Below, piece after piece: positions 1-64,000 of a DNA stretch of 64,000 nt. The translations under genes were made by a program, and so were the position numbers. The notes under the pieces were generated by a model. The model was not told where the DNA came from and did not search any database. It saw nothing but the letters and a program-made list of their open reading frames with translations. The first letter of the stretch is position 1. Every line of letters begins with the position of its first letter. Source of the stretch: Cytidiella melzeri (Eukaryota > Basidiomycota > Agaricomycetes > Polyporales > Irpicaceae); the NCBI GenBank assembly GCA_022592445.1, contig JABYQR010000181.1, positions 1-64,000 of the forward strand. The letters run 5' to 3'.

Positions 1-340
1 CACACCTGTGAGAACATCCTTCCATAAAGAGAACAATAGGGAAAGAACAATAAGGAGCCCATGTGAACGGTATCTATGACGTCAAACCCTAGCTATGGGC
101 TGAGCCATGTGCTTGTAGCCATGTGGGCTTACTTAAACTAAGTCACATGCCAGTGTGACGTAGTAGTAAGTAATGTGACCGTGTGGAGCGTCTAAGCCAC
201 GTGATGCGGGCGCTTAATAGACGTGAAAAGGGAGTTTATGCAGATAAGGTTGCAACTGAGTTGCAGCCCGGAGTTTTATAGATAAAAACAAGAGGTAAAA
301 TTGCGAAAATTAAGGGCTAGTCGGGCCATCCACGACAGCG
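1..340. other. Unassigned sequence left of the copia LTR homology
   Basis: No gene is visible. The next ~137 bases (341-477) match the 3' LTR of the copia element, but these first ~340 bases do not match the U3 part of that LTR. They may be U3 sequence that the 3' LTR has lost, or an unrelated flank. Several CRE-like and CACGTG-type short motifs occur, but I would not assign function to them. Confidence 0.4.
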
Positions 341-477
341 CGCTAAGCGGCGTAGTTACCGTATATAAGACTTACTCTGATCAATGCACAGCTATTGCTT
401 TTGATCCCAACTCTCTATGTGACACCATCTCAGTCTTCTCTCTCAACGCTCTCAACTCCACTGATACCTTGTTAAAA
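341..477 (+). repeat. 5' LTR (R/U5 part) of Ty1/copia element
   Basis: This stretch matches 17346-17487 nearly base for base, from the shared gtagttaccgtatataag block to ccttgttaaaa. It contains the TATATAAG promoter-like box of the LTR. It is followed directly by a primer binding site (478-490), which fixes it as the 5' LTR of the plus-strand copia element whose 3' LTR lies at 17318-17487. Confidence 0.75.
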
Positions 478-490
478 GGTTATGAGCCTG
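478..490 (+). promoter_or_regulatory. Copia primer binding site, initiator tRNA-Met anticodon type
   Basis: GGTTATGAGCCTGC directly follows the LTR end. It is complementary to the anticodon stem-loop of eukaryotic initiator tRNA-Met (GGGCUCAUAACC), with one base missing in the GCCC run. Internal, half-tRNA priming at this position is established for Drosophila copia and several fungal Ty1/copia elements. The following ~220 bases are the untranslated leader up to the gag ATG at about 711. Confidence 0.65.
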
Positions 491-759
491 CCTAAGCTCA
501 TATCTTCACTCTACTTCACTTCTACATCTACTCCTCTCGTTGATGAGCTCTGATCTCGCTGATCAAGCTCAACTTTGTCGTTTCACTAGAGAGCGACACC
601 AAACCAACTTCCTCAGGGCACCAGAGCTCAACCAAAGAACAACCACTCACAGGACAACTCCCACTTTCACTCCTACTCCCTCTCCTGCTCCTACTACACC
701 TCTTCCCTTGATGTCTTCCACCACTATCACAAAGACTGATGCCCCTCAGCTGGACCATC

Positions 760-1484
760 TGTAACAGTAAGGTTACCACTCACCAGATAAGTTGTTAAAC
801 TTGAAGAGATAGAGTGAGATAGAGTGTGAGAGGTGTGGTGAGCAAAGTACTGTGAGGTACTGAGTAGTCCTTTATCAACAGAGTGGATAAGACTGAGGGG
901 ATATGCCCTCAGGAGTGCCTCTATATATACATGAAGGGGAGGACCCCAGGTACTACCCTAAGACCCCTAATACCTACATGAGTAAGCGAAGTAATCTACC
1001 TTACTAAGCATGCCCTATGCCCTAGTGGTGCCACTTCAATAATCAACCAATAGCAATTGTCCCCATGATCTGACCCCATGACTCAGTCCCAAGGCTAGAC
1101 TTGTTCTAGCTTGTTCTAAGCCAAGGCTAGACTTTTCCAGGAGGTTCTAAGAACTATGACATCATCTAATGGAATGTTCTATACTATGACATCATAGTTC
1201 CAGCATGTTCCACAAGGTTCCAGAGAGTTCTATCATGTGATACACAGATAAGGAAAGGAGCACATCAGCGCATCAGAGACAGGAGGCGCATCAGCGCATC
1301 AATTGATAGGCACTGAGAATAAGCGCCGGAATAAGCGCCTGATAAGTGCCAGATAAGCGCTGGATAAGCGCCTAAATAGACGCCGGATAAGCGCTGGATA
1401 AGCGCCAGATAAGCGCTTAAATATTCCCAATAATACCGTTGCCTGGTAAGGCAAGTCTTGTAGAAACATTGAAAATCTGTGACA
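760..1484 (-). repeat. 3' LTR of chromovirus (left end in window)
   Basis: 725 bp with TG...CA ends. It matches the split right-hand LTR. An internal cluster at about 1315-1425 consists of imperfect ~11-bp tandem units (variants of GGATAAGCGC), also present at 12485-12595 in the other LTR. On the minus strand it is preceded by a purine tract. Confidence 0.9.
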
Positions 1485-1485
1485 T

Positions 1486-1500
1486 TACCCCCCCTTCTTG
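1486..1500 (-). promoter_or_regulatory. Polypurine tract of chromovirus
   Basis: On the minus strand the sequence reads CAAGAAGGGGGGGTA and abuts the 3' LTR, the expected place for plus-strand DNA priming of an LTR retroelement. Confidence 0.8.
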
Positions 1501-1721
1501 CTTTGAACTCCATGCAAAGAGTTTTGAACGAACACCTTGGTCATTGAGTCCACTTTTTCACCATTGTCAAGAGGGTGCCTAAGCAGTTCCGAGTGACTCT
1601 AGCGGCTTCTACCGACGTCCCTGACGGGGTTATCACCTCATTGGCTGATGGTAGTCTAGTCCGTACCCTCCTCGGTTGCGTCATTGGATCGTGGATGATC
1701 CTTGGTGTGTTGTTCGTAACT

Positions 1722-4700
1722 TTATACACAGTAGATTGTAGCTGAGCGGATAGCTCGGGGATGATCATTGTAGAATTTCTTGATCGCTTCTTGAGCGTGC
1801 GTGATGTTTTCTACAGGTTCCCACGTGTTGTTGTTCAGTCCGTAGCCTTTCCAGCGTATGTAATACTGAAGCTTTTTGGCACAACCTGTACGTCTTAACT
1901 TGAGAATCTTCTCGACTTCGTATTCTTCTTCCCCGTCGATGATATCTGGCAGAGGCATCTCCAGCTTTTGGCCTTCGAATTCAGGTTTGTTATACGGTAC
2001 CAACTTGCTTGCATGGAATACAGGATGTATCCTTGGTGAACGTTCGGGCCATTCCAGTCTGAATGTGACTGGCGAAAGCTTTTCAGCAATCTTGAAAGGA
2101 CCGAAGTACTTGGCTGACAGCTTATGTCCAGACTTTTGGTAGTCTCTCAGATCTAGCATGACCTGATTGCCTTCGTTGAAGGGGACCTTCTGGACGTGCT
2201 TGTCATAGTACCACTTCATGCGTTCAGCTGCAAGTTGTAACGCCGCCTTAGCATGCTCTTGAGCTTGCAAGCGGTTCCACATGATGTCATTCATGTCAGA
2301 CCTTTTCAGGTCCTTAGTGAGCGTTGGACCAGCTCTAGGGTGTCTGCCGTATTCGAGGTAGAAAGGCGAGTGCTTAGTTCCCTCGTGCGCTGCATTGTTG
2401 TATGCGAACTCAGCCAAGCTGAGCAGTCTAGCCCAGTCGTCATGTAGTTGATTGACGTAACAACGCAAGTACTGTTTGAGTGTTTGATTAACCCGTTCAG
2501 TTTGACCATCAGTTTGCGGATGATATGCGGTGGTCATCGTAGATTCTATCCCTAGCATTTTACACCATTCCTGGAATAAATCTGCTGCGAATTGTGGACC
2601 TTGGTCGGAAATGATTTGCAAAGGTAACCCGTGAAGGGTCCAGACTCTCTCATAGAGTAGAGCTGCAAGATATTTTGCCGAGAACTCGTTTACAATAGGG
2701 AAGAAGTGCGCCCTTTTAGTAAGGCGGTCTACGACTACGCAGATAGCATTGAAGCCATCAGACTCCGGTAACTGAGTAATCAGATCGACAGTCATGATAT
2801 CCCATGGTTCGGCCGGAACCAGGTTAGGGATGAGTGGTCCATAAGGCTGTTGCGGACAAGTCTTCATCCGCTGACATGTGTCACAGCCTGTCACGTATTT
2901 CTTGACATCAGTGGTCAAACCTGGCCACCAGTAGTTTCTCGAGATCAGTTCGTACGTTTTCCATCTGCCAGGATGTCCGGCAGAAGGTAGATCGTGATGC
3001 ATCTGGATGATTTGGCGTCTCAGATCTAATTTCTGATCTTTGGGGATGTAGACTTTTCCACGGTATAGGAGTAATCCGTTCTCAAAATTCCATTCCTCTT
3101 GTGATTTCTTGAACTCCCTAGGACCAGAGTTAAGTAATTGCTGATAGTCCTTGGTAACTTCGTCGTTCATGAGTGCTTCCTTGACCCGTCTTAGGATTTC
3201 ATCATCATTGATAGGCAAGTCATGAGAGTTTTTGATAGCAGAGATAGCAAAAAACTTGGGTTTAAGGAGAATTTTGTCCTCATTATCGGAATTTACCCCC
3301 TCTTCATGATCTGGCCTCCTGGACATAGGATCTGCGGTAAGCATGGTCTTTCCGGGTTTGTGCCGGAGCACAAAATTGAATCGCGTGAGGTATAACGCCC
3401 ATCATGCTTGTCTCCGGGTCAGCTTCTGGGCATTCCTGAAATATGTCAGGTTTTGGTGATCCGACCATATTTCTACGGTAATCAGATGTCCCTCCAGATG
3501 TTGACGATACTCTTCCAGGGTGCGGATAATAGCCAACAACTCTTTACCGTATATCTCATAGTTACGTTCATGGACGTTGAGTGATTTAGAGTAGAAGGCT
3601 ACTGGATGCCACAGCTTGTCAGCTGGATCCAGTTGTGATAATACCGCTCCTGTAGCGAAGTTGCTAGCGTCTGTTTCCAGACGGAAAGGGTTTTCGTCAT
3701 CTGGTATCCTCAGAATGGGTGCTGACGTAAAAGCCTGTTTCAGACTTTGGAAGGCCTGTTCCTGAGCATCTTTCCAGATCCAGGGTTGGTCCTTCTTTGT
3801 CAGAATAGTGAGCGGTTTTGCGTGTTTAGCAAAGTCCTTAATGAAACGCCGATAGAAGTTGGCGAAGCCTAAGAAGGCTTGGACTTGCTTAACCTTTTCA
3901 GGTCACGGCCACTCAGTAACTCCGGTGAGTTTGGCTGGATCCATCTCGATGTGTCCGTGAGAAATGATCATGCCTAGGTACTCAATGCGATCTTTCTCAA
4001 AAAAGCATTTTTCCGGTTTGGCAAATAGATCGTTCTCGCGTAGACACTTGAGCACTTCCTGTGTGATGCGACGGTTTTCCTTCTTGTCTTCAGTGAAGAT
4101 GAGGATGTCGTCGAGATACACCATGACATGTCCTTCTAAGATCAAATCACTCAGAATTTCATTCATCATGGCTTGGAACGTCGCAGGTGCGTTGCTGAAA
4201 CCGAAATACATCACCTTGGCTTCGAAAAGGCCACGGTGTGTGATGAATGCCGTCTTCCATTGTCACCCTTTCGGATGCGAACGTTATTGTATCCCCATCT
4301 GAGATCAATCTTTGAGAAGACCTTAGCCTTGCTTAACGAATTGATTAAATCATTGATGCGAGGTATGGGATACCGGTTTTTCACCGTGATGTCGTTCAGT
4401 TTTTGGTAGTCTTGCACAGGCGCAATGAGCCATCTTTCTTCTTGACGAAGAACACAGGTGCTGCAATCGGACTTTTCGATTTGCGGATGTAACCTTTTCG
4501 GAGTTCCTCTTCGATCCATTGATCTAGAGAATTCTTTTACATTGGAGACAGCGGGTATAGTTTAGCCGCTTTGGGAAGGGAGGCACCTTCCTCAAATTCA
4601 ATCGCGTGATGTACGGTTTGCGTAACAGCATGCGCTCTGATTTCTTTTTGAAAAGACATCACCAAATTCCCATAGATATTTTGGTACTAATGGCTTCCAA

Positions 4701-4800
4701 TTGACGGATTCTTGTTCTTCAAAGCCGTCTTCAAAGCCCTCAGCTTCCTTTCCAGAAAGTTCAGCAATTATTTCTGCTATTTCTTGGTCTTCTGGATCGT
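1722..4800 (-). pseudogene. Chromovirus pol: RT, RNase H, integrase, chromodomain (broken)
   Basis: The RT region is visible as [18 protein letters not shown] (about 4370-4420) and the YLDD catalytic box (about 4115). RNase H follows (about 3400-3850). A 549-residue open stretch (3371 to 1722) carries the integrase zinc finger (H..H...CDTCQ), core D (TVDLI), D (ISDQGPQF) and E (TDGQTERVNQ), a GPF segment and a C-terminal chromodomain (YYIRWKGYG, NTWEP). The frame is broken by in-frame TGA codons at 3903-3905 and 3402-3404 and by frameshifts between 4211 and 4800. Both TGAs sit where Arg (CGA) is plausible or expected. Chromodomain integrases direct insertion to heterochromatin in related elements. 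Confidence 0.9.
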
Positions 4801-5403
4801 CTAAGTGATCCAGTGGATGTGAGGGTTGTCCGGGTCAACATTTCCTATTCCGTCCAGGTTGTCTGACACCGAACGTCCCTTAGGTAACTCAAGTTCATCG
4901 ATCTCTTCTTGAGTTACAGTGATGTTTTTACGAGCTCTTGGGGCACAGAGTTCAGGACATCTGGTAAATCTCCACTCGCCATTTGCCCAATCTATCTCCG
5001 GATTGTGGCGGCGTATGAAGGTCATCCCGATAATCATTTGTTTACTACCGAGATCAGTAACGAGCATGTGTTGTATTGCTCTGTGCGAACCTATTTCTAG
5101 GCATGCACGTACTGAATGAGTGATTTGACCATCTTTATTGGGAGTACCGTCAACGTTGATGACGTTAAACGGTGATGCCAGTTGATTTGTGACCAGATTG
5201 TTACTTTCAACCACTGACTTACTGATGAACGTGGTTGTGGCTCCTGAATCTACCAGAGCTTCGACCTGCACTTTCTTTCCGTATACCCAAATTGTAACCG
5301 GTAGAAAAAATGAATTCTTAGAACGCGCTACATTTTTGACAGTATCTACGTTACAAAGATCGAGGGTATCTGGGCCTAAGCAATCATGTTTGCAGGGAGT
5401 CAC
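4801..5403 (-). CDS. Chromovirus aspartic protease region
   Basis: The translation contains ALVDSGATTTFIS, the retropepsin active-site motif, and a downstream hydrophobic MIIGMTFI segment matching the conserved flap/ILG region of retroviral-type proteases. It lies between gag (ends 5557) and RT in the normal Ty3 order. The open stretch is 200 codons. The frame relation to gag and RT is broken, so it is a remnant of a once longer polyprotein. Confidence 0.75.
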   Translation of the reverse strand: MTPCKHDCLGPDTLDLCNVDTVKNVARSKNSFFLPVTIWVYGKKVQVEALVDSGATTTFISKSVVESNNLVTNQLASPFNVINVDGTPNKDGQITHSVRACLEIGSHRAIQHMLVTDLGSKQMIIGMTFIRRHNPEIDWANGEWRFTRCPELCAPRARKNITVTQEEIDELELPKGRSVSDNLDGIGNVDPDNPHIHWIT

Positions 5404-5556
5404 ATGACGCTTCAGAAAAAATCCTTGCCCTTGGTCGGCTTTTTCCCTTTACCCTTGTCAGGGGACGGGTGAGGAGTCAAAGGTTCATCATCTTCCGTTG
5501 GAACCTCCTCAATATGAGCCGCCAACTCTAGGCGCGCGGTATTTACGTTTTTCGTC

Positions 5557-6882
5557 TTAACGACGAAGCCTTAGGGGTTTCGGCCTCGCTGTCTGTTCCA
5601 GAGTCTTCAGCATCTGCTGCCCGAATCTTCTTTGGTGCCGAAGACTTGCCATCCTTCTTCCATCCTTCTTCTTCTTGTCAGGCTTCTTCTTAAGGCTGTT
5701 GAGGTTATATACGTCCGTGTTATGTCCTTTGGACTTGTGAATGTGACAGAACCTTTCTGACTTTTCAGTCAAATTTACCTCCTTGCCTTTGCCCTTGTTC
5801 TGCTTCTCGTTCTTCTTCTTCTTCTTGTCCGCTGCGTCCACCTCCATAGGAGTGGACGTATCCTTCTCTTTCGCAAAGATCTGGCCCTGCGCTTTCTCCG
5901 GATAGACCTTCTTGTGAATGTCGAGCAAGAGGTTGAGGAATTGGGGCCAAGTAGTCGGAATTTGATTTTCATCTTTTCCAATCATGACCAGCCGCATGTC
6001 CTTCTCGATGACGTGCTTGAGCTTGTGAATAAGCAAGTTGTCCTCGTATCCAGAAAGCCTGCCAAGCGTTCGGAAACGTTCCGCATACTTGACAAAATCC
6101 TTATGTGCCAGATTGGTGTTATTGAACAAGGCATTGAGCTCCTTTCGAGCACCTTCCGTGTCGTCCCGTTGTCCGTATTGTACTTTGAGCTCGTTCTCGA
6201 ACTCTTCCCACGTTCCAATTGTCTGACCCTTCGTCAGCTTCTTGATCCACGGCTCCATATATTGAGCCGCCGCGCCTGAGAGCCGGTTCATCGCGACAGC
6301 AATACATTGCCTGTCAGTAGCAACGTTCTCGTGGACAATCCACAGAGAGATCTTGTTCAACCACTCGTTGAACTTGACCTTGCCATCGGTGCCGTTGAAC
6401 TCCGGTGGTTCGCCAATCTTAGGCTGGTGCGAGGATCCTCCTTGTCCTTGCGACAAGGGAAGCTGGTTGATCTGGTTGACCACATTTGTGATTGTCGTCT
6501 TGGCCATGTCGAGGTCAGTGTCCATCCGCTGGACTTGCGTGTCGGCAGCGGACTGCGAATATAGGTCTTGAGCGACCTGATCGACATATTCCTGGAGGTT
6601 ATCCTCCAGCAATGACAACTGATTGTTCCAGATGAGAACCATTTGATTCATCATATTATGAACGATAGCAGTTGTTGCTTCTCCTTCAACTGTGCGAGTA
6701 AAAGCCCTTTGGGCTATGGTGAGGTTGTGGAAAATGTGCTGCTCAAAATTCTCGACAGAAGGGTTATAAACAATTGGCGTAATCTTGCCAAAAGGAACTG
6801 AATGGGTGAGGTTAGCAGCGGGGGCAGCGCTGGATCCGGCGTTGGATTGAGTGGCCATTGCTTCTAATTTCTTAGTTAGCAA
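5557..6882 (-). CDS. Chromovirus gag
   Basis: About 440 residues. The central region (about 155-330, from PPEFNGTDGKVKFNEWLNKI to LGRLSGYEDN) matches the Retrotrans_gag capsid domain. It is followed by a Lys-rich linker and a degenerate zinc knuckle (FCHIHKSKGHNTDVYN) in which the last Cys is absent. The likely ATG is 25 bases inside the open frame (MATQSNAG, about 6858). The N-terminal ~150 residues are rich in Gln and Asn, with predicted helical character. Confidence 0.8.
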   Translation of the reverse strand: MLTKKLEAMATQSNAGSSAAPAANLTHSVPFGKITPIVYNPSVENFEQHIFHNLTIAQRAFTRTVEGEATTAIVHNMMNQMVLIWNNQLSLLEDNLQEYVDQVAQDLYSQSAADTQVQRMDTDLDMAKTTITNVVNQINQLPLSQGQGGSSHQPKIGEPPEFNGTDGKVKFNEWLNKISLWIVHENVATDRQCIAVAMNRLSGAAAQYMEPWIKKLTKGQTIGTWEEFENELKVQYGQRDDTEGARKELNALFNNTNLAHKDFVKYAERFRTLGRLSGYEDNLLIHKLKHVIEKDMRLVMIGKDENQIPTTWPQFLNLLLDIHKKVYPEKAQGQIFAKEKDTSTPMEVDAADKKKKKNEKQNKGKGKEVNLTEKSERFCHIHKSKGHNTDVYNLNSLKKKPDKKKKDGRRMASLRHQRRFGQQMLKTLEQTARPKPLRLRR

Positions 6883-7028
6883 AGGATAAGTGAAATACTA
6901 TTTCTAGTATAAGAAGAAGAGAAACACCACTTTTCACACAATGAACTTTTGTCAGAGTTGTTTTCACACATTCAATCCTTTTCAGGAAGTTGTCACCAAG
7001 TAAAATGAGGCTTGTCAGCCAATACATT

Positions 7029-7806
7029 TTATTCCATTTCCGCATATACAAAGGCGTTCATTTCGAACAGCCCTTCTAGTAACTCTAAGATGTAATCCCA
7101 TCTCCGGTGTATGTCCACAAAACTAATTCTACCCAAACTTTTCAAGTCCTTTTTCAACATTCTCCATTCCCTATTAGACATCTTATCCGTATGGTTCTCC
7201 TTGAACCACTGTTCTATCATGTAGACCCGACCAATCAGCAACTGAACATTTTTGCGACGAGTGTTGAGCCGTGCATCCGAAGATTGGCCACCACTTGCGA
7301 AAGAGGCGTTCAGCTTGTTGAGCACAGGCTCAAGCCTTTGACAGGCTGCTGTGATCATGGGTTCGAATTCCTGTTGACGAAGCATAAGCTTCGTCTTACG
7401 GAAGTGGAGATTGGAGGGAAGAGGAGTGGGAGTGGGAACATGAGTGCAACTATTTCGATCTTCGATTTGCTGAAGAAGAGTGAGCTTTTCAGCTTTCTCC
7501 TTCTCCTGCTTCTCAATTCTATTGAGAAGACTTCGCTGAGACATGAGGCTGGAGAGCTGTCTCATACGAGCTTGGTTCTCCTCATGCTCAATGGTGGTGC
7601 GAGCTTGCTCTTCGAGGTCAATCCTCTTGATGAGAGGTTTGTTGTCAGGGTACTTGACACGGCGAGGCTTGCCGGTGTCCTTGAACTTGTTCAGAGTCTC
7701 CTTGGAGACTGCGAAGCGTTCTTGAAGTCCAGTAACTTCATTGCGGACGGGGATAGAGTAGGGGCCTTGCGGCCGGTCTTAGCAGCGACGTAGCGGGAGA
7801 GTGGCA
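7029..7806 (-). pseudogene. Pre-gag ORF of chromovirus, frameshifted
   Basis: An open frame upstream of gag inside the same element. A good ATG at 7806-7804 (MPLSRYVAAKT) reads into the longer frame only if one base is shifted near 7770-7785. That longer frame then runs uninterrupted to 7029. The product is Lys/Glu/Arg-rich, with a likely coiled coil (RSLLNRIEKQEKEKAEKL), and has no domain I can name. Its position between the 5' leader and gag suggests an accessory or gag-like protein of this element lineage. Confidence 0.55.
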
Positions 7807-8386
7807 TGGTGACTGTGTGACAAAGTGTAATGAGCTTGTCAGCTCAGTGGTGTGCGAAACAAATCTCCATAAAGGAGAGGTCCTGTGTGTGCGTGGGGTA
7901 GTGCCGGCGTCGGCCTGGACTCTCTCTCCAGGTCCGGTGGTGTATAGGATCTCCGTCACGGTTCCACCCGTGCGGCAAATGGTTGGCGGATCAGTATTAC
8001 CCTGACCCTAAGTCCGGCCAGAACAAGTTACCCGTCTACGTGCCTAGGCACTCATGGGTTTCTAGTCCTGTTGTCTAGCTCTCATAACGAGCTGTCTGAC
8101 ACCAGACTCCACTATTGCCTGTGGGGAGGCACACTTTCATCATGTTGGCATGATGCCAACCCCTGCTCTGATCAGCTCTAGGAGCGTCGGGCGAGAGGGT
8201 GATTCAAGTTGTGCACATCAAGGCAAAGCCTAGACATGACTACCACTTAAAGCCTATGGTCCGGCTACCTCTATGTCTAGAGGGTTTGTAAAGGGGCCCA
8301 CGCACAGGAACAAGACCTAGAAGAAAAGGGGAAGAAACCTCCAGCACGTCCAGAGACGTGAGGGAGTAGGGGCAGTCTTATCCAAA
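7807..8386 (-). other. 5' leader of the chromovirus
   Basis: No credible gene. The sequence lies between the 5' LTR (8387 onward) and the first ORF. Next to the LTR the minus strand reads TTTGGATAAGACTGCCCC. A TGG three bases from the LTR is a plausible start of a tRNA primer binding site, but I cannot name the tRNA. Confidence 0.5.
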
Positions 8387-8468
8387 TGTAACAGTAAGGT
8401 TACTACTCACCAGATAAGTTGTTAAACTTGAAGGGATAGAGTGAGATAGAGTGTGAGAGGTGTGGTGC

Positions 8469-9542
8469 GACCTCATACATCGCTACAGCCTAGACCCGAA
8501 AGAAGTGGAAAAGATCGTGCCCGTACGCTTCTCGCCCTACTGGAGACCGAACTTTGCGACGGAAATCAAGGGAGAAAAGAAAGAGGCGGAAAAGAGGGAT
8601 AAGGCCTGGAGGCAACGAGCTACGTACCACGTTTACTCAGACGGCTCAGACATTGACGGCGGGGTAGGCGCGGCCGCAATACTATACACCAAGGGCAAAC
8701 GCCGCACAACAAGGAAAATACTACGGCACTACTTAGGGACCTCGGACCAGCATACAGTGTACGAGGCGGAACTGGTCGGGATCCTTCTAGGCCTACACTT
8801 GCTTAATTCCATCAGAACACGAGCAGAGGGAAGAGCCTTCATCGCACTGGACAACAAGGCAGCTATCTTGGCTTCGAGGTCAGCGGAATCTGGACCTGCC
8901 CATTACCTGCTCGACGAGGTACACCAAATGGCCAGAAAGCTACTGGCGAAGCAGGAAGACCTTAAACTCACAATTCGCTGGGTACCAGGTCACTGCGGGG
9001 TAGAAGGGAACGAGGTAGCGGACGAACAGGCGAAAGAAGCAGCACATGGCAACACCTCGGACGCATCCCTGATACCCAAACTGCTCCGCAAGGCCCTCCC
9101 GCTAAGCGCATCCAAGCTCAGGCAGCTCAAGGCGGCAGAAGTGAAGGAGACGGCGAGGCGATTATGGACCGCATCCCCACGATACCCACACATAAGCAGA
9201 ATAGACCCAACTCTCCCTTCAGACCGCTTTGCTGACCTCATTTCAGCCTTACCTAGACGTCACGCAGCTCTCCTCTTTCAGCTACGGACAGGACATGCCC
9301 CACTTCGCCGCCACCTACAACGCATCGGAAAGGCAACATCCCCAATGTGCCCAGCCTGTGAAATGTACCCTGAAACAGTAGAACACTTCCTTTTACATTG
9401 CCCTGCATACGAGCGACACCGAGACTCCCTAGCATACGAACTGGGACGCCCTGCTCGCTCCATCCCGACCTTACTCAGCAACGCGCGAACCATCCGGCCG
9501 CTTTTCCAATACATCCACGCTACAGGTCGCTTCACGCGCTGA
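8469..9542 (+). CDS. LINE ORF2 C-terminus: RNase H and zinc-binding region
   Basis: The frame is open across the truncation point. The apparent ATG at 8460 belongs to the host LTR and is not a native start. An RNase H domain (about residues 55-190) shows the full acidic set: YSDGSDIDGG, the E in EAELVGILLGL, ALDNKAAI, and GHCGVEGNEVADEQAK with the His and last Asp. A C-terminal CPACEMYPETVEHFLLHCP is the zinc-binding motif that follows RT in LINEs of the Tad/I/Jockey groups. Product about 357 codons, ending in TGA at 9540. Confidence 0.85.
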   Translation, partial: DLIHRYSLDPKEVEKIVPVRFSPYWRPNFATEIKGEKKEAEKRDKAWRQRATYHVYSDGSDIDGGVGAAAILYTKGKRRTTRKILRHYLGTSDQHTVYEAELVGILLGLHLLNSIRTRAEGRAFIALDNKAAILASRSAESGPAHYLLDEVHQMARKLLAKQEDLKLTIRWVPGHCGVEGNEVADEQAKEAAHGNTSDASLIPKLLRKALPLSASKLRQLKAAEVKETARRLWTASPRYPHISRIDPTLPSDRFADLISALPRRHAALLFQLRTGHAPLRRHLQRIGKATSPMCPACEMYPETVEHFLLHCPAYERHRDSLAYELGRPARSIPTLLSNARTIRPLFQYIHATGRFTR

Positions 9543-12022
9543 GACACTGAGTCACGCTTCAAACTAAGAACAACCTTAAAGACAACACAACCAACCACGA
9601 AGTGGCAATAGAAGTGTAAAGGTGTGGAAGCGCGGAAGTGTTAAAGTAATGCGAGGTGGTCTAAGAGTCCTAGTTTTACCTGTGCTAAAAGAGCGACAAG
9701 GGTTTTGTGATAAAGTTTATATGAAGGGAGCTAGACGGGCAACTACCACGCGTATCGCGGGTAAAAAGGGCAAGTTGGCGCGGTGAAAGAGAAAGAGTTA
9801 TAGCGCGGCTCCAAGAGAGCGCGCGGGAGATGTCGCGGCTTGTAGGAAAACGGCGCGCGGAGGGACGCAGAAGATAACGCAGGCGCAATATGAATCTCGA
9901 ACACAAAACGCGGCCGCTGGTGAAGATGAAGTAGTCGCTGTAAAACGCGGGCGCAGTGAAAGTGAACGCAGTAAGCTCGACGCAGTGAAGGTGAAACGCA
10001 ACGCAGTAACGCAGTAAAATAACGCAGTTAAAAAGTAAACGCAGTATAACGAAGCCGAAAGGAAACGTAAGAGTAAGATAAACTAATGGCGCGCAAGTTG
10101 CAGCGGAAGGCTATGTGAGATCGCAGTCAATTGGACTCGACAGACTGCGCGCGGGGGCGGTAGTGTAGAACAACACCTCCCGAGCGGCGATGCGTATTAC
10201 AGGCGAATGCGTGGCCAACTACGACGTTGGTAGAGCTGGTAAGATTGAACTGCACTAGTTCGCACTCGTGATCCTCGCCTTCAAAGTCTGGAGATAGCCA
10301 GCAATCTGGGTGTGGCACGCACGGGCGATCGCAGTCGAGAGGGACGAAAGGTCCTGTACGTAGGGGAATTGGGTGGTCGCTCTGAGTGTCGCAATAGGAG
10401 CAGTTATCAAGCGAGTCCGCGACGGAGGCGACGGACGACGCTGGCGAGGGTGATTTAGGAGTTGATCTCGCAGGGGAGACCGTAGGCGCTGCTGAGGGTT
10501 CTGGCGGCGGTGTGGGTGCGGGGATGATGGGTAACGGCGTAGAACCTCGCGCGGGCGCGGGCGGTAAGGGCAGCGACCGTCGGGTAGGTGGGGAACGGTG
10601 GGACAGTAACGGCAGACTCGAGGCGGGTTGTCGTTGGTAGACGCAGAGGACATAAACGTGGAAGAGGTCGCAGTGAGACAACGCAGAAGAAGCTACAGCT
10701 ATGGGCGCAAAGAGACTCCCTCGACGCGAGCGCAAAGCGTAAAGTGAACTCTGGAAACTGGGGTGGGGATTGATTGATTCTTTACGCAGTACAAACAACA
10801 CCTTTATATATATCCTAAGGACCCTCTCCTAAACCTTTCCTTCTATGTCCTAAACCCAAACGCGAGAGCGAGGAAACGGGGTGGCAGAATACTTCCGTCT
10901 GCGGAGGCAAAAATGCCCAGCGAGTCGACGCCCGGCGGGACACAGCGTTGGTCGACGCGGAGTAGCGGCGCGCGCACTTGCGCTGAAGAGGCGCCAACCG
11001 TCGCGAGCAGGTGATGAGGCGCCGTCCAAGAGTTGCACAGCGTGGCGTGATAGGAGCCTTCCTGAAACGGGGTTCGCGCATCAAGTTTCTTCTACCGTTG
11101 GTCCGACCCGCGTCCGAAACTCTTGGTGGCTGGCCGGCCCATGCTCCGATGCAAAAAGGGGCGTGTCTGTGTGTCAGAGTTCGGTGCGATTCCTCGGCCT
11201 CGGATGTTTCCGGCGCATTGCTCCTTGTCAAGTCCTCGGATCCTCGGCGGACTCCTTGTGACCTCGGCGAACTCCTTGTGACCTCGGTGAACTCCTTGTG
11301 CTCGTGACGCTGGGAAAGTGGAGGGACTTGCCGCGCAAATGGCGGGCTGCTGCCGGTTCTCCGCGCCTAGCCGATTTCCGGGCGTATCAGCGCGCCCTAG
11401 GAACACTGTCTCTTCCGAAGGAGCTACCGACGAAGAAAAAGAAGGGGAACGGAGGTGCAGCAGGGAGAAATGCTGAGCGGACCTAGCAGAGAGGAGGAAG
11501 GAGCAGGAACGCCACCAAAGAGAAGTACCATTAGTAACAGCACGAGCACAGAATTGACGAGGGACTACTTAGATAAAAACATGACACGACGAGCCATCGC
11601 AAGGAAGCAAATTCGGGGAAAGACCCCACCTTCATGTTCTCTCGCGCAACCTGAAGCTCAGAGGCTGGGGGAGTTTTGACGGGGAGTGGAGGACCGCAAC
11701 CCGGATTCCTGCTACCGCAAGAGGCAACTGCCCAGGGGACCAGTGTCCACCAGCGAAGGGTAGCAGGTTTAGATCCCAGCCTCTACCGTTAAGTCGGCGG
11801 AGCCTCTCGAGTCACCAGGCGCACTTTGTTTATCCTCTCACGATTCATAACTTACCCCATAGTAATGCCAAAATCCCTCCGCCACACGTCTTGGGTATTA
11901 AACTGCCCCTCACGTCATGTATCAGATTGCTCTTTAGACACGAAATCTCTTCCCAGTAACAGTAGCACGGATGTACTTTGTCTACCATAGGGCGCTGCCC
12001 TCGAGGACAATAAACAAGGAGG
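9541..12022 (+). other. Long non-coding 3' region of the LINE
   Basis: 2.5 kb between the ORF2 stop and the poly-A, unusually long for a LINE 3' UTR. 9900-10080 is rich in ACGCAGT-like short repeats. 11242-11301 is three tandem copies of a 20-bp unit (CCTCGGCGAACTCCTTGTGA with changes). 10127-10801 is open on the minus strand behind a TATATATAAAGG box (about 10804-10815, minus orientation), which might be a captured or nested sequence. I searched for LTRs, TIRs or target duplications delimiting an insert and found none convincing. Confidence 0.5.
11242..11301. repeat. Three tandem 20-bp units
   Basis: Units at 11242-11261, 11262-11281 and 11282-11301 differ at only a few positions. They are located in the LINE 3' region. 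Confidence 0.85.
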
Positions 12023-12068
<46 letters not shown>

Positions 12069-12661
12069 TGTGGTGAGCGAAGTACTGTGAGGTACTGAGT
12101 AGTCCTTTATCAACAGAGTGGATAAGACTGAGGGGATATGCCCTCAGGAGTGCCTCTATATATACATGAAGGGGAGGACCCCAGGTACTACCCTAAGACC
12201 CCTAATACCTACATGAGTAAGCGAAGTAATCTACCTTACTAAGCATGCCCTATGCCCTAGTGGTGCCACTTCAATAATCAACCAATAGCAATTGTCCCCA
12301 TGATCTGACCCCATGACTCAGTCCCAAGGCTAGACTTTTCCAGAAGGTTCTAAGAACTATGACATCATGTAATGGAATGTTCTATACTATGACATCATAG
12401 TTCCAGCATGTTCCACAAGGTTCCAGAGAGTTCTATCATGTGATACACAGATTAGGAAAGGAGCGCATCAGCGCATCAATTGATAGGCACTGAGAATAAG
12501 CGCCGGAATAAGCGCCTGATAAGCGCCTGATAAGCGCTGGATAAGTGCCTAAATAGACGCCGGATAAGCGCTGGATAAGCGCTTGACAAGCGCTTAAATT
12601 TTCCCAATAATACCGTTGCCTGGTAAGGCAAGTCTTGTAGAAACATTGAAAATCTGTGACA

Positions 12662-13954
12662 CCATCCACCTCTAATGTCCCAGACATTGACCCCCAACCC
12701 AGTAACAATGACAACCACTCATCTAGCTCTGAGGATCACAAAACAATCCCAGGTGCTTGTCATGTCTCTGCTCCTCCAGCTGATTGCCGTTGCACCCCCC
12801 TTGATACTCTTTGCAATGATGATCGCCGTTGTCACCCTCATGGAGGAAACATTGACAGTGATGACGACTGTATGGATGAGGATGAGAGGCCTAGACAACA
12901 ACGCGAGAAGTGTCCTGCTCGCCATCCGACAACTCCCCCTCCTCCGGGTAGCCCTCCTGGTGGCTTGCCGCCGCCGCTGCCTAGCTCCATAGGCACTAGG
13001 TCGACACGCAAAGTGTTGCAACTTCTGTCCGTGCCACCTGGCCATGACAACAACTTTACTATGTCGCTCAGCAACATCAACAAAGCCTTCTCTGATGTTG
13101 GCAAACTTACTGGGGCTGACACCTGGCCGATGTGGAAATTCCGCGTCGAGACTGCTATGTCAACTATACTGGAGTTCCACACGCTCCGAGGTGGCCTGGC
13201 CGTTCCTCAAGAGGTTACGCAGGCTGTCTTCAACGTCTTGACCGGTCACATCTCTGACTTGGTCATAGCCAACTATCTAAACGACTACAAGCCCCACGTA
13301 CTCATGGATAAGCTGCGTGAACGTTATGATCCGAAGACCACTGTGTCTGACGCAAACAAAATTTACCAGCTGTTCCACCTTTGTCATCCAATCTATGAGA
13401 TGGACAAGCTGCTCGACGACACCACCAACATCCACAGCAAGCTTGTCACTGCTGGCGTCGACATCCCTGACCACATCTTCTATGCTGCCATCGTCGGGAT
13501 TATCCCTCCTGCCTACGCCGCCACACGCCAGAACTACGAGGTTGGCGTGCGTTCTTCCACTCCGGCTGGAGAGAAGTTCCGCTACAGGCCCAACGCGCTC
13601 ATCGCTGAGCTTCGTCGCGAGTTCACCAACTGGCGACTCACGCACCCCCCAAAGACTTCCAAGTCTAAGGGGCCTACCACTTTCGTCCCAAAGGACAAGG
13701 CTCACGCTCCTTCGGCTTCGCACGCCAAGGGCAAGGCCGCGGTCAAATGCTCGACCAAAACCACCACTACTGCTTGCGCGGCCACAGCTCCCTACTCGTC
13801 GAGCAAACCCTCCACTTCTGGTCAGGGCAATTGCTTCAACTGTGGTCAGCCTGGCCACATGACACCGGCTTGCCCTCTGCCCTGGACTGAAAAGTCCAAA
13901 GCTGCGATGAAAAAGAAGGGTATCACTCGCAAATCCGCTGCCGCCGCCGATTAA
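12662..13954 (+). pseudogene. Copia gag (continuation after chromovirus insertion)
   Basis: The frame resumes directly at the right target duplication. An acidic, Ser/Pro-rich N-terminus is followed by the UBN2-type gag domain (about 13080-13640; LTGADTWPMWKFRVETAMS, LRERYDPKT) and a zinc knuckle CFNCGQPGHMTPACP at about 13831-13875. The native ATG is probably at 711-713, on the far side of the insertion. With one CCATC removed, that ATG is one frame away from this ORF, so an additional indel exists. An in-frame TAA at 13952-13954 separates gag from pol in the same frame. Confidence 0.8.
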
Positions 13955-14005
13955 GGCAAGAAGAAAGAGTCCGCCGCTGCTGGCTCTTCAACTGCTACTG
14001 GCCTC

Positions 14006-15661
14006 ATGGCCAACGTCACTGCCACTGCTGACTCAGACGATGAGGTCCTCGAGCACCCTCACTCCGTGCCCGTCTTCAACTACGCCACAGGCAGTGGCTT
14101 CACTGGTCAGAGCACGTGGGTTAAGTCTCTTTCCAACTCAGACGTAACGATGCACGTAAGTACTTGTACCATTTCTTCTACTTTACTCCCACTGTTCGCG
14201 ACTTCGTCGTCTGACAAGTGCATTCATGTCATCGATACTGGTGCTACTATACACTGCATGCCATATCGTGACTTACTTTTCAATGTTCACTCTGTACCAA
14301 CTATCTTACTCACTGTTGCCAACTCAGAACAAATAAGTCTCAAACTCACCGGCGACATGGTACTCGAGGTAGAACAAGAAAATGGTACACATAATCAACT
14401 CATGCTAAAGAATGTCTACTACAACTCACAACTACCCTTCACACTTATCAGTGTTTCAAAATTGGACTCTGATTATTGCTTCACTTTCTTTTCAAATACT
14501 TGTACTATATATGACTCGAACGCGTCTTGTGTAGCTGTGATACAAAAAATACACGATTTGTATTCACTCAACTCTACTCGCGTGACTTCTTTAGCAAGCG
14601 TGCATAAGTCTGGTATAACGATGCTTGAACTTCATAAAAAACTCGGTCACATCAGTTATTTCCAGATAAACAAACTACTTGAAACGTCCAAACTGATCAT
14701 TACTACTCATATCACTGACCGCACAGAAACTCCGTGTGAGGACTGTATCTTGAATAATATTCATTGTACTCCTGTCCCCAAAGCTCCTACTTTGCCGTTG
14801 GATACTCCCTTCGGTGATCACTTTCATATCGACATCTTTGGGCCACTACCCACTGCGTCGATTACTGGTAATTATCTGTACTGGTTGACTATCATTGACA
14901 GCTCAACTTGATGGCTAACACTTGTGCCATTGAAAACAAAAGATGATGCCTTTACTCAATGGGTTATCTTCTCTATCGAGCTTCTTACGCAATACAATAT
15001 TTGCGTCAAGATCCTTCAATCTGACAACGATGGCGTATTCACTGGTGCAAATATGACAAACTACTTGAAGTCACAAGGTACTATACCTCGGCTTACTGTG
15101 CACAATACTCCTGCACAAAATGGTGTTGCTGAACGCACACACCAGACTATTATGAACTTGGTTCGTGTAAATCTGCATACGGCTGCTTTACCAAACTGGT
15201 TATGGTGGTACGCTGCGCTTCAAGCGGTTTATCTCTATAATCGCACTCCTCGTGCTCCTCTTCAATATAAGACTCCTTACTTCAAACGCTATGGTACTGT
15301 AGCGAACCTTGATGCGCTGCAAAAGTTTGGTCAACCATGTATCGTATACGACGAATACCAAACCAATAAAGTCGCGCCAAAAGGCAAGCGCGCCGTTTGG
15401 ATAGGCTTTGCTGAATATTCCAAAGGCCACTACGTTTACTTCAGAACACGCGTAGGCGTCGAACGAAACTTGCAATTTGTTGACTCTACAGCACAAATTG
15501 AAGGGGAGAAAGAACCAAATATTGAAAAACCTACTCTTGAAAAACAACTTGAACTTGAGGAGAATCCTCATGTCGAACCCATGGACATCGACGAGCCTGA
15601 CCCTTCTGGTCCTAGGCGCTCTGCCAGAGAGCCCAAGCCTTGCGCAAAGCTTGAGGCTTAA
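14006..15661 (+). pseudogene. Copia protease and integrase
   Basis: Same frame as gag. DTGATIHCMP (about 14236) is the aspartic protease site. HKKLGH...CEDCILNN is the GAG-pre-integrase HHCC finger. The integrase core has D in FHIDIFGPLP, D in LQSDNDGVFTG and E in NGVAERTHQTI. A TGA at 14909-14911 interrupts DSST/WLTL, where copia integrases have Arg, consistent with CGA to TGA. The frame ends at 15661 in a region rich in Glu/Pro that precedes RT. Confidence 0.85.
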
Positions 15662-15663
15662 AC

Positions 15664-17310
15664 CATGATGAAGTCAATACAAACATTGCCTTCTACTTGA
15701 CTGAATTCAATGCATACTACGCTGAAGACATCGGTGATCCAGTTACTTACAAAGACGTACTTAACCACTCACTCAAAATCAACTAGCTCAAGTCAATGAA
15801 AACCAAGGTTAATACCCTCGAACAACTTGGCACTTGGGAATACTGTATCCCGCTGCCAAATGCGAACATCACTGGTTGCGCTTTGTCTACAAAACAAAAT
15901 ACGAACATGGCAAAGTCACTAAACTTAAGTCAAGACTTGTTGCGCAAGGATACTCCCAGCGTGACGGCATTGATTACTACTCAAACGACTTATTCGCACC
16001 TGTTGCGCGTATGAGTTCATTACGATTTGTACTTACTCTCGCGGCTTCACTACACTTCGAGATCACTCAGCTCAATATCAAGTCCGCATACTTATACGGT
16101 AACATCCAGACGATGAAACTTTATCTTCGTCCACCTCCTGGTGACTTACTTCGAACCTGCCACCTGGCTGGGTACTTAAACTTCAGAAAACCATCTACGG
16201 CCTTAAGCAAGCCGGACGTTGTTGGTAAAAAGTACTATGCGACATACTCTTTGCACTTGAACTGAAGCATTGTGAATTCGACAATGCAGTCTTCTACCTC
16301 TATCGAGGTGATAAACTTCTACTTCTACTTGCTGTCCACGTTGATGACATTACTCTCGGCACTATCACTACTACTGTTGCCGAACAATATGAGATCGCAC
16401 TCAGACAACATGTCAAACTTACTAACGGTGGAACTATCCACTGGATGCTTGGCATGGAAGTTGCTTATGATAAAGCAGCAGGCATTATCAAGCTTTGTCA
16501 AAGGGATTATATCCTGAACATACTTAAGCGATACAACTTTGACCACAAACATTCACGCCGTACACCAATGGTACACGAGCACAACTTAGCCCCCGTGCTG
16601 TGACCAAACCACATCAAGATGCTGACGCCATTACACACTACATGTCTCTTGTCGGTGGCTTACGCTACGTCGCCGACAGTACTCGACCAGACATTGCTTA
16701 TTGCACTGGTCAACTAGCACGATACTTATCTGACCCGGCTAAGGAACACTACGCTGCAGCTAAACAGTGTTACCTTTACCTCAAGGGAACGTGCGACTAC
16801 TGGCTTGTCCTAGGAAACCAAGCCAACCCTACTTCTACTTCACTCGTAGGTTATGCCAACTCTGATGGTATGACTACGTACGGAAATAAACCAATAATGG
16901 GCTACACTTTCACATACAACGACTTGCTTATCTCTTGGTCAAGTAAGCGTGGTTCACTTGTAACTTTATCGGTCACCGAAGCCGAACTGTACGCACTCGC
17001 TCATGCGTCCACAGAGGCCATCTATTTGAAGAGCCTCATAGATGAAATACTTGATTGCACTATGGACCCTGTCAAGATGTACACCAACAGTGCGTCAACT
17101 CTTAAGATTGTTCGTTCCCCCGAGGAACAACACTCTCAACGTACTAAACACTTTAACATTCGCAAGAACTTCATCAGCAATCGTGTAATTAAAGGGTACA
17201 TTACTGTGCACCACGTACCTTCTGCCGATCAACGTGCTGATACTCTTACTAAAGCACTACCTCTCGAAAAACTCAAGCACTTCAATGAACTACTTCATGT
17301 TCAGGCTTGA
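15664..17310 (+). pseudogene. Copia reverse transcriptase and RNase H (frameshifted)
   Basis: RT is recognisable across frames as KSRLVAQGYSQRDGIDY, FAPVARMSSLRFVL and LNIKSAYLYGNI, then HVDDITLG (about 16335) at the place of the catalytic YVDD. RNase H runs open from 16600 to 17310, with MSLVGGLRYVADSTRPDIAY, the SVTEAELYALAHASTEAIYL block and ADQRADTLTKALP near the end. Frame changes near 15870, 16180-16260 and 16600, and an in-frame TAG near 15784, show it is inactive. Confidence 0.85.
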
Positions 17311-17317
17311 AGGGGAG

Positions 17318-17487
17318 TGTTACACTATTTTGTCTTTGTACTTAGCGCACGCTAAGCGCTGTAGTTACCGTATATAAGACTTACTTTGATCAATGCACAG
17401 CTATCGCTTTTGATCCCCAACTCTCTCTGTGACCACCATCTCAGTCTTCTCTCTCAACGCTCTCAACTCCACTGATACCTTGTTAAA
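17318..17487 (+). repeat. 3' LTR of the copia element (short)
   Basis: Begins TGTTACAC right after the purine tract AAGGGGAG and ends near CCTTGTTAAAA, matching the base before the PBS in the 5' copy. At ~170 bp it is shorter than the left-hand sequence may have been. It shares the TATATAAGACTTAC promoter-like block. Its right end abuts the duplicated FunK1 flank exactly. Confidence 0.75.
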
Positions 17488-18650
17488 ATCCTGTGAATTA
17501 GCGAAAGTTTAGAAGTTGCATCGTCACTTGCTAGTATTCTCCTAGACAGTTACGTTACCCGGCAGTGGCATTTTGGATGCGTTGCTTTCGTCGGTGATCT
17601 TGATCTACACTGGCCTAGTGGAGCTTCTCGCGCACGAGTTTTTGTTCAGTAATCAAGGATATGATTACGGTATCGAATCAGAAGCTGGCTTATATGCTCA
17701 TGTGTACCTGTGTTGGTAGGGACTGTAATGATTCTTCTGGAGGAGGCGGGCATGAGGAGAGGGCATGAATGAAGTATGGCCTGCGACGAGCGGCTGTGTG
17801 TGGGGATGCCAGTGTATCTGGACTGGCAAGCGGAATATCTACGATTGGGGTGACAAGCTTGAACCATGTCCAGCATTGTAGTGCCTCAGCGAGGACGCCA
17901 CTGGCAGCGGTAGCGGCACAGCCTGTGTGGCGGCGAGTCACTGCGTAATCAGCGCCAAGGACAATGACCTTTGCCTGTACCTGAGTCATGACCAAGGCTG
18001 CTTTTAAAATTATCAATAAACTGTCCGTCTAGGCCTGTTACTGGAGGCTTCAAGGAGTACGGAGATACCGCTGCAGCAGATGGTGACAGGAGCAAGCGCT
18101 TCTTCGACTGGTGTAACAGCGGCCTGCTCGTCGAGTTCAAGAGACATACGAATATGGATCCTTGTCATACGCGGGAGGAAATCAGGAAGGCTGCCAAAAA
18201 GCGCAAAGGACCCGACAAGAACAAGCCTGTGGCGTTCGAGAAGTTTAATGCGGACGCCACGAAGGTTCGCGGTCAACTGGCTATGTACGCGATGAAGGTG
18301 TTCGCCCACCAGCACCGTCTCCACCTCCTCCAGCTGCTTATCTGCGGCAACATCGCCAGATTCTTGTTCTGGGATCACTCGGGAGCGATTGTCTCCGACT
18401 GCTTCGACTACATCGAGAAGCCCTGGTTGTTGGTAGAATTTCTCTGGCGATACAACCACATGTTGGCTGCCGCACGAGGGCTGGATAGTACAGCGAGCCG
18501 CGCCACTTCTGAGGAGGCGAAGAAGTTCAAGGCGGCTGTGGAAGAGTTCCTGGAAAACATGGAAAACGCCAAGCATCCCCAACGTGAGCTCCCCAACGCC
18601 GCAGACACACTCAGCGAACAGTACCCCGTCTGCAAGATCACCGTCATCGA

Positions 18651-18900
18651 CAGGCTCCTAACCAGCCTGCCTGGCGTCGTCGTTCAAATAGGTCTTGATG
18701 GGCGTAGCTCTATGCTGAATGTAATGATAGCGAGTTTTGTGTATACCGCAGCCACCGGAATGTACTGATAATTTCAATGTCAGATTGATCTTACCACTCA
18801 CGAATTCTCACTCCGACCAAAATACAACTCAGAACACTTTGAAGATGACGCCAGGCAGGCTGGCAAACAACATGGTGGGAATTTCTGGTCAGCATTTCAC
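18651..18900 (+). repeat. Left terminal inverted repeat of the RecQ/DUF6589 element
   Basis: Matches the reverse complement of about 24560-24815. It contains the motif CCAGCCTGCCTGGCGTC near the tip and the same motif inverted at 18847-18863, suggesting paired protein-binding sites. Confidence 0.8.
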
Positions 18901-19036
18901 ACGCTGGTGTGATTTCGCTCTTGTCACTCCTTGTCACCGGACAGTGACCATGCTAGCACGTGCATGACGCGTTGCGTCTTGCCAGTACTTTACCATAGCT
19001 ACCAATTTTTATTACATTTTACTACATTGCCTTGTC

Positions 19037-21542
19037 ATGCCAGATACTTCTGTGTCTCCTTTCGAAACTCTCTCTTGTGCTACCAGTGATTTACCAGCTT
19101 TAACCGGTGGCCAGAACTCCACAAAACCTCTCAGCGAGACAGAAGTCCGTGCCAAAATCCAGGAAGTATTCCAGAAACGCCCATGTGACTTCCAATATAA
19201 CCTGTACTGTGCGCAGCTGTCAGGGAAGAACATAATCAGTGTTGTGCGTACAGGGTCTGGAAAAACATTGACATACCTTATGCCTCTCGTAACTTCTTCA
19301 GATGGGATAATCATCATTGTCACCGCTTTGAATGTTCTCGGAGAACAGTTTGAGCGTGAGGCAAAGGCAGCTGGCTTCTTGGCGAAGTCTGTTAATGGTG
19401 AAAATGATTGCGACGATGTTTTCAAGGTACGAGACATTCTATATGCTCCATTACATACATATTTATTGTTTGCATTGGCTGGCAGGATATTAGGCAGCTC
19501 AAGTATTGTGTTGTCATATTTAGCCCCGATATTATGATGAAACGAGGTGGACGCTGTCAAACGATGCTATGGCCAAACAAAACATTTACATCAAAGCTGC
19601 AGCGCATTGTATTTGACGAAGCACACTGTATCGTACAGTGGGGAAGTTCCTTCCGCCCCGAATACAAAGCGGTCACCGATATTACCTTCCATCTCCCCGG
19701 TATACCTGTGTACCTCTCCTCTGCGACAATCCCACCAGCAATGGTCCAGCACTTGAAAGACATGTTTCGGTTGAGTGAAGACAACACCGTCATTTTTCAA
19801 CGCACCAATGACCGCCCAAATATTGCCATGGTAGTACGACGCATGCAGCATGCACAGAACACCTACGAAGACCTTGCGTTTCTAGTGCCGAAAGGGTGGA
19901 AGGATGGCGACCAAATTCCGAAGAAATTCATGGTATTCTTTGACAACAAAAAAAAGGCTGAAGCGGCAGCAAAGTTCTTGCAGAGTCGGGTCTCACTAGA
20001 TCTGCGCCGGAAGATTCCATGGTTTCACGCAGGCATGACGAGATTTTTTCGAGTTGAGGAGGTGGACAACCTGCGGGGAGCGAATGGTGAAGCGAGCGAA
20101 GTCTGGGGCTTTGCAGCAACAGATTCGGGTGGTATGGTAAGTGTGGCAGCGTGTTCCAGCACAAGCCTAACTGTAATACTTACCTTCTGCAAAGGGTCTT
20201 GACGTTCCGAACATTGCCGTTGTTGTCCAGTGGAAGGTCCCGAGCAGCCTCAACACGTTGATCCAGCGTTTTGGCCGAGCAGCTTGTGATTACAGTCTGC
20301 AAGGCGTTGCAATTTTGATTGCTGAGCCATCGTGGTTCTACGAGGAGAAAGCGCGCCTGCAGGAGATGCGAGCACAACGAACGCGGACAGCGAAACGAAA
20401 ACCCTGCAGTGAGAATCAGCAGCAGCACTCGAATAAGCGTGCAAGGACTCACTCGAGTGCTCCAACACCATCCAATACTCTCCCTGTCATCCCTTGGAAA
20501 CCGCATTCCAAGGGTAGAAACCGCTCCTGGTATTGCAGCACTGGCCGGCGCGCCCACGTTCCTGAGTGCTGCTGATAGTGCTGAAGACTTGGACCTAGAA
20601 GATATTGGAAGTGGGAGTAGCAATGAAGAAGTTGACGTGGGTCATAGTGGGAGAGACGAAAGGGAGGGTCAAGGGAACGACGCCGTTGTGGTAACAGAAG
20701 ACCAAGTGGCTACAATGCTCCTTATCCGCTCTACAAACGCAAGCGCGTCAGGGCTCAGACCGGTGAAGGGTCTAAGAGGCAAGTCAACATTCTGTCAACT
20801 GCATCGTGTCCCTGACCGTGCGTTGTGCATGTTCATCAATGCACACAACCTCCCACCACCAAAACGCTGCCGCCGCTTTCACGCAGACCACTACTACGCA
20901 AATCATCAAGCAGGTACGTGCATTTTATATTGTATCTGTCTCATACTCATCAATCAATGTACAGTGCAAGAAGCAAAACCGTGCTGCGAACGGTGCGAAG
21001 CACGACCTGCCTCAATCTGCTGTGACATCTGTCATAGTGACGAGGCTGCAGCTTTGATCCCAACTCGAAACGACGTACTACCGCCACGGCCAAAGACGAC
21101 AAGGAAAATCAAGGTAAAGGCCTTCACTATGTTGGCACCCGAGAGCAAGCTCCGCGACGAGTTGTTTCGATGGAGAGACAATACAGCAAAGGCACAGTTT
21201 GCTGACTACAAAGACTGCGGGGGAGATATACTCATGCATTATAAAGTTCTCGAGCGCATCATAGAGCTTGCTCACATACAAAAACTCAATTCGGTCCAAG
21301 ATATACACGACCAGACAGGCTGGTGCTGGACAGCAAAGTATGGCCAAGATGTCCTCAATCTTGTTCGCAAATATTATCCAGGACCGGCACCATCCTCCCC
21401 GTTTACAACAGTCCCGCTTGAGACTAATCAACAAAATCCAAGCGTATTTTCTGACAACTCGGAATCTATCCCAGTACGACAAACACGCGCATCTCCTGTT
21501 TGTGGCGCATGCAGCACACGAGGGCATCGCAGTACGTCTTGA
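19037..21542 (+). pseudogene. Mobile RecQ-like DNA helicase (probable frameshift)
   Basis: Exons 19037-19426, 19486-20136, 20195-20913 and 20965-21542, with introns of 59, 58 and 51 nt (gtacga..ggcag, gtaagt..caaag, gtacgt..tacag). Superfamily-2 motifs are I (VRTGSGKTLTYLMPL), II (FDEAHCIVQWGSSFRPEY, the RecQ form of DEAH), III (SSAT) and VI (QRFGRAAC). The C-terminal part has a basic/acidic linker and Cys-rich clusters (CCERCEARPASICCDICH, CGACSTRGH). One frame change is needed between about 20470 and 20575, so this copy is probably dead. Presumed role is ATP-driven 3'-5' DNA unwinding linked to element movement (inference). Confidence 0.8.
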
Positions 21543-21712
21543 TCTCTTTTTACAAATATATACAAGCTGGTAATGTGCGCATAGAGAACAGCCCACTGTG
21601 TCCTAATAAGACATCTGCACGAAATATTCGCGAACTGGCGGAAAACATGGTACCACTCCAATAAGCTGTAAGTTGTCTGTTTCTCGACTTTGTCATTTAT
21701 TCATAATCACAG
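21543..21712. other. Gap between convergent genes of the element
   Basis: About 170 bp separate the two stop codons, so the two genes are tail to tail. No further ORF or hairpin terminator is evident. Confidence 0.5.
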
Positions 21713-24471
21713 CTACTCTATTTCTAGATCATTCAGTTCGACTTCCTCAATGTCAACAAAGTTCTCGCCTTCGTCCTCCGCAAAAACCCCTTCGCCAGAC
21801 CCGCTGTCCGCAGCAGCAGTTGTTGTAGTCTGCAGTATATACACACCATTGCGTAGATGATCCTTAAGATCATAGGAGTCCCTACCTGCATGGTTCTTGT
21901 GTGCCTTGTGTTTGAGAAGTAGATCTCATAATGCTTGAATTGTATTTCGGAGATCAGGTGGTGCATGGCGGACTGAGTGATGCAGAAGATGAAAGTTATC
22001 CTGCATAGTCCTGTGTACTTGTCGAAATACCTCTATCAATGGCGACTGCTTGAGGATGAGCTGGAACGTTCGTGCATAGCCCGAACTACCGTATACAACC
22101 TCCAAAGAACAATTTAGCATACACTACCACACATTGAAGAGGTTCAAACCTTGATGTACAAGTTCATTAGCTCGACAAGCCAATCAACGGCACAAAATCC
22201 GTCAGGTCGCCCGGTTGGGTTGCAGAGCCAGTTCAGGCGAAAGGCTCTTCTAGGTATTGTGGTTGCTACTAATGAGTCTATAGTGATCACGCACTTCATG
22301 CCGAGAAGAGACTCACGCTAGCCTCTCAGGATATACATACTTCAGGTCTGCCATGGTTTTGATGAGCTGAGCAGCGTACTTGTGCTTTCCGACACTCTTA
22401 AATATGAAGACCCATCTGCGAAATGTAGCCTCGACCCGTCCGATGTCACCATGTTTCATGGCATGGGCTAGCTCAACGTAGTCAAGCAAACGCGCGAGGA
22501 TTAACGAGTTGTTACGAAACTCTTGATCCCTTGCTGCCAACACTTTGTCGACATATTTCCCTGTCAGCGATAGCGGAAGTTCTTCAATATCTGCCCAGGT
22601 TGCCAGCGTGGCCCACTCTTTCAGAGACTGGCGTGCATGATTCTCGACTTCGACGCGCCATATATCGAGCATACGAGCCGCCACGCATTGTGTGATCAAG
22701 TCATGCATCAAGCGAAAGCCTGGTTTACTTCCAATACACCCCGAATCACAGGGACGTATTTTGCATGCCTGCTGGTATAGCCCATTAGGTGCGGTTCGCT
22801 GAGCCTTTGGTTCAATGAACATTCGCCAAATCGCATCCACTGCAGCCATTTGTAAGTGGAATAGGCCGGGGACATATACAACATTGTGGAGGCCACGGAC
22901 GGGTTTTTGCTCAATAGCTCGAGACGCGCGAGAACCCTCAAGACGTTCTCCAGTACCCAAGTCACCGTGAACAAGTAAGATGTACTCTGTGATGTCCTCA
23001 ACATTGGGCGTGTCTGTGGGATCCCCGATATTTGCCTGCGCGAAGAGACTCTCAAGAATTTCAGCTTGCCCGTCCACAGTCGACTGGTTGATATCCATCG
23101 CACAACAGGGAATGTGAACGGTCCGCTTCACGGGAATTTGGACAATGGTTTCCGGTGCGCCGAGACGGTTACGATATTGGTCAAAAAATCCGCCATATGA
23201 GACTAGAGCATGTCGAAAATGCCATGCGAAAATTCAGTTCTTGCGACCGGCTGGCTCCTCGCTAGGATGCGGCTGAAGGTCCAGCCACGTACGAACAGGG
23301 CGACATTGCTCTGGCGGTATGCATGGATTCAGAGGACTCGTGCTCCACAGCGAAGCAGCACACTTCAGGTCTTCTGGTGTCACGTCGTGTTCCAGTGGAA
23401 ATGCGAGCGCAGATGTCGCGTGCTTGAGCGTATCTCCACTGTTCTCGATTGTGGCGGACCAGCTCTTGAAGTCCATGTCGAAGTTGTCATAGGCGAAGCC
23501 AAGTGTCTTTGCCTTTGCCAACTTGCGCAGCTCATCACTGGCTGACTTGGACAACGAGCTGACCATCTTGTGAATAGTTGTAATGGAGATGGATAATCCT
23601 GCGTGGGAGAAGACTTCGACTACAAGCTCAGGCGTAGATGTGGAATGAAAAAACATGCCCATTGCTGCAGCGAGTGCGTTACATTTCTGGTTTGTACTGA
23701 ACATGAGGACGGATGTTATAACAACTTGTCTCTAAGTAATCGATGCACATCGTGACGTGAGTCAAGGCCTATACACACATGCGAAACGCAGCTCACAATT
23801 TGTAGCACTGCGTCCCGGCGTTCTGCGGCTCTGCGACATCTCTTTCTCAGCCGCTCCGCCTTACGCTCTGCGTCCGAGTGGACTCCTCCGCCCGTGGCAT
23901 TCTCGGCACCCTGCTGAAGCACATCGTCGTCCATGTCTGGCCCCAGCACGTCGAGGTCTGCATCCCACCAGTACTCGTCTTCTTCGTCCCATGTAACATC
24001 CTCCTTTGCTGCATTGGAATTGACTGCTGACCGCACCTGCTCCTCTGAGAACTGGCGCTGGCGCTGAATCCGTGGCCGGTCGCTATCGAGGAGAGCCCCG
24101 AGTAGAGTCGAAAGGACGGGAGCCTGTTCCTGCATCCGGCGCGACATGCCATCGATGGCGAAGTCATCAAACTGTTCAGCACGGGGATTGATAGCACTAA
24201 CATGCCACCCACTTTCCTTTTCAGCTAATCGGGATACCTCCGAGGTGAGCTCGCGGGTGACCAACCCTCGGGCAAATTCTGTAGTCGACACCCGAAGTGG
24301 TGGATCTTCATGCATGGCAAGAGTGGTCAAGAGGGCCGGCCATTCGTTGACAAACATGTTCCTTTGAACATGAGATACATAGCGAGGGTTGGTGAGAAGA
24401 GTGATAAGAAGCTTGCAAATTGAGTGGCCGTGCAGTGAGTGAAGCGCAGAGTCGACGATAGCGAAGTCCAT
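21713..24471 (-). pseudogene. DUF6589 protein, candidate transposase (two in-frame TGAs)
   Basis: The best ATG is 24471 (MDFAIVDSALHSLHGH). The first exon runs to about 23800, where an unresolved intron switches frame. The second part, 23704 to 22317, continues in one frame across a TGA at 23234-23236. Introns 22316-22250 and 22149-22100 lead to the last exon, 22099-21713, with a TGA at 21926-21928. Diagnostic DUF6589 blocks are YDNFDMDF, MDINQSTVDG, ILLVHGDL, VPGLFHLQMAAVDAIWR, GSKPGFRLMHD, GDIGRVEA and LNWLCNPTGRPDGF. The family is greatly expanded in Agaricomycetes. Its function is not established to my knowledge. Confidence 0.8.
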
Positions 24472-24559
24472 CGTGAGGTCGTCGTGATTAATAGAGCGCG
24501 CCGTTGTGACAGACTGTGACACAACGCGTTTAGCTGTGACCTACTACTGAAAATGGAGC

Positions 24560-24815
24560 GTGCGAAATGCTGACCAAGAATTCACACGACGTTGTTTGCC
24601 AGCCTGCCTGGCGTCGTCTTCAAAGTGTTTAGGTTAAATCTGTGTCTGAAACATTGTCGCCGAATCAAATGTATAGTGGTGGGATCAATCGGACTTTAGA
24701 ATTCACGGTACATTCCGGTGGCTATCGGCTGTGTATACGAAGTCGAGACTCAACATATCCAACTTCCCTGGGACTCATTTGAACGACGACGCCAGGCAGG
24801 CTGGATAGGAGCCTG
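24560..24815 (-). repeat. Right terminal inverted repeat of the RecQ/DUF6589 element
   Basis: Mirror of the left repeat, with the outer copy of the GACGCCAGGCAGGCTGG motif at about 24788-24804 and an inverted inner copy at about 24600-24617. Confidence 0.8.
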
Positions 24816-26140
24816 CGTCATCGATGACATCTCTGAAACGTCCATGGACGTCCTCGTCCAACGTCCTTTCTTTCGCTCCCACTCTCCCATTGGTCGCTGT
24901 ACTCGCGCCTATCTCGCGTACGCCCTCAAAGAGCAAAGGCTGGTGTTCTTCAAGGACACTTGGCGCGTCGTACACAAGCGTCTCATCCCGGAGAGACAGA
25001 TTTGCGCCGATCTCGAACGCGCAGAAGTCCCCTTTGTCCCTGGCGTGTTGTGTGGGGGAGACGTGATGCTGAACGGAGAGCATGGGAAAACGCAGTGCTT
25101 GGAATGGGTGAAGAAGTGGAAGGATCTCGCGGTTGGATTTCATGAGTTGCGGGACTTTGGTGCACCACCTCGCGTATCCCGAAGAGTGCGCCCCATGGTC
25201 GAAGCAGTTCGTCGTCGCGTTTTTTGACTGTCTCGCAGGTACGCTTTCACTCATGTGTTGTCTGAGAACAATCATTTAATTTCTTTATTCCCGCAGCGGT
25301 GGACGTAGCCGTGCAGAAGTGCGGTCTTGTACATCGGTCACGAGACTGGTCACCACGAGCTCACCATGAGCCAGCAGTTCCCACCCGTCGTACCACATGA
25401 CGGCAATGTTGCGCATTCGCAGCACTCCGGCTCCTCGTCTCCTACCAGCGCAACCATCCCTGGCATCCCGCCCCCACCACATATCGCCTTTCCGAGAGTT
25501 CCTCTTTTGCCACCAGCGTCTTCGTCCGTTCTCTCAGGTCGGTCGGTGAGGTCGAAGCGAAGCATCGACGATATCGACGACGACAACGACGCCAACATCC
25601 CTGCCGCTGCTCAGTCTTCTACTCTCGCGCTACGGCCTACCAAAAAGCCAAGGTCGACATCGATATCTGCAAACGCTGAGGCGGGTCACACAAAGCCGAC
25701 AAAACCCAAGAAGTCCAAGAAGACGGTGAAGGTCCCTGTCGGTAAGACAAACACAATCAAAGAGGTCTCCCGACCGGGGAAACCAGTTAAAAAGGTTCGG
25801 AGTGGTGATCTTGGCGATGGCGGAGTCGTTTCAACCCGTCGTAGAGGATTGCGGTCATCGACGGCAGCGCGTAGTGCCTCACAATGAGCAGCATGCCGTG
25901 TCACGTATAGGTTGGAGAAGAAGGCTAGTTATCAGGCGTTGTGAACGTTTTCTCGCTTTTGTTGGCTGAGGTACTCTCATATCTGTACTTGTCTTGCTCG
26001 CGAGCTGTGTTGGACCTTGACGGACTGCACTCACAGTTATTCATATTGTTGGACCTGTGGTTCGTGCGTTCAGTGCTAATATACTTCTAGTTACGGGGTT
26101 GTTGGCCATCACTCACATAAGATTCAAATGGTGAACGTTG

Positions 26141-26439
26141 AACGTCGAGCAGCGACAGGAAACACGCCGCTCATTCAATCTGGTGACTTTGCTGACTCTC
26201 TCATCTGTCCGTCATTCCACAAAGGAAAGTTACTGCGAGTTGCCAATACAAACATCGTAGGGACAGCGTTCAATTCTGAACTAGAGGCGAGTGGATTCTC
26301 AACGATCTGACTACGCTGGGAGAAGTAGATGCTAAAGCTGTTCTACAAAACTCGTCTGTAATGCGGAAAAGACATCCTCAGGTTCTCGTCAAGTCCTGGC
26401 TCCATTCCGAGGAGCCTCTACACAGTCTGCCCTTCACGC
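26141..26439. other. Intergenic, nothing recognised
   Basis: Homology with the other FunK1 flank ends near 26140. A 60-codon open frame at 26128-26310 lacks similarity I can name and is probably chance. Confidence 0.4.
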
Positions 26440-27075
26440 TCAGCCACAACAGCGAATCAAACACCTGAAACAGCCATCGTTATCCGCCGGCTGTTTCAAA
26501 GACGCGACAATTTGCCATGCACTCTGAGCCCAGGTCGAAGAAGAACAGGAGAGTGGGCTTGCGCATTGCCTCCAGACCACGTATCTCCAGATAGTTATTG
26601 ACGTCTGAGCGGGACGGAAGGAGGTTAACGCATGTTGGTCGAGAAGCGCCTCACGCACGCCCCGTGCATCAAGATGTGTGTCCTGTTGCTGACGATACCT
26701 GCTGGCCATCCATCTGAACGTCAATTCACGTTGAAACAAAGATAGCACAACGCACACTTGAGCACCACAATCCACCGGCAAGCATTGCTCATTCACAAAC
26801 CTATCATCGCGAACAACGCTGACATTTGTCCTCTCGGCAAGGACGTCGAGCAACATCAGCTTACCCGCTCCTGACTCATCCATCAATGTCGTGCAAAACT
26901 TTCCCGTGCAGACCGTCAGGTAATGAGCCTTCATACTCAACGAGTTGCCACGAGAACATGTCCGTCATCGCCGGAGCAGATCGCGACTCGGTGACCTCAA
27001 ATGTTTGTCCCGTTGGCGTGCGCGTTAGTATCGTCAAGACGAGTAGACGAGGCAGCCGCAGAACCATTGGCTGAA
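26440..27075 (-). pseudogene. Relic of a PDR-type ABC transporter
   Basis: Minus-strand fragments match the second nucleotide-binding domain of pleiotropic-drug-resistance transporters. They are MFSWQLVEYEGSLPDG upstream; TLMDESGAGKLMLLDVLAERTNVSVV, where the Walker A Thr is lost; DRFVNEQCLP; VREALLDQHAL; and SESAWQIVASLKQ-like sequence of the post-Walker B region. The section between VREALL and the SAWQIV block is deleted, and the reading frame changes repeatedly. No transmembrane segments remain. Transporters of this family export drugs and lipids at the plasma membrane, but this copy cannot. Confidence 0.6.
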
Positions 27076-28455
27076 ATACGATCGAGGCTTTGCCCTCTTA
27101 TTAGTCCAGTGCATTCGTTTCCTGGATAAATGCCGCCTTCGATCTGCACTCAATTTACGCTCGTCATACCGGCCGGCCGCGTGTTGAACTCGGTACGCGT
27201 GTATACCGAACGCACAGATAACTTGAAAGATCTGAGAAAATAAGCGCCGAGAGTGTCTGCTGCTCCTCACGACAACATTGAAAAGACTTCACCGCCAAAG
27301 TATGCTGTATATGTACATCTACGACCACACTGCGTACCAAGAGCTACTCACCTTGCGTTGTGCGGGCACTAGTCTGATATCTTGCCGTGGAAAGCAGGTC
27401 ACTGCGGGATAAGAACCGATTGCGCACTGTGCGTTTGCAGCTCGTTTCACCACCGACGGCTTGAAGCTCTACTTGAGAGGCTACATGCGTCAATAAGAGG
27501 TAGACATTGGGAGAAGGTTTGCATACGAAAAAATGAGGCGTACGTTGATTTACTTACTTGACCTTGCTAAACGCATACTTGAGGATCGTGTAAACGATGG
27601 ACACTGTAGAGTGTGAAGACAGTCTGCGCAGTGAGGCGTGTACCGTCGATGCCCTCACTATGACGCGGAAGAGGGTCAAAAGACAGAAGGGCTTTTATTG
27701 AGAACACTGCAGGGAGGATGTGGTGGTCAAGAGCTGAGTGGTAGCTGAGTACTGAGTAGTAACGTTTGTGGTCGTGCCCGTGAACCTGAGCAAAACACAA
27801 ATCTGACGCCTGGCGAATACCTGACAGTTAACCTCCACTAGCACTGCTTACTCACAAGGGGAACATCTGCTCAGCACCCTCATGAACCTACCAAATGGTA
27901 GGATTTGAATGCATATGCCGGCTATGCAACATTTGTTATAAGTTGTCTCTTGAAGAGATGTCCTAGCACTGTCATGTAAGCCGTCTTTTCATCATGTAAG
28001 TTCTCAACTGACACAGCTGCTACCAATACACCACTGTAGATCGTATGTCGTGAATGCATTGCAGGCGTTGCCTACTCTGCCTATGTCCATGAGCGGCATA
28101 AAGGCACTCGCGCTGCAAGAAGCTCGTAGCCAGGCCAGGCGTCGCAAGTGGATACTAAGCCAGGAGGCGAAGGCGCAACTGTCTTCCCAATAGTACTCTG
28201 CTTTCTACCAAGCAAGTTCTTGCGTTGTTTGTATACCCTGGCAGTATGGTGGCGTTCAGGGTTCCTCGAATCTTATTGCTGCGCATGTAACTTCGTTGCC
28301 TATTGGATCTACTTGTTTCCCCTTTTGAACTCGAGGACTGAAGACTCGAAATAACTGACCATCTCATCAGGACGTTCGCTTGAGGCCCGAAATCTCGTAT
28401 AGAGCCAGGTCTTCTAGTAGTGGATATCTCTTTCAAAGTTTGCGAGAGTTGATAT
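27076..28455. other. Gene-free stretch
   Basis: No open frame with convincing family similarity or codon bias on either strand. Short ORFs at 27567-27800, 28148-28354 and 28155-28520 look like chance frames. Confidence 0.4.
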
Positions 28456-28498
28456 AAATGCGCAGCGCTGATGCTTGAAGCATCAGCGCTGCGCATTT
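28456..28498. repeat. Perfect 43-bp palindrome (21-bp arms, 1-bp loop)
   Basis: The arm AAATGCGCAGCGCTGATGCT followed by T is mirrored exactly around a single G. Such a sequence could form a cruciform or mark a tiny inserted element. It lies ~290 bp upstream of the vWA start codon and ~180 bp upstream of its TATA box. Confidence 0.9.
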
Positions 28499-28676
28499 GT
28501 ACCACACGATTAACCCCCAATTGATTACTTTTCTAGGTATGCCATTTGCTTATGCACCGCAGATATCGGGGAGACTCGTCAGGCACAAGTGGGTGTGCTG
28601 CAACCAAATAGGGACAAGGTTGCAGTACTCGGACTCCATACTCGGACTACCTAATCAGCACAGGTTCGCTGAGCAG

Positions 28677-28683
28677 TATAAAA
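28677..28683 (+). promoter_or_regulatory. TATA box of VIT/vWA gene A
   Basis: TATAAAA is 64 bases before the chosen ATG at 28747. A transcription start ~30 bases downstream would exclude the ATG-like start at 28699 from most transcripts, supporting 28747. Confidence 0.6.
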
Positions 28684-28746
28684 ACCCAAGGCTGCGAAGT
28701 GAGTCCTTTCTACTACACTCACCGACATCTGTCGTGCTCACTACAA

Positions 28747-31732
28747 ATGTCCTCAAGCTCAGCACTATTCCCCGGTGTCGTATATACCTCAGCTGATGGC
28801 GACCTCCAACATCTGCCCCTTGACAAAGTCACCGTAGACGCTCTCGTAGTTGATTGTACGTACCACGCTCATCTCATCCTCCCTTAAGTTTACATCAGCT
28901 TTCCCGTTCCCAGTGTCGGCCCGTGTCGATATAATCCAACGTTTTCACAACCCGTCGACGGCAGCCACGTCTCGTGCCAAGTTCATTTTTCCTGTTCCCG
29001 CCAATGCAGCTGTTTGTGGCTTTGAGCTGCATACAGCCGACGGCCAAATACTCATAGGCGAGGCGAAGGAGAAATCGCGTGCCCAAACCGAGCATAATCA
29101 CGCACTACGTGAGGGGAGACAGACAGCCCTCCTCAATTGGGCGACTGACGACGGTATGCTATAATCTTACATATGGCATCTTTGCTATTCTGATGAACTT
29201 CAGTATTCGTAATCTCGATTGGCTCGGTGCCAGCCAAAGAAAGTGTAACCACAATCACGACGGTGTGTGGCTTTTGCTTCCAGTGCTATTCTCAGCATAC
29301 AATCAGCTCATATGAATACGCCTACAGTATGTGATGGACCTCATGCACGGCGATGCTGTATCGGAAGTGCGCTTCTATGTACCCGTGGCTGTTGGCCAGC
29401 GGTATGGACAACCACCTGTGGAGATGGAGGGCGCATCTGCACCCACATCTCAGACACGGGTGCGATTCAACGTCAACATACAAATGCAGGGGCCTATCAC
29501 GTCCATCACAAGTCCATCCCACGAAGGTTTGATCATAAAACCGTACGAAACTCATTCTGGCAGGGACTGCAAGCGACGCGTTGTAGCAAAGCTTCGTTCC
29601 GGCGATTATCTTACTCAAGACTTTGTTCTCAAGATTGAGGCCGTGGGGCTGGATGAACCGCGCTGTCTGGTAGAATACAACAATCAAGGCGCGAAATCGG
29701 TCGCGATGAGGCTTACGCTCCTTCCGAAGTTCAAGCTTCCCCCGCATCCTGCGCAGGAGTTCATTTTCCTCGTCGACCGCAGTAAGAGTATGATGATGTC
29801 AGGCGCACGAATTGAAACAGCCAAGCAGGCGCTCACTAAGCTTTTGCGGATCCTTCCCAGCCAAGGAACTACGCTCAACGTGTTTAGCTTTGGAGACAAG
29901 TGCAGCAGTTATTGGAGAGAAAGCAAGCCATACTCGCAAAACACGATGACAGACCTGGTAAGCAATTCTCGAGAACCTTGGAGTCTACGCTAAACAACCA
30001 GTAGGCGAGGCACGTAGCATCTATGCAGGCGGACTTTGGAGGAACTCAAATTTACCTCGCACTTCGTAAGACCTTGGAATCTCGAGCCTTGAACATCCCC
30101 ACGGCAGTGTTCGTTCTTACGGACGGAGAGGTATGTATGATCAGCTACTCATCTTGCGGTAACCTCCACTTACACTCTGCGCAGGCGTATGACACGGACA
30201 TTGATCAGTCTAAAGCTTTGGTAAAGAACGCTGTGGCACGAAGCAGGGTTGACGCCCCTCTCCGCGTCTTTACACTAGCGATTGGCGAACAAGTGTCGAC
30301 TGCAATGTGCCAAGGTATAGCCGAGGCTGGCAACGGCGAATGTCTCCTGGCCACCGCCACCGAAAGCATTGTCGATAAATGTACCTCCCTCGTTCGTGCC
30401 GGCTCGACATTTACCTTGAAAGACATTTCCATCGACTGGGGAGTCCCATCACCCACCCCTCCGAACGACGCCCACGATCCTGCAACCCTCTTGAGGTCAG
30501 CAGGTCAGACCCTTCGACAATCCCCGTCTACTATACCGGCTCTCTACCCGGGTATATGCCTAACCGTCTTTGCGTTGATTGAGGGCAGTCAATTTGACGC
30601 ACCCGATAAAGTCGTACTTCATGCCAAACGAGATGGAAACGGACCAACTTTGACATTCGAAATACCAGTCCGACGCGTCAAATTCGAGACGGAGAATATG
30701 CACACACATCTCTTGCATACTCTGGCGGCAAGAGCAATGATCGCAGAGCTTCAAGGCTCTACGCTTACTAGCTCTGGACCATCCGAAACCGCCGTGAAGG
30801 CGTCGATCATCTCTCTCGCTGAGCAGTATCAGCTCGTTAGCCGATTCACGTCCTTTGTGACGGAGGCCAATAACGACCCTGATCTCGAGCACACCCTCCC
30901 TTCCCAATCACTACGTGCTATGCGCCATCGACATGCTAATGCAAAGATCCAGCTCTACAACATGCAGCCCTACGGTAGTAACCCACAGGATACCACCATG
31001 TTACAGACCGTCAGCAGATACGCTTCATCCTTCAGCTCCGCACTTGTGCAGCATTTGCTAGGACCTTCTAGCTTCACGAATACATCCTTTGCAACTCCCG
31101 ACTCAAAGACGCGCACGATGCCTGGGTTTATGAGCGGAAGTGAGCACGGAGGCAGCCACGAAGATCTGCGAACAGTGGATGGCAACGAGGAAGAGGAGGA
31201 AGAAGACGGATACAAGTCCGACGGAACTTTCACCACTATGAGCTCCCTGCTGTCCTCCGTCGTCAGCTCTACATCGGAATGGGGTGATAGTCGCCCGCCG
31301 TCACCCTTTGACGAGCATGCTCGCAGTCCCTCTCCTGCGATAACCACACCGAACGACCATATTCCCACAGGTATGAGTGCAGCCACTCGCCCGCCATCTC
31401 CCCCACCGAAGCCTCTCAAGGCCGAGGTCGAGGACCTTACCAGTGTGATGAACTATGATGGCTCGTTCATGGTAGATCGGCTTCTAGAGAATGCCGTTGG
31501 ACGTACGGCGATAGACGAAGGTCGTAATGTACCAGTCAATCCCACCCTCTGGGCAACCGCACTTGCGCTGGCGTACCTGCAGAAACATTTACGCTCTAAT
31601 CGAGGAGCTTTGGAACCTTACGTTGACAAGGCGATGAACTATGTCTATCGCGCGACCTGTCAGCCGGGGTCGCTCACCTTCGATCAGCTACTGGAGAAAG
31701 CGAAAGCTGTCCTTGCGTCTTCGAATCCTTAG
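28747..31732 (+). CDS. VIT and von Willebrand A domain protein (copy A)
   Basis: Six exons: 28747-28855, 28914-29153, 29204-29262, 29328-29957, 30005-30130 and 30185-31732 (903 residues). The N-terminal VIT domain (about 30-150; FHNPSTAATSRAKFIFPVP, AVCGFELHTADG) is followed by a vWA domain (about 280-450). The vWA domain has a MIDAS-type FLVDRSKSM, the FGGTQIYLAL Thr and VLTDGE. A low-complexity acidic/Ser/Pro segment (about 640-760) and a conserved C-terminal helical region (YDGSFMVDRLLE, WATALALAYLQKHL) complete it. VIT-vWA proteins (ITIH/PARP4-like) bind partners through the metal site. No signal peptide is seen, so it is probably intracellular. Its paralogue is at 47009-49963 with matching introns. 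Confidence 0.88.
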
Positions 31733-31846
31733 GGGTTTTTGAATATATTGTTCTGATTCCGGTTTCAAGTTATTGTACAATTGTAAAGATACCGAGAGAT
31801 GCATCATGTTGTTTCATGTTTCCACGCAGACGGAAGTACGACCGGC

Positions 31847-33535
31847 TTAAGGATGAACCAGGATTTTGACTTGCAAGGGGTATTCGAAATCAGTTGCGCT
31901 CTATGGAGACGAAGAAGGAAACTTACTTTGCTCCTTGTCGTGCATGAGGACGTTGATACCATCCTCGACAACGTCTTCCAAGCTAATCCTCCTAGTGATG
32001 AAACTCTCTAACCCGGTAACCTTTCCAGCACCAACGGCTTCGAGCATCTCTGAATGCACACCATCGTAGCCCATGATACCTACGTATACCGGCAAAGGAT
32101 CAGGTCGTGATTACACTCCCAAACAAGCTACTCACCAGTGATTGTGAACTCCTTGAACAACATGTCGTTGATGTTAAAATTCGATGGCTTTGGGCCCCAA
32201 ATGGCGATGCAGGTTATATTGCCTCTCGGGCGCACGGCTGCGATAGCGAGCTCAAACGCAGGTTGCACACCCGCACAATCGAACACGACATCTGCACCCT
32301 GCCCGCCCGTGGCCTTCTTGACTTCTGCGACGACGTCGTCGGAGCGAGGATCAAAGATGGCGGTGGCTTTGTGTTTGACTGCCATTTCGCGACGTTGGTC
32401 GGATGGCTCGGAAATTCCGATCCAGCTAGCTCCTCGAGCTCTGTATCCAATAGTCGTTAGGTACACTTCTCGATTATGTACTTGACGACAAATACTCACT
32501 GGAGTGCCTTCAAAACCATAAGTCCAATCTGTGGGCGGGTCAGTAGGTCGCTATGAAATGATCATGTTGAACTTACCGGTCCAGATCCCAGGATAAGGCA
32601 GGTTGAGCCCTTCCTGAACGCAGATCTGTTGATAGCATGCCAAGCGACAGCTAGCGGCTCCATCATGGCTCCCACATCCACTATGAATGCGATCAGCAGA
32701 TCGACGTTTTCTGGATTTTAAGGAGCTTACGCGGAGTGTTAGCAGGTAGAGGGAAAACTGCGCTTTGGTCTGCGGTGATGTATTCAGAGAGACCTCCGCC
32801 CCACCCGGCAATACCCTGACACGAATTGAGTAAATGGGTCTCGAGACGAAGACAATATACGCGCGTACCAAGAAGCTGGTATGAGGGCATACGTTCCTGG
32901 TGTTATTATTGCAGGGCACGCAGCCCGCCTGCCTGCATGAGATCAAGGGTTCGCTAGAATACAAGTGTGTAAGCGACTGCAGGTAGTGCGGGGACGCGGG
33001 ATGAAGAAATCCTCACACGACAACATTCTGCCCTTTGGCGAGCCTCTTAGAGTCAACTCCTTCGCCCAACTCGGTGATGACACCTGAAAATCTGGGAGGA
33101 AATAAGCGCGTACTTGTGATTGGCAGCGCAGGTGCTACACCTACTCGTGTCCTAGCGTGATTGGCAACTTCTCTCCAGTAACGAAATGAGCCTGGTCTAT
33201 AGTGGGGCAGGCGCTGATCGGGAGAGGTGCGTGATAGGCATGCAGGTCAGAACCACAGACTGCGCTCGCTGTATTAGCTTGTATGGTCCAGTACACGGCG
33301 GAGATCACTCACTTCCTGTCCTAAAATCCGCACAAGACTGATTAGCGAGTCTGCAGAGATATGAAGCATGATCGTACCAGGCAATCTACAAGCCGATAGC
33401 TCAGTACAGATAGAAGGAAAAGGTGAGGACATGGGAAAGGCGCACCTTGATTTTCACTTGTCCCTTGCGAGGTTTGGGTTCGGGAACATCCTCCACACGT
33501 ACGTCGCCTGGTCCGTAGTATCTTGCTGCACGCAT
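31847..33535 (-). CDS. Zinc alcohol dehydrogenase, 2,3-butanediol dehydrogenase type
   Basis: About nine exons on the minus strand. They run from ATG 33535 (MRAARYYGPGDVRVEDVPEP) through CGSDLHAYHAPLP (catalytic zinc Cys), GHE/FSGVITELGEG, the four-Cys structural zinc lobe (CRQAGCVPCNNNTRNVCP), LPANTP, GAMMEPLAVAWHAI, the Rossmann motif LILGSGPIG, and ISEPSDQRREMA (NAD site). The C-terminus QIKILVHP stops at 31847. Two to three introns near 33250-33440 (start of the catalytic domain) are unresolved. The family oxidises secondary alcohols and diols (acetoin/butanediol, sorbitol) with NAD in the cytosol. The gene is divergent from the NOSIP-like gene across a ~675-bp shared promoter. Confidence 0.85.
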
Positions 33536-34209
33536 GTTGATCAGAGAAGGGAGATGAGAGTGACTTACGGCAGGAGTCTCGTACGCGGCAGCTATATAGC
33601 CTGTATTTTCCCCTGACGAAGCTCATGTGCCATTGCATGAGAAAACACAGGACCGTAGTACTCCTGACAACAAGTCTTGTGCTCCCAGATCGGTCGCACC
33701 AGACATTCTCGAATATTGCTGCGGGTCTCCGTGGTTCAAAGGGGTAAAACCCAGTGACCGAGTCCACTACTACACTTGCTAAGTTGAGGTTTACTTTTCA
33801 GAGAAACGGAATACTCACGGCTTCAACCAAATGTTTGTAGACAAGTGACCAGACTGATGACCACATAGACTCATAGCCACCATCTTAATGCAAAGTCAGG
33901 GGTCGCTCGGAAATGGTGCGCATGCACTATGCAGTAAAGGCGGTAGTCATGCTTCATGCAAGCTTCATGCTTGGCAGGCTGGAGCCCATATTCGAGGTCC
34001 GAAATATACCGCCATCGGAGCTCGAACCGACTAGCCCTCAACCAGTCTGAGATCGAAATCATCTGTGGATTGTCGATTGTGTGCTCTTGACCTACGCTAC
34101 GCATTCGTACTTGTACTCCCCTGCATCTTTTGGTGCACAATTCTGAGCCTGTTGATCGCCGACCATTTTGCTCGTAGTATAGCCCAGCTTTGAACACGGC
34201 GCAAACCAA
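33536..34209. other. Divergent promoter region between ADH and NOSIP-like genes
   Basis: No gene on either strand. The long minus-strand open frame at 33871-34464 is mostly antisense to the NOSIP-like exons and has no family similarity. Confidence 0.5.
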
Positions 34210-35458
34210 ATGACAAAACACAGCAAAAACAACACAGCGTCGTCGATCTTCTCGTATGCAGAGTATAAGAAGCTCGACTATGGGACAAAACGCGTGAGTG
34301 AATGAACTATGATAGCAATGGTACATACGAAACCGACGGCCATAGCAACGGCTAGGAAATGAGTCAATGCGGCGATTCGATTCGTGTGCTCTGTGCTTAC
34401 AACGTGCTCGAGAGCCCGTAGCATGTGAGAAGGGACACCTCTTTTGCAAGGAATGTGCATACACGGATCTAGGTGCGTTTGTCTGTCACGAAAATACATC
34501 CGTTGATCTTCATGGCCAAGTAGTCACTCAACTGGGGGATATCAAGAGGCAGAAGGTTCGTCTGGAAGCCCTGAAGCGAGAGGCAGAAGAAGAACAACAG
34601 AGGGCAAGGGAAGCAGCGCGAGATCGTGTGTTGCATGACTTTGAGAAAGGTCAGCTAGGTTTGGCTGGCCCTATATCGGTTGCCACAACGTCTGGTTCGG
34701 ATTCGAAAGAAAGTGAGTGATCACCTCCCGTAACGCAAACACTCCCTACATTTCCCATTATCAGCTCGTGGTACGAAGCGAAAGTTCGAATTCGATTCTT
34801 CAACTGTCGAGACACTTGCTCGCGAGGCAGAAGAGGCTGCACTGAGACAGCTCGAGCGTGAGCAGGCGGAAGCGTTGAAGCACAAGCTACCTGATTTCTG
34901 GTTACCTTCACTTACACCAACTTACACCTCTTCTGGTCCTCCGACATCTCTCAAGGACGTGAAGTTGCAGACGACATGTCGCGGGGGAAACCCTGCACAC
35001 CATTTGACGTGAGTATTGGCAGACTCATGGTTCTGGCCGAGATGCTGATACCAATCCCAGTCGCAAACACCTCATACCTGTGAGCTTCACTTTCGATACG
35101 TCATCGAACTCTGCACCTGCTTCCGAAGAGGGATCAAAGCCAAAGGAAAACGAGCTCACCGCCATATGTCCTCCGTGCAAGAAGGCATTATCGAACAGTT
35201 CATTAATGTTTCGTGAGTTCTTAGCGTATATAACTCGTGTTCCGCCATCCTTACAGGCACACTGCAGTCATGAAGCCGTGCGGTCATGTTATATGCAAGA
35301 CGTGCACAGACACGCTCGTCAAGCCATCTCAACAATGCGTTCAGTGCGATAAGGCGCTGCTTGATAAAGAGATTATCTTACTCACTCGCGAAGGTACCGG
35401 GTACGCTGCGGGAGGCATGGCCGAAACGTCGAAGAAAGGCATCGCTTTCCAGGGCTAG
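34210..35458 (+). CDS. NOSIP-like RING/U-box ubiquitin ligase
   Basis: Exons 34210-34293, 34346-34472, 34524-34712, 34765-35008, 35061-35212 and 35268-35458 give 328 residues. The start MTKHSKNNTASSIFSYAEYK is the conserved NOSIP N-terminus. A first partial RING (CALCLQ, CEKGHLFCKEC, about 35-60) precedes a Lys/Glu-rich coiled coil (about 65-130). A second RING-like module (CPPCKKALSNSS, MKPCGHVICKTC, CVQCDK) and the family tail EGTGYAAGGMAE follow. NOSIP proteins are E3 ligases linked to nuclear RNA processing and spliceosomal complexes. The acceptor at 35267 was chosen because it restores LMKPCGHV in frame. Confidence 0.88.
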
Positions 35459-35777
35459 AACCTTCCGTATCATCTGTGTTTCAATGCGCTTTCCGTACGT
35501 TACAATATCGATGCTATCCATTCGAACTTGTGATGTTAGCGTGAGAAACCACAGACAAATTCTCAGGAGTGACTCAACTCGTGCGAGCGCGATTCCGACT
35601 TCGTCTCGTAACCACCTGGCTCACTCCTCTCGAAGCTCGTTATCGCCGCGCCTTATGCCAATGTACAGGGCATCTTGTGAACCGCGAGATGTCATTGACC
35701 CCTTCAAAAGCGACAAACTCCACGGGGAATTTGCAGCGTCTGAACTTGAGCAGCCAGTACCTCTAACTCGTTGGACC

Positions 35778-37871
35778 ATGTTACGACGGCTTGCGATCAC
35801 AGCGTTTTTGTTTGCGGTCTACGCATCGATCATGAGCTCATGCGTCGGCGTATCGCATTCTACAGAATCTCGGGCGGCTGCACCCAAATTCCCTGACCTG
35901 TACGAAGCATCCATCGCCGAGCTGCAGTCTGGTTTGGAAAGCGGACACTTTACCAGTGTCGATCTCGTCAAGGTGAGCCTTCAAGATACCGTTATTGATA
36001 TTACCCGCCGTCGTCAGCTTATCTCTGATTACAGGCTTATTTTGCAAGAATAGAGGAAGTCAACCTTCAAGGGCCCGTACTCCGTGCTGTCATTGAGATG
36101 AACCCCAGTGCTTTAGCACAGGCGAAGGCATTGGACCTAGAAAGGCGTCTCTTTGGCCCGCGCGGACCCCTGCACGGTATTCCAATCTTGTTGAAAGACA
36201 ACATTGCCACCTTGCACTCCGAAGGTACGCCGGTTTCGAGCAAAAAGTGTGGAGTTTGCCGCTGACGTTGACTCTACTTTAGGCATGAACACAACGGCAG
36301 GTAGGTGCTATAAGAAACTCATTGCCGCATTATGCATACCTATACCTCACACCTTTTTCGTAGGGTCCTTCGCCCTGTTGGGCTCAGTGGTTCCTCGCGA
36401 CGCTGGCGTAGCTGCTAGGCTCCGTGCAGCGGGTGCGATTCTCCTCGGAAAAGCCAACCTCAGTGAATGGGCGAACTTCCGCGGCAGTGTTCCTTCCGGT
36501 TTCTCAGGGCGTGGCGGGCAGGCGTCAAGCCCTTACGTTCCCCTGGGCGACCCGTCGGGCTCGAGCTCGGGAAGTGGAATTGCCACCGCGATCGGACTGA
36601 CTGCAGCGGCTTTGGGGAGCGAGACTGATGGCTCCATCGTGGCCCCCAGTAGTAACAATAACCTCGTGGGAATCAAGCCGACTGTTGGGCTGACCTCACG
36701 AGCAGGAGGCGAGTGCTAGCTGCTCCTAGGGTGAATATTCACCATAACTGATTCACCCTCTTGTAGTTGTACCGATATCAGAGCACCAAGACACAGTGGG
36801 GCCCATGGCCCGCTCCGTTGCTGACGCTGCGACGATCTTAACTGTCATAGCAGGCAAAGACCCTCTCGACAACTTCACACTTGCTCAGCCACCCGTTGTC
36901 CCAGACTATACCAAGGCACTCAATGTGAACGCGCTGAAAGGCGTCCGTCTGGGTGTAGCGCGGCAATTCGCTGGTAACAACCCGGTAACGTTGGCCGCCT
37001 TCAACGCTTCTGTGGAAATTATGCGTGGATTAGGAGCTACCATTGTCGATCCTGCCATTTTCCCAGATTTCGCAGAGATCCGGGCGAGCGGAAACGAGAC
37101 AATCGTGCTTGATACTGACTTCAAGGTCAGCACACTGTTACAGCTAGCACACCCTTTGCAATACCTGACATGTCTACAAGGTCGACGTGAACAAGTACAT
37201 CGCTGGTCTCGTGGAGGTCCCGACGGGTGTCACAAACCTCGCTGATCTGATTGCCTTCAATACCGCCCATGCAGCCGAGGAACTGCCTCCGCCATTCTGG
37301 ACGAGCCAATCCATGTAAGATCGTCATCTTATCATGTGCTCTCCAGTTCTCCCTAGCGTTGACACTGTCCACTATTTTGTGCCTAGTTTCATCGCAGCAG
37401 AAAATACAACAGTGGACCAAGCATACTTTGATGCGCTCGCCGCAGACAAGGACCTTGGCCAGACGCGTGGAATCGACGCTACCCTGGCCGAATTCAATCT
37501 GGACGCTTTGATTCTGCCCACCAGCGGTGCAGCAGGGCCTGCTGCCATCGCAGGCTATCCGCTTGTCACTGGTAAGTACAATTCCACAGCACATACCGGG
37601 GAGCTATTGTTAAACCGTTGCTATCTCACCCCTTTCAGTCCCGCTTGGTTTCACGCCACCCAACACGACGCTATCGCCAGCCATGCCTACACGCTCATCA
37701 GGCCCTAACATGCCTTTTGGGATTTCGTTTATGGGGACGGCATTCAGCGAATTCAAGCTCATCTCGTACGCGTTCGCATACGAGCAGGCTACACACAATC
37801 GTTTGAAGCAGCTGGCTTTTGCAGCAGCGATTCCCAAAACTCAGTTGCAGGATATCGTGGGCAAGGAGTAG
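35778..37871 (+). CDS. Secreted amidase-signature hydrolase
   Basis: Eight exons: 35778-35972, 36035-36224, 36283-36300, 36364-36708, 36767-37125, 37181-37314, 37387-37571 and 37639-37871, encoding 552 residues. An N-terminal hydrophobic signal (LAITAFLFAVYASIMSSCVG) precedes the amidase domain. The catalytic triad is visible as Lys in GIPILLKDNIAT, Ser in DPSGSSSGSG and the nucleophile Ser in GSETDGSIV. Family landmarks GKANLSEWANFRG, VGIKPTVGLTSRAG and DTVGPMARSVADAA are intact. The third exon is only 18 nt (GMNTTAG joint), and the fourth intron has a GC donor (GCGAGT). It probably hydrolyses amide bonds outside the cell or in the secretory path; substrate unknown. Confidence 0.9.
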
Positions 37872-38426
37872 TAACGTGCTTCTAGAACATCTAGGCTCGA
37901 CACGGACGTGGAGGATATCCGCTAGGAGTGTAGATAGGAAAAGTTGGACTGGGGTACCGAGTTGTGTCATGGCCGGCTGGGGAGCAATGTCCGATATTCA
38001 ATTTTCTACAATTGCAGGCGTCATCACAATCTGATCCGCCTGTACGTGCCTTTAGGATATTGAGCTGCTCATAAGTATGAAAGTTACCACATCCAGTAGT
38101 CGATGTAGCCCAACCAATGTGAATTTCTAGGGCTACACGCGTCGCGACGCGTCTGACTCACGCTGTAACCACGTGACCGTTGCTCCTTGGTGGCAATGTC
38201 CTGTCCTCAACAAAAGACCGTCTCATGAGCTGCTCTCTCTTGGACGCGTCTCAAATTTTAGCCGCATCTTATACTGAGGCCAATTTGAGGGAATTTGAAG
38301 GCTGTGGCCAGCGGAAACGATGCACTGGGCCAGTTTTTGGATGTGGGCAAGCGACATGCCTCAACTTGTTGCTGTGCAGTGCAAAGCCGTTGCTTGCAGG
38401 CATGCGCGTGACTGATTGGACTTCAG
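37872..38426. other. Intergenic between amidase and kinase-like gene
   Basis: No gene seen. Short open frames here have no codon or family support. Confidence 0.45.
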
Positions 38427-38432
38427 TATAAA
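38427..38432 (+). promoter_or_regulatory. TATA box of the kinase-like gene
   Basis: TATAAA lies 74 bases before the ATG at 38501. Confidence 0.55.
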
Positions 38433-38500
38433 TCGGGCGCGTTCGTGAGTGTGCATCTCTCACTTCCCACCATATCCTCCTTCCGCCCAAGCTGTGAAAC

Positions 38501-40655
38501 ATGCTAGTAAAGTCCCTACTCCCGCTCGCTGACGGCCGTACTCGCTACGTCTGTCGACTATGGCAGCGAGATCCAAACGGCCCTGTCCTCAAGAAGCCTC
38601 CTCCAAAGGGCATCCGCACCCCGAACGGTATCATCTGGGGCCACGATCTCATGGACTTCTTCTGGCTGGAGCGCATCCCTGGCAGCAACGTCCTAACGAT
38701 ATGGTCGCGCAGTATGATCAAGGAGCTCGGAGAGAACTACGACGAGGACGAATTTGAGGAGATGGATTATCGCCAGTTCCCTAGACCACGCTACCCTTGG
38801 CCGGTGTTGAAGTTCCCGCAGGAGCTCGCGAAGCTCGCGCCCAGCCAGCTCGGTGTAATCGACCAAGATTGCTTGTTTCACTTCTATCCTGCTTACATAC
38901 CGCAATATCGCCCAGAGAAACCTGAAGAAGAGGTTGTCGATAAAGAGTTCGACAAGCTGATCAAGAGGCTATTTGGCGTCGAGAACGAGGGTGTATTCGT
39001 CCGCAACGATCCCAAGGCCCCCCTCAAAAGCCCTGATGGTCGTATCTACACGCTGCTGTGGGCACCAAACCACCGCAAATCTCATGCTTTGATGACCAAG
39101 GGCATTCCTGTCCCTCCCCAGCCAATACAACCCCACCCTTTCACTTTTGCGCAGATGGATCACATTGGTTGGCATGTGCTCACTGCGCTAGACGAAGACG
39201 CTCTCGAGCAGCTTGGAGGACCTTCTCTGCCACCGCCTGAAAACCAGCAGGAGGCAAACGCTGCTTCCTCCTCCAAGACCGCTCCATCGAATCAGCGGAC
39301 CGACAATACTAGCTCTACACATGCTGGCGCAGATGTCACCATGGCCGAAACCTCTAACCTCCGTGTGGCCCTTGACACTAGTGGCGGTAACGCCAAAGTC
39401 GACGTCGACATGCTCGACGGCGATCAAATGGTAGAACATGCGCCTGCCGAGGCGACGGCTCCCACTGTCAGTGGAAACGACAACAAGAGCGAGACTGAGC
39501 CCTCGGACATCGACATGGAAAGCCAGGACCGGAAGGTTGAGCCTACGAAGCTAGATAAATGTCTCAGCCGAGGAGACATCCCTCGTGACTCGCCGTTTTC
39601 CGTAGATGAGATTCCGAAGCTTGAAGAGTTTCTTCCAGTTGACTACTTTCCCGATTATCTACATGTGCACGATCCTCACTCGGTCACCTTCGCTACCGAC
39701 CAGTCTTATGGATACCGGGCAACAACTAGCCTGGAGACGAAGACGTTGGTCTACAAGCGTGTATTCCCAAAGCTCAGTCGCGACAATGAAAAAGGCGAAG
39801 ATACAAATCCAGAAGTAAAGCCGAAGATCAGAGCGCCTACTCGCGTAGCTCACCTGCATCTCGCTCAACAAAATCGGTTCGGAGTCGGCCACCACTCTCT
39901 CGTCCACCACGCGCCCTTGACACTCCCGGAGCCTCTGACGGCGCACTCGCGTAACGGACGCGTAACCGTCGCCGCCAAGTCTGCTTTCCGCGTGCGGTCT
40001 GCTCGCACTCTGCTGCACAACGAGGCGAAGATGTACAATGCTTTCCCTAGACACCTCAGCGAGGACTGGTGCGGGTTCAACCTTGTAACGCCCATGAAGC
40101 ATCCCGTTCCGATCGGACCTGTAGTACCAAAGTTCTATGGGTATTACGTTCCGGTGAGAATCGAGGACGGGAAAGAGGTTCTTTGTGATGAGATCGACCC
40201 CAGCTCGAACAGCGCTCTTCTGCTGATAGAGGAGTGTGGCAAGCCTGTAGAGCCGGCAAAGTTCACCGCGGACATGAGGTGCGTCTCCTCGTAATTTGTG
40301 CTGGAGAGTGACAGGCAGGCGTACTGACCGACATGAACGTTACTTCTCGTACAGGTCTGAATGCTACTCGATGATGTGTCGCCTACACTACGCTGGTTTC
40401 GTGCAAGGCTCGTTCTTCGTCCGGAACATCCTCGTGCAGCGCGGACCGCTGACCTTGCCGCCGGAGAAACGGTCGAAGAAGACACCGAGTTTCCGACTGA
40501 TAGACTTTGGGCGCGGGGAGGAGTTCGGGGTGGTTGACGGAGACCCCAACGACAAAGATCGCGTGGAGAAACAGAAGGGTCGATGGGGAAACATGGTATT
40601 TGAAGAGGATAATATGGCGCAGAGGGAGTTGCAGATTGGGATGTTCCACTTGTGA
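38501..40655 (+). CDS. Kinase-fold protein lacking the catalytic Asp
   Basis: Two exons (38501-40278, 40355-40655), 692 residues. The N-terminal third resembles no family I can name. Residues ~250-360 are low-complexity and acidic. The C-terminal part looks like the C-lobe of a fungal protein-kinase-like domain: SALLLIEECGKP as hinge, then YSMMCRLHYAGFVQGSFFVRNIL in the place of the HxD...N catalytic loop, and FRLIDFGRGEEF as the DFG region. The usual H and D of the catalytic loop read Q and S, so phosphotransfer is doubtful while ATP/Mg binding might persist. The closest context is the basidiomycete family of kinase-like proteins. Cytosolic or nuclear, with no signal peptide. Confidence 0.75.
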
Positions 40656-41204
40656 ATATGTGAAGTTTGTGACCTGGACGTTTGTCGTTATAGGCAGCTG
40701 TCATGTCAGCGATGTAGACTATCCGTCCTTATGCTGCTTGAATGAGAATCGACACGTACTTGGATTATAAATTATCTGCCACGAGCCAGGATCGTTGCGA
40801 TAAACATATCTGAGCTCAGCGCTCTGTTTCGGAACGCACTCGAGCAGAGCTCCTTCGATCCGGTGTGGGACAAGCGCTTGCCTCTTGACCTCTTTTCATA
40901 ACTCGACTGCCTACTTCGTTCAAGCTTCACTATGAAAACCACATCAAGAGTCTCTTGAATGCTTGTTACGTCTCTCTTGCCATGTTTGCATATGAACGGC
41001 TAGTCAGTACCTGAACTCTGGCACGAGCGGACATTTACCCCTGCAGCTGATTCTCTTACGTGTCTCCGGACAGCAGCCTAAGCCTCAAGCTCTCTATGTA
41101 CAGTAAGTCGCGCGCGTAGACGGGTACATAAGAGCGTGGTTTTCATCGCCTTACGGCCTCCTCCTACCCGCTTACACGAGGCTGTACATACCCCGAAGGC
41201 TGCC
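40656..41204. other. Intergenic, nothing recognised
   Basis: No gene or repeat identified upstream of the TATA box at 41205. Confidence 0.45.
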
Positions 41205-41210
41205 TATATA
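41205..41210 (+). promoter_or_regulatory. TATA box of small secreted peptide gene
   Basis: CTATATAG sits ~280 bases before the ATG at 41489. A plausible 5'-UTR intron (41393-41439, gtacgt...tgtacag) shortens the leader to the usual size. Confidence 0.45.
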
Positions 41211-41488
41211 GTATCGGCACCCCTTCTCCGATAAAGTTTGCTCCCGCCCTTTTTTCTCCTCTTACCACCACCACCACGGCCGCTGCCGCCGCCGCTGTTG
41301 CTGCTGGCAAGCACGCCCTCCCGGCGCCGTATACCCAGCAAACTAGTCTCAGGAGGCTTGCTGAAGAACTTCTCGCCGACGTCTGCTGTTAAGTACGTAC
41401 CTTACTATCTCGATAATTCCCAAACTGACCAATGTACAGTTTCTACCTCTTGCGAAAGACGAAGCCGCATCTCTGAGACACCTCGACA

Positions 41489-41644
41489 ATGCGCTTTTCG
41501 GCTACTTTGCTCGCTGTCCTCCTCCTACTCGCCTTGGCGCTTCTCTCGGAGGTGTCTGCAGCGCCGGTAATAGAGAACAGGGAGGACGTGCATGACGGTG
41601 CGCATCCTCGTCGGGCACGCAGAAAACTGAGGGCGCACCCATAG
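41489..41644 (+). CDS. Small secreted basic peptide (51 residues)
   Basis: The ATG at 41489 opens 51 codons ending TAG. The first ~25 residues are a textbook signal peptide (MRFSATLLAVLLLLALALLS, then an AxA-type site VSA-AP). The mature part is ~26 residues with an acidic start (ENREDVHDGA) and a basic end (HPRRARRKLRAHP) containing RR/RK pairs that could be Kex2 processing sites. There are no Cys residues. Upstream lie a TATA box and a candidate leader intron. No known family; it may be a precursor peptide or simply a short secreted protein. Confidence 0.55.
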   Translation: MRFSATLLAVLLLLALALLSEVSAAPVIENREDVHDGAHPRRARRKLRAHP

Positions 41645-44600
41645 ATTTGCGCACTTTCGTCATGGAAATAGGACTTGAAGGTGTAATTTCCCGTAATGAC
41701 CTTTTTTCGGACACTAGTATAACGAATGTATATGATCTTGACGTAGTTTCTCGGACTATTTCGTAGTTACTTACTAAGTAGGTATCATCGCTATCCCCCA
41801 GCTCCAGCTAGAGCGTTACTGTCGACGTCGCTGCTGCCGTATTTCAACTTGACAATATTCAAGGACTCTTTCTAGTATTTGCAATGTGTCTTTGCTATTC
41901 TGTGAATTTGCATATGGACTGCCTCCTTGAATTTTCTACATTTAAGTACTTCCTCCTTGTTATCTGCCCCATCACACTTTCAAGACCACCATCCATCAGG
42001 AAACAGCAGCTTTATCTACCTGTGCTACCAGTTGCCATGGAGCTCTACTGAGCTATGCATAGCCTTAGGCAGTGTGAGTTAGCCCCAGGTAGCAGACTCC
42101 TACCCAGTTGCCGGTGAGACACTAACACACCCCCTGGATACGAAGGGACCAGGCACAAACACCTCTGACCTTGAGGGAGGCAATCATGTGTGTAAGTTGT
42201 AACAGGGGCAGAGTGAACATGTGATGTGAGTGGGTCCAAGAGTTCTAGACTGCACCTGAACACAAACGAGAGGTGATGCAAAATGTCAAGAAGCAACAAG
42301 ATGCAAGGAGTTGTAGCGCGAAGCAATGAGGCGCGAGGAGTGCAAGTAGTAGGTGGGGGCTGCAAAACAACTAGGGGCAAGAGGAGGGGCACTGGGTATG
42401 TAGGAAAGTACAAGAAATGACAGTCATGCACACCGAAGGGTTTACAAGGTGTGAGGTAAAGAACCCAAGAGGTTAATGGTGGGGGAAACTCAAAGGTTGG
42501 GTAAAACAATAAAAAAGGTTGCGAGGGATGAGAGGAAAGGAGAGAACACAGTGAATTGCAGTTGCAGAGTGAAAGAGAAATGTGGCTTTCAAACACAAGG
42601 CAGTGAAAGGAACACAGTATAAACACAGTAGCCAAGAGAAGGTAAAACAATGGCTCGAAAAGAGGACACAATGGAAGAGGAACACAATGCAGTGAATTGA
42701 CACAGTAGAATAAACACAGTGAGGGACACAAGAGGGCTTGAGAACACAACACAAATGAGATATATGTACAGCAAGTAGGCTCGAGACGAGAGATGCCAGG
42801 AGCAAGGAGGCTCAGGACACAAGATACAAGGCTTGCAGAGGCAAACTTGAAGGGGAAGAATGACATGGATAGTCCAACAGAGACCGGACTTTTCCATCAC
42901 AGTCACCAGTTTACAGCATCAGGTGCCTATCTAGAGCACTTATTTTCCGGCTAGGACTATTACCGGACCTAACCCTAAACCGGGTCACATGACATCCTGC
43001 CTTATTTATCAATAGTTTATAAGTAGTTAGGCTAACATGTAGATGAAGCTGCTAAACATGGGGCTAGAACCTCCATCTATCCACTTCGTATCAATATTCC
43101 TTCTATCCATCCATTATCTGTCTGCCATTGTGCTTGACAGTGACCACATGGCTTAGACCATCATTTAATTTTGTGTGTAGTTACACCAAGGGGTTCTGAC
43201 TTGACAACTTGTCTCCTGACAATAGTCAGTCTTAATACTGCCCAAGTAGACTGGAAAGATAAGTATGTTTCCAGATGTTGCACCTGCCTCTTGTCATCAA
43301 GTTGGCTATGCTACTTCAAAGCTTTTGCAACTCAAATCAATCCATTCTGTATAATCTTTTAGTCATGGGGCTTAAAGAGTAGATATTTTGTATCTTTCAT
43401 TGTCCAGGCCATCATATTGCCTCATGTCTGCTACTAGTAACTTACATCTAATCCAAATTTTTGTGCCATTCTATCCCCCACAATACCCAAGTTTGCCCAA
43501 CACCAGCCTTTGCAGTGTCTTAAGTCCGGTCCCCTACTTTGTGCCTGGGGCACAACATTGAGTCAACATCAGTAGATAAGCCCCTCAGACTTATTTCCTA
43601 TGTTCAGATGGCTACATGCAAAATCTGTAGCAGTGTGACATGTGTATCTGTATTTTGTACTGGTAGCTTAGGTAGACAAGTCATTTTTTAGAATTCAAGT
43701 AATGCAATAAGCAGTGCATTTGACCACAACCTGTGTTTGTAATCAGAATGATTGGTTCTGTGTTGTTCTGATGGTTTAGTCTACTGTAGTTTACACAGCC
43801 TTCAGGCACATATATTCAAAGGTATCACTTGTTATGTCCAACCCTATCCTGTTGAAGTTTGAGTGTGAGTTCCAAGCTGCAGTACATCTTAAAGCTGCTT
43901 CACAACCTGTTGTACCCCACACAGCCTTCATGCATATGTGATAACAATCATTATCTTGTCAAACTTCTTGTGTAGATTACAAGCTGCAGAGAATCTGTGC
44001 TACCATCTGTTTTGATTGCCAGTGTGTTTGATTGTCATGCTACAGTCTCTGGTAGTCTAGTCTACACAGCCTGTATGTACCTAACCAAGAGCAGCAACTG
44101 TTATGTGCAACCCAATCTGTTTCAATGTGAGTTTCAAGGTGCAGTGCTTTTGCACCATAATCTGTCTTTGTTACCAGTCAAATTTCTATATTATCTTACT
44201 ATTGTAGTCTGCACAGTCTTTATGTCATAGCAAAATTGAATTGTGCAGGTAACCTACTATTCTGTGCACAATTTTCTCAATATCCTGAGGTTACACCTGT
44301 GCATGGACCACAGGGGATAACAAGCTCCTTGGCATTGTAATGTCTGAGTTGAAACACTGTTGAACATGTTTCATCATTTTTTGCTTGTTTCATCAGCTGC
44401 ATTGCAAATTAGTTGATCTGCAAGATATATAAAGTCCTCTGCCACTTGTCCTCATACCTCTCAGCACTTACAAACTTGGCCCCTGTTTCTCCAGATTCTT
44501 ACACTGCTACAGCGCTGGTCGGTCAGTACATTGTTGTTTGCATCAGATTGTTTGCATTGAAACTGCCTTGGATCACTGTTCTGAAACTGTCATCACAGCT

Positions 44601-44971
44601 AGCTGTCCTACTTGCCCTGCAAACCCTTCCCAAGCTACTTCTCATTCTTGTACCTAAGCACACCTCCATTGCTCTAGGTCTTCTTGTTTTGCTTCAGCCC
44701 TGTTTGGTAAGTGCATTGTATGTTGTATTGTGGTTACCTTGTTCCACTGTACTGATAGTTTTTACAGCTGAACATCTGTCTGTACCGTTTTCCAATCACC
44801 CTTGACAAGACTCTGTTGCTCCAGGTCTCTTTGTCATTTCTGTGCTGGTCAGTGATTTCATCACATTGCTGTGTGTGTGTTGTTGCCTTGAGTTATTGTA
44901 ATAAAATTGTCCTTACAGCTAGCCATCTTACTGTTTTCTTATCAAATCACCAGTTGACATCCAATACTGTC
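41645..44971. other. AT-richer gene-poor block with degenerate repeats
   Basis: Composition becomes AT-richer than on either side. 42270-42870 is strikingly purine-rich on the plus strand with recurrent AACACAGT-like words. That makes long but unlikely Cys/Leu-rich minus-strand frames. 43790-44230 contains about three diverged copies of a ~140-bp unit (CACAGCCTTCA, TGTTATGTxCAACCC, GAGTTYCAAGSTGCAGT). No transposase or LTR pair was recognised. Confidence 0.5.
43790..44230 (+). repeat. Degenerate tandem repeat, ~140-bp unit
   Basis: Shared blocks recur in order: TACACAGCCTTCAGGCACAT / CACACAGCCTTCATGCATAT / CTACACAGCCTGTATGTACC, each followed by TGTTATG...CAACCC or a related stretch and then GAGTT-CAAG-TGCAG. 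Roughly three copies, strongly diverged. Confidence 0.55.
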
Positions 44972-45394
44972 ATGCGGTTCTCCACCTCTCTCATTGTACT
45001 TGCCACTATCATCACAGGCACAGTCCATACATTGGCTGTGTCTGCTACCCCATATGTCAATAGGGAACCCTGCCAACCCCACAGCCTCATCCAGGAAAAA
45101 CGGGCTGATTTTGGTCCTTCTGTTAACCAACATGAAACACCTACACAGAATGCTTTCATAAAAGCAGAGCTTTACAGGGCACAGCTGGAGATAAACAGGG
45201 CTTATCAAAATGCTGTATTACATGGAGAGAGTGCAGTTGTTGCACAAAACATGGCCACAAGGATGAATGGGGCAGATCATTCACTGATTTCACTTTATAA
45301 CCTAAATGCAGCTTATCACAAGAACATGGCAAAGGCAGAGTGGGAGAGATACTGGGTAGCCGTGAGGAAGCAGGCACGCCTCTTGAATCATTGA
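44972..45394 (+). CDS. Predicted small secreted protein (140 residues)
   Basis: From the ATG at 44972 (MRFSTSLIVLATIITGTVHT) a signal peptide of ~25 residues ends near LAVSA-TP. The mature part (~115 residues) is polar and mostly helical, with a KR at EKRADFG as a possible pro-peptide cleavage site, and has one Cys. The open frame extends upstream to 44816, but that part is Cys/Val-rich and lies before a better start. I see no known domain. The start MRFS and overall design resemble the 51-residue peptide at 41489, although the rest does not align. Confidence 0.5.
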   Translation: MRFSTSLIVLATIITGTVHTLAVSATPYVNREPCQPHSLIQEKRADFGPSVNQHETPTQNAFIKAELYRAQLEINRAYQNAVLHGESAVVAQNMATRMNGADHSLISLYNLNAAYHKNMAKAEWERYWVAVRKQARLLNH

Positions 45395-45970
45395 AGAGAA
45401 GAGTAATCCAATAGGAAACTTGTGGCAGTAGGGCCAACAACTGGTACCATACAACTTCTGAACATTTGTACCTATGTCAACCATGTTATAAGAGAGATCA
45501 ATGAATCTCATTGAAAGTCATTACAGCAATTTGATTGGACCATACAGTATTTCTGTTGTTTTCATTGGCTCTTGTTTTGGCACTGTTGCCATTGTGCTAC
45601 CTCTGAGGCCCAATCAGCAAGCTTGATACCAGTTTGTTACTATGGCAGGGCACAGATATCTATCATAATCTATGCCTTGCTATATTATCATGGTGGCAGC
45701 TACCCATATCAAGGATGTGACCTGGTTGGGCTCTTGTATTGAGACTGCAGAGTTGGGAGAATCTTGAAAACTGAAAGAGATGCTCATTTATTGAGCAACT
45801 TGTACGTTATGTAAGTCAGAGTTTGGTGCACTGTACTGATTCTTACTTTGTACATCTATCTCATGCTCCTTCTAAACCTTGTATCTGTCAGCCCAGAATA
45901 CCAAGTAGTAACTTTGATACATGAAACTCAAGCACTGCATTCTTGCTCAGTTCAAAGTGCTATCCCCGTC
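45395..45970. other. Intergenic, nothing recognised
   Basis: AT-rich sequence without coding support. Confidence 0.4.
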
Positions 45971-46650
45971 CCCTTCCTTGTTTGGGAATTTTTGTGTAGT
46001 CCTGAACTGCACCTAGCACTACAGATGCACATGTTCTTTGATTGCAGACAAGCCTGTTGTCTCTTGACATCTGTATTTTTGTTGAGAAGACAAGATACAC
46101 ACCAATGTCTCCAGCATTGACAACTGCCCTGCCATCATGGCTCAGGACAGTGCCAAGAATGGGACCACATCGACCCTTGTACACTGTCAACAGTAATCCT
46201 GTCCTTGCATTCCATATCTTCAGAGTCTCATCTGTTGCTTCCAATAATATGCTGCTTTGGTGCCAGAAGGGCAGTAACTTTGCGACTGTGTCCTACAAAC
46301 TGTTGTGTTAGCAGCAGCCACACTACAAAAACAAACACCTTGTGGTCCAGCACCACACAAATACACATGATCCCGAGGTCCACAGACCTTTCCATCTGTG
46401 CTGCCAGTAACCATCACATTGGTGCTCCCAGCTTGCCCTGACAAATCTACAAATACAATGAACACACTCTTCACACTCTCTTCTCCCCTGTGTCCACCAA
46501 GTGCACAAACAACCTCTCCTTTGCTGAGAATGATTACTTGGATTCTTCCAGTCTGTCTGCAGACAACAGCAATGATAGATGCTGGTTTGCAACCAGGAAG
46601 GTCTGGAAACCCATGTCAAACCCACACCTGTTGGCTTGGGGTTTAACAAT
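45970..46650 (-). pseudogene. WD40-repeat relic
   Basis: On the minus strand, WD-repeat phrases appear in different frames: VMVTGSTDGKV, VGHSRKVTALLA, then ETLKIWNARTGLLLTVYKG followed by GTVLSHDGRAVVNAGDIG. At least three frame changes are needed to link them, and no start or full propeller is present. The parent gene cannot be named. Confidence 0.5.
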
Positions 46651-47008
46651 CTTCTAACTACAAGTTCAGGCTGTTTTATTCAACTATCAATCACCTGAGG
46701 GTACAACTTGACAGATCAGCTAGCTGCACTGTACAGATTGTGAAACAAGTCAACGCAAATAGATCCAGTGAGCACCAGTTCTTTTGCACCGACTTCAGGT
46801 TCCTCACACTAGCGCCCACAGATATAATGACCATGCAAATCATCTTGAACGTTTGGCATAATGTGCGCCTGCTGGTTGCTCTCATCTTCCTGTTCCAGCT
46901 CGAGCTACAGCTGGCATTCACGTCAGGTTCGCAGACAGCATCATGATTGGCAACTCATTCCAAGGTCCGCCAGAGGTTGAACAGTGAGCCGAGGTTGATT
47001 TCTTACAT
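46651..47008. other. 3' flank of vWA gene B
   Basis: No gene recognised. A short open frame (46740-46946) with a hydrophobic stretch is probably chance. Confidence 0.4.
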
Positions 47009-49963
47009 CTACGTCTCTGGACCGACACCAAGAAGCTCGTTCGCGCGTTCCAAAAGCGCCTCAAGTGGTATATCCCCAGATCTGCCTATAAAACTTGTTG
47101 CCTTTTCAGTAAGAGCGTTCAACAAATCAGGCTGCTTCGTGAGATGTTTGTGAAGATACGCCATGGCGAGCACAGTCACCCAGATGTGCGCCGGGACTGG
47201 AAGAGATGAGTTGAAGCGCGTGTGCTCATCCATCGCCGCCCGGCCGACGATGCTCTCTAGCTCGGGGGTGACGGCGAAGGAACCGTCAAAGGCCTGGAGG
47301 CAGACGAGCCGCATGGTTTTGGGGTCTACCCCGTCCGAGTTCGCGTCTTGAAGTCCATACAGGTGAGGCTCTCTGGAGCTCTGTGCGACCGAAGCATGTC
47401 TGATTTGAGGTACCGCTGCTCGATGGTACCTCGCTCTGCTATCCGAGTCTGGGTTCGTGGTGGAGGAAGCGAACGGTGCTGTTTGCTGCGGAGGTTGAAC
47501 CGTCGCGTGGGGAGGACGGCGGGCCACAGCATACTCTTCTTGCGGTTCTATTGTAGGATCGTACATGGCGTAATCCTGCGTTGGCATGTATTCGTGCTGA
47601 AACACGGTGTTCTCAACCTCGTCTGCCTCATCTGGCGAATAACTGGCCTTGGGAGTTGATTTATTCTCCAGATTGTTGTGCGGAGGTCGCATTGAAGGAT
47701 GACGGGATGGCCTCGGTCCTCTCCAAAGGGACGTGGATGTCATAGGTGGCCTGCTAATTGGCCATCCATTTTTTGAGCGAGTCGCTATAGCGGTATGTTC
47801 ACCTCGCGATCGCTTCTTGTCAATAGCAATGAGCGACGTGTACCGGGTGATCAACTGGTATTTCTTCGCGAGAACTATGATCTGCTTCTTCGTCTCTAGT
47901 CCATCCTTATCATCCGCCTCCAACCGGCGAATCACGTCACTCGCAGCCAAGATATGCGTTAGATAAAACTGCGACCGCGGCTTTGACTCTTTCATGAGTG
48001 GAAGCTCCTCGACCGGGACCACAACACGCGTAACGTCTTGCATCCCAACCACTCGAACAGTGACAGTGACCTCTTTCGGGATGACAAACCTGCTTTTGTT
48101 CACCAGAGCACATCCCGTAAAACGTACACCAGAAACAAGCTCCCTCCGCTGGCCTTCCTGTACCTGGAACGCTTGTTTCCGGGCGCAGCATGCGAACAAC
48201 GGACGACCACTGGAAGGCGGTACGGTCCAGTCGACGGATACGTCGTCTACTAGGCTGTGGACGATTGCTCTGCGGCTGTTTCGGATGAGCCTAGCGCACT
48301 TTGCGACCATATCTTCTGTGGTTGTCGCCATGAGACACTCGCCTCTTCCTACGCGAGCGATGGCTTCGCACAGGTCTGTGGAAGCCTCTCGTCCGATGCC
48401 TAGGGTGAAGATGCGCAGAGGTTGAGAAAGTGTGGATTGTGCCATTTCTTTTTCCACTGTTTCGAGCGTCCGAGTGGGGTTTTCGAATACCTGTGCGTCA
48501 GTCAGTATACTAATGTCATGACACAGAAAATGAGGCGGAACGACGCTTACCTCGCCATCAGTAAGCATCAAGCATATCGTTGGAAGACCACGCTTGCGAG
48601 AGGCGCAGACCTTTGTTAGGGCACCGCGAATATCCGTTCCGCCGTAATTGGCTCGCATGCTCTCGACATGCTTGCACTAGAGAAGCAACATAATCTGAAA
48701 ACAGTATTATTGAGACACTGTTGAATCGGCTCACTGCTACATCCAACGACTCCTGAGTGTACGCCACGCTTTCCTCCCAAAGGCTATCACAGTCATTTCC
48801 GAAGCTGAAGATATTTAGGCTGATACCTTTACTCGGAAGTGCGTGCAGAAGCAAGGTGAGAGTTTTCTTGGCCGTCTCGAGTTTGGCGCTGGTCATGCTG
48901 GCGCTGCGGTCCAGCATAAAGATGTACTCTGGTGCGGCCATGGGTGGAAGTTTGAGCTCAGGTACCATGCTGAAACGAAAAGCGACTGAACCAGATGGGT
49001 GACGCTCTGCGACGCAGAGAGGCTGAGTGAGGTGAGCTGCAGTGATGGCGAGGACAAAGTCCCGTGTGAGGAAGTCGGGGGAAGAGTACGATGCTGAGCT
49101 TTCGGGCGAGTAAGCAGGGAGTTGCTCCGAGTCGCCAAGGGAAGACCCGAGTGAAGTGGAAATCATGCTGGGATGGGAGGGACTATGAATATTTTGGATT
49201 GCGCCTTTCATTCGAATATTGGCGGTTATGCTGATGCGGTTGGCAGGTTTGTCAGCTGCTTCGATTTCTGAGCTAAGTGATTGACCGTATGAGAGAGGCA
49301 AATGCAGCCGCACTTGATCAGGGAAGTCCGGGCTACTAAGATCAGCAACATACTACCGTGTCTTTAGCTCCTCAAAGATGTCGAGAACTGAATTCTAGTC
49401 GCTTACTGTCAATTTTGTAGTGACAACCTGAGACTCCGGGAGGTTCCCTAAAGCTACTGAGAATGCTGACGGGGCCTCAGTCAATGCTGTAGGAGTACAT
49501 GAAAGGCGAGAAGAGGCGCACCTGTCTCAGAGATGTGCTCGATGAGTCCTGCTGTGCTGTTTGCGTTATACGCGTTGACAAAGGACGACATCGCTTGCCC
49601 TTTCTCTTGCGCCGCGGCGACGCTTACTCTGCGGTCCCCACTTCGCATCTCGAATTCGCACACGACAGCATTTTCAGGCAAGGAGAACACGTATCGCGTG
49701 TCATATGGCCGCCCTTGTGGGGTGTTAAACAATCCTCGGTGGACATATGGCGAGAATGTCTGCGTCAAAGAAATAATGGCAGAGCCTGAGATTCCCAGCT
49801 CTTGTGAGATTGTATTTAAAATGCATGAATTATAGGGCAACGTACCTTCTATGATGTCCGCATGAACTTGAAGCCCTTGAAGAGGAAGGTACTTGGTGGT
49901 TTCTCTAACAACGGCAAGGTGGCCAGGTGTATAAGCAATACCACAGGGTTGAGCAGATGCCAT
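47009..49963 (-). CDS. VIT and von Willebrand A domain protein (copy B)
   Basis: Exons (minus) 49963-49846, 49785-49522, 49456-49407, 49352-48735, 48676-48551 and 48490-47009, 885 residues. VIT domain (FSPYVHRGLFNTPQGRPYDT, AVVCEFEMRSGD), vWA domain with MIDAS FMLDRSASM, NYGGTDIRGAL and MLTDGE, and the C-terminal region (FDGSFAVTPELESIVGRAAM, WVTVLAMAYLHKHL). All five introns fall at positions equivalent to those of the paralogue at 28747-31732, proving common descent although the proteins have diverged strongly. The vWA MIDAS here is the canonical DxSxS. Start ATG 49963 (MASAQPCGIAYTPGH) chosen over upstream in-frame non-ATG codons. Confidence 0.88.
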
Positions 49964-50550
49964 CCTGCGGTGATCCGTGGCGCTGTAAATTGCAACGCTT
50001 GCAGAAGGTGAGCGATAAGTCGAGCGATAGAAACAGACATCATTGCAACACAACAGATAGAAGGAATCTTCACACTGTCTGTCCGCACGCCCTATGGTAG
50101 GAGGGACGCATCATCCCGCCGTGATGCGCCTGTTTAGATAGACTAGACGCGTGTACACTACGATTGCAGTTCAACAATTCACCAATCCGCGCCGGAGCAA
50201 CATATTATCAGCGTAAAAGCTTTTCACAACGTGTAACACTCCGTGTACGGCGCAAACGCAGTTACTGCACTTACCTGGATTTTGTTGGTGCATACAGTCA
50301 GTGCACGTACTCCGTGGCTACTCAGTCGTTATGAGGGTTGTTGGTAGTAGTGACCATGAACCTATCTCGACGCACGGAACAGCGGCATCAAGTGAGTTTT
50401 ACACTATCAAAGCTGCGCTGACCACTCGCTGACACGGGCGCATATTGCAATGGTAGAAGCATGCTTGCCTAATACGCAGCCTCTCGTTTCCTGATTCGCC
50501 TCACCGTCGTCGCGGCCTCTGTATGGCAGAGCTCTTTACCTCTTTGATCC
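49964..50550. other. Intergenic with a tRNA-like 5' half
   Basis: Divergent upstream region of vWA B and the membrane protein gene. 50440-50482 resembles the 5' half of a tRNA-Gly, but no matching 3' acceptor arm follows. Confidence 0.4.
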
Positions 50551-51302
50551 ATGTCAACGCTGAGCGGGTCTTGTCTGTCGTCGTTTCTGGCACCTGAAGA
50601 CTGTCTGCAGGCCTCACAGCACTCTCAACATCTTAGAACTCGCGATGGTGGCTCGGGAGGGCTGAGCGGGACAACCAGCTTTGGAATCATCATAGCTGTG
50701 GGATTCGCTGGCTTCGTCTTGATATGTGCCTGCACGAGCAAAGCCTACCGACGCGTGTCGAGGCAGTATCAAGCGATTTTAGACGCAGTACCGGAGGCGC
50801 AGGCTGAGGACGGAATGGGAGAGTGTCCTGTGCTGTGGGATGTAACGGTACAAGATGGAGAAAAGTTGGAGATAAGGGATTGGAGAAGAGTCCTTGTGAG
50901 TTTTGAAGTACTTGTAGTATCAGAGTATTATTGAACAGCTTGTCATCGTGCAGCCGCTATCCGCAAGCCTCACGAACGATGAATGTAGTGATATTTTGCC
51001 AACAAAGAGCATTGAAGCGACGGGCACCAGGTATGTACTTCTCTTGCCGCAATGGACCTTGAGCTTACACTGTTTCTTCGTCCAGAAAGCTTGGCAGACT
51101 CCGTGCACACAAGGACCCATACCATGCGACACAGCGGCTGAGAACAGCAGATATAGCTGTTCTTATTGCTATGCCATCGCCCCGCAATTCCTCTCGGTAC
51201 TGGGAATCAGTGGAGAAATCGGGGAGGCACCAAAATGAGAAGGAGGAGCCTTGGTCAGGATGTGCGCTCGGGATTACGAGTGTAGGGTATTGCGACGAGT
51301 AA
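50551..51302 (+). CDS. Single-pass membrane protein of unknown function
   Basis: Exons 50551-50895, 50954-51030 and 51086-51302 (212 residues), with introns gtgagt..gtgcag and gtatgt..tccag. One strong transmembrane helix at about residues 45-67 (SFGIIIAVGFAGFVLICACT) is followed by a short basic stretch (SKAYRRVSRQY), suggesting the C-terminal part faces the cytosol. The N-terminus is Ser-rich. No known domain. The C-terminal third is rich in Arg/His and ends GITSVGYCDE. Confidence 0.6.
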
Positions 51303-51669
51303 GCTAATTCGATGAGTGAGTATCCGTTATTTCATGATACCTCTTGTGTGTTCATTTCAGGTGAGAGATGACTAGAGTGATGCTGGGATTATTCAAGAAT
51401 GACAGTTTGATACTGACCGTTGACGCGTCAAGTTGGTGCAAATGCAGACGGACGGCGCATCACGGCGGGATGATGGCGGTGGCGGGCTCTTCAGCGGATT
51501 CGCGCCAGTGGCGAGGCCAGCTGACGCTGACGTCAGTCGTCGAACCACGCTTCTGAGCGCGATACCGTTGGCGGGTGATCAAAACACCGTCACAGTCGGT
51601 CTCCCAGGATCGTACTCGGCTAACGACGTGGCCACTATGCGTCAACGCTGCGTCATGCGAAAATAAAAG

Positions 51670-51676
51670 TATATAA
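51670..51676 (+). promoter_or_regulatory. TATA box of NmrA-like gene
   Basis: TATATAA is 91 bases before the ATG at 51761. Confidence 0.5.
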
Positions 51677-51760
51677 CGCACACAGCGGGCCTCCAACCTA
51701 CTTTTCATCTCGGTTCTACCCCCACTATCACCGTACACCACAACGACCGACGCATCAACC

Positions 51761-52976
51761 ATGCCCGCCAAGCGCAAATCCAACGGAGAGTCAAAGTCTG
51801 CATCAGACTCGAAATCTCCCTCTTCGACTCGCAACATCCTCATCACTGCCGGTGAGGGCCAGACAGGCCGTCTCCTCATCGACCTCCTTGCCACAGACGA
51901 CACATACCGCAGCAAATACCAGTCCCTGACCGCGCTTGTGTTCTCCGAAGAAGCCGCCTCCGTGCTCGCAGAGTTCGAAGAAGTCAAAGTCTTGGTGTAC
52001 GACCCCTCAGAGAAGGAGACGCTCCTCGAGGCAATGCAGGCCATCGACACCTGCATGCTCATCCCGCCCGCTCGCAAGGACAAGGCCAAGATCACGCGAA
52101 CGCTGCTCCAAGTTGCCCAGGAAGCCAAGACCGTCACCAACCTCGTCTTCTTGTCCAGCGTCGGCTGCGACTTTGCCGAACACTCGAAGCAACCGCGTCT
52201 GCGCGAGTTCATCGAGCTCGAAGCTCTCGCGTTGCAGCCCAAGTCCGACCCCGAATCGGGAGACACGGGGCACAGCCCGTGTGTCATTCGTGCTGGGTTT
52301 TACGCCGAGAATTTGCTGTTGTATAGCAAGCAGGCGCAAGGCGAGGGAAAGCTCCCGATTCCGATCGACGAAAAGCACAAGTTTGCTCCTGTTGCGCTTG
52401 GGGATGTCGTTCAAGTCGCGGCGTACGTCCTTACAAGTGTGGGCCCGCACGGACTGGGAGATGACGTCCGAGGGGAGATCCTCATTGTGACGGGGCCGAT
52501 GTTGACAGCTGGTCCTGAGTTAGCCATGGCAGCCAGTCAGGCGCTGAACACGAAGATGGAGTTCAAGAGTATCACTGTGTAAGTCGTCGCTTGTACAGAA
52601 CCTCCGAAAAAAACCACGTTGACCGGCCTATAGGGCAGAAGGCAAGGAAATTCTCGCATCGGACCAAGGTGCAGAGATCGATGATGGTACATTACTCTTT
52701 CGGAGTGTAGAAGAATTGACTCACTGTGTTCATCGCTCTAGCCGAGAAGGAGTACCTCCTCGAATACTACTCGCTCGTTCGGGAGGGAAAGACCGCCTAT
52801 GTGAGCAATGCGCCCATGTTGGCTTTCTTTGGCCACCGTGGACAAGAGCCGACAGACTTTTTCAAAACGTATAGCGTACGTACTACGCTTCTTTCCTTGC
52901 TTCGTTGAAGTTGTGACTAATATCGTCTAATCAGGCTGAGTTCAAGCCCAAAAAGCGCCGCACTACCAAACAGTAA
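51761..52976 (+). CDS. NmrA-like NAD(P)-binding protein
   Basis: Exons 51761-52578, 52634-52686, 52742-52875 and 52935-52976 (348 residues). After a Ser/Lys-rich N-terminus comes the Rossmann fold: NILITAGEGQTGRLLIDLL (dinucleotide site, about 25-43), VYDPSEKETLLEAM, CMLIPPARKDK, NLVFLSSVGCDFAE, IRAGFYAENLL and FAPVALGDVVQVAAY. This is the atypical short-chain dehydrogenase/NmrA layout of NAD(P)H-binding redox sensors and reductases. The C-terminus FKPKKRRTTKQ is a possible nuclear localisation signal, fitting a regulatory rather than purely metabolic role (inference). Confidence 0.85.
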
Positions 52977-53328
52977 ACGTTGCCACAAAGATGCCTCAGC
53001 TTCTTTCCGCTGCCAAAATTTGCAAAGATGACTGGAAGATGGTAAAGCATTCAAGGGTGTGTATTCCATTGAGTGGCCTGTTGTCAAAAATTCTCTTGCA
53101 ACGTCTCGATGTTAGTCTGATGCATGTCTGGACTGTAGTGTACGTATCTTGTGTAATGCTAGCAGTCATCTGCGAGTATGTTTGCTTCTTAGGTTGAACT
53201 ATTGTGCGCTCTATTCAGGGTCAAAAAGGAGGCTTGCCACTGTCGAACTGTCTGCCTCTTGATTGTCTCCTCCTAGGAAATTCTAGCTGCGGTAGACAGA
53301 GAACTGAGTACTGAGGCCTCGGTGCTCA
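52977..53328. other. Intergenic, nothing recognised
   Basis: A 68-codon open frame (52991-53197) directly after the NmrA-like gene shows no similarity. Confidence 0.4.
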
Positions 53329-53372
53329 GCGCTCAGCGCTCAACGTTCAACGTTCAACGTTCACCATTTCAA
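53318..53372. repeat. Short tandem repeat (hexamer-type)
   Basis: Repeating units CAGCGCT and CAACGTT (GTGCTCAGCGCTCAGCGCTC then AACGTTCAACGTTCAACGTT) mark the edge of the FunK1 duplication. The copy at 26128-26150 has only about one and a half units. Confidence 0.75.
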
Positions 53373-53602
53373 CCTTAACTGAGTGTTGGCCAACAACCAG
53401 AAACTAGAAGTATATTAGCACTAAACCCACGAACCATAGGTCCATCAATATTGATAAGTGATAGTACAATCCGCCAAGGTCCAAAACAACTCGCGAGCAA
53501 GACAACTACGCATGGGAAAAGCAACCAACAAAAGCGAGAAAACGTCCATGACACCTGATAACTAGCCTTCTTCTCCATCCTATATGTAACACGGCATGCT
53601 GC

Positions 53603-56600
53603 TCATTGTGAGGCACTACGCGCCGCAGTCGATGACCGCAATCCTCTACGACGGGTTGAAACGACTCCGCCATCGCCAAGATCACCACTCCGGACCTTTT
53701 TAGCTGGTTTCCCCGGTCGGGAAGCCTCCTTGGTCGTCTTTGTCTTATCGACAGGGACCTTCGCCGTCTTCTTGGACTTCTTGTGCTTTGTCGACTTCGA
53801 GGGACCCGCCTCAGCGTTCGCAATTATCGATATCGACCTTGGCTTTTTGGTAGGCCGTGGCGCGAGAGTAGAAGACTGGCCAGCGGCAGGGATGTTGGCG
53901 TCGTTGTCGTCGTCGATATCGTCGATGCTTCGCTTCGACCTCACCGACCGACCTGAGAGCACAGACGAAGACGCTGGTGGCAAAAGAGGAACTCTCGGAA
54001 AGGCGATATGTGGTGGGGGCGGGATGCCAGGGATGGTTGCGCTGGTAGGAGACGAGGAGCCGGAGTGCTGCGAATGCGCAACATTGCCGTCATGTGGTAC
54101 GACGGGTGGGAACTGCTGGCTCATGGTGAGCTCGGGGTGACCAGTGCCGTCCATTTGCATTTCGTCCGGCTCTGTCAAATCGGATTCGGCGGTGCGGCCC
54201 TCATTGCTCCTATACTCTTCCTCGGGATGCAGTTGAGGCTCCGGCTCCTCCACCTGTGCTGGTCGCAACGCCGCAAGGTTCTCGTCGCGAGAGGCCATCT
54301 CTTTTCCGGACACGAGAGTTGACTCAGCTGCCCTTTGGTGCACTCTGGTGTCGGCCTTCTCAGTACTACGAGGGTATGGGTCTGGTATGACATCCATGAG
54401 CCAACCTGGCTGCTTTAAGGCGTCTTGGAATATTTTGCGCCAATACTTCGGGTTGCTCAACTTCGTACGCAGCGTTTCATACCTCGCGCGGACGTCTGAT
54501 GTGAGCTCGTCAGGACTTTGTTCCTCCTCCAGGTCTATGGCAGGCCTCTCTATCTCAGCTGGTACTTCATCGACGACAGGGGCTCCTTGAACATTGCTCG
54601 TGCCAGCTTCAACTTCATCACGGAGTACGTAGTATTTCTTCCACTCATTGGCGAGTCTGCATATGAGATTCTGCAGGGGCAGGCATTTGAAGTGTAGACC
54701 TTTGTGGATTTTGCCGAGCGCAGCAAACTTCAAACTGCCGCCAACGTATGCAGTTGAGCCGTCTGCGAGCTGTGTGAGGTTCTTCTCGTCGAACATCGCG
54801 ATTATGATGGTGGCGTCCTTGATGTGGTCGAAGCGGTGCATCGCGCCAAAGAGAAGTGCCCAGAACACCGACTCGAGATCGTCAAGAGGCTCGTGTGCTT
54901 TCAATGGGTCTTCCAACAGGGCGATAGACATGAATTGCCAGGTGCCCTGCGAAGATGATCAGCATCATATAGATGAATATCACTGGAACAGCAGCAGAAA
55001 CGTACGGTACGGAAGCGCTGATGAGCCTGGCCTTCGGAGAGTTCCACCTGCCCCGAGTGATCCCAGTCGGCCAGAACGCCTTGCGCAGCTGCGCTCGCGT
55101 TGAGCATCACGTTACCAATACTGATATCGCGATGTACAAGACCGCACTTCTGCATGGCCAAGTCCATCGCTGCGGATACAATAAAATTGAATGATTGGTT
55201 CAGACAAAAGATGAGTGAGAGCGCACCTGCAAGACAGTCACAAAACGCGACGACGAACTGCTTCGACCATGGGGCACACTCTACGGGATACGCGAGGTGC
55301 TGCACCAACCTGTGGTGCTGGAAGTCCCGCAACTCATGAAATCCAACCGCGAGATCCTTCAACTTCTTCGCCCATTCCAAGCACTGCGTTGTCCCGTGCT
55401 CTCCGTTCAGCATCACGTCTCCCCCACACAACACGCCAGGGACAAAGGGGACTTCCGCGCGTTCGAGATCGGCGCAAATCTGTCTCTCCGGGATGAGACG
55501 CTTGTGTACGACACGCCAAGTGTCCTTGAAGAACACCAAGTCGTGCCGCTCGAGGGAGTACGCGAGATAGGCACGAGTACAGCGGCCAATGGGAGAGTGG
55601 GAGCGAAAGAATGGACGTTGAACGAGGACCTCCATGGACTCCTTGGAGATGTCGTCGACAACGGTGATCTTGTAGACTGGGTATTGTTCGCTGAGTGTGT
55701 CGGCGGCGTTGGGGAGCTCACGTTGGGGATGCTTGGCGTTTTGCATGTTTTCCAGGAACTCTTCCACAGCCGCCTTGAACTTCTTCGCCTCCTCAGAAGT
55801 GGCGCGGCTCGCTGTACTATCCAGCCCTCGTGCAGCAGCCGACATGTGGTTATATCGCCAGAGGAATTCCACCAACAACCAGGGCTTCTCGATGTAGTCG
55901 AAGCAGTCGGAGACAATCGCTCCCGAGTGATCCCAGAACAAGAATCTGGCGATGTTGCCGCAAATAAGCAGCTGGAGGAGGTGGAGACGATGCTGGTGGG
56001 CGAACACCTCCATCGCGTACATAGCCAGTTGACCGCGAACCTTCGTGGCGTCCGCATTAAACTTCTCGAACGCCACAGGCTTGTTCTTGTTAGCTCCTTT
56101 GCGCTTTTTGGCAGCCTTCCTGATTTCCTCCCGCGTATGAAAAGGATCCATATTCGTATGTCTCTTGAACTCGACGAGCAGGCCACTGTTACACCAGTCG
56201 AAGAAGCGCTTGCTCCTGTTGCCATCTGCTGCAGCGGTATCTCCGTACTCCTTGAAGCCTCCATCCGGACGGTAAAGGATGTCTCCCCCCTTTTCCGTGG
56301 AGTTTGCAGAAATAAAGAACGGGAAGTTCGGAGAAAGATTGAATTTCTTGACTGTCTCATTCTGTAATTGATTGAAGTAGCGCAAGAGGTGGGGGTAAGT
56401 GATTGTCTCCCAGCCAGCGGACAGAGTGCACTCACGAAAGCATCGCAGATATGCTTCTCGAGCCAGGTAAGAGGAGCGGAGGTGAACTTGACGCGCGTGG
56501 GTTTCTTGCGAAGGTCTTCTTGTGGGATGGGCATAAAGGTCTTCAGGAAGTCAGAAGCTTTGCAGGGGCCAATCCAGTGTCCATCCATATCGAGACCGTA

Positions 56601-56702
56601 TTCCTGTTGCAAGTGTTGGATCTCGGGGATTGTTTGGCGATATACGTGATAGCCCGCAATGCGAGACTTGTGAGGGGTGTGGTTAGCGTTGGAGACAGGC
56701 AT
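53603..56702 (-). CDS. FunK1-type protein kinase
   Basis: Exons (minus) 56702-56436, 56361-55227, 55169-55006 and 54946-53603 give 969 residues with no frame break. FunK1 domain: N-terminal region (NETVKKFNLSPNF, DWCNSGLLVEFK, TREEIRKAAKKRK), central lobe (AMYAMEVFAHQHR, LFWDHSGAIVSD, KPWLLVEFLWRYNHM), then the catalytic loop VHRDISIGNVML and the Mg-binding LADWDHSG, followed by GTWQFMSIALL (activation/P+1 region) and DLESVFWALLFGAMH. The last ~250 residues are disordered, Pro/Ser-rich then Lys/Arg-rich. FunK1 kinases are a fungal-specific family expanded in mushrooms and linked to multicellular development. Substrates unknown. Confidence 0.92.
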
Positions 56703-56978
56703 GTTGACGAAGAAGATGGTGGTAGGAGAAAGAAAGACTCACGCGTAATTTCCCCGTGTTATATACCGGCCGAAGCTATGTTGGCCTCTCGGCGGTGATG
56801 GTTCCAGTTGAAGGTCAGAGCGACTTCCTATTTAGGAAGTTGGTTGGGTCTGATTATGATCGGGCCCGCCGATCTGTCTGAATAAGGCAGTTGGCCACAC
56901 CGCGCGCCGAAACACGAGGCCGAGAGACAAAGGCAAATTGTCCGAGTAACAGGCCCAGACGGACTATTAGTTGACAAA

Positions 56979-57193
56979 TATTAAACGCAGCCGTGGTCAT
57001 GACTCAGGTATAGGCAAAGGTCATTGTCCTTGGCGCTGATTGCGCAGTGACTCGCCGCCACACAGGCTGTGCCAGTGGTGTCCTCGCTGAGGCACTTCAA
57101 TGCTGGACACGGTTCAAGCTGGTCACAGAACTCACAGGTAGTCCGCTTGCCGGTCCAGATACACCTCACACACAGCCACTCGTCACAGGCCAT
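56979..57193 (-). CDS. Possible cysteine-rich small protein upstream of FunK1
   Basis: The ATG at 57193 (MACDEWLCVRCIWTGKR) opens 71 codons with about a dozen Cys (CEFC, CPALKC) and stops at 56979. No signal peptide is obvious unless an upstream exon around 57300-57400 is spliced on. The equivalent frame in copy A (from about 17776) stops after ~25 codons because of base changes and small indels. It may be a small gene, the 3' exon of one, or chance. Confidence 0.3.
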
Positions 57194-57480
57194 AAACAAG
57201 ATTTCACTTCATTGATGCCCTCTCCGCATGCCCGCCTCCCCAGAAAAATCATTCCAGCCAACACAGGTACACATCAACGGAGCCAGCTTCTCACTCAATA
57301 CCGTAGTCATATCCTTGATCACTGAACAAGAACTCGTGCGCGAGAAGCTCCACGAGGCCAGTGTAGATCAAGATCATCGACGAAAGCAATGCATCCAAAA
57401 TGCCGCTGCTAGGGTAACGTAAGCTGTCTACGAGAATACCAGCGAGTGACGACGCAACTTGTAAGCTTTCGCTCAATCAC

Positions 57481-58035
57481 AGGATGGCGATCCTTGGGCT
57501 CTGCGCTTCGGACAATATTGGGGTCACAGTGCTGACTACTCTGAGGCGTGGCAAGGACGCGAAATATGAGCGCGGCTCGGTCATCGTCACGCAGCGTCAC
57601 ATGTCATGTGATCGCGTCTGAAGAAACGCCAAAAAGCCGAAGACACACTCACGTTGAACGATAACCTTCACAAGCTCGGTCACTCGGAATCGCTACGATT
57701 ATGCCGCTGATATCTCACAGCATAATTGACACCGGTCTTAGGGGGCTCGACCATGCTTCATTGATGCTGCAAGACGTCCTCTTTCATATTCCAAAAACGC
57801 TCTCTCGTCGGTTTTGAGCCAGGCCTCCAACAGCGGAGATGAATGAATGACCTTTTCATTTGGGGATACAGAAATGACGAGAGAAGCAAGCAAGGGTGCA
57901 GTTTTGCGGAACTTGCAGGGAACGTGTGGTTCACATGTGTGTGTTTGTGTATGCGATGCCGAAACACTCTCGCCTGAACGCTACGTACTTATAATATACA
58001 TAGGGTACGAGCCAGCTATGTAGCGGTCTTTCTCC
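57481..58035. other. Intergenic, nothing recognised
   Basis: The end of the FunK1 duplication lies at the left edge. No coding support beyond. Confidence 0.45.
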
Positions 58036-58110
58036 TTGTCTTGTTTAGACCCATCAGCCGTCTCTGCTCTCCTCGTATTTTGTGGGATCCCAACAAAACC
58101 GTCGCTGTCC

Positions 58111-60965
58111 ATGGAAACCTCAGGCGCAACTACAGTCGAGAATACAAGCACAGAGGACTCACCGATCACATCGCCTGAGTCAACACGGAAGGAAGGCAAT
58201 GACAACGACAAGCAGCGGAAGGATTGGAAGGAGTGGAAAGAGCAAAGAGAATGGGAAGAGTGGAAGCAACGCAAAGATAAGAGACGTGACTCGAATCCCC
58301 GCCTTGAGCATTCACCATCTTCTCCAGTGTGTACGATGGTCTCTCTCAAATCAGCTGACTAACGATTGTCCACCCACAGATGGTAGCTGAGCCAGTGTCA
58401 GTTACCTTACCAGATCCACCTCAGGACGAATCGCACCATACCCCAGGGGAAGTCCGCACGCAATATGTACTTTCAGGTCGACCAACTGGCTGGGCTGCCA
58501 TAGACAGGGTCATCCGTGATTACGACGAGGAGAAAGTGAGAGACTGCAAAGAGGACATCGACACTCTACTCGTATTCGTGCGTTTCTTCTAGATCTCTGC
58601 GCTTCTATTGCTTTTCAACCAACTTCGTTTAAGGCGGGTCTATTCTCCGCTGTGTTGACTGCATTCCTGATTGAGTCTTACCAAAACTTATTGGAGGACA
58701 CAGCGAGCGATAGCCTTTCGGCGCAACGGCAGCTCGTTGCCCAGACTTCGAGTTATCAGCTACAGGGCAACCTCATCAATTCCACCGCGGCTCATCCCAC
58801 CCCTCCTGCTCCTTTTCAACCATCTTCCGTCGCCATTCGCGTCAACGTGCTCTGGTTCGCAAGCCTCCTTTTCGCTCTTACGACCGCGTCTTTCGGCATC
58901 CTTGTCAAACAGTGGCTGCGTGAATACATGGCTGTCCAAAATCCCTCTCCACAAGCTCGCCTTCGTCTTCGTCACCTACGCTATCCCGAACTGAGCAAAT
59001 GGAAGATATTCGAAATTGCGGCATTTCTTCCGCTCTTGCTACAATTATCCCTTGCGCTTTTCTTCATCGGACTATGCGACTTCACGGCGTCGGTTCATTC
59101 GAGTATAGGCTATACCACACTTCCCATCGTTATTGCCTGGGCGCTTTGCTTCATGACTGTGACTATACTCCCTCTATTCTTTCCTCGTTGTCCATACCGG
59201 ACAACGTTACTGAAAGGTTTGGTTACTCCATTCCATCGGATCGTCGGCCGCCTAGCATCCCTTGCCGGTCACCACTACATTACTCAACGATGGGATCGTA
59301 TAAGCCAAGGATTCATACGAATGGCTAAGGAACGTTTGGAGAACGATGAGGTCAGCGTTGTGCAGCGCGAAGGGAAGGATCTGGAGATTCTTGCGGCCGC
59401 GGATGCAATTCAATCCAACGACGAGCTGTTGTCAACAGCCATTGCCGAGGCCGCAAGTCAAGTGAGGCTGGATTTTCAACAGCCTGACAGCATAGAGAGA
59501 TTCCTCCGTACTATCCTGGCCAATCGCCTGATAATGCTTCCACCTGGCGACGAGTTTCTACCATCCCTAATTATCGACCTTCGTACCACTCTCTTATCCG
59601 CGAGGGCTCAGAGTGCATTCACAGACGTCGTCCTCCGTTATTGCACTAGTCAGCCGCTGGAGAAGCTCATCTGGCAGTCAGATCGGTTCCTCCAATCCAC
59701 CTTGGTCTTTGCGCTCATGCTGTCAATGTCCGGGTATCACATCAAAGAGGTACCACAACTGAGGAACGTTTTATCCTCTGACAAAATGACCTCTGAAATC
59801 GTATCTGTGTGCCGTATGCTCGTCTGGCCCAAGTCCAAACGTTCCGTTACCGTTCAACATCCCGATCAAGCGAACAGTCTCTTGAGGCGATATGTTCAAG
59901 TCAATTTACTCCACGGATTGGTCTCTGTACAATGTTGCTTGTGCCGCAGAGTGGAACCTTTGAAGCTCGTCAATGCAATTGTGCAGACAACGCAAATGTC
60001 AAGTTTGGAGCAAGATGAGGAGACCGATCGCGATAACATATCGTTGGAGTTTCGTACTGCACGGGCTACACGCTGGGTGGCTTCGTGGCCTTGGACAACC
60101 ATGCCAATTGAAGTAGCAGCTTTGACTTTTGATTTTCTACGATGGCACCTCGGGCATGCCCTTGACGACTTCAACCCCGCCAACAATGAGGTGAATGTTG
60201 CGGCGGTAGAGCTACTCGTCGCTATAATCGGCGCTCTGCGGCACATTCTGGGCTCAACTTTTGGAGAATCAGTCGTACATAAGATGCTCAGCAAATCCGA
60301 TTGCGAAGCAAACACTTTGGTGATCGCAGTTTGTCATGTACCCTCAGAAGGAGTAGTCCATTTGGCGAAGGAAGCTGTTATACATTGGCGGGTCTGGGAT
60401 ACTGGTTCGTTCCTCATTTTGTAGTATTGGTCCAAGACTGACCCCTGACGAACGTGCAGCCGGGGACGAGCGCATGTTAACGCTTTGGAAATCCGCCCTG
60501 GCCCTCCAGATTTCATCCCCAGTGCCGGAGTCCGACAACTTTATCAAGACCCTGAAGCTGTGTTTATTCTCTATGTGTCTTTCCGTCATAATGCGTAGGA
60601 AACCGATACTCCGGACCATGTGGACAGACCTCTTCGAGTTCTTTACGCAGCGCATTCAAGAATTCGATCAAATGACGCTGAAGAACTCGCCGCAGATGGA
60701 CGAAATCGAAATCTCCGGGCTCGCGACAAGCTGCCTTGAGAGTATCCGCCAAGAAGAAATCTTGCGGAAATACCTAAATTCATACGATGTCGAGCTCAGA
60801 CAGAGGGACTGCAGCGTTGGATGGGATAGCGAACAAAAGATGGTTGCGGGGTGGCGTACCCCACCGCTGCTGTCTCCCTATTCTGAACAGTTAATATTGA
60901 CCCTCGAAAGGTTCGCGTTGCCGTCGTGGTACCAGCCAGTGGGAATTCCGGTCTGGTTGAGATAA
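58111..60965 (+). CDS. DUF6535 membrane protein
   Basis: Exons 58111-58326, 58380-58577, 58634-60404 and 60460-60965 (896 residues). An in-frame ATG at 58036 is an alternative start. A charged Lys/Glu/Trp-rich N-terminus (KDWKEWKEQREWEEWKQRK) is followed by the DUF6535 region (about 100-320): GWAAIDRVIRDYDEEKV, CKEDIDTLLVFAGLFSAVLT, FLIESYQNLLED and VLWFASLLFALTTASFGILV. Four transmembrane helices are visible (AGLFSAVLTAFLI; VLWFASLLFALTTASFGIL; FLPLLLQLSLALFFIGL; LPIVIAWALCFMTVTILPLFF). The remainder is a large helical soluble region. The family is specific to Basidiomycota and multicopy; role unknown, sometimes discussed with heterokaryon/NLR-like repertoires. Confidence 0.85.
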
Positions 60966-61426
60966 TCATCAACTTTGTATATGGTGGCCTTGTGCGTTTT
61001 GTGTTCAACGTGATTATGTTGGTATTCAGCAATCAACTTTTTCTTTTCTTCTTCAATGGACAGGGTAAAGGCAGCCCTGCAGTCGGATGATACGGGTCGT
61101 TGAGAATACATACCATGGTGTCCCCCTACTTGCCGATATCTCAAAGAGAACACGTACGTATACCATTGCACGAACGGAACACGGCGGAAATGGGTCAATT
61201 TACTCCCTCGCATTGCTAGCTCAGGCTCAAAAACATCAACAATCAATCCAGCACGCGCATACAATCGACGGGTTTACAGCACAAGAAGACCAACAGTGGC
61301 ACAGACATCATGATCCGTCAAAATCAAAGTGTGGTTCTCGAGAGGTGAGAGCTGTACTGAATATATACAATTCTGGTTTCTAACCCTTGACTCGTGTCCT
61401 TTGAGAATTGCCATAGCATGACTTCT
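60966..61426. other. Intergenic between convergent genes
   Basis: The DUF6535 gene and the next minus-strand gene converge here. No further gene seen. Confidence 0.5.
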
Positions 61427-63178
61427 TCAAGCGACAGCGTCCTTCCACTCGCCATCATCATCCTGCCCTTCAATCGTAAATGTAGCCATCTCCTGAGCAG
61501 GCGGAAGAGCCGTCAGCCCGACAGCTCCTTTTGCCCCTCCGCTCGCTAACACCGCACCCGTCCCTACCTCCGCAATCTGTCCCACAGCGCCTCCTGCATT
61601 ACTTACACTCCCTATAAGATTCCCTCCCACGTCTCGAGTCTCCTTCCCGACTTCGTTCTGCACGACGTCGCCTACCGAAGTAGTCACCGCATCTTTGACC
61701 ACATTCGCGCTGTTCCCGACGGACTGATACACATCTCTCATAGTACTCGCTGCTTCTTTGGTTTCTTCAGAAGGCGGACCGCCGGTGATGCGTTCAGAAA
61801 GGAAGGCACCGGCAGTGGATGCTGCGGAGGAGACGGCAGAGGAGACGGATTGGGCGGCGTTGTAGATTGTCGTAGAAGCTGATGAGGCTGAGGCTGCAAC
61901 AGAGTGGGTCGTTGCCGAATGAGTCAAAGGTGTTTCTGTAGGTGGGTTGTTCGCTAGGAACCTAGGAATGGAAATATTAGCCAAGTCTGTCTATGAGATG
62001 CGCAGGCAGGTAAGAGTTCGCACCCTGCTGTGGACTTGCGGATGGATGCGGCAACTACGACGGCCTCATCATTGATGCTACTACTGAGCTCGTCGCTGGC
62101 AGCCAACACTCCCGTTTTGAGCAGCCCATGATCGATCAGTATCTGCTCGAACTTCTCTTGTGCGGCATCAGTCAAGCCATGTGATTTGTCCGGCAGCGTT
62201 AACCTCACGTAGCTGTCCCCGAATATCAACAAAGCCGAGCATTTATCATAGCCAGGATTCACTCACCCCCCTGCAGGCAAACTCGCATCCTGAATCTCGG
62301 GCGTAAAGATATATACCCTTTCATCGTCTGCTACTGTTCCAAACGTAGTGGTTGGACGCAACGGGAACGCAGCGCCACCGACGGTCAGGACCAAGATAGT
62401 GTTGGGGTGGTGTTCTGGCTGATAGGGAGCGACGGTTACAAGAGTTAAATCACCCTTCGTTAGGTCGACTGTAGTCTTGCCCAGCACATGCGTAGCTGAA
62501 ACCGATGGTATAGTGACAGAGCCCTGTGGCGGAGGATTTTCTCCTTCATCCAGCAGACCGTGGCTGATAAGGATCTTCTCGAATTGCTCCTGCAGAATGC
62601 TGAACTCTGAGTTCGGTTCAGAAACGCCCTCTGGAAGCACGAGTTTCGCATATCTTAGGAGTCAAGTCAACTCAGCTTCTGGAGTATGTGTCGCGACTAC
62701 TCACCCTAATACGCCTTCTCCAAGGTCAGGTTGGAAGACATATACCCTTTCATCTCCAGCAACGGTTCCAAACACTGTGTCACTGTATATCGGAAACGCA
62801 GCGTGTGCGACGGTAAGCGTTAGAACCGGGGTTTTTCCATGCGAGCTTGTGGCTGAAGAAGATGGTGCAGCGACTGTGAGGTCGCCTTGAGCGAGCTCTA
62901 CGGTTGTCTCGCCTACAACATGGTACGCGAATGTTTTAGGAATTGTTATGGTGGTCATCTGAACTGGCGAGGTTGTTTGGTCGTTGCCGTAGTCGCCTTC
63001 GTCGTCGTCTCCGATGTCGTTGTTGTAGTTCAAGCATCGCAGCGCTGTAATTGTTTTATACAGTACGCGCAGTGGCCAAGGAGTATCACGATGATGATGT
63101 CACTCACGGAAAGGCTCAAGACCCCGAAAGCTCTGCGGTAGCCGCTGGTATCCGGGGTCACAGTAAATGTTCTGAAAA
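61427..63178 (-). CDS. Senescence/spartin-like protein with duplicated N-terminal module
   Basis: Exons (minus) about 63178-63114, 63050-62705, 62653-62267, 62212-62024 and 61961-61427. The last four join in frame with introns of 51-62 nt (at least 479 residues from 63033). Two copies of a ~120-residue module are visible: HVVGETTVELAQGDLTV...FPIYSDTVFGTVAGDERVYVF...YAKLVLPEG...FEKILISHGLLD, and HVLGKTTVDLTKGDLTL...TTFGTVADDERVYIF...YVRLTLPDK...FEQILIDHGLL. The Ala/Ser/Gly-rich C-terminal half (NAAQSVSSAVSSAASTAGAF) resembles the plant-senescence/spartin domain. The first exon (CDPGYQRLPQSFRGLEPF) has no ATG in view, so the true start is probably further upstream. If not, the first ATG is at about 62958. 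Confidence 0.6.
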
Positions 63179-63199
63179 CCAGCTCGATGGTTGCGCACT

Positions 63200-63704
63200 A
63201 CCTTGAACGTTGACGGCCAACTACCACAATCAACCTGAAAGCTCTACATCCACAACATGCATATTGAGAGTCCCTTGACAGACCCTTGGAAGATACACTG
63301 GATGCAGTTCACGTTCGATTTCATCCTGCAGGACAAGATTCTGACTTTCCCCAGATCCGTACATCCAAGTGTGGCCAGCCTCAAGCTCACTGTGGCTTTG
63401 CCGATGTACTTATAAACAGGGCTTCAACTTTGCATAATGCAACGAACAACTTGTGCAAGTGCACCGGTCGAACAAGTTCGCAAGCAGCCACGGTACGTGC
63501 ATTTTCCCAAGTTCTCGAGTTGTCTTCAATTGACGTATGGACCGCTGGTAGCAGACCAGAAACTACAGGCGATCGCTCTTCAAGCCTACGCCCCCTGGAT
63601 CTTTTAGCGCTCTCCCTCTGTGAAAGAACGTGAATTCTGTGCGCGACTGGTATGAGTCCGGTTCTATGCGTCGTTGATATTCATGCAATCTAAGGCGGGA
63701 TCTA
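63200..63704. other. Intergenic, start region of flanking genes
   Basis: No well supported gene. The upstream exon(s) of the senescence-like gene may lie here on the minus strand. Confidence 0.35.
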
Positions 63705-64000
63705 ATGCAAAGCAACGAAAGCCCAATACAGAATAATCCAGGCATTGTAATCACCGCGAATTTACGGCCAAAACAACAATATCTGGCGCAATTCCAGACA
63801 GATGCTCACAATAACCTTGGTGCCATCATATCCTCGTGCAGGAAGGACCTAAAGCTCAACCAGGGCGCGAGAGTAGATATAGGAGAGATCAGCTGGCCTC
63901 CGAATGACCAGGGATTGGATTCGGCTTCGTCACATCAAGCTCACTCGAATAATGGGCTTTGGATTTGTACATTTTCCTCTTCAGATCTGGTGTTCGGAGA
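63705..64000 (+). CDS. Partial gene leaving the window
   Basis: The ATG at 63705 (MQSNESPIQNNPGIVITANL) opens 98 codons with no stop before the window edge. The visible part is Gln/Asn-rich at the start, then LAQFQTDAHNNLGAIISSCRK and WPPNDQGLDSAS. No domain recognised. It could be the first exon of a larger gene, and is unproven. Confidence 0.35.
   Translation, partial: MQSNESPIQNNPGIVITANLRPKQQYLAQFQTDAHNNLGAIISSCRKDLKLNQGARVDIGEISWPPNDQGLDSASSHQAHSNNGLWICTFSSSDLVFG

Follow-up and report, generated by a model that had tools for sequence, protein, structure and literature searches.

The window (the whole stretch of DNA analysed, 64,000 nt in length, on contig C92 of the 49.7 Mb Cytidiella melzeri genome) contains a fungal-kinase gene of this member of the Polyporales that is interrupted by a 6165 bp element at 18651-24815. 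The element lies between two exact copies of a 9 bp target site duplication (TSD), has long terminal inverted repeats (TIRs) and carries a RecQ-like helicase gene and a DUF6589 gene on opposite strands. The span of 18642-24824 given in the initial annotation takes in both TSD copies. The features of the locus are listed below.

18642-18650, unstranded: left copy of the TSD CGTCATCGA, an exact match to 24816-24824.
18651-18905, plus strand: left TIR with an inner inverted copy of CCAGCCTGCCTGGCGTCGTC at 18844-18863, defined by end alignments.
19037-21542, plus strand: RecQ-like SF2 helicase gene of several exons, from Pfam and NCBIfam matches; the extent, ATG and introns are putative.
21965-24540, minus strand: DUF6589 gene, convergent with the helicase gene, encoding the proposed DDD transposase; from the PF20231 match, with a putative extent.
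24557-24815, minus strand: right TIR with an inner inverted motif copy at 24599-24618, defined by end alignments.
24816-24824, unstranded: right copy of the TSD, an exact match to the left copy.
55130-56263, minus strand: natural empty site, a paralogous fungal-kinase gene that lacks the element and has an open frame; from a 92.6% alignment with an ungapped junction.

Structure of the element and its insertion site

The outermost 39 positions of the left and right ends differ at a single position (CAGGCTCCTA[A/T]CCAGCCTGCCTGGCGTCGTCGTTCAAAT), and the likeness between the ends spans approximately 255-259 bp, with a local alignment score of 120.5 compared to 32.0 for the best of 200 shuffles. 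Over 272 columns, the two TIRs are 72% identical. The 20 bp motif CCAGCCTGCCTGGCGTCGTC recurs in inverted orientation further inward at each end, with one mismatch in the left copy and 148-162 bp between the arms. Because of these inner inverted copies, each end forms a foldback-like pair that is likely to represent a set of transposase binding sites.

Removal of the element and one TSD copy joined flanks that aligned to the paralogue at 56263-55130 with 92.6% identity over 1135 bp, ungapped across the junction, and the joined frame was open through the junction. The two flanks correspond to consecutive stretches of PF17667, a fungal protein kinase profile: the left flank matches positions 40-122 (E 1.3e-7) and the right flank positions 137-219 (E 3.2e-5; 23.3 bits, just below the cut-off of 24.1). 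The initial annotation had described inverted ends with degenerate repeats of ~250 bp, a perfect 9 bp duplication, restoration of the kinase frame upon removal of the element and one repeat, and a sister locus serving as the natural empty site, and the alignments bear out all of these observations. The name 'FunK1' was used there for the interrupted kinase gene.

The helicase and DUF6589 genes

Pieces of the plus strand of the window matched PF00270 (DEAD; 4.8e-7 and 1.8e-7) and PF00271 (Helicase_C; 3.4e-5). The best NCBIfam match, at 19408-20202, was TIGR00614 (recQ_fam; 6.8e-17), which at 61.4 bits is under the curated cut-off of 219.8. Putative introns of the gene include 19427-19485 and 20137-20194, and the Cys-rich tail at the end of the gene had no Pfam match. 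The corresponding helicase piece of a related element, C397, matched WRN, RecQ and BLM chains in the PDB.

PF20231 (DUF6589) matched the minus strand of the window with an E value of 4.3e-61, which, together with the DEAD and Helicase_C matches on the plus strand, agrees with the cargo that was first proposed, a RecQ-like helicase and a convergent DUF6589 gene. Pfam labels PF20231 as DUF6589 with no listed function, and in protein listings the DUF6589 proteins of many mushroom genomes are annotated as hypothetical or 'DUF6589 domain-containing'. The structure model of DUF6589 is RNase H-like, and the nearest solved structure is the Hermes transposase (9-11% identity to Hermes chains). Residues D200, D389 and D549 are near-invariant in DUF6589 homologues, the third being less certain; the candidate catalytic Asp codons of the window copy are located at 23488-23486, 22963-22961 and 22528-22526. 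D203 and E553 were also considered as catalytic residues, and were rejected as each was present in 41 of 41 sequences of the close clade and in 4 of 50 of the second clade. Pfam scans of six pieces of C397 and eight pieces of the window revealed no second transposase besides DUF6589. The structural prediction suggests that DUF6589 is most likely the transposase, with the helicase as its partner.

An in-frame TGA at 23236-23234, a position at which the C32 copy is open, interrupts the DUF6589 gene of the window, and this copy is therefore probably not a source of active transposase. The window copy is a decayed insertion within the fungal-kinase gene.

Pairing of the two genes across the genome

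A PF20231 profile search of the genome, in which 102 of 216 first-look candidates were scored, gave at least 120 matches that clustered into 82 loci. With the window helicase exon as the query, 84 matches were found, corresponding to 79 loci. A helicase locus lay within 6 kb of 54 of the 82 DUF6589 loci, compared to approximately 1.5 expected under uniform placement, an expectation that treats transposons as unclustered. The pairs were convergent in 53 of the 54 cases, and the single divergent pair (C17) involves a helicase that doubles as the partner of another DUF6589 locus. Unpaired loci numbered 28 for DUF6589 and 26 for the helicase. Some of these reflect the limits of the searches: C636 matched both the DUF6589 and the helicase queries from the window, and had no PF20231 match.

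Similarity to the window DUF6589 and similarity to the window helicase were correlated among best hits (Spearman 0.73, for 40 loci with both matches, hand-picked from tables and uncorrected for the kinship of loci), as would be expected if the genes travel together. The data support the assignment of the element to a lineage of TIR transposons in which a RecQ-like helicase gene and a DUF6589 gene travel together.

Ends and duplications at other copies

The motif CCAGCCTGCCTGGCGTCG was found at 31 places in the genome with no more than one mismatch, and its reversed control at none. C397, C405 and C568 form a group of 6.1 kb elements with a DUF6589 protein ~40% identical to that of the window; their ends are CAGACTCCTACCCAGT and they have the exact TSDs GGCTTGGTA, CTCGCTGCT and GTGCACGGC. 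C397 and C405 are identical across 6088 bp. In this related family, the presence of identical copies that each have a separate TSD suggests that movement was recent. A further diverged group, C173, C352 and C667, consists of copies with >99.7% identity across ~6.8 kb and ends of the form TAGTCTCG[TG]A[CA]CCAG; C352 and C667 have exact TSDs (GGTACCAAC and GTGGGAAGG), and C173 has none.

The diverged groups have the terminal pattern YAGNCTCSTAMCCAG in common, from which the window element and the C173 group each deviate by one base at their right ends. This pattern, derived from the ends of the window element, the C397 group and the C173 group, occurred at 153 places in the genome (source copies included), and its reversed control at two. 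Fifteen inverted pairs less than 10 kb apart were seen among the first 100 of these places, with the exclusion of C397, which was part of the earlier count; pairs with a wider spacing (C45 and C57, for example) fall outside this set. Eleven of the pairs were flanked by an exact 9 bp TSD, one by an exact 8 bp TSD (C22) and three by none (C15, C177 and C166b).

We then grouped the elements by gene content. Both genes and both ends were present in 15 elements (the window element, C397, C405, C568, C173, C352, C667, C24, C15, C22, C75, C177, C179, C195 and C236), which had an exact 9 bp TSD in ten cases, an exact 8 bp TSD in one and no TSD in four (C173, C24, C15 and C177). The TIRs and duplications of 8-9 bp anticipated in the initial annotation at pairs elsewhere are present in the C. 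melzeri genome, the duplications at 11 of the 15 two-gene elements, the window element included. Among 11 elements in which only part of the pair, or neither gene, was found or which are too short to hold both genes (C112, C148, C430, C2, C12, C20, C157, C166a, C166b, C218 and C237), the TSD was 9 bp and exact in nine, had one mismatch in C430 and was absent from C166b. Overall, 19 exact duplications were of 9 bp and one, at C22, was of 8 bp. C112 is a miniature element of 317 bp with the TSD CTCTATTAC, and the TSD of C148, the ends of which are on separate stretches, was identified by visual inspection of the flanks as AAATGCTAC on both sides. It should be noted that these counts leave out C387 and C678 (one end within the stretch); C32 (L010) and C709 (L020), where the second end was cut or unclear; L011, L017, L018, L019, L021, L022 and L024, for which blastn with the window ends found one end; the single ends L076 and L081-L090; and, of the two left ends at C236, the outer one (C236a), in place of which C236b was used.

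Proposed mechanism and alternative explanations

We consider it very likely that the element is an AcademH-type DNA transposon with two genes, or one very near to that type, and that its DUF6589 protein, with an RNase H fold, acts as a DDD transposase making 9 bp TSDs. In the mechanism we propose, DUF6589 would bind the long TIRs and the repeated CCAGCCTGCCTGGCGTCGTC-type motif, cut the element out and join it to the target in a cut-and-paste reaction with a 9 bp stagger, a mode of joining that would give rise to 9 bp TSDs. The convergent RecQ-like helicase would probably unwind or process ends or gaps while the element is being excised or integrated.

The recurrence of the pair is difficult to reconcile with a known element, mobilized by another transposase, having captured DUF6589 and the helicase once. 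We found no point in favour of such a capture and rejected it as extremely improbable, because the helicase pairs with DUF6589 at 54 of 82 loci and does so convergently at 53, among strongly diverged sequences that have a common terminal pattern and 9 bp TSDs; in addition, DUF6589 is itself a predicted transposase. We attach just as little weight to KolobokH, the fungal Kolobok lineage with a RecQ helicase. Kolobok duplications are TTAA, whereas the duplications found here are 9 bp in length and varied in sequence. The fungal host and the combination of a RecQ helicase with a DDD/E transposase do speak for KolobokH, but according to the accessible part of PMC9587614 its helicase is placed downstream of the transposase domain, whereas the helicase gene of the present elements lies on the opposite strand and is convergent. 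The varied 9 bp TSDs and the convergent helicase led us to reject KolobokH.

An undescribed superfamily, with DUF6589 as a DDD transposase unrelated to Academ and a RecQ-like helicase acquired independently, is unlikely. We are similarly doubtful of the broader proposal that DUF6589 and RecQ-like elements with YAGNCTCSTAMCCAG-type ends and 9 bp TSDs are an unrecognized non-Academ superfamily and a major class of DNA transposon in the Agaricomycetes, in which the helicase is the obligate partner of a Hermes-like transposase. A literature search by family name, with thin coverage of subscription papers, found no mention of DUF6589 and no link between it and transposons; AcademH was matched by its described traits; and RecQ helicases also occur in KolobokH (PMC9587614, in part). 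These points speak for an undescribed superfamily. However, a helicase and a TSD of 9-10 bp in Basidiomycota are traits of AcademH in the accessible portions of PMC10045372 and PMC10799480, and it is less likely than membership of AcademH that a second superfamily sharing these traits, with dozens of copies in one genome, has been overlooked.

Comparison with known transposon systems

The AcademH lineage of the Academ superfamily reportedly goes back to Kojima in 2020. In the part of PMC10045372 available to us, AcademH elements encode a helicase and have TSDs of 9 or 10 bp, a length tied to the helicase, and in AcademX the TSD is 3-4 bp long and a nuclease takes the place of the helicase. Excerpts of other sources describe AcademH as low-copy in Basidiomycota, Ascomycota and Mucoromycota (PMC10799480) and report putative nonautonomous Academ elements from a mushroom, Marasmius oreades (PMC8290104). 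The accessible text of PMC9674265, on activity in M. oreades, deals with hAT, LINE and Mariner elements and does not mention Academ; AcademH is cited in PMC12210899 and PMC9970103, the available sections of which add little. PMC4522978 was considered as an earlier report of a RecQ element and rejected, its accessible part being concerned with subtelomeric RecQ genes in an ascomycete.

The modelled DUF6589 protein resembles the hAT transposase Hermes in its predicted RNase H core and in having a large helical insertion ahead of the last catalytic residue. Hermes has such an insertion at the corresponding place. The hAT elements are not known to carry a helicase. The TSD of hAT elements is usually 8 bp in the accessible part of PMC12730594 (in which Academ is not mentioned), compared to 9 bp here. 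AcademX, which also belongs to the Academ superfamily, differs from our element in its TSD of 3-4 bp and in its nuclease.

AcademH shares with the C. melzeri element a helicase-encoding DNA transposon structure, a TSD of 9-10 bp and a host in the Basidiomycota. Exact 9 bp TSDs were found at 10 of 15 two-gene elements and 9 of 11 others, the PF00270, PF00271 and RecQ-family matches identify an SF2 helicase, and a DDD/E transposase is predicted from the RNase H-like model and conserved Asp residues of DUF6589. Judged by described traits, membership of AcademH is highly probable. AcademH is described as low-copy in the excerpt of PMC10799480, whereas we found 82 DUF6589 loci in 49.7 Mb, not all of which are necessarily elements.

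The initial annotation had suggested a distinct transposon lineage, and a TIR lineage with both genes does stand; its placement outside the standard superfamilies is not supported, since AcademH fits, and the statement that no standard superfamily has this pair is probably wrong. The element type itself is probably a known one. The structural prediction would give a likely function, that of a DDD transposase, to a Pfam family of unknown function, and the ends, TSDs and identical, apparently young copies offer material for probing the role of a transposon-encoded RecQ-like helicase. Taken together, the traits of the element fit AcademH better than AcademX, KolobokH or hAT.

Related element ends and flanking sequence

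Four elements of about 0.8 kb in the C. melzeri genome (G000), each with TAGTCTCGTACCCAG ends and an exact 9-bp duplication, are probably nonautonomous relatives:

C2:202905-203727
C12:77924-78746
C157:127661-128478
C218:12761-13579

The window itself contains a solitary terminus:

42093-42107, + strand, single CAGACTCCTACCCAG terminus

Its sequence is identical to that which terminates the two-gene elements of the C397 group, with similarity to the group's element limited to about 21-26 bp, and no good second end was found downstream in a search of the window up to 50000.

In the copy on contig C24 (stretch L009), the left end (1831-2297) is present twice in tandem, at 1831-2044 and 2045-2297, and the copy lacks a clean duplication, as if produced by a one-sided or nested event. 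The right flank of this copy (L009 8293-9388) and one flank of the C430 copy (L023 858-4136) are the same repetitive sequence, which the two elements adjoin at an identical point, a possible target preference for a repeat.

Directly upstream of the element-interrupted kinase gene lies a stretch (16229-17310, +) that begins with a reverse transcriptase match:

16229-16603, + strand, RVT_2 (PF07727; Pfam, E 4.4e-13)

RVT_2 is the reverse transcriptase of Copia-type retrotransposons. The next frame (16543-17310, +) gave no match in the Pfam scan; it reads like the RNase H end of such a retrotransposon.
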